DNA from: a virus
Reading direction: 5' to 3' (one strand)
DNA length: 33,455 nt
Virus record (IMG/VR): IMGVR_UViG_3300042691_012985
Span: 1-33,455 of that record
Below the pieces are notes generated by a model. That model did not search any database. It had not been told where the DNA came from and saw nothing but the letters and a program-made list of their open reading frames with translations. The position numbers and the translations under genes were made by a program. The stretch's first letter is position 1, and the number at the start of each line of letters is the position of its first letter. Positions 1 to 33,455 of this stretch are shown in pieces.

Positions 1-2
1 GA

Positions 3-146
3 AAGAAGGGGCTGGCCCGGTCGGGATTCTTTGACAAGGCAGTAGAGCAGACGTTCAACGATTCATTTTTCAGGGCGGTGGCCGATGTTGTGGGTGCTGA
101 TGTGAGCATAGGCATAAGGCGGTTAAATTCGCTATCTAACAAGTAG
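3..146 (+). CDS. C-terminal fragment of an unknown phage protein
   Basis: The window opens inside an open frame that runs about 47 codons to TAG at 144-146, one base before the next gene's ATG. The fragment reads KKGLARSGFFDKAVEQ and ends with RRLNSLSNK. It is mildly amphipathic and basic at the end, with no motif I recognise. Because it abuts tail-like genes it is probably a tail or head-tail protein, but this is inference from position only. It is not the missing end of the terminase at the other edge: joining the two window ends would give an immediate TGA in the terminase frame, and the residues do not look like a terminase C-terminus. Confidence 0.6.
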   Translation, partial: KKGLARSGFFDKAVEQTFNDSFFRAVADVVGADVSIGIRRLNSLSNK

Positions 147-147
147 T

Positions 148-1281
148 ATGGCAATCACAATAAATTCCATCCCGGAAAGTTTCGGATCCTTTCATGACGA
201 TATGTGGGTGGTGGCAACCAGCACCAACGCTACTACTACGAATATGAAATACGTGTTCGACATTCGTATAAATTCGGTGTTGGTGGCACGGCTTCGGGTG
301 TTCCCCGATCCACTGACAGATAAGGGCATTGTAAACATCGGCAACATCATCCGGAACTACTGGTCATCCTATTTCAAGCCAACCACTACAAGGCAGCTAT
401 TCAACTATAACGATAACGGGAACATCGTGACCTATACGGTGCAGATTGGTGAGGACCTAAACGGAACGATCACGACGAATCTGAACCAGTTCATCTCTAC
501 CGCGTGGAATTTTGCACCTCCAGCCTTTCGAAATTGGGCGGGTGATTATTATGTCAACAAACTGGATGACTGGTTAACGAATCGTGACCGCAATGCTTTA
601 ACGGTTTACGGCGATGAGCGGGTATTTATCAGCTATGCACCCACCACGGTAGGCGATGCATCGCTGGCCGTATCTGTTAATAATGGCACCAGCACCATGA
701 CAGGCGCGGGCGTGCTGCTGTTCGGCTTGCAAATGTTCGACGTAAGTCCTGCGGCGGTGAATCAGTACCTCGGCACTACGTTCATAACACCTGCAACACA
801 ATCCTACACGCTTACCATATCCTCGGACACCATCCGGGTTACACGGGCATGCACGCAGTACACACCGTACAGCCTGCATTTTTTGAATGAGTTGGGCGGC
901 TTTGATACGTTCCAGTTCCGGCTTGTCAATCGGCAGTCCAGACAATTCGAGCGCAAACAATACGAGCAGATAGGCTGGGCATTGTCGGGTAACGACATGA
1001 CCAGATCGGACGCGTTCAAGAAAGTGCGTGGTGGGGATATTCAGTTTAGCACGAAGCAGATGGTGAAGTACACACTCACCAGCGACTATGTGAATGAAAC
1101 GGATTACAACTGGTTGCGGGAACTGCTGGCATCTCCGGAGGTGTACTATGAAAGGGATGGGTATTACTATCCGGTGACCATCACCGATTCCCAATGGCAG
1201 GAGAAGAAGCGCATCAATGACAAGCTGTTCAACCTGACCATCAACATCGACATCAGTACCGTAAATTCACAATATAGATGA
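148..1281 (+). CDS. Tail/baseplate-like structural protein (377 aa)
   Basis: A 377-residue protein rich in Thr, Asn, Tyr and alternating hydrophobic residues, as in beta-rich virion proteins. It has no signal peptide, membrane segment or catalytic motif. The ATG at 148 follows the upstream TAG by one base. Its TGA (1279-1281) overlaps the ATG of the next gene (1278) as ATGA, so the two are probably translationally coupled. Position directly before a larger beta-rich protein and a tape-measure-like protein suggests a distal tail, tail-tip or baseplate component. I know similar pairs of uncharacterised proteins from Bacteroidota prophages, but I cannot assign an exact role. Confidence 0.6.
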   Translation: MAITINSIPESFGSFHDDMWVVATSTNATTTNMKYVFDIRINSVLVARLRVFPDPLTDKGIVNIGNIIRNYWSSYFKPTTTRQLFNYNDNGNIVTYTVQIGEDLNGTITTNLNQFISTAWNFAPPAFRNWAGDYYVNKLDDWLTNRDRNALTVYGDERVFISYAPTTVGDASLAVSVNNGTSTMTGAGVLLFGLQMFDVSPAAVNQYLGTTFITPATQSYTLTISSDTIRVTRACTQYTPYSLHFLNELGGFDTFQFRLVNRQSRQFERKQYEQIGWALSGNDMTRSDAFKKVRGGDIQFSTKQMVKYTLTSDYVNETDYNWLRELLASPEVYYERDGYYYPVTITDSQWQEKKRINDKLFNLTINIDISTVNSQYR

Positions 1282-3404
1282 TCCGAACCCGAATATATCT
1301 GGAGAACAACGCGGTGGATTTATACGATGATGTGGCGGCTGAGTTTACGTATGCCATCGATGACGTGAAGGAGTTCGCCAGCCGGAATACCTCATTTTCA
1401 AAAACGATCACAATACCGGGCAGCTCTACCAACAATAAGTTGTTCGGCCATGTTTTTGAGTTCACCAGCTCCAATCCGTATGACAATGCCTTGCCGAATG
1501 TCGGAACGAATTTCAACCCGGCAGTTGTGGCGAACTGCGTGATATTGGTAGACAACATTCAGATATTTAAGGGTGTTCTCCGGCTCCTGCAAATTAACGT
1601 GGACCGTGGAACACTGGAGTATGAATGTGCGGTGTTCGGTGAGTTGGGTGGGTTTTCAAATGCCATCGCCAACCTGAAGCTTGAAAACCTCGATTTCAGC
1701 GGATATGACCATGCATGGACAGTCGAAAACATCAGCGCATCATGGCAGAGCATCAACGCATCGGGCTACTATTACCCGCTGATCGATTACGGAAAGGTAT
1801 CTACCAATAAGCACGACTGGCAGTACAAAGCCTTGCGCCCTGCCTACTATGTCCGGGAGATCATCGACAAGATTATAACCGGCTCGGGCTACACCTATGA
1901 GAGCAGTTTTCTGGACACCAACCTAATTAAGCGACTGATTATTCCGCAGAACACGAAGGTGATGCAGCAGCGGAGCGAATTGATATTAGGTGCATCGATT
2001 AACGTAGCAAGTTACACCAGTAGCTCAAACATCGCATTCACTACGAACACGGCGGGCGATTTCGTGTATTCTTCCACAAATAAAGACTTCACGTATAACA
2101 ACCCTGCCAGCGTAACCTCTGATATTACAATCAGTTTCGGTGGCACGGTCACAGCGATAAACCCATCACTCAACAGCGTGCAGGTGCAGTTATACCGGAA
2201 TGCGGTATTAATCGGCCTGAATACTTTTGTAATCGATGCCACACCGCAGAATTTCAGCGGGGTGATAACGGCATCGAATGTAACCTTCAACCAGAATGAT
2301 ACGCTATACCTGCGCATCGTGATAAACGGTGAGTTCAACATGTCAGGCGGCGTGCTGAACGTACAGAGCCAAAACCCGGAGCAGCTTATCCCGGTGAATT
2401 ATGGTGAAACGATCAGGATGAACGAACACATCCCGAAGGGTATTTTCCAGAAGGATTTCATCACCTCCATTGTGAAGATGTTTAACCTCTACATAACGGA
2501 GGACGCAAACCGGGAAAAGCATCTCATTATTTCACCGGGTACATTCTTCTACGAGCGAGGCGAGGACACGCTATTTGCCATTAACGATTTCGGCGATCTG
2601 CTGGAGGTGGAGTTAGGTACCTATCTGATCATCGAGCCGGGGCAGTCTGCTTTCCTTGACTGGACAGCAAAAATAGACCGGGCAAAGCCTATGGTTATCC
2701 GCCCGATGTCGGAACTGAACGCGCGGTTCTTTGAGTACAAGTATCGGCCGGATAATGACTACTACAACGAGCAGTATCAGAAAAAGTATGATCTCGGATA
2801 TGGGGATAGAATTGTAGACACCGGGTTCAGTTTCGGCGGGAACAAGGACACAGCCCAGCTTATTTTCTCCGCTACTCCGCTCGTCGGCTATGCGGGTGAG
2901 GACAAAGTTTATCCGACTATTTACAAGCTAAGCAATGTCGGGCCATCGCAGGTAGAGGATGCAACGGATCATAATATCCGTATCATGCAAGCGAAGAAAA
3001 AGACCACTCCATCATGGCAGATTCTCGATGGTGCAACGGTCAAAGCTACATACACCGAGTACGGCTATGCCGGTAACCTTGACGATCCAAAAACACCGGA
3101 GAATGATATAAATTTTGGCGCACCGAGGGAGTTGTATTTCAGCCTGCCATCTGGTGAGGAATATCCAGACACCAATCTATTTAGCGGGTTCTGGTTCGAT
3201 TATGTCGCAGAGATTACCGACAAAGATTCAAAACTACTCACGGCATTCGTCAAGTTGAACGAGCTGGATATTGCGAATCTGAATTTCTCCCGGCTAATTT
3301 TCATCGATGGCGCACTTTGGAGGCTGAACAAAATTATCGACTTTAACACCGAGGACACGACAAGGGTTGAGTTCCTGCGGGTGATTGAATTAACGTACCA
3401 ATAA
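1278..3404 (+). CDS. Large tail-tip/baseplate-like structural protein (708 aa)
   Basis: A 708-residue soluble protein. Its N-terminus (IRTRIYLENNAVDLYDD, then a stretch containing ASRNTSFSKTITIPGS near residues 34-49) resembles a recurrent N-terminus of large uncharacterised structural proteins in Bacteroidota phages. The middle is Ser/Thr/Asn-rich and probably beta-structured (about residues 230-370). The C-terminal third contains the short pattern YNEQYQKKYDLGYGDRI. There is no transmembrane segment or enzyme motif. The start overlaps the upstream stop, and the gene ends 15 nt before the tape-measure-like gene. A role as hub or tail-tip protein is inferred from size, composition and neighbours. 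Confidence 0.6.
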   Translation: MIRTRIYLENNAVDLYDDVAAEFTYAIDDVKEFASRNTSFSKTITIPGSSTNNKLFGHVFEFTSSNPYDNALPNVGTNFNPAVVANCVILVDNIQIFKGVLRLLQINVDRGTLEYECAVFGELGGFSNAIANLKLENLDFSGYDHAWTVENISASWQSINASGYYYPLIDYGKVSTNKHDWQYKALRPAYYVREIIDKIITGSGYTYESSFLDTNLIKRLIIPQNTKVMQQRSELILGASINVASYTSSSNIAFTTNTAGDFVYSSTNKDFTYNNPASVTSDITISFGGTVTAINPSLNSVQVQLYRNAVLIGLNTFVIDATPQNFSGVITASNVTFNQNDTLYLRIVINGEFNMSGGVLNVQSQNPEQLIPVNYGETIRMNEHIPKGIFQKDFITSIVKMFNLYITEDANREKHLIISPGTFFYERGEDTLFAINDFGDLLEVELGTYLIIEPGQSAFLDWTAKIDRAKPMVIRPMSELNARFFEYKYRPDNDYYNEQYQKKYDLGYGDRIVDTGFSFGGNKDTAQLIFSATPLVGYAGEDKVYPTIYKLSNVGPSQVEDATDHNIRIMQAKKKTTPSWQILDGATVKATYTEYGYAGNLDDPKTPENDINFGAPRELYFSLPSGEEYPDTNLFSGFWFDYVAEITDKDSKLLTAFVKLNELDIANLNFSRLIFIDGALWRLNKIIDFNTEDTTRVEFLRVIELTYQ

Positions 3405-3419
3405 ACGCTACTTAAAGGC

Positions 3420-5405
3420 ATGGCAGATCAGAACGTAAATATAAAAGTCAAGATAGGCGTTGATACGGGCAATACGGAAGAACAGGCAAAGAAAGCCACG
3501 GATGGGGTAGACAAAATTGCCAAGTCGGCAAAGCAGGCCGAAACCAACGCAAAGAAAGCAGGCAGCGCATTCAGCAGCATCGGGAATGCGTTGAAATCGC
3601 TTGGCATCATCGCACTGGTCAACAAGGGCTTTGAGTTCTTCCAGCAGGTCCTTGGTAAAAATCAGAAGGTAGCCGATTTCCTTAGCACATCGGTAAATTT
3701 TCTCACCTCTGTATTCTCCGACCTGGTTGCGTTTCTAATAGACAACACGCAGCCGGTCATCGACTTTTTTAAGTCCATTTTTGAGAACCCTAAGCAGTTA
3801 CTGGAGGATTTCGCCACAGCGATAAAAGAAAACTTTTTAGAGAGGGTTCGCTCGCTGATCGATGCCTACGGATTGTTAGGCTCGATTATCAAAAATGTTT
3901 TTAAAGGCAACTTCGACGAGGCTATAAAAGATGCAAAAAGTTTCGGAAAGGAGGTAGTTGATGTTTTCACCGGTGTAGATGGAACGGTAGACAGAGCATC
4001 AAAGGCCATCAGCGATGCGGCCGATGCTACGTCGAAATATGTTAAGTCTAAAGTTGATCAGGCGAAGGCACTGACAGAGGCAACGAATAACGCTATTATT
4101 GCAGAAGCAAGTTTAACTAAGGCTATAAAGCTGACTGAAAATGAGGCGGAAAAACTACGCCAAAAGCGGGATGATGAAAATGCATCTTTACAGGAGCGAA
4201 TAAAAGCAAACGAGCAACTGGCTGAAGTTCTGAAAAAAGGCCAAGAGCAAGAATTTGCACTACTGGCCATACGAGAGCAGGCCATCAATAGAGAGATAGC
4301 ATCCAACGGCATCAACATACAGAATCAGGCGGAGCTGATAAAGTTGGCCGGTGAGCGGGCAGACATCGAAGAAAAATACACGGCCTTTGCATCGGAGCAG
4401 CTGGTGAACCGCACAGCACTACTGAACGAAGAGAGGGAAAATGTCCGCAAGGTGGCGGAGGCTGAAAATAAGCGGCTACTGGACCAGCAGAAAGCAGCAG
4501 CCGACACGATAAAGGATGAGGTGGCGAAGCTTGAAGCAAAGCGCACAATTTTAGAGCAGGAGAATGAGCTGGAACTGCAACGGCTTCAGAATGTAATCGA
4601 CAACACCACCGCCGGCACAACTGCCCGGATCGATGCGGAAATTGAATACCAGAACAAAAAGAATGAGATTGCCATCCAGCTTGCACAGACAGACGATCAG
4701 CTGGCGGTGGCACGTTTTACAAAGGAACTAGAGGGATTGCAACGACTCCGCACAGCGGAAGGGGTGGCGTACGAGGAGCGGCTGGCATCACTGGACGCAG
4801 AGCAGGTGGCACTGGATGAAGCATTTGAAAATAGGCTGATAAGCGAAAAAGACTACAACGACAAAGTAAAGGCACTGACCGACCAGCGAATTGCCTATCA
4901 AGATGCGGAATTACAGGCTAAACTTGAATTTGCAGCGGCGGTAGGTTCTATTTTCGGCCAACTTGCGGGACTGTTTGAGCAGGGAACGGCAGCGGCAAAG
5001 GTGGCAGCACTGGCAGAGATTGCCATCGGTACGGGCGTTGGTTTCATTAACGGTCTGGACATTGCACAGAAATCAGCAAAGGCCACCGGGCCGGGTGCTG
5101 CATTTGCTTTCCCAATTTTCTACGCTACACAAATAGCGGCTGTATTGGGTGCGGCATCGCGGGCAAAATCTATCATCGCCACGACAAGGGGCGGAGGTGG
5201 AGCGGCAGGTGGCAACCCATCGGCACCGGTCAACCCATCGGCACCTATCGCACCGACTGCGCCATCACCTATACAGACTACGCTCGATACGGCGGCATTC
5301 AGCACCATAACCAACCAACCCGCCCGCGCTTATGTAGTGGAGTCTGATGTCAGCAATTCACAGGAGCGCATCCGCAGGATAAACAGGGCGGCAACTTTCG
5401 GCTAA
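3420..5405 (+). CDS. Tail tape-measure-like protein (661 aa)
   Basis: The protein opens with a polar region and then Ala/Lys-rich heptad-like helices (KIAKSAKQAETNAKKAGSAF). A hydrophobic segment follows near residues 60-135. A long charged coiled coil rich in Glu, Lys, Ala and Gln covers about residues 205-500. Near the C-terminus are two hydrophobic Gly/Ala stretches (around AEIAIGTGVGFINGL and FPIFYATQIAAVLGAA), then a Pro/Ala-rich linker. This arrangement of coiled coil with short membrane-active segments is typical of tape-measure proteins, which set tail length and pass through the membrane at DNA entry. At about 1.5 angstrom per residue the length would suit a tail near 100 nm. No lysozyme or peptidase motif was seen. 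Unusually, the gene precedes the capsid genes. Confidence 0.72.
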   Translation: MADQNVNIKVKIGVDTGNTEEQAKKATDGVDKIAKSAKQAETNAKKAGSAFSSIGNALKSLGIIALVNKGFEFFQQVLGKNQKVADFLSTSVNFLTSVFSDLVAFLIDNTQPVIDFFKSIFENPKQLLEDFATAIKENFLERVRSLIDAYGLLGSIIKNVFKGNFDEAIKDAKSFGKEVVDVFTGVDGTVDRASKAISDAADATSKYVKSKVDQAKALTEATNNAIIAEASLTKAIKLTENEAEKLRQKRDDENASLQERIKANEQLAEVLKKGQEQEFALLAIREQAINREIASNGINIQNQAELIKLAGERADIEEKYTAFASEQLVNRTALLNEERENVRKVAEAENKRLLDQQKAAADTIKDEVAKLEAKRTILEQENELELQRLQNVIDNTTAGTTARIDAEIEYQNKKNEIAIQLAQTDDQLAVARFTKELEGLQRLRTAEGVAYEERLASLDAEQVALDEAFENRLISEKDYNDKVKALTDQRIAYQDAELQAKLEFAAAVGSIFGQLAGLFEQGTAAAKVAALAEIAIGTGVGFINGLDIAQKSAKATGPGAAFAFPIFYATQIAAVLGAASRAKSIIATTRGGGGAAGGNPSAPVNPSAPIAPTAPSPIQTTLDTAAFSTITNQPARAYVVESDVSNSQERIRRINRAATFG

Positions 5406-5421
5406 AAAACTATTTAAGATT

Positions 5422-6468
5422 ATGACCATAGACAATCTGCCGGTGTACCGGCTCGACATTATAGAGGACGAGGACAGCGACAAAGAAGTGAATTTTGTGG
5501 CATTGGTGGACAGGCCAGCCATCGAAAAGCAGTTTCTGGCGTTCAGCGCAGACGACTTCCTTGCTCCGGGTGAATCGGAGAGCAAAGACGAATGGCTGGA
5601 GCGGTGCATGGGCGTGATGGTGGGCGATGAGGGGAAGGAGCAGGATCAGGCATATGCCATCTGCCAAAGCAAGTGGGAGCAGAAATTTGCTGAATCCTAC
5701 AGCGACTATCCGGATGCGGTGAAAAATAACGCCAAGGCCGCGCTGAAATGGGCGGATGAAAACGGCTGGGGATCGTGCGGTACACCAGTAGGGAAGCAAC
5801 GCGCTAACCAACTGGCGAAAGGTGAACCGATTTCGCTGGACACCGTAAAGCGGATGTATAGTTTCCTATCTAGGCACAAACCAGCAGCGGAAACATCGAA
5901 GGGGTACGGAGACGGATGTGGGCAGCTGATGTACGACGCATGGGGCGGAGCTTCGGCTTTGTCATGGGCGGAAAGCAAAATACGGGCAGCAGAACGGAAA
6001 AACTTTGCTATTCAGGACGAGGAGGAGCGCATCATCTCCGGTCCGCTGATGCTGGCCAATAAGCCTATTTTCCGCATGGACAGTTTCGGGGAGTATTATG
6101 TGTATTTTTCCGCTGACACCATCAAAAAGATAGCGCAGAAGTTCTTCCGGAAAGCCTACCAGAATAACGTGAACCTCATGCATGATGATGGCCAGCAACT
6201 TAGCGGACTGACCATGTTTGAATCATTCATAACGGACGAAAAGCGGGGCATCCTACCCATGAAAGGGTTTGAGGATGTGCCGGATGGCTCCTGGTTCGGT
6301 TCGTTCAAAGTTGAGAATGACGAGGTATGGCAGATGGTCAAAGATGGCAAGGTTAAGGGGTTCAGCGTGGAGGGGGTGTTTAATTACATCCGGGAGAACG
6401 ATGAGGAGGATGCGATCGAGAAAATGCGGGAGATCATCGACATTCTGAACGCTGTGAGAGCGCAATAG
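5422..6468 (+). CDS. XkdF-like prohead serine protease with an inserted domain (348 aa)
   Basis: The C-terminal half (about 200-325) matches the XkdF-type prohead protease: an ISGPLMLANKPIFR strand, EYYVYFS, NLMHDD with probable catalytic His254, and VKGFSVEG with probable nucleophile Ser315. Such proteases cleave the scaffold and capsid during head maturation. The N-terminus (LPVYRLDIIEDED, VNFVALVDRPAI) is also typical. Between them, about residues 53-195 form an insertion with CGTPVGKQRANQLAKGEPIS and GDGCGQLMYDAWGG, a Cys/Gly/Trp-rich module known from several phage head proteins but without an assigned function as far as I know. The gene starts 16 nt after the tape-measure-like gene and precedes the scaffold-like and capsid genes, which agrees with the role. 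Confidence 0.82.
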   Translation: MTIDNLPVYRLDIIEDEDSDKEVNFVALVDRPAIEKQFLAFSADDFLAPGESESKDEWLERCMGVMVGDEGKEQDQAYAICQSKWEQKFAESYSDYPDAVKNNAKAALKWADENGWGSCGTPVGKQRANQLAKGEPISLDTVKRMYSFLSRHKPAAETSKGYGDGCGQLMYDAWGGASALSWAESKIRAAERKNFAIQDEEERIISGPLMLANKPIFRMDSFGEYYVYFSADTIKKIAQKFFRKAYQNNVNLMHDDGQQLSGLTMFESFITDEKRGILPMKGFEDVPDGSWFGSFKVENDEVWQMVKDGKVKGFSVEGVFNYIRENDEEDAIEKMREIIDILNAVRAQ

Positions 6469-6502
6469 AAGCTCACCACGGGCATCAAATGGTCAACTAT
6501 GT

Positions 6503-6528
6503 AATATGCCTCTAATTAGGGGCATATT
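6503..6528 (+). terminator. 26-nt palindromic hairpin before the scaffold-like gene
   Basis: AATATGCC at 6503-6510 pairs perfectly with GGCATATT at 6521-6528. The centre TCTAATTAGG can extend the stem by CTAA/TTAG plus a U-G pair, leaving almost no loop. CATTTTTATG follows, a short T-run that runs into the ATG at 6536. It may be a weak terminator or RNA-processing/stabilising hairpin between the protease and the scaffold/capsid genes. The upstream in-frame ATG (6506) is buried in the stem, which argues for the later start. Confidence 0.6.
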
Positions 6529-6535
6529 CATTTTT

Positions 6536-7087
6536 ATGACACCACAGGAAGCATTATCAAAAATCAAGGCACTATTCGCCGATCAGAACGCACCAGAGGT
6601 GCCTTCCGTTCCGCCAGTAGAGCAATTTAAAGAGTACCAACTGGCCGATGGCAATAAGGTTATGATTGATAACCTCGCACCCGGAGGCAAGGTTACCATC
6701 GAAGGACCAGAGGGCCCGGTAGCACCTCCCGCAGGTGATCACATCCTAGCAGATGGTATTGTTATCACTACCGACGAGGCTGGCATCATTACCGAGCTGG
6801 AAACTCCCGAAATCGAGACAGAGGTGGAAACCGCTGCTATGAAGAAAAAGATGGAGGACATGGCCGCACAAATCGAGCAGATGAAAGCGGACTACGAAGC
6901 ACGTTTCAATATGCAAAAAGAGGAGTTCGCCATTGCCATCAAAGCCAGCGAGGACAAAATGACCTCACTACGCGATGTGCTGGTAGAGTTCTTCGCCGCA
7001 CCTTCTGCCGATCCCATCAAACCCGAACCGCGCCACGTATCGAAGGATGACAAGGTTAGTCGCTTCCTTCAGCGGATCGGACAATAA
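6536..7087 (+). CDS. Scaffold-like capsid assembly protein (183 aa)
   Basis: A small acidic protein with a Pro/Gly-rich N-terminal half and a coiled-coil-like helix near residues 95-155 (MKKKMEDMAAQIEQMKADYE). It ends with a basic, polar tail (EPRHVSKDDKVSRFLQRIGQ). An acidic, helical, Met/Glu/Lys-rich protein between a head protease and the major capsid protein fits a scaffold that the protease would degrade; there is no sequence motif for this. I prefer the start at 6536 (MTPQEALSKIK) over 6506, because the longer form adds a hydrophobic stub whose start codon lies in a stable hairpin. The capsid gene starts 46 nt downstream. Confidence 0.65.
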   Translation: MTPQEALSKIKALFADQNAPEVPSVPPVEQFKEYQLADGNKVMIDNLAPGGKVTIEGPEGPVAPPAGDHILADGIVITTDEAGIITELETPEIETEVETAAMKKKMEDMAAQIEQMKADYEARFNMQKEEFAIAIKASEDKMTSLRDVLVEFFAAPSADPIKPEPRHVSKDDKVSRFLQRIGQ

Positions 7088-7133
7088 ACCCCGTTTTTCA
7101 AAATCCAATTACTAAAAATCAAAATTTCAAACA

Positions 7134-8075
7134 ATGGCATTTAATGTAGACGCACTGGCCAACTATACGAAGCAGAACGCGCAAAACCTCGTTACTTCTT
7201 CTGTACTTGGTGCTAAGACCATCGACCTGATTAAGCAGGCGAGCAACGTGATGGTAGGGGTGAAATCCTCCGAAACCATCAACATCATGGACACGGACAC
7301 GCTGTTTCAGTCTGGTAGCAACTGCGGATTCACCGCATCCGGCACCACAACTTTCACTCAGCGTACCGTGACCGTGGGAAAAATTAAGGTGAACGAAAGC
7401 CTTTGCCCTAAAGACCTCGAAGCGAAGTACCTTCAGGAAGCACTGCCACGCGGTTCCCGTTACGACAGCATCATATTTGCAGAGCAGTACAGCCAGCGCA
7501 AAGCTCAGAAGATTGCTGATGCTCTGGAGAAAGCAGTATGGCAGGGTGACACCACAAGTGTAGACACTCAGCTCCTTCATTTCGATGGACTGATCAAGCA
7601 GGTGAACGCCGGAGCAGTACAGGCCAACGCATCCCCATTCATCGGTACCGTTGCCACCTCTATCACTGCCTCAAACGTGATCGCGGTTATGGATGCGGTT
7701 TACGCTGCCATTCCTGCTGCGGTTGTTGACAAGGATGATGTGGTTATCATGTGTGGCATGGATGTGTTCCGCACATACACCATCGCGCTGAAGAACGCGA
7801 ATCTGTTCCACTACAACTACGATGGCAAGGCAAACGGTGAGTTCACACTCCCCGGGACTACCATCCGCGTAATCGCTACACCGGGACTGAACGGCACCAG
7901 CAAGGTGTACGCCATGAGGTTGTCTAACATCTTCTTCGGCACCGACCTGCTGGACGAGCAGGAGCGCTTTGACATCTTCTACGCTCGCGAAGCCGATCAG
8001 GTACGGTTCATCGCCGAGTTCAAAGCAGGTGTGAACGTAGCGTTCCCCGGCGAAGTTGTGAAGTTCACTGTCTAA
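7134..8075 (+). CDS. Major capsid protein (313 aa)
   Basis: A 313-residue protein directly downstream of protease and scaffold-like genes. Its length and order fit an HK97-fold major capsid protein. The sequence has a helical N-terminus (MAFNVDALANYTKQNAQNLV), a polar Thr/Ser-rich region near 60-80, a charged helix near 105-135 (YSQRKAQKIADALEKAVW), and a strand-rich C-terminal half ending FPGEVVKFTV. No single diagnostic motif is visible, so the call rests mostly on order, size and resemblance to Bacteroidota phage capsids. A strong hairpin lies 12 nt after the stop and may stabilise this presumably abundant message. Confidence 0.78.
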   Translation: MAFNVDALANYTKQNAQNLVTSSVLGAKTIDLIKQASNVMVGVKSSETINIMDTDTLFQSGSNCGFTASGTTTFTQRTVTVGKIKVNESLCPKDLEAKYLQEALPRGSRYDSIIFAEQYSQRKAQKIADALEKAVWQGDTTSVDTQLLHFDGLIKQVNAGAVQANASPFIGTVATSITASNVIAVMDAVYAAIPAAVVDKDDVVIMCGMDVFRTYTIALKNANLFHYNYDGKANGEFTLPGTTIRVIATPGLNGTSKVYAMRLSNIFFGTDLLDEQERFDIFYAREADQVRFIAEFKAGVNVAFPGEVVKFTV

Positions 8076-8087
8076 CAATTTTTAACT

Positions 8088-8113
8088 GCCGGAGGGGTAC
8101 TAACCTCTCCGGC
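8088..8113 (+). terminator. Hairpin after the capsid gene
   Basis: GCCGGAGGGGT (8088-8098) pairs with ACCTCTCCGGC (8103-8113), an 11-bp stem with one G-U pair and a 4-nt loop ACTA. No U-run follows (TTAATCTAATC), so it is more likely an attenuating or message-stabilising hairpin than a full intrinsic terminator. It separates the capsid gene from the tail-tube-like gene. Confidence 0.6.
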
Positions 8114-8130
8114 TTAATCTAATCACGCAT

Positions 8131-8643
8131 ATGAGTTGCGCACTAACACAAGGTTATTCATTTGATTGCAAAGACAATCAGGGCGGCTTAGAAGCGGTGT
8201 GGTTCATCGGCTATAATGATGTAACGGCTGTGACCGAGGCGAGCGGGGTGGTAACTGCCATCACGAAGGCGAGCGGTAAGGTGTTTTACAAGTATCAGCT
8301 GGTAAAGAATACCGCATCTTTTACCGAAAACATTCAGGGTAACATCGAGAACGGCACCATCAACTATGACCAGCAGCTGGTTGTAATCATCAATAAGTTA
8401 CAGGTCAATATGCGGAATGAAATTCTGCTGCTGGCACGCAACAACATGATGGCGGTGGTGAAGGACAAAAACGGTCGCTACTGGTTAGCCGGTCGTTACT
8501 CCGGACTTGATTTGCTTAGTGGATCAGCAGGTACCGGAACGGCATCAACCGACCGGAATGGTTACAGCCTTACCTTCAGCGGAGCAGAGCGCGAGCTGGC
8601 ACCAGAAGTACAGGCATCTGTAATCGCCACACTGACCGCATAA
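8131..8643 (+). CDS. Tail-tube-like (major tail) protein (170 aa)
   Basis: The sequence opens MSCALTQGYSFDCKDNQGG and continues with repeated beta-prone stretches (VVTAITKASGKVFYKYQLVK) and a conserved-looking RNEILLLARNNMMAVV near residues 95-110. It ends with a Gly/Thr/Ser-rich segment and SLTFSGAERELAP. Proteins with this opening and the 'NEILLLA..' segment occur beside capsid genes in Bacteroidota phages and are usually taken as tail-tube subunits. The small size, beta-rich composition and position between hairpins, as expected for a highly expressed structural gene, agree. The assignment is by resemblance, not by a strict motif. Confidence 0.62.
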   Translation: MSCALTQGYSFDCKDNQGGLEAVWFIGYNDVTAVTEASGVVTAITKASGKVFYKYQLVKNTASFTENIQGNIENGTINYDQQLVVIINKLQVNMRNEILLLARNNMMAVVKDKNGRYWLAGRYSGLDLLSGSAGTGTASTDRNGYSLTFSGAERELAPEVQASVIATLTA

Positions 8644-8651
8644 CATTTAGA

Positions 8652-8690
8652 AGCCGGCACGCATCCCGCGATCTGCGCACCCGGCCGGCT
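8652..8690 (+). terminator. GC-rich hairpin after the tail-tube-like gene
   Basis: AGCCGGC (8652-8658) pairs with GCCGGCT (8684-8690), seven perfect pairs enclosing 25 nt that can fold further. T-rich CATTTTATTAC follows. It lies 9 nt after the stop at 8643 and is a plausible terminator for the capsid/tube transcript. Confidence 0.55.
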
Positions 8691-8728
8691 CATTTTATTA
8701 CTTTCTCATTTTCGTTGTATATCGGTTA

Positions 8729-8754
8729 ACACCTCGTTTCTACGGGGTGTTTTT
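8729..8754 (+). terminator. Intrinsic terminator with GTTTCTAC loop
   Basis: ACACCTCG (8729-8736) pairs with CGGGGTGT (8743-8750) as an 8-bp stem with one U-G pair, a TTTCTA loop, and a T-run at 8750-8754. It is a second terminator in the 8644-8792 gap. The same loop and closing G-C pair recur in two terminators near 16.9 kb. Confidence 0.75.
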
Positions 8755-8792
8755 ATTTTCGGTAACTTTACCAATATGCGCTATTTACTTTT

Positions 8793-9149
8793 ATGCTGAA
8801 CATCTATTCAGGCAATAATACGCTGTTAATGACCTTGACCGAGAAGCAATTGCTCCCGGCTCCTAACTATATTTTCCGGTTTATTCATCGAACCACAAAC
8901 GTAGAAACAAAGTTTCTGAAACTTTTTGCAGACGATACCAGCCAGTACAAACAGCGGTATAACCTTTTTACCGTTCAATCATCGCTACTACCGAAAACAG
9001 GGCAGTATCAATATGAGATTTACGAAACGACCGGAACAAGCACAGACATCGCAAACAAGAACCTCCTGGAGAGCGGTATCGCTATCTTCCACGAGGCAGG
9101 CATAACATACACCACAAGAAACAAGAACAATGAGTTCATCTATCAGTGA
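8793..9149 (+). CDS. Small tail-associated-like protein (118 aa)
   Basis: A 118-residue beta-rich protein with the pattern KTGQYQYEIYETTG near residues 75-90 and a later LLESGIAIFHE. I have seen this style of short protein beside tail genes in Bacteroidota phages, but no function is established and I see no enzyme motif. It starts after two terminator-like hairpins, so it may begin a new transcript. A weak -7-like box (TAACTTTA, 8763-8770) lies upstream. Its last 20 nt overlap the portal gene start, indicating coupling. Confidence 0.5.
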   Translation: MLNIYSGNNTLLMTLTEKQLLPAPNYIFRFIHRTTNVETKFLKLFADDTSQYKQRYNLFTVQSSLLPKTGQYQYEIYETTGTSTDIANKNLLESGIAIFHEAGITYTTRNKNNEFIYQ

Positions 9150-11157
9150 AAATTTTTTCATTCTTCAGTTCGCGGAAGCCCGCCAACCGAAGTATACAGA
9201 ACGCAAGGGCAGAGGTTACATAGAATTTGGGGAGCGCAACGACTATCCGGATTACCTGCTGGAGTTGTTCAACAAGTCCTCTAAGCACGGAGCCATCGTT
9301 TCCGGGAAGGCGGGGTATGTGAGCGGTAACGGATTCACGGGCGGAAACGCGCGGATGTTGAACAAGCCGAACCCATCCGAGAAACTGAATGACATCCTGC
9401 GGAAGATTACGCTGGATATTGAAATTTTTGGAGGTTACTACCTTGAAATCATCTGGTCCATAAACGGGAAGGGCATCGCAGAGATGCGCCACATAGACTA
9501 CATGAAACTGCGGGCATCGAAAGATTGCACCGAATTTTATTATAAGAAGGACTGGCGCAACCATCGCGATGAACCAACCATTCTTCCTGCGTTCAATCCG
9601 AACCATCCGGCAGGTCGGCAGATACTTTTTGTGAAAGACTACCGGCCCGGACAGGAGACCTATCCACTGCCGAAATATTTCCCCAGCCTTAACTACATCG
9701 AGGCCGATATTGAGGTAAGCCAACACACTTTGGGCAATGCGAAAACGGGATTCAGTGCATCGAAGTTAATCACGCTACCCAACGGTGAACCGGGCGATGA
9801 GGAAAAGCGGAAAGTCACCCGGATGTTTGAGAACACGTTCTCCGGTGCGGATGGTAAGAAGTTCATGCTTTCTTTCGTGCAGAATGCGGAGCGGAAGCCC
9901 ATCGTGGATGACCTCGGCGCATCCGACCTGACGAAAGAGGACTTTAGCAGGGTGGATGCCATGATCCAGCAAAATATCTATGCAGGACATCAAATTACAT
10001 CCCCATCATTGTTTGGCATCGCAGAGCCGGGCAAGTTAGGCACCCGGACTGAATTACGGGATGCCTACGAAATTTTCAAGAACACCTATGTGAACGATCG
10101 GCAGATCGGGGTTGAATCCGTGTTCAACTACCTGCTCACATTCTTTGGAGGTGGTGATCCGCTGAAGATTACACCGGTGGAACCGATCGGTTATGAGTTC
10201 AGCGAGGCAACCATTGCCAGCGTAATGACACGCGACGAAATCCGCGAAAAATTAGGACTGCCAACCGAGGCCGATGCAACGGTGGATGCAGCACCCGGCA
10301 CAGAGCAGGGGCAGACCACCGAGGCCCTTGTGAATGAGAACGTAAAGAATCTCACCGGCAGACAGCACCAGCAACTGCTGCGCATCATTCGTCAATTCCA
10401 GAAAGGGCAAATCACCCGTGACATCGCCACCACGCTACTGCGCACATCCCTGGGACTGACTGAGGCAGACATTGCCGTGATGCTGGCCATCGACAACCAG
10501 CCGGCACAATTCAACGAGCAGGCCGTTGACGTGGACAAGGAGATGGAGGTGTTCGCTGAGTACGGTGAGAAGCGCGACAAGTTCACCGTTCACCAATCAA
10601 AGGCGGTTAATTTTTCAGCGTTTGATTCGTTCTACGACTTCCGGGATATTCAAATCCTTGAAATTCTAAAAGCACAACCGCTGACACCTCCGGCAGACAT
10701 CGCGAAGGCACTTCGACTGAAACCCATCGATGTAGTGGAGCGGTTGGGGGTTCTACAAGACCTCGGCATTATTGAACTGGATGCTGACAAGGTAGGCTAC
10801 AAGGTTACCGGCTCCGTTCGTGATCTCATTAAAGAAATGGGAGGCGATAACGAGGCGGAGAAAAAGAAGGCCAAAGCAGCACAGAAAAAAGCCACTACGG
10901 TAGAGTTCGACATTCGTTATTCCTACGAATGGAAGAAGATCGTGCCATCCGGTGAGCGCAATTCTCCCGAGCATCCATCCCGGCCATTCTGTATTAAACT
11001 ACTTGACCTCGATCGGCTCTACACCCGTGCCGAAATCGAGAGCATCTCCCGCCGGTTGGGGTATGACGTGTTCACCCGTGGCGGTGGATGGTGGGGCAAG
11101 TCACCGACCTGTCGACACACATGGCAAAGTAACATAGTAGTCAAAAAAGAAAAGTAA
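9130..11157 (+). CDS. Portal protein with winged-helix-like and MuF-like C-terminal extension (675 aa)
   Basis: Residues 1-390 have the make-up of a phage portal: an early YPDYLLELFNKSSKHGAIV and SGKAGYVSGNGF, then EIFGGYYLEIIW, and a helical SPSLFGI..PGKLGTRTELRDAYEIF segment near 290-315. The portal is the 12-subunit DNA channel at the capsid vertex. Residues 408-455 (LTGRQHQQLLRIIRQFQKGQ) form a helical module often seen after such portals. Residues 504-566 look like a winged helix (DIAKALRLKPIDVVERLGVL, then DLGIIELD). The last 85 residues carry GGGWWGKSPTCRHTW, resembling the Cys/His end of MuF-like minor head proteins. The start overlaps the previous gene by 20 nt; the next gene follows after one base. 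Confidence 0.78.
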   Translation: MSSSISENFFILQFAEARQPKYTERKGRGYIEFGERNDYPDYLLELFNKSSKHGAIVSGKAGYVSGNGFTGGNARMLNKPNPSEKLNDILRKITLDIEIFGGYYLEIIWSINGKGIAEMRHIDYMKLRASKDCTEFYYKKDWRNHRDEPTILPAFNPNHPAGRQILFVKDYRPGQETYPLPKYFPSLNYIEADIEVSQHTLGNAKTGFSASKLITLPNGEPGDEEKRKVTRMFENTFSGADGKKFMLSFVQNAERKPIVDDLGASDLTKEDFSRVDAMIQQNIYAGHQITSPSLFGIAEPGKLGTRTELRDAYEIFKNTYVNDRQIGVESVFNYLLTFFGGGDPLKITPVEPIGYEFSEATIASVMTRDEIREKLGLPTEADATVDAAPGTEQGQTTEALVNENVKNLTGRQHQQLLRIIRQFQKGQITRDIATTLLRTSLGLTEADIAVMLAIDNQPAQFNEQAVDVDKEMEVFAEYGEKRDKFTVHQSKAVNFSAFDSFYDFRDIQILEILKAQPLTPPADIAKALRLKPIDVVERLGVLQDLGIIELDADKVGYKVTGSVRDLIKEMGGDNEAEKKKAKAAQKKATTVEFDIRYSYEWKKIVPSGERNSPEHPSRPFCIKLLDLDRLYTRAEIESISRRLGYDVFTRGGGWWGKSPTCRHTWQSNIVVKKEK

Positions 11158-11158
11158 C

Positions 11159-11755
11159 ATGAGCAACGTACTATTTATATCGGTTAATGATATCAAGCTA
11201 CGCACCGGCTTAACGGCCAATGTGGAGGAGAAACTGGTCCTGCCGGAAATCTATACAGCGCAGGATATGTATATCCTACCTGCCTTGGGAACGGCACTAT
11301 ACAACCGACTGCTGGCCGGCATTGTGGCATCGAATTTGACCTCCACAGAACAAGCCCTGATTGATACATACATCACGCCATCGCTGGTTTTCTACGTCAT
11401 GGCGGAGCTGCCGATGGGCTTATCGTACCAGTTCTACAACAAAGGGGTTATCCGCAAATCAGACAACAACGCCACAGAGCCGAGTGCGCAGGAGCTGATT
11501 GAGGTAGCGAATAAATACCGAGGCCGTGCTGAATTTTATAAGGAACGGCTGGTGCGGTATCTAAAGGAAGAGAGCGGGCGGAACACCTTCCCGGAATACA
11601 ACAATCCCGGCAACCGGTACGACACGATTATTCCAGACCGCGATGCCTACCGTACCACGGTATGGCTGGGCGATACGGATAGGTGCTGTGTGGGTATGAC
11701 GCTGGCGGAGAAATTCCAAGGAAACATTAACTATTGCTGCGGTGAAGGCAAGTAA
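11159..11755 (+). CDS. Head-tail connector-like protein (198 aa)
   Basis: The N-terminal 150 residues are helical, with VNDIKLRTGLTANVEEKLVL, then QDMYILPALGTALYNRL and a Tyr/Leu-rich helix. This fits the adaptor-type connectors that follow portals and resembles the DUF6712-type proteins of Bacteroidota phages. The C-terminus holds two Cys pairs (DRCCVG and YCCGEG), which could bind a metal or form disulfides. It lies one base after the portal stop, a classic adaptor position. The connector call is based on position and helical composition; I cannot identify the fold with certainty. Confidence 0.6.
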   Translation: MSNVLFISVNDIKLRTGLTANVEEKLVLPEIYTAQDMYILPALGTALYNRLLAGIVASNLTSTEQALIDTYITPSLVFYVMAELPMGLSYQFYNKGVIRKSDNNATEPSAQELIEVANKYRGRAEFYKERLVRYLKEESGRNTFPEYNNPGNRYDTIIPDRDAYRTTVWLGDTDRCCVGMTLAEKFQGNINYCCGEGK

Positions 11756-11814
11756 ACAACGAGGCCCGGCAGACCGCAACGTGCGGAAGCTGGAGAAATT
11801 TCTAAAAAAGAAAC

Positions 11815-12252
11815 ATGACACTAAACCAACTGATCGACAGCATACAGGAGCTGGGCGACAAGCACAACATAATACAGAAAACCTTCCGAGGTAGTATCCT
11901 TGACTTTTTAAGCACGGAGAATCTTTACCCGGGGTTCTGTTTCGACATGACCAACGCAGCCATAAACGGGGCGGAGCTGTCGGTATCGTTTGAGTTCTGG
12001 TTTTTGGATCGTGTGGCGCAGGACCAGACGAATGAGATGGATGTGTTATCTGATCAACTACAGATCGCGCAGGACATCATAGCACAGATGAGGTATCCGG
12101 GATGGGAGTACGAGATAGCGGACAATATCCCTATCACGTTTTTCGTCGAGGAAACAGGCGATGTTTTGGCTGGCGTGCGGTGTGACGTAACGGTTAATTT
12201 AGGCTATATATCTGATAGGTGCGCTGTTCCTTCGACAGAAACCTATCCGTAA
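11815..12252 (+). CDS. Tail-completion/connector-like protein (145 aa)
   Basis: A small acidic protein. An N-terminal helix (MTLNQLIDSIQELGDKHNII) leads into a strand-rich middle, a second helix (MDVLSDQLQIAQDIIAQM), and strands ending VRCDVTVNLGYISDRC. Alternating helix and strand at this size, just after a connector-like gene, is common for tail-completion or head-closure proteins. There is no diagnostic motif. The gap before it (11756-11814) holds only a short basic frame that I did not accept. Confidence 0.5.
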   Translation: MTLNQLIDSIQELGDKHNIIQKTFRGSILDFLSTENLYPGFCFDMTNAAINGAELSVSFEFWFLDRVAQDQTNEMDVLSDQLQIAQDIIAQMRYPGWEYEIADNIPITFFVEETGDVLAGVRCDVTVNLGYISDRCAVPSTETYP

Positions 12253-12261
12253 ATTTTTGAC

Positions 12262-14343
12262 ATGGCGAATAAGAGAATAAGCGAACTTTCATCACGGGTA
12301 CCATCGGCTTCCGATTTAATGCTGGTGGGCGATCCTACAACAGGCTATTCATACAAATGCCTCGTTTCACAGGTTGGCGGGGTGACATCCGTTTTCGGAA
12401 GAACGGGAGCAGTAACAGCGCAGGAGGGTGACTACTCGCTTGATCAGCTTTCAGGGGTTACCATCACATCCCCGGCAAGCGGTGACATCCTAACATATAA
12501 CGGAAGCAGTTGGGTAAACGGTGCGGGCGGATTCGTTCCCTACACAGGCGCAAATCAAAATGTAAACTTAGGCGAATACGGCATCCGCTCCGGCTGGTAT
12601 CAATTCGACTTAACGCCGACCGGAACACCTACTACTGCAAGTACAATGTATTGGGATGATTCGTTTAAAACGGTCGCGCTGGTCATGAATGGCACAACGC
12701 AGGAGATAGGTCACGACCAATTTTATCACGTCAAAAACAGCAGCGGCACTACCATTCCAAAAGGCACAGCGGTAGGGTTTGCGGGAACGGATGGCAGTAG
12801 CGGGCATCTGCTTATAACTCCATTCATCGCAAACGGAACAACACCCTCCAGCAACTTCATGGGCGTAACGGCTGAGGCCATCACGAACGGAAGTTTCGGC
12901 AAGGTTCAGAATTTCGGTCGGCTCGATGGCATCGACACATCCGCATTCGCAGAGGGTGATGTTTTGTATGTGTCCACCACCACGGCCGGAGCCTTTCAAA
13001 CCACCATTCCCGTAGCACCAAACAACATTATACAGGTCGCAGCGGTGGTAAGTGATTCTAACAACGGTAAGCTACTGATCAGGCCGACATTGGGGAGCAA
13101 ACTAACCAGCGATGAATCAGTTAGAATCACCTCGGTAGCCAACGGGAATGTCTTGCAATACAATTCATCCCTTGCGGTATGGCAGAATGTCGCACCCTCA
13201 TCCTTAGCGGTGAGTAACATCTACACAGCAGACGGCACGCTCACAGGGAATAGAACGGTGACGATGGGAGGGAATAGTTTGACCTTCACAGGAACAGGCT
13301 ATTCAATTCTTTACGCTGAAACAACGGGTGCAAGTGGAGCGGGTTATTTTGTAACAAAATATGGAACTGCCTTAGGTTATTTAGGCACGTATTCAGACTC
13401 TTCTGTTCGGTTTAGTGTTGCAAGCACTAACTACACAATGCTAATACACGAAAGCGGAAACGGTCTAATTGTCGGAACAAAACAAGCATCTCCGTTAATT
13501 TTCGGGACAAGTGATTTGCAGCGGATGCGAATTTTTGCAGGTGGCAACATCGGCATCAACACCACCACAGACGCAGGTTTTCGGCTGGATGTGAATGGGA
13601 CTGCACGCTTTCAAAACACCATTACGGCATCAGGAACGATAACAACATCAGCGGCTAATATGGTGCTTAGTCGAGCCAACACGGGTACAAGCGTCGAGGT
13701 TTTGGGCGGTTCATGCGGAGCGCGATTTAATGGCTCATCAAGTACCGTAGCATCTGTTTTGCAAGTATATGCGGAGGCGGGTATGACAATCGCATCATCG
13801 TACTCAAACATAACCAGCGCATCCGCTCTGTTGGACATTCAATCCACCACAAGAGGCATCCTCCTTCCACGCATGACCACCACGCAGCGGAACGCAATCG
13901 CATCTCCTGCAACTGGGTTGATTGTGTATGACACGACTAATAACAATTTAGACTACTATAACGGCACGCAATGGCTTGACGTACTTGCATCCGACTTCCT
14001 GACCGTGGACAATGCTAACAATCGGTTAGGCATCAATACGGCATCACCAAGTTACGACCTTCATGTAACAGGCACATCCCGCATCACAGGCAATACTGAA
14101 ATGTCAACCGCATCAGGTGCTTATATGATAGTAGGGGCAACGGGTGACACATCATACAGATTGTCAGTAGATGGTGACCTTCGGGTGTATGGCAATATCC
14201 GCACAGCACAACCAACGGGCGGCACAGGTGTAGGAGTGTGGAGATTGGGAAGCACGGCAACGGGAACGTACACAATGAGTACAACCGTTTGCGTTGAAAT
14301 CGAAATCGGTGGTACACTCTATAAACTTGCAACGGTCAGCTAA
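12262..14343 (+). CDS. Tail fibre / receptor-binding-like protein (693 aa)
   Basis: Low-complexity beta-rich composition (Thr, Ser, Gly, Asn) with fibre hallmarks: SVFGRTGAVTAQEGDYS at about residues 43-59, ITSPASGDILTYNGSSWVNG, a second LQYNSSLAVWQNV copy of that block, and the collagen-free segment RGILLPRMTTTQRNAI..ATGLIVYDTTNNNLDYYNG near 535-570. These are frequent in Bacteroidota phage and cell-surface fibres. Such proteins trimerise and bind the host surface. I see no endosialidase chaperone motif at the C-terminus, which ends IEIGGTLYKLATVS. The gene closes the structural module and is the most likely host-range determinant here. Confidence 0.75.
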   Translation: MANKRISELSSRVPSASDLMLVGDPTTGYSYKCLVSQVGGVTSVFGRTGAVTAQEGDYSLDQLSGVTITSPASGDILTYNGSSWVNGAGGFVPYTGANQNVNLGEYGIRSGWYQFDLTPTGTPTTASTMYWDDSFKTVALVMNGTTQEIGHDQFYHVKNSSGTTIPKGTAVGFAGTDGSSGHLLITPFIANGTTPSSNFMGVTAEAITNGSFGKVQNFGRLDGIDTSAFAEGDVLYVSTTTAGAFQTTIPVAPNNIIQVAAVVSDSNNGKLLIRPTLGSKLTSDESVRITSVANGNVLQYNSSLAVWQNVAPSSLAVSNIYTADGTLTGNRTVTMGGNSLTFTGTGYSILYAETTGASGAGYFVTKYGTALGYLGTYSDSSVRFSVASTNYTMLIHESGNGLIVGTKQASPLIFGTSDLQRMRIFAGGNIGINTTTDAGFRLDVNGTARFQNTITASGTITTSAANMVLSRANTGTSVEVLGGSCGARFNGSSSTVASVLQVYAEAGMTIASSYSNITSASALLDIQSTTRGILLPRMTTTQRNAIASPATGLIVYDTTNNNLDYYNGTQWLDVLASDFLTVDNANNRLGINTASPSYDLHVTGTSRITGNTEMSTASGAYMIVGATGDTSYRLSVDGDLRVYGNIRTAQPTGGTGVGVWRLGSTATGTYTMSTTVCVEIEIGGTLYKLATVS

Positions 14344-14355
14344 AAAATAAATTAT

Positions 14356-14363
14356 TACCTTCA
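14356..14363 (+). promoter_or_regulatory. Possible -7 box (TACCTTCA) before a fibre-accessory gene
   Basis: TTATTACCTTCACA at 14353-14366 contains TACCTTCA, one base off TAnnTTTG at the T and G positions. Transcription would start near 14370, 13 nt before the ATG at 14383. No clear -33 TTTG was seen. The same ATTACCTT string recurs at 16825 and 16901, which is why I list it. Confidence 0.35.
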
Positions 14364-14382
14364 CACAATCAATCAGTTAAGA

Positions 14383-14727
14383 ATGATAGTATCTATTCAG
14401 TCCGTACAAAGTTGGAATCGGGGAACGGTTACAACCTTAAATGTTTTCCGCCTTCAGTCCATCAACGATAACCTCCGCGATTCGTGTACCTTCTATTGGC
14501 AGATAGGAAACGAGGTGCCATTGCCAACAGGTGGCACTACACAGACGTGGGTACAGGATGGCAATCTCACCATGAACGGTGCGGACTACACCGGATGGAA
14601 TGGCTCGAATGATGCCGCAATGTCGTGGGCATTGTCACAGCTGAACCTATCCCGCACACTTGTCGGAATGGTTGCAACACCCATCCCCACATCTCCGTTA
14701 TTAAAGGGAGGCGCATTACCACAATAA
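14383..14727 (+). CDS. Fibre-accessory-like protein (114 aa)
   Basis: A small polar protein with Trp-rich patterns (SCTFYWQIGNE, TGWNGSNDAAMSWALSQL) and a Pro-rich C-terminus. The 'GADYTGWNGSNDAAMSWAL' stretch near residues 66-84 is reminiscent of small proteins encoded after fibres in Bacteroidota phages, with no known function. It has no signal peptide or membrane segment. It lies 39 nt after the fibre gene and may use the weak promoter noted there. Confidence 0.5.
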   Translation: MIVSIQSVQSWNRGTVTTLNVFRLQSINDNLRDSCTFYWQIGNEVPLPTGGTTQTWVQDGNLTMNGADYTGWNGSNDAAMSWALSQLNLSRTLVGMVATPIPTSPLLKGGALPQ

Positions 14728-14744
14728 AAAATAAACAACGAAAG

Positions 14745-15131
14745 ATGAAACTGACGTACAACGAAATTGCGAATCTGGCTGTAGAAATTAACGGCAACGG
14801 AAGGGAACTGAAAGGCATACTAAAACAAAAAGTTAGCATGAAGGTGAAGGTTCAAATTCACCGACTGAATCAGGTCGTTCAGGATGAACTGAAAATCTTT
14901 GAAGAACTCCGTAAAGAATTGTTTACGAAGCACGGAGAAGAAAAAGATGGCAGTATCACCATCCCACCGGACAAGATCAAGGACTTTCAGCCAGAATTTG
15001 AAGAACTGCTATCTATCGAGAAAGAGATTAACGCCACCACTCTATGGACTACACCGCTGAAGATTGACGATATCGAGGCGATGGAAACAGAAGAGTTTTA
15101 CCCGACAATCATAAAAGTAATCGAAGGATGA
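14745..15131 (+). CDS. Hypothetical helical protein (128 aa)
   Basis: I choose the ATG at 14745 (MKLTYNEIANLAVEING), preceded by an A-rich leader. A longer in-frame start at 14625 would overlap the previous gene by 100 nt and adds residues that look like noise. The protein is charged and helical (QIHRLNQVVQDELKIFEELRKEL near residues 37-59), probably a coiled coil, with no membrane segment. Its TGA overlaps the ATG of the next gene (15128), so it is coupled to the lysis-like cassette. Layout recalls DUF1617-type phage proteins, but I cannot confirm this. Confidence 0.55.
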   Translation: MKLTYNEIANLAVEINGNGRELKGILKQKVSMKVKVQIHRLNQVVQDELKIFEELRKELFTKHGEEKDGSITIPPDKIKDFQPEFEELLSIEKEINATTLWTTPLKIDDIEAMETEEFYPTIIKVIEG

Positions 15132-15388
15132 ATAAGTTTAGTCAGTTCATGAAATTAAACCTCCGGGATGTATTGAAATCGCTGGAGGTAGTTCTCATCG
15201 GTACGGTTCTACCTGCCGTGACCTTGGTGGTTAGCAACCAACGCCTCCCAAACATGGATGATCTCAAAAGTGTGGCATGGGTGGCGGGTGCTGCCTGGAT
15301 CAGCTACATTACAAAGAACTGGCTGACCAACAGCAACGATGAATTTATGCAACCTGAAAAACCATCGGAGGGTGAAGGCGATGCATAA
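15128..15388 (+). CDS. Holin-like membrane protein 1 (86 aa)
   Basis: Two hydrophobic segments, about residues 19-36 (SLEVVLIGTVLPAVTLVV) and 47-62 (LKSVAWVAGAAWISYI), with a short polar loop and a charged acidic tail ending PSEGEGDA. Size, two-helix topology and position upstream of an endolysin fit a class II-type holin, which makes pores that release or activate the endolysin. It overlaps the next membrane-protein gene by 8 nt and the previous gene by 4 nt. Which of the two small proteins is the holin, and whether the other is an antiholin, cannot be told from sequence. Confidence 0.6.
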   Translation: MNKFSQFMKLNLRDVLKSLEVVLIGTVLPAVTLVVSNQRLPNMDDLKSVAWVAGAAWISYITKNWLTNSNDEFMQPEKPSEGEGDA

Positions 15389-15566
15389 TGAGCAGACAGG
15401 AATTGTAGGCTGGAGCGCGACAGCGTTTCTAATGGTCGTAAACATGGTAACACCGCAGGATTGGTCGTACATCATGGCATCCATAACCGCAGGAGCAACG
15501 GCTGTATTTTACATCGCCCGCACGGTGGAGATCATCCGAAAAAAGTCAGACGATGCAAAAAAGTAA
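15381..15566 (+). CDS. Holin-like membrane protein 2 (61 aa)
   Basis: Using ATG 15381 gives 61 residues with hydrophobic segments at about 7-23 (GIVGWSATAFLMVVNMV) and 27-45 (DWSYIMASITAGATAVFYI), then a basic tail (RTVEIIRKKSDDAKK). This is a typical small holin or antiholin layout. A longer in-frame start at 15339 would overlap the upstream gene by 50 nt and was not used. The next gene starts at 15553, overlapping the end by 14 nt. Confidence 0.6.
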   Translation: MHNEQTGIVGWSATAFLMVVNMVTPQDWSYIMASITAGATAVFYIARTVEIIRKKSDDAKK

Positions 15567-15834
15567 ACAGGTAGGTGGCAATCACTATGAGAGCCTACCT
15601 ATCCAGCCGACCGACTACATCCACCAAAACGGCTTAGGATTCATCGCGGGTAATATCGTGAAGTATGTATCCAGGTATAAATTCAAGAACGGTCTGGAGG
15701 ATTTACGGAAGGCACAGCACTATCTTAATCAATTAATCGACTATGAACAGAAGGCAATGGCTGGCGGTCACGATGATATGCCTGCTGACAATCATTTCGG
15801 GCTGGATCTGCTCTCGGAATACGGGGGAGATTGA
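15553..15834 (+). CDS. DUF3310-family protein (93 aa)
   Basis: The pattern VGGNHYESLPIQPTDYI, then GNIVKYVSRYKFKNGLEDLRKA and HYLNQLI, matches the DUF3310 (SaV-like) family common in phages: an HY pair near the N-terminus, GN.VKY and a K.G.EDL.KA helix. The family has been called a nucleotide-kinase-like protein in some annotations, but I know of no firm function. Its placement inside a lysis cassette is odd. The last 92 nt are shared, in another frame, with the spanin-like gene. Confidence 0.8.
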   Translation: MQKSKQVGGNHYESLPIQPTDYIHQNGLGFIAGNIVKYVSRYKFKNGLEDLRKAQHYLNQLIDYEQKAMAGGHDDMPADNHFGLDLLSEYGGD

Positions 15835-16360
15835 ACTACCACCACCACCACCAAACGTGGATAGCATCAAGAAGGTGTACGATTCAGCGCTGGCTGTAAA
15901 AGTAGCGGAGGTATCGACTAAGCAGGCAGAGATTGAAGAGCTGGCAGCGGATAAGGCACTACTGACCGTGGAGGTTAGCAAGGCTAAACAATCCGCGCAG
16001 GTATGGAAGCGACGATACGAACAGGAGCGACAAAACAAGGACACAGCAGCCGCGCTGGCATCGTGCGACAGCCTTTCTGAATCCATCGAGAAATACATGA
16101 CAACCGTAACCGCTCAACTGACCGCAGCTGATTCGATCATCGGAAAGCAATCCGCACAGATAGAACGGCAGAACAAAATCCTACACGCATCTGAAAAACA
16201 GATCGCTCTGTTGGATTCATCCATCCGGGGAGTGGTAACGTGGAACCGGAAACTGGTAGAGCAACTGACCGACACGGATAGGAAGCGCAAGCGCAACGCA
16301 AAGCTATTGCCCTGGGCGGTAGGTGCCGGGGCGATCATAGGAGTATTCATCGCAAAATAA
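15743..16360 (+). CDS. Spanin-like protein with a membrane segment at each end (205 aa)
   Basis: Residues 6-22 form a hydrophobic N-terminal segment (WLAVTMICLLTIISGWI), followed by a poly-Pro stretch, then a long charged coiled coil (about 40-180) and a second hydrophobic segment at about 188-204 (LLPWAVGAGAIIGVFIA). Coiled-coil periplasmic proteins anchored in this way are the hallmark of spanins, which fuse inner and outer membranes at lysis in Gram-negative hosts. A single protein anchored at both ends resembles a unimolecular spanin, except that no standard lipobox is present (the Cys at 23 is preceded by GWI). The gene sits between holin-like and endolysin genes and overlaps DUF3310 by 92 nt. 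Confidence 0.62.
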   Translation: MNRRQWLAVTMICLLTIISGWICSRNTGEIELPPPPPNVDSIKKVYDSALAVKVAEVSTKQAEIEELAADKALLTVEVSKAKQSAQVWKRRYEQERQNKDTAAALASCDSLSESIEKYMTTVTAQLTAADSIIGKQSAQIERQNKILHASEKQIALLDSSIRGVVTWNRKLVEQLTDTDRKRKRNAKLLPWAVGAGAIIGVFIAK

Positions 16361-16366
16361 TAAGCT

Positions 16367-16738
16367 ATGCAACTGACAAAAGATTTCAACCTGCACGAAT
16401 TCAAGTGCAACGATGGTACGAATGTACCAGCTAACCTTATGCCGAATGTAAAACTGCTGGCGGAAAACTTACAAATTCTTCGGGATGAAATAGGCGAACC
16501 GCTCCGGATCCTGTCGGCTTACCGAACCGTGGCACATAACCGTAAAGTTGGAGGAAGGCCGAACAGCCTACACATCAAAGCGAAGGCGGCTGATCTGAGT
16601 TGTAAAAGTTACACACCCAGACAACTGCACGCTATCATTGAGCGACTGATTGCGGCACGGAAAATGAAGCAGGGCGGATTGGGGCTGTATGCCGGATTCG
16701 TTCATTACGATGTTAGAGGAGAAAAGGCGCGGTGGTAA
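16367..16738 (+). CDS. M15-type peptidase endolysin (123 aa)
   Basis: Motifs of the Peptidase_M15_3 group are clear: LSAYRTVAHNRKVGGRPNSLHIKAKAADL, in which His69 and Asp76 are expected zinc ligands, and FVHYDVRG with His113 as the third. Such enzymes cut D-Ala-linked peptide bonds in peptidoglycan. There is no signal peptide, so it probably needs the holin-like proteins upstream. At 123 residues it is a single catalytic domain without a cell-wall-binding region, usual for Gram-negative hosts. It begins 6 nt after the spanin-like gene and closes the late module; the next 355 nt hold no gene. Confidence 0.88.
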   Translation: MQLTKDFNLHEFKCNDGTNVPANLMPNVKLLAENLQILRDEIGEPLRILSAYRTVAHNRKVGGRPNSLHIKAKAADLSCKSYTPRQLHAIIERLIAARKMKQGGLGLYAGFVHYDVRGEKARW

Positions 16739-16750
16739 TTGAGAAATGAT

Positions 16751-16824
16751 TATATTTGCGTACACTTTCTGCACGACACTAAGTTTGGTTTATGGCCGGC
16801 CCGCATTTTTATGTGGGCTTTTTT
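16751..16824 (+). ncRNA. Short transcription unit A: -7 box to terminator
   Basis: TATATTTG (16751-16758) is an exact Bacteroidota -7 match. The terminator stem GCCCGCA (16799-16805) pairs with TGTGGGC (16812-16818) including one G-U pair, followed by T-rich TTTTTTATT. A transcript would be about 60 nt and has no convincing reading frame. No good -33 element was found, so transcription is inferred. Confidence 0.45.
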
Positions 16825-16826
16825 AT

Positions 16827-16900
16827 TACCTTCGCATCGGATAAGAGACAAGAGATAGTTTTTCATAAGCATCCGACCTGCGTTTCTACGCGGGTTTTTT
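16827..16900 (+). ncRNA. Short transcription unit B: -7-like box to terminator
   Basis: TACCTTCG (16827-16834) is one base from TAnnTTTG. ACCTGCG (16876-16882) pairs with CGCGGGT (16889-16895) around a TTTCTA loop, with T-run 16895-16900. It begins exactly 76 nt after unit A's box. The middle differs from unit A. There is no reading frame of note. Confidence 0.42.
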
Positions 16901-16902
16901 AT

Positions 16903-16995
16903 TACCTTTGCATTCACATTTCGACCGCACACTTGGGATTTCATTTTTGTAGCTTTGTTTTGTATCGGACCGGGGTTTCTACCTCGGTCTTTTTT
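16903..16995 (+). ncRNA. Short transcription unit C: -7 box to terminator
   Basis: TACCTTTG (16903-16910) fits the Bacteroidota -7 box and lies exactly 76 nt after that of unit B. GACCGGGGT (16968-16976) pairs with ACCTCGGTC (16981-16989), a 9-bp stem with one G-U pair, followed by a T-run. The unit is longer than A and B (93 nt). An RNA of about 75 nt would be non-coding. Confidence 0.45.
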
Positions 16996-17043
16996 ATTTT
17001 CGGCTTTATTTCTAATTTATTTTTTTATGCATATTTGTAAAAA

Positions 17044-17056
17044 ATAAGTTACTTAT
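17044..17056. promoter_or_regulatory. Candidate operator: perfect palindrome ATAAGT-T-ACTTAT
   Basis: ATAAGT (17044-17049), a central T and ACTTAT (17051-17056) form a perfect 13-bp palindrome. It ends four bases before the -33 element of the strong promoter driving the HTH gene. Position and symmetry suit the binding site of a dimeric repressor or activator, most simply the HTH protein itself. Binding is inference. Confidence 0.45.
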
Positions 17057-17059
17057 ATG

Positions 17060-17089
17060 TTTGTTATTTGATAAAAATATGTATATTTG
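17060..17089 (+). promoter_or_regulatory. Bacteroidota-type promoter of the early region
   Basis: TTTG (17060-17063) and TATATTTG (17082-17089) are separated by 18 nt, close to the Bacteroidota -33/-7 arrangement. Transcription should start near 17096, at or next to the ATG at 17094. This is the best promoter in the window and probably reads into the early genes. Confidence 0.75.
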
Positions 17090-17093
17090 CGCC

Positions 17094-17324
17094 ATGACAG
17101 TACCGAAACTAAACCTAATTTTATGGACATCCTTACGGCATCGTGGCGATGCGGAACTGATCGCATCCGGCGCTGGAGTGAGTTATATGACCGTGCATCG
17201 CGCATTCAAAGGATCGGCCAGCCCAAAATTGATAGAGTTCATGAACGAATTTTATACAGAACGCAAAAACAAAACAAAATGCTACATCCCGCAATCATTA
17301 CAGCAAGCCTTGTCGCAGCTCTGA
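17094..17324 (+). CDS. Small HTH regulator (76 aa)
   Basis: Residues 18-40 (RGDAELIASGAGVSYMTVHRAFKG) form a helix-turn-helix of the type seen in small phage regulators, where the second helix reads VSYMTVHRAFKG. The basic region after it ends in a short helical tail. The ATG at 17094 lies only about 5 nt after the -7 box, so the transcript would be leaderless or the real start further downstream (Met at codon 32 would destroy the HTH). A TTG at 17061 lies before the box and is unlikely. The palindrome just upstream suggests autoregulation. It overlaps the next gene by 46 nt. Confidence 0.6.
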   Translation: MTVPKLNLILWTSLRHRGDAELIASGAGVSYMTVHRAFKGSASPKLIEFMNEFYTERKNKTKCYIPQSLQQALSQL

Positions 17325-17656
17325 CAGCCGTGGCAGTAATTGTATGGTCCATCCGCCAGCCGGAATTAAAACAAGGCTGGCGTGCCGTATTCAAACGCAT
17401 TAAGGATGCCCGCGCTGCTCAGTACGATCCCAGCGACATTACCGAGTGCATTAAAATGTACTGGCGCATTGTAGGGGACATTGCCGATGCGCCGGGACTG
17501 GATGAACTGCAAAGCCTGACGCTCGACATGGAGGTGTTCCGCCGGAAGTTCGTCGACAAAGTACCGGATGGGCTGTATGATGGGAAGATGATTTCGCTGA
17601 TCGAAATCTATGATCGGCACTGGCGAGCATTCACACACAACACTAAAAACCGATAG
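17279..17656 (+). CDS. Membrane-anchored hypothetical protein (125 aa)
   Basis: Starting at ATG 17279 gives an N-terminal membrane segment at about residues 4-24 (PAIITASLVAALTAVAVIVW), then a basic stretch and a soluble helical domain (residues 35-120). Earlier in-frame starts at 17087 or 17123 would read through the HTH gene in a shadow frame, so I reject them. It overlaps the HTH gene by 46 nt and ends 2 nt before the next ATG. I recognise no function; anchored proteins in early operons often act in superinfection exclusion or regulator anchoring, but nothing here shows that. Confidence 0.5.
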   Translation: MLHPAIITASLVAALTAVAVIVWSIRQPELKQGWRAVFKRIKDARAAQYDPSDITECIKMYWRIVGDIADAPGLDELQSLTLDMEVFRRKFVDKVPDGLYDGKMISLIEIYDRHWRAFTHNTKNR

Positions 17657-17658
17657 AT

Positions 17659-18045
17659 ATGCAACTGAAAGAGTACAATCGCATCAACATTTTCAAAGGG
17701 CGTAAGGACAGCAAGCCGTTCATCACCATGCAGCAGCGGAACGGGGTGTTCACCATCAGCAAGGAAGCCAGCAAGGTTATCGGCATCGAGAACGGGGGCA
17801 TGGTGCAACTGGTGCAGGATGAGAATGAGCCTACCAATTGGTATATCGAGAAAGTAGCAAAGGATGGATTCAACGTCCGTGTATACCGGAATGATCACTC
17901 ACTCTGTTTTAACTGCGCTGCATTGGTACGGACCATCCTTGCCTCCTGCAACGGTGAGGAGGCATATAACCGATGCCCGCTCGGGGAGGCGGTAAAGGTA
18001 GGCAAAAGAACGCTGTGGACGATTGTTACGGCAGCTATTAAATAA
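17659..18045 (+). CDS. Hypothetical protein beside the SSB-like gene (128 aa)
   Basis: The N-terminal half (NGVFTISKEASKVIGIENGGMVQLVQD, about residues 28-54) has an alternating pattern loosely like AbrB-type swapped-hairpin folds. The C-terminal half has four Cys residues (HSLCFNCAAL and ILASCNGEEAYNRCPLG), possibly a metal site. It lies 19 nt before the SSB-like gene and was probably co-transcribed, so a DNA-metabolism role is likely by position. I do not recognise a named family and would treat the fold comparison as weak. Confidence 0.55.
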   Translation: MQLKEYNRINIFKGRKDSKPFITMQQRNGVFTISKEASKVIGIENGGMVQLVQDENEPTNWYIEKVAKDGFNVRVYRNDHSLCFNCAALVRTILASCNGEEAYNRCPLGEAVKVGKRTLWTIVTAAIK

Positions 18046-18064
18046 GTAATCAAAACCAATAAAT

Positions 18065-18667
18065 ATGGCACTATTAAGCAAGGGGAAGGCAGGAATTTAC
18101 CTGTCCATCCAATCGGGAAAAATTGCCCAGAGAATCACAGAGCCCAGCAGCACATCAAAATCACGCACGCTGGAGTCCGGGAAAGTCATACACGAAGAGT
18201 TGTATGACACCCTGGAAGGGCGCATCACTGGCATCCAGTTTAAAGATGGGGACTACGGGCAGCAGCTTATCATCTCGCTGGAGAATGAGGGGGACATCGC
18301 ACATCTTCAAATGCCTCTGAGCAGCAGCCCGGCATCTGGCTTTCTGAAAGCACTCCCCAATGTTCAACCGGGCGCGCTCATCAAGTTTAAGCCTAAGATG
18401 GAGGAGAAGGATGGCAAGCGCAAGACCAGCCTGTTCCTATCCCAAGGCGGGCAGGGTGTGAAGTGGTTCTGGACAAAGGACAACCCAGGTGAGCTGCCCA
18501 GCATGAAGAAAATTAAGGTAAAGGGAAAAGAGACATGGGATGACTCCGACCAGATCGACTACCTCAAAGCCTATGTGACCGATGAGTTTTTGCCAAAGAT
18601 TGGCAAGACAAAAACTGACAACCAGCCAGCCGTTGAGGCCGATGAAGACGAAACAACACCATTTTAA
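18065..18667 (+). CDS. ssb: Single-strand DNA-binding-like protein (200 aa)
   Basis: A 200-residue protein with a beta-rich middle (YDTLEGRITGIQFKDGDYGQ, about 46-65; later ALIKFKPKMEEKDG) that fits an OB-fold. It ends in an acidic tail closing DEDETTPF, very like the DDDIPF-type C-terminal tip with which SSB recruits partner proteins. Central Gly/Lys/Trp residues (GQGVKWFWTKDNPG) could contact DNA. It would protect single strands during replication and recombination and may recruit the nearby helicase and nucleases. Classic SSB motifs at the N-terminus are not obvious, so a phage-type analogue is likely. Confidence 0.68.
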   Translation: MALLSKGKAGIYLSIQSGKIAQRITEPSSTSKSRTLESGKVIHEELYDTLEGRITGIQFKDGDYGQQLIISLENEGDIAHLQMPLSSSPASGFLKALPNVQPGALIKFKPKMEEKDGKRKTSLFLSQGGQGVKWFWTKDNPGELPSMKKIKVKGKETWDDSDQIDYLKAYVTDEFLPKIGKTKTDNQPAVEADEDETTPF

Positions 18668-18668
18668 T

Positions 18669-18710
18669 TTTAACTGCCCCGGTGATGAGCCGGGGTTAAA
18701 CTTTTCATTT
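18669..18710 (+). repeat. Hairpin leader element, copy 1
   Basis: The 29 nt at 18677-18705 (CCCCGGTGATGAGCCGGGG then TTAAACTTTT) recur identically at 18926-18954. CCCCGG and CCGGGG form a 6-bp stem with loop TGATGAG. An ATG follows 16 nt after the stem, in an unstructured A/T leader. The preceding TTTTAAC is also shared. It may be a translational or message-stability element. Confidence 0.7.
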
Positions 18711-18920
18711 ATGCAGTACGGGCAAAACACGACTCCAGAACTATCAGAGAAAATCATCATCGCTGTTCAGAACGGTGCCACCCCTATCGAGGTGACCGCA
18801 CTTATAGACCAGTACATCGCGCCGCTGGAGCATCACAAAGATAGCACGGTGGGGCTGTGGGCTACCGATCGTGAGGATGCAGTAGGTGATAAAGAGTTAT
18901 TTTTTCAGATTAAATTTTAA
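18711..18920 (+). CDS. Hypothetical small protein (69 aa)
   Basis: The frame is open from 18582, but the true start is probably ATG 18711 (MQYGQNTTPELSEKII). It falls after the previous stop and just downstream of the hairpin leader. The protein is short and soluble, with a helix (LSEKIIIAVQNGATPIEVTALID) and later a polar stretch. No family recognised. Being framed by two copies of the same leader suggests shared post-transcriptional control with the next gene. Confidence 0.5.
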   Translation: MQYGQNTTPELSEKIIIAVQNGATPIEVTALIDQYIAPLEHHKDSTVGLWATDREDAVGDKELFFQIKF

Positions 18921-18958
18921 CAATACCCCGGTGATGAGCCGGGGTTAAACTTTTATGT
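18918..18958 (+). repeat. Hairpin leader element, copy 2
   Basis: A second identical copy of the 29-nt element (18926-18954), with the same stem-loop followed by a short A/T leader. The ATG at 18959 lies 14 nt after the stem. The spacing between copies is 249 nt, about one small gene. It begins within the stop region of the preceding gene. Confidence 0.7.
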
Positions 18959-19189
18959 ATGAGCAAACAACAGACAGCCGTTGAATGGCTATACAATCAA
19001 ATACCCTTAGAATGGACCATTAAAGGATCTGCCAAGAAAATACTTGAACAAGCCAAAGCAATCGAGAAACAGCAGATAGAAAAGGCATGGTGGGCAGGAC
19101 ATGATGAAAGGGATGGAAATGAAATGATTCATCCATCAGAAGATTGTAATCAATACTACAACCAAACCTACAAAAACGAATCCGAATGA
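18959..19189 (+). CDS. Hypothetical small protein (76 aa)
   Basis: MSKQQTAVEWLYNQIPLEWT opens a small polar protein with an amphipathic helix (KKILEQAKAIEKQQIEKAWWAGH). It ends with an Asp/Asn/Tyr-rich tail. Proteins with this opening (TAVEWL...IPLEW) are frequent in Bacteroidota phages as orphans. Its TGA (19187-19189) overlaps the ATG of the methyltransferase gene as ATGA, so the two are coupled. It is preceded by the second hairpin leader element. Confidence 0.55.
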   Translation: MSKQQTAVEWLYNQIPLEWTIKGSAKKILEQAKAIEKQQIEKAWWAGHDERDGNEMIHPSEDCNQYYNQTYKNESE

Positions 19190-19734
19190 GCAAACAACTA
19201 TCACCGGACGAATTTCTCCGCATCGAAATAGAGGCCGGCATATCTGCCGACAATCCCGATTTCATCCGGCTGGCGGAAGCAACCGAGCAGATGATCACCC
19301 GGCTGGACCTGCCGATATTGTCCGTGCTGGACTTCGGGGCAGGCACCGGGGTGTATGCCGATGCGTTTAGGCGAGCGCGGTACGATGTGAAGGCGTTCGA
19401 TATTTGGGAGTCACACTGCAGTTACATGGCTGCGAAATTTCCGGATTTGGTGCTGGTAGACAAGCCGGTCACCACTGACCTCATGCTATTCATCGAGGTG
19501 GCCGAACACATGACAGATAAGGAGATACGGGCATTGTTCCGAAAGATCAGACCGGCCTACATCCTGTTCAGCTCCACACCGTTCACCACGGCCAACGACG
19601 AGTCGTGGGGCCACATTAACGTAAAGCATTCCGGCCAGTGGCTGGGGCTGTTCGACCAGCTGGGGTATGAGCTGGAGCGGGCGGATGTCATGATGCCGAC
19701 CGCCTGGGCGATGGTTCTGAGGCTAAAAAAATAA
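19186..19734 (+). CDS. Class I SAM-dependent methyltransferase-like protein (182 aa)
   Basis: Residues 45-60 (LSVLDFGAGTGVYADAF) are SAM-binding motif I. The following acidic residue lies in VKAFDIWE (about 70), and LMLFIEVAEHM (about 105-115) is the usual post-motif region of the Methyltransf_23-type enzymes. The C-terminal half has FSSTPFTT and HINVKHSGQWL. Target recognition elements of DNA methyltransferases are missing, so the substrate is more likely a small molecule or sugar. Function in the phage is unknown. Stop codon overlaps an A/T palindrome. Confidence 0.72.
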   Translation: MSKQLSPDEFLRIEIEAGISADNPDFIRLAEATEQMITRLDLPILSVLDFGAGTGVYADAFRRARYDVKAFDIWESHCSYMAAKFPDLVLVDKPVTTDLMLFIEVAEHMTDKEIRALFRKIRPAYILFSSTPFTTANDESWGHINVKHSGQWLGLFDQLGYELERADVMMPTAWAMVLRLKK

Positions 19735-19748
19735 TTTTTAAAATTATT
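19730..19748. repeat. Perfect A/T palindrome over the methyltransferase stop
   Basis: AATAATTTT (19730-19738), T, and AAAATTATT (19740-19748) form a perfect 9-bp inverted repeat containing the TAA stop codon. With only A-T pairs it would be a weak terminator. Its position about 35 bp upstream of the next -7 box suits an operator. Confidence 0.45.
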
Positions 19749-19781
19749 TTGATTAAGTGTGCTAAATATCAAAAATGTTTT

Positions 19782-19789
19782 TATCTTTG
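19782..19789 (+). promoter_or_regulatory. Bacteroidota -7 box (TATCTTTG)
   Basis: TATCTTTG at 19782-19789 matches TAnnTTTG. Transcription would begin about 19796 and give a leader of about 20 nt (rich in AAACAAA) before ATG 19817. No TTTG is present at the ideal distance upstream; one at 19748-19751 is too far away. It probably starts the second early transcript. Confidence 0.5.
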
Positions 19790-19816
19790 ATTTATCAAAC
19801 AAACAAAACAAAGCAC

Positions 19817-20035
19817 ATGACACACAGCAAAGCAAAGCAGGACATTCAGACCTACATACAGGCAGAAATTGCGGGCGGATATTACGAATCCGCAACCACC
19901 ATGACAGACTTTCTTTTCGATCGTAAAGCCGACTATTTCGCAGAGGCTGGCATCTCCCGCGATATGGTGTACGAGTGGGTGTATGACGAACTGAATGCAG
20001 CCTATTCCTTTGATGATTCATTTGAAGAAGCATGA
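19817..20035 (+). CDS. Hypothetical small protein (72 aa)
   Basis: I use ATG 19817 (MTHSKAKQDIQTYIQ) because the earlier ATG at 19775 precedes the -7 box. The protein is acidic with a helix at each end (KQDIQTYIQAEIAGGYYESA and ISRDMVYEWVYDELNAAY). It has no membrane segment. No family recognised. It is the first gene after the palindrome-plus-promoter region; the stop overlaps the next gene's start at 20032. Confidence 0.5.
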   Translation: MTHSKAKQDIQTYIQAEIAGGYYESATTMTDFLFDRKADYFAEAGISRDMVYEWVYDELNAAYSFDDSFEEA

Positions 20036-20247
20036 TGCCCGTTAACCCCACCATGCGCCACATCGAGCAATACAAAGCCCAGTGGCTTATAATGGTAGCA
20101 GAGGACCAAGATGGTTACTACGTTCATGCCTTCCACATTCAAACGCTCGATCCTGTATTATTGGAGGCCAGAGGGTTCCCCACCATAGACCACGGAATAG
20201 AGGCGGCACGCAGGGCAGTAGACAGAGAATTAAAAAAAATAGTATGA
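20032..20247 (+). CDS. Hypothetical small protein (71 aa)
   Basis: A small protein with an N-terminal helix (RHIEQYKAQWLIMVAEDQDGY) and a C-terminal helix (DHGIEAARRAVDRELKKIV). The GFPTIDHGIEAA segment resembles a compact alpha/beta domain. No catalytic residues stand out. Its ATG (20032) overlaps the previous TGA, and its TGA (20245-20247) overlaps the ATG of the DNA methyltransferase gene, so it lies in a tightly coupled operon. Function unknown. Confidence 0.5.
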   Translation: MMPVNPTMRHIEQYKAQWLIMVAEDQDGYYVHAFHIQTLDPVLLEARGFPTIDHGIEAARRAVDRELKKIV

Positions 20248-21074
20248 TAATACGAGACCACTTTCAGAACTACAAAGGATACGCTATCCCGAAGGCTCAG
20301 TTAATAATAGCGGATATACCGTACAACTTAGGTAATAATGCCTATGCATCCAACCCATCATGGTATAAAGATGGTGACCTTAATAATGGGGAAAGCGAAT
20401 TAGCCGGGAAATCATTTTTTGATACAGACGAGGACTTCCGGCCGGCAGAGTTCATGCACTTTTGCAGCACTATGTTAAAGGCAGAAAAAAAGCATGAAAA
20501 ACAAGAGGGAGAAAAAAGGCAGAAAAGCGCAGCCCCGTGCATGATTGTATTCTGTGCATTTGATCAGCAAATGTATCTTATTGAACTTGCCAAACGCTAC
20601 GGACTTAAAAATTACATTAACCTTGTTTTTCGGAAAAACTTTTCCGCTCAGGTATTGAAAGCAAATATGAAAGTAGTCGGCAACTGCGAATATGCGCTTA
20701 TACTTTACCGTGAGCGTCTCCCTAAGTTTAATAATAATGGGAAGATGGTATTTAACTGTATGGATTGGCCGCGTGATAATGAGCATGAAAAAATACACCC
20801 TACACAAAAACCCGTGGAATTGCTGGCAAGATTAATCGAATTGTTTACCGATCCGGGTGATGTAGTTATTGATCCAGTTTCTGGAAGTGGCTCAACCTTA
20901 ATAGCTGCGGAACGATTAGGCAGAAAAGCATACGGGTTCGAGATAAAGAAAGATTTCTGGACAAAGGCAAATGCATGGCTTAACGAGGAAAGGCAGGCAA
21001 GGGAGGATATTAAAAACTTTGGATTCGCAAAAAGTAAAATAGAAAAAGATCAGCCGACATTATGGACAAAGTAA
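20244..21074 (+). CDS. DNA methyltransferase, N4/N6 type, with DIPY motif (276 aa)
   Basis: Starting at ATG 20244 (overlapping the previous stop) gives a beta-class amino-methyltransferase order. Catalytic motif IV is IIADIPYNLG, with DIPY at 24-27 in place of the usual DPPY or SPPY. Near the C-terminus are HPTQKPVELLARLIELFTDPGD (about 185-205) and the SAM-binding motif DPVSGSGST (210-218). The enzyme would methylate adenine N6 or cytosine N4, probably to resist restriction. A longer start (20082) reads through the previous gene and is not credible. No restriction partner is visible nearby. The Ile in motif IV is atypical, so activity should not be assumed. Confidence 0.85.
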   Translation: MIIRDHFQNYKGYAIPKAQLIIADIPYNLGNNAYASNPSWYKDGDLNNGESELAGKSFFDTDEDFRPAEFMHFCSTMLKAEKKHEKQEGEKRQKSAAPCMIVFCAFDQQMYLIELAKRYGLKNYINLVFRKNFSAQVLKANMKVVGNCEYALILYRERLPKFNNNGKMVFNCMDWPRDNEHEKIHPTQKPVELLARLIELFTDPGDVVIDPVSGSGSTLIAAERLGRKAYGFEIKKDFWTKANAWLNEERQAREDIKNFGFAKSKIEKDQPTLWTK

Positions 21075-21319
21075 CTATTCCTGAAAAACCAACCCGCGGA
21101 GGAAGCCGGCCAGGTGCCGGCAGACCTCCCGGAGAAAAAAAAGTCCGGCTATGGTACAGGGTACCGGAACAGCACGCTGAACAGATTGATAAACTAATTA
21201 CAACACTACTTAAAACTTATCCAGATGCAAGAAGTATGGAGCCGGCTATCCGACCGGCAGAAACAGAATCTCATAACGATAGCGGTCATCATCCTGTTCG
21301 TCGTATTATGTACCGCTGA
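21062..21319 (+). CDS. Small basic protein with RPGAGRPPG motif (85 aa)
   Basis: The N-terminal part, PTRGGSRPGAGRPPGEKK (about residues 9-26), is a positively charged AT-hook-like motif widespread in small phage proteins and may bind DNA. A helix follows (VPEQHAEQIDKLITTLLKTY), reminiscent of short dimerisation segments. Residues after about 53 lose structure and share DNA with another frame coding a membrane helix, so this C-terminus may be less constrained. The gene overlaps the methyltransferase end by 13 nt. Role probably DNA-binding; target unknown. Confidence 0.55.
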   Translation: MDKVTIPEKPTRGGSRPGAGRPPGEKKVRLWYRVPEQHAEQIDKLITTLLKTYPDARSMEPAIRPAETESHNDSGHHPVRRIMYR

Positions 21320-21338
21320 TTCATGGTTCAATTTTTAG
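21225..21338 (+). CDS. Tiny single-pass membrane protein (37 aa)
   Basis: In a frame other than the basic protein, ATG 21225 runs 37 codons to TAG 21336-21338. The residues (MQEVWSRLSDRQKQNLITI then AVIILFVVLCT and DSWFNF) give a polar start, a 15-17-residue hydrophobic helix and a short tail, just what a real small membrane protein looks like. It overlaps the 3' end of the basic-protein gene by 95 nt and is followed 21 nt later by the next gene. No obvious ribosome-binding site. Function unknown; such peptides are often missed by annotation. Confidence 0.55.
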   Translation: MQEVWSRLSDRQKQNLITIAVIILFVVLCTADSWFNF

Positions 21339-21359
21339 TAAACAAAAAACCGAGATACA

Positions 21360-21746
21360 ATGCAAAAAGTGCAATTTGACTACGAGGTGTGGAAGAATCA
21401 CCCGGAGCGCGAGAAGATTAAATTAGAAACAAAACACGGTGATGACGTGACCGAATTCACCGATTCTTATGTGGGAAAAGCAAAGGCCGATAAGCCGCTG
21501 ATTGGTATAGTAAGGGGTGTTCTATGCACATGGGGGCTTGATGGTTCATATATGAACCAGCCCGCACTGCATGACCTTTGTATGATTCTGCCGGAGGAGC
21601 CGGAGATGTGGGTTAATGTGTATAAATTTCATACTGGTCAAATCACGTGTGGTTTAATGCATAATTCTAAGGCATCAGCAATGGATGCGTCAAAATGCAC
21701 GGATGACAGAGTATACATCGGAACCTATAAACTGGTAAAGCAATGA
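21360..21746 (+). CDS. Hypothetical protein (128 aa)
   Basis: A compact soluble protein with a strand-rich middle (PLIGIVRGVLCTWGLDGSY) and Cys, Trp and Met residues scattered through it. No membrane segment, signal peptide or catalytic motif. The TGA (21744-21746) overlaps the ATG of the nuclease gene (21743), giving an ATGA coupling, so it may work with that nuclease. I do not recognise a family. Confidence 0.5.
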   Translation: MQKVQFDYEVWKNHPEREKIKLETKHGDDVTEFTDSYVGKAKADKPLIGIVRGVLCTWGLDGSYMNQPALHDLCMILPEEPEMWVNVYKFHTGQITCGLMHNSKASAMDASKCTDDRVYIGTYKLVKQ

Positions 21747-22492
21747 AAAATACAACGATTGTCTCAGGCAAACAGATTACGCTGTTAGATGCCAGATACT
21801 ACACCACACCAGAAGAGGGATGGGTCCCAAGCGTGACCACCATCTTAGAAGCATACCCCAAGGACATCAGCTTTCTCAAATGGCTTAAAGAGAACGGCGA
21901 GGAAGCTGATCAGATTAGGGATGCGGCAGGGCGCAGGGGTTCCAATGTCCATGCACTCACCGAAGCCTACGATGCCGGGCTGGAGGTTAGCCTGCTGACT
22001 GAAGATGGGCGGGTAGCATACTCCATGCAGGAGTGGGCGATGCTGGAGCGGTATGTATCGTTCTCCGATCGGTTCCAGCCCGAGATTCTCCAGTCAGAGC
22101 AGAACTATGTATCATCCGCGCTGGGCTATGCCGGCACGATTGACCGGGTGATCCGGATGAACGGCCGCACCATCCTGATGGACATTAAGACGAGCAATTC
22201 CCTACACGACACCTACTGGCTCCAACTGGCGGCGTATAGGAGGCTATTAGAGGCGAATGCAGGGGTTACGGTCGATGAGGTGGGTATACTATGGCTCAAT
22301 GCGAAAACCCGCTCAGAGGGCAGGAATGGGGCTGTGCATGGCATAGGCTGGCAGTTGGTTACAGAGCAAAGTACGGATAGGTACTATGAGCTGTTCCAGC
22401 ATACGATGGCCTTGTGGAAAGCGCAGAACAAAGATGCCATCCCGCGCAACTTGACATACCAAATTAGTCACCAGAAAAAACAAAGCATATGA
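21743..22492 (+). CDS. PD-(D/E)XK nuclease, Cas4/RecB-exonuclease type (249 aa)
   Basis: Core residues are in order: a helix with RRGSNVHALTEAY (His70), Glu119 in QSEQNYV, GYAGTIDRV with Asp134, ILMDIKTS with Asp147 and Lys149, and the QLAAYRRLL helix with Gln161. These are the marks of RecB-family phage nucleases such as lambda exonuclease-like and Cas4-like proteins. It probably trims DNA ends for single-strand annealing with the SSB-like protein. No cluster of four Cys for an iron-sulfur site is seen, unlike true Cas4. It overlaps both neighbours by 4 nt. Confidence 0.83.
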   Translation: MKNTTIVSGKQITLLDARYYTTPEEGWVPSVTTILEAYPKDISFLKWLKENGEEADQIRDAAGRRGSNVHALTEAYDAGLEVSLLTEDGRVAYSMQEWAMLERYVSFSDRFQPEILQSEQNYVSSALGYAGTIDRVIRMNGRTILMDIKTSNSLHDTYWLQLAAYRRLLEANAGVTVDEVGILWLNAKTRSEGRNGAVHGIGWQLVTEQSTDRYYELFQHTMALWKAQNKDAIPRNLTYQISHQKKQSI

Positions 22493-22701
22493 TCTACGAA
22501 ATCCCGACAGGTACAAATGACCTTATCATCGACATTGACACGTACTCACTGCTCAGAGAGGAGCCTGAGTTCAGCGGCATCGACGAGAATGATCAGCCGT
22601 ATGAATTGAACCCGGAGCAGATGGCGATTGTCATGGAGTGGTTCGAGCAGAACAAGAACAAAGTTTATCACGCAGCCTTTCAATCTGTGAGTAAAGATTA
22701 A
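22489..22701 (+). CDS. Small acidic hypothetical protein (70 aa)
   Basis: A 70-residue acidic protein with a helix (LNPEQMAIVMEWFEQNKNKVYHAAFQSV) in its C-terminal half. No recognised motif. The ATG overlaps the nuclease TGA by ATGA, so they are translated together; a nuclease-associated role (regulator or partner) is possible but unsupported. It ends 11 nt before the alanine-rich gene. Confidence 0.48.
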   Translation: MIYEIPTGTNDLIIDIDTYSLLREEPEFSGIDENDQPYELNPEQMAIVMEWFEQNKNKVYHAAFQSVSKD

Positions 22702-22712
22702 ACACAAAGCAA

Positions 22713-23321
22713 ATGAAAACATTTCAAGAACTTTTAACAAACCTAAGTGCCTGTTCTGACGCAAAAGAATGGGCAAGTGATCGCACGATTGCGCAAGTAG
22801 TTACAGATTGCCATAGAGGCGATTGGCTGCTGTGGTTAGCTGCCAGAATTGGCATAGATAGGACCAAACTTTCATTAACAGCTGGAAAGTGCGCTGAAAC
22901 GGTCATACACTTAATGACTGACGAACGAAGTAAAGCAGCTGTAAAAGCAGCAATCGATTTCGGGGAAGGCAGAATAAGTAAAGAGGAATTAAATGCTGCT
23001 CGTGCTGCTCGTGCTGCTGCTGCTGATGCTGCTGATGCTGCTGCTGCTGCTCGTGCTGCTCGTGCTGCTGCTGCTGATGCTGCTGATGCTGATGATACTG
23101 CTGCTGCTGCTGCTGATGCTGCTGCTGCTGATGATACTGCTGCTGATGCTGCTTATGCTGCTTATGCTGCTTATGCTGCTGCTGCTGCTGCTGCTGCTTA
23201 TGCTGCTGATGCTGCTTATGCTGCTGCGTATAATCAAAATCAAATGATAACAGCGAGTATAGTTAGAGATCTGTTGGGTAGTGAGATAATTGAGAAGGTT
23301 AATGCTAAAATCAATGATTAA
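22713..23321 (+). CDS. Alanine-repeat protein with a phage-type N-terminal domain (202 aa)
   Basis: Residues 1-95 form a helical domain with ACSDAKEWASDRTIAQVV and a GDWLLWLAARIGIDR block, seen in many phage orphan proteins where it is often followed by alanine-rich tails. Residues 95-175 are almost pure alanine interrupted by Arg, Asp, Tyr and Thr (ADAAYAAYAAYAA style). A polar C-terminal helix follows. The repeat is encoded by GCT with GAT, TAT and CGT, a microsatellite that must vary in length. The tail would be helical, possibly ice-binding-like or a spacer; function unknown. It overlaps the helicase start by 8 nt. Confidence 0.6.
   Translation: MKTFQELLTNLSACSDAKEWASDRTIAQVVTDCHRGDWLLWLAARIGIDRTKLSLTAGKCAETVIHLMTDERSKAAVKAAIDFGEGRISKEELNAARAARAAAADAADAAAAARAARAAAADAADADDTAAAAADAAAADDTAADAAYAAYAAYAAAAAAAAYAADAAYAAAYNQNQMITASIVRDLLGSEIIEKVNAKIND
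22995..23228 (+). repeat. GCT-rich triplet microsatellite inside a gene
   Basis: About 230 nt built of GCT, with CGT, GAT, TAT and ACT interruptions in phase with the coding frame. Nearly all alanine codons are GCT, unlike the mixed codon usage elsewhere, which shows growth by slippage. All other frames are also open here, an artefact of the triplet repeat. Confidence 0.9.
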
Positions 23322-24600
23322 GCTACGAGATTATCAGGAGCGCATTGCCGATCAGGCGTGCGCTCTGCTATCTGTTCATGGAATGGCATACCTTGCAATG
23401 CAGGTTCGTACCGGTAAGACGATCACAGCGCTATACACAGCAGAACTGCTTCGAAAACATTCACTGCTACCGATGCGCACCGTGGTGTTCCTAACCAAAA
23501 AGAAAGCTATTGAGTCAATCCAACAGGACTTTGCAAAGTTGTCGGCAGATTACGTGCTCGCGGTGATGAACTATGAACAGGTGAAGCTGGGCAATAAATG
23601 GCTTGAGGATGCCGACCTGTTTATCCTTGACGAGGCGCATGGGTTGGGGCAATATCCAAAGCCAGCAGAGCGGACAAAGTTGCTAAGAAGCATCATCGGC
23701 CGGAAGCCCGTTATCTATCTCAGCGGCACACCATCGCCGGAATCTTACAGCCAGCTGTTTCACCAATTTTGGGTGTCTGCCCGATCACCGTTCCCGGAGA
23801 AAACTTTCTACGAGTGGGCGAAAACATACGTTGATGTAAAGCAGATACGATTCGGTCATGGGCTGGTGAATGACTACAAACGAGCAAAAGAAGCCGACAT
23901 CATGGAGAAGGTCGGCCATCTGTTCCTGCGGTTTTCTCAGGAGGATGCAGGGTTCACCCAGCTGGTGGAGGAGGAGGTGCTGACCGTAAAAATGGAGGAG
24001 CGCACCTATGCCATCGTGGACAAACTTGTAAAAAAGCGGGTGATTGTCAACCAGGAGGGGGAGACCGTGCTGGCTGACACTGCCGTAAAACTGCTGAACA
24101 AATTGCATCAGCTCTATTCCGGTTCGGTGATCGTGGACGAGCCATCCAAGTACGCAAAGGCACTCGACCTGACCAAAGGCCGGTACATTGCGGAAAGGTT
24201 CGCAGGGCAGAAGATTGCCATCTTCTACAAGTTCAAAGCCGAGGCCGTTATCCTGCGGGCAACTATAAAGGGGACCATCACCGAATCGCCGGAGGAGTTT
24301 CAAGCCGGAGGACCTGACATGGTGTTCATTTCGCAGATACAGAGTGGCCGGGAAGGGGTTAATTTGTCTACGGCCGATGCGCTGGTGATGATGAACATTG
24401 ACTTCTCGGCGGTGTCCTATTTCCAAGCCCGCGCACGACTCCAAACAAAGGACAGAACCGAGCCGGCGAAGGTGTATTGGATATTTACTGATGGCGGGAT
24501 AGAGGCCAAAATATACGAGCGGGTGAAGGCGAAAAAAGATTACACGGTCCGGTATTTTAAAACTGATTACAAACTGAAAGATGAAGCTACTGATATTTGA
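23314..24600 (+). CDS. SF2 DNA helicase / SNF2-like ATPase (428 aa)
   Basis: I use ATG 23314 (MIKLRDYQERIADQ), which overlaps the previous gene's end by 8 nt; an upstream in-frame ATG is possible. The motifs are: Q-like LRDYQ at 4-8, Walker A AMQVRTGKT (about 28-36), DEAH box LFILDEAHG (102-110), motif III YLSGTPSP (135-142), and motif VI-like YFQARARLQTKDR in the second RecA domain, where QSGREGVNLSTAD is motif V. It is a DEAH helicase of the type used in phage replication or recombination, unwinding or translocating along DNA. Its position beside nuclease and SSB-like genes agrees. Confidence 0.85.
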   Translation: MIKLRDYQERIADQACALLSVHGMAYLAMQVRTGKTITALYTAELLRKHSLLPMRTVVFLTKKKAIESIQQDFAKLSADYVLAVMNYEQVKLGNKWLEDADLFILDEAHGLGQYPKPAERTKLLRSIIGRKPVIYLSGTPSPESYSQLFHQFWVSARSPFPEKTFYEWAKTYVDVKQIRFGHGLVNDYKRAKEADIMEKVGHLFLRFSQEDAGFTQLVEEEVLTVKMEERTYAIVDKLVKKRVIVNQEGETVLADTAVKLLNKLHQLYSGSVIVDEPSKYAKALDLTKGRYIAERFAGQKIAIFYKFKAEAVILRATIKGTITESPEEFQAGGPDMVFISQIQSGREGVNLSTADALVMMNIDFSAVSYFQARARLQTKDRTEPAKVYWIFTDGGIEAKIYERVKAKKDYTVRYFKTDYKLKDEATDI

Positions 24601-25129
24601 CCAAGGCATGACCGAGCAGGTGTATGCCGGAAGAAAGACGATGGCGCGGGTGTATATGGAGCGGCAGCCATCGATGCCCAGCCATGTAGTTTTTGGAGAG
24701 GTGGAGGATGCAATGCTAAAAGATGCGCGGGGTAGCGTTCATCTGTTCCCATACAAACGCACATTCCCGCTCCGGGAATGGTGGCGAAGAGCGGGGCATG
24801 GCTTTGAATATAAAACCGATGGCATCGATCCGGATGGCAAGTGGACAAACCCGACCAATCTACCCATAAAGGCAGCGCGGATGTGGTTAGAGATTACAGA
24901 GGTTTACTGCGAACGGTTCAGCGAAATATCCGGGACCGAGTTCGACGCGGAGGGTATTAAGCCCTCCAAGGACATCGGCCTGCCATCGTACTGGGACTAT
25001 ACGCGAAAGATGTACTCCGCCAAAACAAAGCAGGAGAGCATCGAATCGTATTACATGAGCAAAATTCCCAACCTACGACCGGAGCAGTGGGGATGGGTTA
25101 TACATTTTCAACCGATGACAGCGTTATGA
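24581..25129 (+). CDS. ASCH/PUA-like domain protein (182 aa)
   Basis: The pattern LPIKAARMWLEITEVYCERFSEIS (about residues 92-115), then GTEFDAEGI, and the closing WGWVIHFQPM resemble phage proteins with the ASCH-like fold (IH.PRWASRI.LEITDVRVERLQDIS..DA..EGI). ASCH domains are thought to bind RNA or modified nucleotides, but in phages the role is unproven. The N-terminus opens with MKLLIFDQGMTEQVYAGRKTM, which resembles the conserved MILTPEMVRAILEGRKT start of these proteins. It overlaps the helicase gene by 20 nt. Confidence 0.68.
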   Translation: MKLLIFDQGMTEQVYAGRKTMARVYMERQPSMPSHVVFGEVEDAMLKDARGSVHLFPYKRTFPLREWWRRAGHGFEYKTDGIDPDGKWTNPTNLPIKAARMWLEITEVYCERFSEISGTEFDAEGIKPSKDIGLPSYWDYTRKMYSAKTKQESIESYYMSKIPNLRPEQWGWVIHFQPMTAL

Positions 25130-25136
25130 ACGTATC

Positions 25137-25249
25137 GGTGCTATACTATGTGGCGGACTTTCAGCACGAAAGCCCAATACGAAGCACCAAAGTTGAATTC
25201 AAAATAAATGTTTAATCGAAGCACGTCAGCCGCCATATTGTATAGCACT
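25137..25249. repeat. 20-bp imperfect inverted repeat enclosing 73 bp
   Basis: GGTGCTATACTATGTGGCGG (25137-25156) and CCGCCATATTGTATAGCACT (25230-25249) form 20-bp arms with 17 Watson-Crick pairs, two G-U pairs and one mismatch. CGAAGCAC occurs twice in the loop (about 25180 and 25217). This would fold into a long hairpin as RNA or as single-stranded DNA. The small frame at 25126-25215 overlaps it. Confidence 0.75.
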
Positions 25250-25286
25250 TGCTAGCGGCTGCCCTTCTTCACAAATCAAAATAAAA

Positions 25287-25625
25287 ATGAATAGAGAAAT
25301 TAAATTTGAATACGGATTTGAAAGTATAAACGGAACTGTTAAAAAGGTTTATCATTTGCACGAAATACCAAACATTCATCAGAAATGTGATGTATGGAAT
25401 GTTTTGCCAATAAAATACGTAAGGCAATCAACAGGATTTAAGGACAAAAACGGAACTGAAATTTTTGAAGGCGATCAATTACATATTTGTACTGGTTATT
25501 CTTCTACTGTGGAATTTCAAGATGGAATGTTTGTTTCAGTTTATAAACATCCTGAAGATAGCGAAACAATCCCATTACTTGATGCAATTGGAAAAGATAC
25601 TGTTGTTATCGGTGATGTTTTTTAG
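25287..25625 (+). CDS. yopX: YopX-family protein (112 aa)
   Basis: The sequence matches the YopX family: REIKFEYGFES near the start, then the hallmark YVRQSTGFKDKNGTEIFEGDQL (about residues 48-69) and a C-terminal DTVVIGDVF. Family members are small phage proteins of unknown function, found in many Firmicutes and Bacteroidota phages. The gene is much more A/T-rich than its neighbours in all codon positions, and it follows a long inverted repeat, so I think it arrived recently as a cassette (moron). The 70 nt before it after the repeat hold no gene. Confidence 0.88.
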   Translation: MNREIKFEYGFESINGTVKKVYHLHEIPNIHQKCDVWNVLPIKYVRQSTGFKDKNGTEIFEGDQLHICTGYSSTVEFQDGMFVSVYKHPEDSETIPLLDAIGKDTVVIGDVF

Positions 25626-25651
25626 GATTCCGCTAAAAATAAATACACGCA

Positions 25652-25915
25652 ATGAAACCACGAACCGAGCAACAAATCCAGACCGCCATCATGGCGAAGC
25701 TACGGGCGGCCGGGTGGTATGTAAACAAACTGATCGTTACCTCGCTGGTCGGCGTGCCGGACCTCATAGCGCATAAGGAAGGGCGGACGATGTACATAGA
25801 GGTCAAGCGGCCGGGCAAGATGCCGACCGAGTTACAGGAGCATCGGATGCAGGAGCTGGGAAAATATGGGGTTAATGTCATGGTGTGTTCTGATGAAAAG
25901 GAGTTAATTTTGTAG
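25652..25915 (+). CDS. VRR-NUC domain nuclease (87 aa)
   Basis: A minimal VRR-NUC (PD-(D/E)XK) domain: Glu6 in the first helix, VTSLVGVPDLIAHKEGR with Asp37, YIEVKRPG with Glu50 and Lys52, and the LQEHRMQELGKYG helix with Gln62. Phage members act on DNA structures such as forks and flaps. Normal G+C returns here after the A/T-rich cassette. It begins 26 nt after the YopX stop and ends before a long hairpin region. Confidence 0.87.
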   Translation: MKPRTEQQIQTAIMAKLRAAGWYVNKLIVTSLVGVPDLIAHKEGRTMYIEVKRPGKMPTELQEHRMQELGKYGVNVMVCSDEKELIL

Positions 25916-25958
25916 CAAGAACGCTGTCGGCAAACCAGCGAGCTAAACTAATTATTTG

Positions 25959-26023
25959 GCCCATGTGACCGGGGAAGTTATGCATGAAAATGTCTAACTT
26001 GTTTGCCCCTCGGTCGCATGGGC
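25959..26023 (+). promoter_or_regulatory. Long structured hairpin before the primase gene
   Basis: GCCCATGTGACCG (25959-25971) pairs with CGGTCGCATGGGC (26011-26023), including one G-U pair; beyond one bulged base GGG pairs with CCC, and AAGTTA (25975-25980) pairs with TAACTT (25995-26000) to close a 14-nt apex. This is a 65-nt hairpin of about 22 pairs in the 121-nt gap. The next ATG is 13 nt downstream after A/T-rich TAATTTATTTTTT. It could terminate, attenuate or regulate the primase message. Confidence 0.7.
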
Positions 26024-26036
26024 TAATTTATTTTTT

Positions 26037-28637
26037 ATGAAGGATTTAATCGAAGAACTGAAATACGCTGATGTTAAGGTCATGCCGGTTCTGCACGATG
26101 GCAAGACCATACGGCACATCAAGGAGTACACCACGAAGTTCACGGCAGGGCTGACAGATGAGGAGATGGACTATTGGTTAGGCAAAGGGTATAACGGGCT
26201 GTGTGTATTTATGTCCGCCGCGAATCCCCATCTCAAATGCCTTGACTTCGACGAGAAACACAACGAAGGGCGGCCGATATTCTCCGAATGGGTGAAGATG
26301 ATCGATCCGGCGATTAATGCAAAGCTGGCAGTAGAACGCACCCGATCAAACGGGTACCATGTGTATTTTTTATGCGAGGACAAAGCCAACATCCATAGCA
26401 TCGCAGCCAACAGCACCGGACAGGAAACGATTGCGCTACGTGGTGATAACTTCAACGGCATCACCTACTGCGCTCCCACACCGGGTTATTCTTTCATTCA
26501 GAAGTCACTGGCAGAGCTGGAGACGCTGGGGCTGGATGAGATGATGCAACTGGTAGAGGCGGGCTATACGTTTAACCGATACAGCGGGCGAACCATCACC
26601 TCCTCCGGCGGATTGCTTCGCTACGAAAATTCAAAGTACCCTGATCCGCCCATCAAGTACAAGGCAGTCATGGAGATATTTGACAGGGAAGTGGAGGCAA
26701 TGTTCATCCCGGAACTCCTCGTTCAAATGGGTTGGTCATACAACCAGCGGACACTGGACAGGCCACGGCACAGCAGGGAGATGGGTGAGTTCATCGAAAT
26801 GTACCGGCCGGGAAAAGCAGAGCATGAGAAGGTAACACGCTCGGCATCGTACTACTATGATCGGAAGCGGTTGTCTGTTTACACAGATGACCAGTCCGTA
26901 CTGCTGCCATCCATCAATAACAGCGAGGGGTTGTCCTCCTGGTTATCGCCCTACATGGTGGTGTACTACCTATGCCGGCGGGATTGGGATGCGACCTATG
27001 CAAAGGTGATTGAGATATGCGGCGGCGAGAAAATAGAACTGCCGGAACGGGTGCCGATGGTATATACCATAGCCTTAAAAAATTCGGTTAGGTATTCGGT
27101 CGAGATCAAAGGCATACAGGACTGGGCAATAGATTCCGGGTTCATGTGGATGAAAATGAGTAGTGACGAGGACTCGCCGATGCGACTGGTCAGGGTGGTG
27201 AATCACATCATCTATGATGTGGATGAAACAGACCTACACAAGGCATACATGGAGGAGGTTACACGCACCTATACGGAAGCAGAAGCCCAACGGGTGCTGA
27301 TCACCTTCATGCCGCGCATTATGCAGTACATGACCATCCTCCCGCTATTCAATGGGCAAATTCTCCGGGATAGGGCAGAGGTGGCCTATATCCCGTTCAA
27401 CAATGGCATTCTGGAGGTAAGCAAAAAAGATACCCGATTGCACCGGTACGGGGAGTTGGAGGAGTTTGTTTTCTCGCGCGACATTAAGGACATTGACTAC
27501 ACGCCAACCGGGCATGATGGTAAGTTCACCGAGTTCATCGGCATGATCACTATAGACGAAGGACACCAGCGATTCATCCGCTCTGTGTTCGGGTACCTGC
27601 TGCACACCTACAAGCGCAAATCCTACGCAAAAGCGGTTATGATCATAGAGGATGTGGAGGATCAGGACGAAGCGAGAGGGCGAAGCGGTAAAGGCCTGCT
27701 GGCTCAGTTCATCAAGTGGATTCGCTCAACGGTGGAACAGGATGGCAGGAACTATAAAAGCGATTCACAGTTCAAAATGCAACGGATAAGCCCATGGACA
27801 CAAGTGTTTTATCTGAATGATCCGGGCAACATCGTGATGATGCAGCAATTCTATAACTACATAACAGATGATTTTCTCGTGGAATTGAAGGGAAAAAAGT
27901 CCTATTCCATTCCATTCTCAAAATCCCCTAAAATACTCATTACAACTAACTTTTTGCCCACGCTGGAGAGTGATTCAGACAAGGATAGATTTATAGTGCT
28001 ACCAATCAAAAAAGTATTTTCATCCGGTTTTCGCTTTCAAGATGCCTTTCCGGGACAGGAGTTTTTCGGTGAAAACTGGTCGCAGATTGAGCGAAACGCT
28101 GCCATAAATTATGCGATCGAATGCCTGCAAGAATACCTGCGGCATGGGGTGTATAACTACCAGAATGCACAGATTGAGGCGAATAAAAACAAGCGATTAA
28201 TTCAATCGAAGGTGCCGGAGGGACTGCTGGAGATGCTGGAGCTGGCCATTGAAACGGCTAAAAATAGCCGGGTAATGCATGAATTCGATGCAGGAATTAA
28301 GCCATACGACGGGCTCCCGGATAGCTTAAATTCTCTCGGGAAATGCTTTGAATGGGATGGTGAAATGCTGCGAATTTTCACCCAGCAGGTGTATAAATAC
28401 TGCACGAATTTTTACAAATTGAAGCTGAATGATAAGCACGTCGGAAGGTCAATTCAGTTCTATTTGGGGGCTAAAGGGTACGACTACACTAAGAACCAGA
28501 GCAGGAGTGGCAGGTATTTTTCGGTCAAAATATGTCATCATGAAAACAAGAATGGTATCATGAAGCATCATGAAAAGCATGAACGTCATCATGAAAGTGG
28601 GTGGAAGCCGATTGAATCAGATGGGGACTTATTCTAA
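26037..28637 (+). CDS. Primase-polymerase / SF3 helicase fusion (866 aa)
   Basis: The N-terminal ~180 residues carry the archaeo-eukaryotic primase core: LKCLDFDEKHNE with the metal-binding D70-x-D72, and RSNGYHVYF with His108. A middle linker leads to an SF3/D5-type ATPase: Walker A ARGRSGKGL (548-553), Walker B-like QVFYLND (589-595), sensor 1 LITTNF (635-639) and an Arg in SDKDRFIVLP (651). Such proteins prime and unwind DNA at the phage origin. The C-terminal tail has repeated HHE residues (HHENKN, KHHEKHERHHES), encoded by the first members of the TCATGA repeat cluster downstream. It is the largest gene in the window. Confidence 0.87.
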   Translation: MKDLIEELKYADVKVMPVLHDGKTIRHIKEYTTKFTAGLTDEEMDYWLGKGYNGLCVFMSAANPHLKCLDFDEKHNEGRPIFSEWVKMIDPAINAKLAVERTRSNGYHVYFLCEDKANIHSIAANSTGQETIALRGDNFNGITYCAPTPGYSFIQKSLAELETLGLDEMMQLVEAGYTFNRYSGRTITSSGGLLRYENSKYPDPPIKYKAVMEIFDREVEAMFIPELLVQMGWSYNQRTLDRPRHSREMGEFIEMYRPGKAEHEKVTRSASYYYDRKRLSVYTDDQSVLLPSINNSEGLSSWLSPYMVVYYLCRRDWDATYAKVIEICGGEKIELPERVPMVYTIALKNSVRYSVEIKGIQDWAIDSGFMWMKMSSDEDSPMRLVRVVNHIIYDVDETDLHKAYMEEVTRTYTEAEAQRVLITFMPRIMQYMTILPLFNGQILRDRAEVAYIPFNNGILEVSKKDTRLHRYGELEEFVFSRDIKDIDYTPTGHDGKFTEFIGMITIDEGHQRFIRSVFGYLLHTYKRKSYAKAVMIIEDVEDQDEARGRSGKGLLAQFIKWIRSTVEQDGRNYKSDSQFKMQRISPWTQVFYLNDPGNIVMMQQFYNYITDDFLVELKGKKSYSIPFSKSPKILITTNFLPTLESDSDKDRFIVLPIKKVFSSGFRFQDAFPGQEFFGENWSQIERNAAINYAIECLQEYLRHGVYNYQNAQIEANKNKRLIQSKVPEGLLEMLELAIETAKNSRVMHEFDAGIKPYDGLPDSLNSLGKCFEWDGEMLRIFTQQVYKYCTNFYKLKLNDKHVGRSIQFYLGAKGYDYTKNQSRSGRYFSVKICHHENKNGIMKHHEKHERHHESGWKPIESDGDLF

Positions 28638-28877
28638 TATGTAACATGAAGTTTATGGTAACATCATGAATGTATCATCAAAATTAAAAAGTTCATGACA
28701 ACCATAACTAATTGATTCTCAATACTTTTATTTCTTTTTCTTCTTTCTTTATCATGAAATCATGAAAAATAATAAAAGAAATATAAAATAGAAAAAAGTA
28801 ATAAATATATAGGAAAATAGGGTGTATATATGAAGGAAAAGAAAATTCCGAATTTTCATGATTTCATGATGACATGA
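28538..28877. repeat. TCATGA iteron cluster, candidate replication origin
   Basis: Ten exact TCATGA palindromes start at 28538, 28558, 28568, 28589, 28664, 28693, 28752, 28760, 28856 and 28864, with single-base variants at 28577, 28644 and 28872. Most are ATCATGAA or TTCATGA. The first five lie about 10 bp apart inside the primase C-terminus; the rest lie in a very A/T-rich gap (28638-28873) with a pyrimidine tract followed by a purine-rich run. This pattern resembles initiator-binding iterons plus an unwinding element. Chance would give about 0.1 copies. Confidence 0.72.
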
Positions 28878-29089
28878 TAAAAAAACACAAAATGATCAGA
28901 CAAACAAAAACGAAATTTCAAGCGATCACGCAACTAAAGGTTAAGGTCATCGACCGGAGCGAACCGATGCAGATAGATGAGGCTCGGAAGTATGCCGAGG
29001 AGCAGGCAAGGAAAATGCGGGCCGACCACGATGGCGAATGGTCAGTTTATTTGCAATGTGCTATTTTTGAACAGGATGACCAGAACTGA
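28874..29089 (+). CDS. Small basic-acidic hypothetical protein (71 aa)
   Basis: The ATG at 28874 lies inside the last ACATGA repeat; MIRQTKTKFQAITQLK at 28892 is an alternative start. The C-terminal half has the acidic helix DEARKYAEEQARKMRADHDGEW. No family recognised. Its last 14 nt overlap the sigma-like gene in another frame. It follows the candidate origin directly, so expression may be tied to the origin region. Confidence 0.45.
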   Translation: MIKKHKMIRQTKTKFQAITQLKVKVIDRSEPMQIDEARKYAEEQARKMRADHDGEWSVYLQCAIFEQDDQN

Positions 29090-29774
29090 AATCATCGTTC
29101 AACTTTGGGAGGATGCCGACATCCGGCAGGCGATTGGTAAGATGCAACCGGCGGAGCTGCATGAGGACCTACGGCAAGAGATGTTTCTGGTGATCTGTGA
29201 ACTGGAGGAGGAGAGATTGCTGAAGATGCACGCGGAGGGATGGGTTAAGTTTTTTCTGGTTCGGACCATGCTCAACATGGTCAAGAGTGACCGATCGACA
29301 TTCTTTAAAAAATTCCGACAGACTTTTTTAGAATTGTCATCTAATCATTCCGCTGGTGTGGAATTATTGACTAACTTTGAAAGCAGCGAAGTGAGCGAAA
29401 CAAATGTCATAGCAGCGGTGGAATCACTGCCGTGGTATGATCGTGAGCTGTTGAAACTTTACGCTGAGGATAAGAACATAGCCAAGTTATCGAAGGACAC
29501 ACGGATTCCATACCGTTCACTGTTCAAGACGATAACGAAGGCGAAAATAAAAGTTCGTAAAGCCATGCAAAAAACACAGGGAAGGTTAATGGGGCATGAT
29601 GCGATATGCACGATGGAAGTCTCGATAGACATCCAGAACGACAAAACACCTGAACAGGTGGCGGATGTGCTGGCGGACATATCGGCAATCATCCGTGAGC
29701 GGATTGCCGGGCGAGTTTACGGCGATGTGAACATTGTGGCGGTCGATGATCTTAAAATCTCAAAAATCAAATAA
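29076..29774 (+). CDS. Sigma-70-like regulator with extra C-terminal domain (232 aa)
   Basis: Starting at ATG 29076 (a longer in-frame start at 28977 is less likely since it overlaps the previous gene by 110 nt). Residues 30-70 (EDLRQEMFLVI, then WVKFFLVRTMLNMV) resemble sigma-70 region 2, and residues 113-165 (AAVESLPWYDRELLKLYAED, KLSKDTRIPYRSLFKTITKAK) resemble region 4 with its HTH. The last ~55 residues (MEVSIDIQNDKTPEQV, IIRERIAGRVYGDVNIV) form an additional alpha/beta segment. A phage sigma-like protein could redirect host RNA polymerase to late promoters. No promoter class in this window is clearly its own. Confidence 0.6.
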   Translation: MTRTEIIVQLWEDADIRQAIGKMQPAELHEDLRQEMFLVICELEEERLLKMHAEGWVKFFLVRTMLNMVKSDRSTFFKKFRQTFLELSSNHSAGVELLTNFESSEVSETNVIAAVESLPWYDRELLKLYAEDKNIAKLSKDTRIPYRSLFKTITKAKIKVRKAMQKTQGRLMGHDAICTMEVSIDIQNDKTPEQVADVLADISAIIRERIAGRVYGDVNIVAVDDLKISKIK

Positions 29775-29777
29775 AGC

Positions 29778-29999
29778 ATGAAAAAATTAATCCTGTCCGT
29801 TGCGCTCCTACTGATTGTGTCCGTTAGCTATGCCGGGGATCCTTGGTACAAACATAGAATCTATTTTACGGCTCCGACCTGGTGGGAAAACAGCTGGTTG
29901 AATAGGAAACTCGAATCTGTATTTTGTCAGAGGGATAATTTTGTAAAATGGTTAGTTGGTAATCCTCCCGCGTGCAGTCATAAAGAATGCCATTTATGA
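29778..29999 (+). CDS. Small secreted protein with signal peptide (73 aa)
   Basis: Residues 1-19 (MKKLILSVALLLIVSVSYA) are a clear signal peptide with an AxA-like cleavage site (SYA/GDPW). The mature part (54 residues) is Trp/Tyr-rich (APTWWENSWLNRK), with Cys residues near the end (PPACSHKECHL) that could form disulfides. It probably acts in the periplasm or outside. No family recognised. Its TGA overlaps the ATG of the following lipoprotein gene (29996). Confidence 0.6.
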   Translation: MKKLILSVALLLIVSVSYAGDPWYKHRIYFTAPTWWENSWLNRKLESVFCQRDNFVKWLVGNPPACSHKECHL

Positions 30000-30160
30000 G
30001 AATCCTAACCATCATTTTCCTGCTCCTGCTGACCGGATGCTATACACCTAAACTGCCGACTACCATAGGGGTGATGAATTGCAAGCCGAAGAAATGGAAG
30101 CCAGTAGGTACCCCGATGAAAAACAGACTAAGCAACCCAACGCTAAAAAACAGGTTTTGA
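29996..30160 (+). CDS. Tiny lipoprotein (54 aa)
   Basis: A frame below the usual size cutoff: ATG 29996 overlaps the previous stop (ATGA) and gives MRILTIIFLLLLTGCYTPK, a signal sequence with a perfect lipobox LTGC (Cys15). The mature peptide is about 40 residues, basic and Pro-rich, ending KNRF. It is probably attached to a cell membrane by lipidation. It overlaps the following membrane-protein gene in another frame. Small lipoproteins in this position can be part of lysis (spanin-like) or of superinfection exclusion, but nothing decides between these. Confidence 0.65.
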   Translation: MRILTIIFLLLLTGCYTPKLPTTIGVMNCKPKKWKPVGTPMKNRLSNPTLKNRF

Positions 30161-30408
30161 TTCTGATTGCCTCCATATCCTTCGCATTTTTCATCATCGA
30201 GGTGCTGCGGTGGCCATCACCCGGCACCTTGCTCTATCGTAAGCCGTTTAACTGTATCCCTTGTTTATCGGCATGGACTGCGCTGGCGTTGTTCTTCCTG
30301 CCGGAAGTCTGCACGGAGGTGATGGTGGCAATGTTTGGTGCGGGAGCATTGGGTGCATTTGTAAAGCCAGCGGCACAGAAATTGTATAACACACTGATAA
30401 AAATATGA
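30094..30408 (+). CDS. Membrane protein with CxxC motif (104 aa)
   Basis: ATG 30094 gives 104 residues; a TTG at 30079 would add five. After a polar start there is a membrane helix at about 20-38 (VLILIASISFAFFIIEV), then KPFNCIPCLSAWTAL (Cys54 and Cys57) and hydrophobic segments at 59-70 and 74-90. The CxxC-Leu-Ser-x-Trp layout recalls the CPxCxxFW pattern of DUF1360-like small membrane proteins. It overlaps the lipoprotein gene by 67 nt and the next gene by 4 nt. Function unknown. Confidence 0.6.
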   Translation: MEASRYPDEKQTKQPNAKKQVLILIASISFAFFIIEVLRWPSPGTLLYRKPFNCIPCLSAWTALALFFLPEVCTEVMVAMFGAGALGAFVKPAAQKLYNTLIKI

Positions 30409-30689
30409 CAACCGAACACTACGAATTTTTGAAAGCTAACGCTATAAACTTTGAAACGGTTAAGCTCGGATTCGTTAAGAATTTACCGATGCCCGTTTTA
30501 ACGCAATATGAGGCGATTTATCGGGCTTACCTAGATGATAAGTACGTAGTGACACCTTGGTGCTCTGCGTGCGTTTTTGATATGTTAAAACGTCTCATAA
30601 CGCTATACGAAGAATATCAAGCCAACAAAGCCGTACCCGTTGCCTCTGAAACCACAACCACACAACCGAAACGAAAAAGAAAATCCTAA
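30405..30689 (+). CDS. Hypothetical protein with basic tail (94 aa)
   Basis: A short protein with a helical middle (LPMPVLTQYEAIYRAYLDDKY, about residues 27-47), a CSAC pair and a basic Thr/Lys/Arg-rich tail (QPKRKRKS). Proteins with the 'Y.V.PWCS.CV.DML.RL' middle turn up in Bacteroidota phages without a known function. It begins in the stop of the membrane protein and ends one base into the next ATG (ATGG context), so it is coupled. Confidence 0.52.
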   Translation: MTTEHYEFLKANAINFETVKLGFVKNLPMPVLTQYEAIYRAYLDDKYVVTPWCSACVFDMLKRLITLYEEYQANKAVPVASETTTTQPKRKRKS

Positions 30690-30943
30690 TGGTTCACATT
30701 GATTTCACCGAAACAAAGGGCATAAGCCGGAGGGAGCAGATCATTAAGCAGTACCAGATTACTGCTCGGTGCCTCCAGATCCTTCGTTCTTATGCGAAAG
30801 GGCAAACCGATAAGCAGACAGCGATGGAGTTGGGAGTCGGGCTTACTGCAGTACACAATCAGAAAACAAGGCTCCGGAACAGGATGAATGAGCCATCCAA
30901 TGTATCAATGATTGTGCGCTTGGTCCGGGAGGGCGTGATATGA
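30689..30943 (+). CDS. LuxR/GerE-type HTH protein (84 aa)
   Basis: Residues 28-68 (CLQILRSYAKGQTDKQTAMELGV, then GLTAVHNQKTRLRNRM) match the GerE-type HTH: 'L...A.G.T.K..A..L.....TV..h...l..Km'. It is a stand-alone DNA-binding domain without a receiver. A regulator of late or packaging genes is likely by position, since its stop overlaps the glycosyltransferase ATG (30940) and the terminase genes follow. Targets are unknown. Confidence 0.65.
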   Translation: MVHIDFTETKGISRREQIIKQYQITARCLQILRSYAKGQTDKQTAMELGVGLTAVHNQKTRLRNRMNEPSNVSMIVRLVREGVI

Positions 30944-31959
30944 ATGTGCTGGGGGTAACCAGGCAGAACAGCGCGGTAGGTTACCATCGGATTATGTTAC
31001 CGCTGCACTACATGAAGAAGGAGGGGCTGATCGATGGCCATGTCCGATTGACCGATCAGCTGAATGATGAGGCATTCAAAGGGCATCAGTTCGACATCGT
31101 GGTTATGAACCGGTACGCGGAAGGATACGAACTGGAGCAGGTGCTGGAACTACGCCAGCGGTACGGCTTTCGGTTGGTGGTGGATGCGGATGATTACTGG
31201 CATTTGGATCCTTGGCATATACTTTTTTCAGTGTACCCATCCGAGAAGGTCATCGACCATTTGCAAGCGGCCGACCTCGTCACCTGTACCAATGGACTGC
31301 TGGCCGATGCGATCCGGGAGGAATTGGGCGTTGAGGATGTTCACATACTGCCGAATGGGTTACCCTTCGATGATGACCAGTTTACGGATATCCGAAGCGA
31401 CCAGACAGATCGGACAAGGTTCGTTTATGTGGGTGGCAATACCCATCTGAACGACATTAAGGCCATAGCGGGGGCGATGAAGAAGGTACAAAGTAATTCC
31501 CTGTTCCGGGATGAGGCCAGTATAACGCTGTGCGGTTTTCAGGATCATGAGGTATGGCACCGGATGGCGGTGTATCTGAAAGGTGGGTATTCCGGTAACT
31601 TTGGCATCCAGAAAGGGCTTCCGGTTAGCCAGTACATGAACCTGTACAATGATGCGGATGTGGCACTGGCTCCGCTGGTGGATAGCAAGTTCAATCGGAT
31701 GAAATCGAACCTAAAAGCACTGGAGGCAGCAGCAAAGCGGATACCGTTGATCGCTTCCGATGTGGCACCGTACCAAGGCAGTGAGTACATACTGACCGCT
31801 GTAAATTCTTCCGAATGGTCTATTTACATGAGAGAGATGGTCGATAGTCCGAACTATCGGCAATGGGTAGGCGAGCAACTGGGCAAGGAATGCCGTGAGC
31901 AGTTCGACATTCGGGACATTAACAAAAAACGGGCGGAAGCCTATAAAAGTTTGATATGA
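30940..31959 (+). CDS. GT-B glycosyltransferase, GT4-like (339 aa)
   Basis: An N-terminal Rossmann-like domain starts VTRQNSAVGYHRIMLP (GT4-like beginning) and includes FRLVVDADDYWHL; a second domain has TRFVYVGGNTHLND, then PVSQYMNLYNDADVALAPL and RMKSNLKALEAAAKRIPLIAS with the typical E-x7-like region of GT4 enzymes. It would transfer a sugar from a nucleotide sugar. Substrates in phages include host surface glycans, virion proteins or modified DNA; nothing here decides. Its presence between a regulator and the terminase genes, with stop/start overlaps on both sides, means it is an integral part of the late operon. Confidence 0.8.
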   Translation: MNVLGVTRQNSAVGYHRIMLPLHYMKKEGLIDGHVRLTDQLNDEAFKGHQFDIVVMNRYAEGYELEQVLELRQRYGFRLVVDADDYWHLDPWHILFSVYPSEKVIDHLQAADLVTCTNGLLADAIREELGVEDVHILPNGLPFDDDQFTDIRSDQTDRTRFVYVGGNTHLNDIKAIAGAMKKVQSNSLFRDEASITLCGFQDHEVWHRMAVYLKGGYSGNFGIQKGLPVSQYMNLYNDADVALAPLVDSKFNRMKSNLKALEAAAKRIPLIASDVAPYQGSEYILTAVNSSEWSIYMREMVDSPNYRQWVGEQLGKECREQFDIRDINKKRAEAYKSLI

Positions 31960-32384
31960 AACGGGGAGTACCGAAAAAGATAGAATCTCCCGAAATAATG
32001 GGGGAACACTTCGACAAGTATTGTGAGTGGGTAAAAAGTAATCCTATAAAGGTGCATGACTTTGTGGGTAAGGATGGAACGGAAGTATACAGGGAAAGGG
32101 AGCGGCCATTGACAATGGAGGGTTTTGAATGCTGGTTATACGATCAGGGCATTATTTCAGACTTATCTCATTATTTTTCAAATAAAGACAACAGATACAG
32201 CGATTTCGTCGCTATCTGTCGCGTAATACGGCAAAAAATTAGAAATCATCAAATTGATGGCGGCATGGCTGGCATCTTCAATCCATCCATTACCCAGCGA
32301 CTTAATGGCCTTACAGAGAAGCAGGAAGTTAAACACGATGGCACGGTGGAAATCGTCATGACAAAGGGCAAAACCTTGCTTTAA
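31956..32384 (+). CDS. terS: Terminase small subunit (142 aa)
   Basis: The middle has an HTH-like pattern (TMEGFECWLYDQGIISDLSHYF) and FVAICRVIRQKIRNHQIDGG, followed by the characteristic GIFNPSITQRLNGLTEKQEV, close to the P22 gp3-type small-terminase pattern ..YN..I..R.LGL.DKQE... The small subunit recognises phage DNA at the packaging start and hands it to the large subunit. It overlaps the glycosyltransferase gene (ATGA) and its TAA overlaps the ATG of the large-subunit gene. Confidence 0.82.
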   Translation: MKRGVPKKIESPEIMGEHFDKYCEWVKSNPIKVHDFVGKDGTEVYRERERPLTMEGFECWLYDQGIISDLSHYFSNKDNRYSDFVAICRVIRQKIRNHQIDGGMAGIFNPSITQRLNGLTEKQEVKHDGTVEIVMTKGKTLL

Positions 32385-33455
32385 TGCGCATCGAGATACC
32401 AGAACTTCACCAGAACCAGGAGTCGGTCTATGAAAGCAAAGCCCGTTTTCGCGTGGTCATGTGTGGGCGGCGGTTCGGTAAGTCAGAACTTGCCATCACG
32501 GAAATCGTGATAAACGGGGTGCATGGCAAGCAGGTTGCCTACATCACCCCTACCTACAACCTTGCAAAGGCATTTTTCGACAAGTTGGCGAAAGCGGTAC
32601 CATTCCCGGCGAATAGATCGGAACTGACCATTCAATTCGTGAATGGCGGATCGGTGCAATTTTTCACCGGTGAACGGCTGGACAACCTGCGCGGGCGAAA
32701 ATTCCACCTTGTCGTAATTGACGAGGCAAGTTTCATTCCTGATCTGGAAACCGGCTGGCTCAATTCCATCCGGCCCACCTTAACAGACTACAAGGGTAGG
32801 GCATTGTTCCTATCGACACCTCGGGGAAAGAACTATTTTTTCAGTCTGTACAACAAAGGGCTGAACGGGGAGCCGGACTGGCAGTCTTTCAAATTCAGCA
32901 CATATGATAACCCATACATCGACGCGTATGAAATCGACGATGCGCGCAGGCAACTACCGGAAGCAGTATTCAATCAGGAGTACATGGCTGATCCGGCGGA
33001 GAATGCGGCTAATCCGTTTGGCCTTGCGTTTATCCAACAATGCACCTACCCGATCAGCCAGACTCCGCCAGCGGTTTATGGCATTGATTTGGCGAAGTCT
33101 GTAGACTTTACGGTAATCATCGGACTGGACAGCACGGGGTCGGTGTGCTACTTTGACCGCTTCCAGAAGGACTGGCGGCAGACGCGGACAGATATCAAAC
33201 GGCTACCACGCGCACCTATGCTCGTCGACTCGTCCGGTGTGGGCGATCCGATCGTGGAGGACCTAATGAACGATGGGCTGGATGCGACCGGGTTCAAATT
33301 CAGCAACACATCAAAGCAGCAGATAATGTTAGGGCTTGTGTCGGCAGTGCAGCAGCGCAAAATAACTTTCCCGGAGGGGCCGATCACCAGAGAACTGGAA
33401 ACCATCGAATACCAGTTCGGCCAGTACGGTGTGAAGTACGCCGCACCGCAGGGTT
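32384..33455 (+). CDS. terL: Terminase large subunit, truncated at the window end
   Basis: The frame from ATG 32384 is open for 357 codons to the window edge. Walker A is CGRRFGKS (27-34), Walker B VVIDEA (110-115), and the coupling motif is LFLSTPRG (141-148). The nuclease domain begins at YGIDLAKSVDF (Asp235) and has MLVDSSGVGD (Asp282); the last catalytic Asp and the C-terminus lie outside. It drives DNA into the prohead and cuts it. The ATG is in a TAATG overlap with the small-subunit stop. With typical lengths near 420-450 residues, about 60-90 are missing. Confidence 0.9.
   Translation, partial: MRIEIPELHQNQESVYESKARFRVVMCGRRFGKSELAITEIVINGVHGKQVAYITPTYNLAKAFFDKLAKAVPFPANRSELTIQFVNGGSVQFFTGERLDNLRGRKFHLVVIDEASFIPDLETGWLNSIRPTLTDYKGRALFLSTPRGKNYFFSLYNKGLNGEPDWQSFKFSTYDNPYIDAYEIDDARRQLPEAVFNQEYMADPAENAANPFGLAFIQQCTYPISQTPPAVYGIDLAKSVDFTVIIGLDSTGSVCYFDRFQKDWRQTRTDIKRLPRAPMLVDSSGVGDPIVEDLMNDGLDATGFKFSNTSKQQIMLGLVSAVQQRKITFPEGPITRELETIEYQFGQYGVKYAAPQG

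Follow-up and report, generated by a model that had tools for sequence, protein, structure and literature searches.

A cluster of short repeats at the 3' end of a primase-helicase gene and in the gap behind it (28538–28870) is very probably an iteron-type replication origin, which the adjacent primase-helicase would bind via its C-terminal winged helix. The cluster lies in a viral DNA sequence of 33,455 nucleotides, here called the window. That it is an origin was the original prediction, and sequence comparison with relatives supports it. Related phages keep this layout with another repeat, which apparently suits the DNA-binding end of the primase-helicase that they encode.

The window has no DNA similarity to named phages, and an alignment-based scan of genome contigs yielded no relatives. 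Judging from the phages matched by tblastn, the host group would be Bacteroidota. We regard the window as a fragment, which ends in a terminase gene. A closed circle was considered and rejected: L004, a near-identical relative, runs ~1.2 kb past the window end with no match to the window start. Other genes in the window include a DNA methyltransferase-like gene (phrog_67, 20082–21074) and a glycosyltransferase-like gene (phrog_7162, moron category, 30940–31959), the latter with the origin region on one side and the terminase genes on the other. The cumulative GC skew, proposed originally as a check, does not have its minimum at the site. This is uninformative either way, since the record is incomplete and nearly all of its genes are on the plus strand.

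TCATGA is seen in ten exact copies at 28538, 28558, 28568, 28589, 28664, 28693, 28752, 28760, 28856, and 28864, accompanied by near-copies such as GCATGA at 28577 and ACATGA within the gap. The segment 28528–28887 contains all 10, against a mean of 0.62 and a maximum of 5 in 2000 dinucleotide-preserving shuffles. The cluster noted originally is thereby confirmed. Among repeated 7-mers scanned across the whole window, the top cluster is TCATGAA at ~28501 (score 10.1; the runner-up scores 7.6). There are 17 copies of TCATGA in the whole window where 11.6 are expected, and the 7 copies outside the cluster are close to the chance level. The gap behind the primase-helicase gene was described as A/T-rich, and it is indeed 22% GC in a window of 48% GC. 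The lowest-GC 200 bp of the window (28629–28828, 20.5% GC) falls inside the repeat cluster. Another very AT-rich spot is present at 16931–17130 (11.9% GC over 84 bp at 17005), and none of the five top repeat clusters of the window is located there.

The copies can be oriented by their flanking letters, as ATCATGAA, i.e., (A)TCATGA(A). The plus orientation is found in the four in-gene copies and those at 28664, 28752, and 28760, and the minus orientation in those at 28693, 28856, and 28864. The left array (28538–28594, plus strand) lies in the coding tail and consists of the copies at 28538, 28558, 28568, and 28589 and the near-copy at 28577. The steps between the exact in-gene copies are 20, 10, and 21 bp, with the near-copy inside the last (20, 10, 9, and 12 when it is included), and the exact copies are thus about whole helical turns apart. 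The middle repeats (28664–28698, plus strand) are one plus copy at 28664 and one minus copy at 28693. Between them and the core is a small inverted repeat of 13 bp, ATTGA-TTC-TCAAT (28711–28723), which occurs once in the window with 0.03 expected. The core has a left arm of two plus-oriented repeats 8 bp apart (28751–28768, plus strand, ATCATGAAATCATGAAAA) and a right arm of two minus-oriented repeats 8 bp apart (28853–28870, minus strand, TTTTCATGATTTCATGAT). The two arms form an 18-bp perfect inverted repeat, whose paired copies surround an AT-rich spacer of 84 bp (28769–28852, 19% GC), the putative unwinding element. Single-strand folding of the site gives a z of -2.6.

Relatives were collected by IMG/VR scans: L004 (100%), L005 (73–74%), clade B (~57%; L015–L021 and L025), and clade C (43–46%; L006–L010 and L022–L024). 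All 17 loci that reach the 3' end of the gene have one dominant repeat there. It is TCATGA in the window, L004, and L005 (clade A), TGATGGC in L015–L021 and L025, and TGCACT in L006–L009 and L022–L024. Absence of the repeats from close relatives would have spoken against an origin; they are present in the closest ones, L004, L055, and L005. The layout is common to the clades. Copies in the coding tail are followed by TTGR-NNN-YCAA (in most loci), further copies, an AT-rich stretch, and then two or three inverted copies 8–9 bp apart. In 13 of 14 loci, the clade's own repeat makes up the longest inverted repeat that encloses the spacer, with arms of 8–18 bp and a spacer of 64–103 bp at 15–22% GC; L023 is the exception. 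In all three clades, most loci space their coding copies by 10, 11, 20, or 21 bp; L005 also has spacings off the helical phase (27 and 45 bp). The form TTGR-NNN-YCAA lies between the repeats in most relatives, whatever their repeat sequence. ATTGA-NNN-TCAAT at 28711–28723 is of this similar form, which is kept while the flanking repeats switch among clades.

Scans with the repeat strings themselves suggest that dense repeat clusters belong to the primase-helicase gene. Among 2.9 million IMG/VR viral contigs, the paired TCATGA core is seen only in the L004 contig and L055, both with this gene. The TTTGATGGCTTTGATGGC scan yielded 54 contigs, and all 11 of them with a dense TGATGG cluster have it next to a gene of clade B. 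With the clade C string, two clade C contigs were found, and seven others that lack both a dense cluster and this gene. Being seeded with the repeats, these scans show that dense clusters accompany this gene, not the number of other origins. Inspection of L012, L013, and L014, which have partial similarity in the helicase, showed no obvious cluster of repeats behind the gene.

The position relative to the terminase genes bears on another explanation, that the repeats mark a site for packaging (pac or cos) followed by those genes. Terminase-like genes start ~1 kb downstream in L005 and the clade C loci, as such a site would have it. The window cluster does not lie in or at terminase genes: 3.3 kb separate it from that of the small subunit (at 31956), and the repeats are still at the primase. 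The repeats of the Bacteroides phage BT-TP2 family (see below) likewise come after the primase gene, and neither an AT-rich spacer nor covariation with a primase-helicase is expected for pac or cos. A packaging site is thus highly improbable.

The proposed initiator is a protein of 866 aa (26037–28637, plus strand), identified by its ORF, an AlphaFold2 model, Foldseek, and PHROG. The gene ends with HHENKNGIMKHHEKHERHHESGWKPIESDGDLF, and its stop is at 28637. The protein matches phrog_28855 (6e-33, function unknown) and, weakly, phrog_19930 (polymerase/primase). It has nothing above the cut-off in Pfam or NCBIfam, and an HMM profile finds no match in PDB sequences. The predicted domains are a pRN1-like prim-pol (residues ~1–180) and a D5-like SF3 helicase (~500–660), followed by a helical region, a winged helix (777–831), and a disordered tail (835–866). 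The full-length model was built with 18 sequences (mean pLDDT 67.7) and has its lowest confidence in the helicase. Its best PDB match by Foldseek is the prim-pol of pRN1 ORF904 (1rni), followed by D5-type helicases (pox E5/D5 and ASFV); the SaPI5 primase-helicase (7ola) is borderline with an E of 0.001. Residues 777–831 (codons at 28365–28529, plus strand) take a strand-helix-helix-hairpin fold in both the full-length and the domain model, the latter with pLDDT mostly 85–93, and by this predicted topology they are a winged helix, the proposed repeat-reading domain. A Foldseek search with this domain gave nothing significant, the P4 alpha origin-binding domain (1ka8) being among the weak matches (E 0.39). 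Residues 835–866, encoded by the repeat-bearing DNA, have pLDDT below 50.

The winged helix appears to diverge selectively where the repeat differs. Between clades A and B, the identity is 63% in the prim-pol, 80% in the SF3 helicase, 44% in the helical region, and 23% in the winged helix. Between C1 and C3, which have the same repeat, the values are 61%, 80%, 54%, and 48%, respectively. Within clade A, the winged helix is 61% and the helical region 58% identical. This covariation is suggestive and not statistically established, because independent switches of the repeat are few.

The covariation also bears on the possibility that the repeats are operators, either of a regulator of the downstream genes or for autoregulation of the primase, with the AT-rich stretch as the promoter region. 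The right pair (28856–28869) is immediately upstream of the next ORF, whose ATG is at 28874, and in most loci of clades B and C the pair is ~30–45 bp upstream of the next ORF. At least 10 copies over 330 bp, partly coding and symmetric around an AT-rich spacer, are nevertheless beyond what is usual for operators. The next gene differs between the window and L005 while the repeats are unchanged, and it is the winged helix of the primase-helicase with which the repeat sequence covaries. Operators are therefore an unlikely explanation, although dual use for origin and regulation is possible.

More distant phages offer another look at the same relationship. Bacteroides phage BT-TP2 gp6 was matched by tblastn with ~30% identity in the helicase, and its relatives came from an IMG/VR scan. 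The repeats of this family are GTTACAAA, GTCACAAA, or ATCACAAA, located 200–1200 bp after the gene. When helicase identity is matched, same-repeat and different-repeat pairs of this family cannot be told apart by the mean identity of their winged helices. Two mosaic proteins, L050 and L044, have a helicase, an N-terminus, and a winged helix with different nearest relatives, and only these two are informative on covariation within the family. The SF3 helicase of L050 is 91–95% like that of GTTACAAA phages, and its repeat is ATCACAAA. Its winged helix (53–55%) and N-terminus (~70%) are like those of the GTCACAAA group. The repeat of L050 thus seems to follow the winged helix and the N-terminus, not the helicase, and the N-terminus tracks it equally well. 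L044 is 91–99% identical to L042 in the N-terminus and the SF3 helicase and 58% in the winged helix, and the repeats of L044 are degenerate.

The C-terminus of the primase was described earlier as HHE-rich. The tail is indeed rich in His and Glu. It could be imagined that the in-gene copies reflect such a protein feature, perhaps a metal-binding tail, and that the copies in the gap are chance occurrences in AT-rich DNA. The composition of the window protein is in line with this, but chance does not account for 10 copies when shuffles reach 5 at most. The tails of the window and L005 are 25% identical, and both genes carry the repeats. The tail peptides of the other clades are unrelated and come with another DNA repeat; the in-gene TGATGGC copies of clade B are read alternately in two frames, as LMA and as DG. 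A functional tail is hence barely credible as the explanation. Most likely the HHE richness is incidental to the DNA repeats, since the C-terminus is a low-confidence, disordered stretch behind the winged helix and its peptide changes completely among relatives while the DNA repeat stays. The two frames of the TGATGGC copies, the clade-specific tails, and the predicted disorder together indicate that the repeats act as DNA, not as peptide. The 3' end of the gene would be free to hold repeats because the last ~30 residues of the protein are unconstrained.

Both the primase-helicase and a small downstream protein had been proposed to read the repeats. Comparison of relatives favors the former. 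The small protein, of 71 aa (28874–29089, plus strand), is encoded directly after the origin and has no Pfam family above the cut-off. It is undetectable in L005 and the other relatives searched, and only the near-identical L004 has it. As L005 has the same TCATGA repeats, the 71-aa protein is an unlikely reader. A different candidate for a separate reader is suggested by genes for stand-alone DnaA domain-IV-like (Bac_DnaA_C) proteins, which adjoin the repeats just past the origin in L005 (8836–9231), L008 (5660–6106), L019 (8855–9244), and L022 (9037–9501); such proteins are also in the L018 and L025 records. In the window, this place is occupied by the 71-aa protein together with one that weakly resembles sigma region 4. 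A DnaA-like protein encoded with the origin, as in DnaA-dependent origins, is thus present in some relatives and not detected in the 33-kb window, although the window has TCATGA repeats as L005 does. Bac_DnaA_C was not found in six BT-TP2 family records either, which may be fragments. With these absences and that of the 71-aa protein from L005, an origin read by a separate protein of either kind is very unlikely. An alternative site of action for the DnaA-like protein might be the conserved TTGR-NNN-YCAA element.

Reading by the primase-helicase itself is the most likely explanation. From the repeats and their spacing, the inverted core, the AT-rich spacer, the conservation of the layout, the replacement of the repeats, and the covariation of the winged helix, we infer origin function with binding, melting, and priming as follows. 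The winged helix of the primase-helicase encoded upstream would bind the oriented (A)TCATGA(A). The helically phased copies in the 3' end of the gene, with those in the gap, would concentrate the initiator. The two inverted pairs of copies would load helicase to the left and right of the 84-bp spacer, which the SF3 helicase would melt, and the prim-pol would prime.

Several known systems resemble this arrangement. SaPI Rep uses its C-terminal domain to read iterons that immediately follow its gene, and Cch2 does likewise in vitro (PMC7581432). SaPI Rep and SCCmec Cch2 have a D5-type helicase as the initiator and an origin of short iterons right behind the helicase gene, as is proposed for the window. 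The repeat sequences differ from those of SaPIs, the window repeats extend into the 3' end of the gene, its prim-pol matches pRN1 best, and its genome is that of a phage, not a satellite. P4 alpha combines a primase, a helicase, and a winged-helix origin-binding domain in one protein and binds origin repeats (PMC4234260). Its primase is of the TOPRIM type (PMC4234260), whereas the window protein has an archaeo-eukaryotic-type prim-pol by structure match, and the match of the window winged helix to P4 alpha (1ka8) is not significant. As in origins of the P4 and SaPI kind, short repeats are clustered at the initiator gene and flank an AT-rich region, here the spacer between the inverted pairs. 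The proposed initiator has a predicted helicase and a predicted winged helix, which may read the repeats, judging from covariation.

The pRN1 ORF904 and phage BIP-1 proteins have a prim-pol, an SF3 helicase, and a C-terminal winged helix, with the origin directly downstream (PMC4234260). The window protein has the same combination by model and Foldseek, the helicase with modest confidence. The pRN1 origin is reported as a stem-loop with a 21-nt stem and a 58-nt loop, without iteron structure, and it has been proposed that prim-pol/SF3/winged-helix proteins recognize a downstream stem-loop rather than iterons (PMC4234260). In contrast, the 18-bp inverted arms of the window are made of iterons, which are also present outside the arms; they could pass for a stem. 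By analogy, the site would work like P4 and SaPI origins, and what would be new is the presence of iterons with a pRN1-type initiator. A literature search on iteron origins in Bacteroides/Bacteroidetes phages found nothing relevant.

It can be speculated, with some doubt, that these loci are a matched series of initiators and origins, in which the winged helix and about ten repeats change together within a fixed architecture, and that the stem-loops proposed for pRN1-type replication proteins may be inverted iteron pairs. The three-way switch of the repeat would be a natural data set on how an initiator and its dozen scattered binding sites acquire a new specificity jointly. It is also relevant to the question of which of the two, a stem-loop or iterons, is required by pRN1-type initiators. 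For a phage group with almost no annotation, the cluster offers a specific, small, and testable origin, and origins in related metagenomic phages would become findable.
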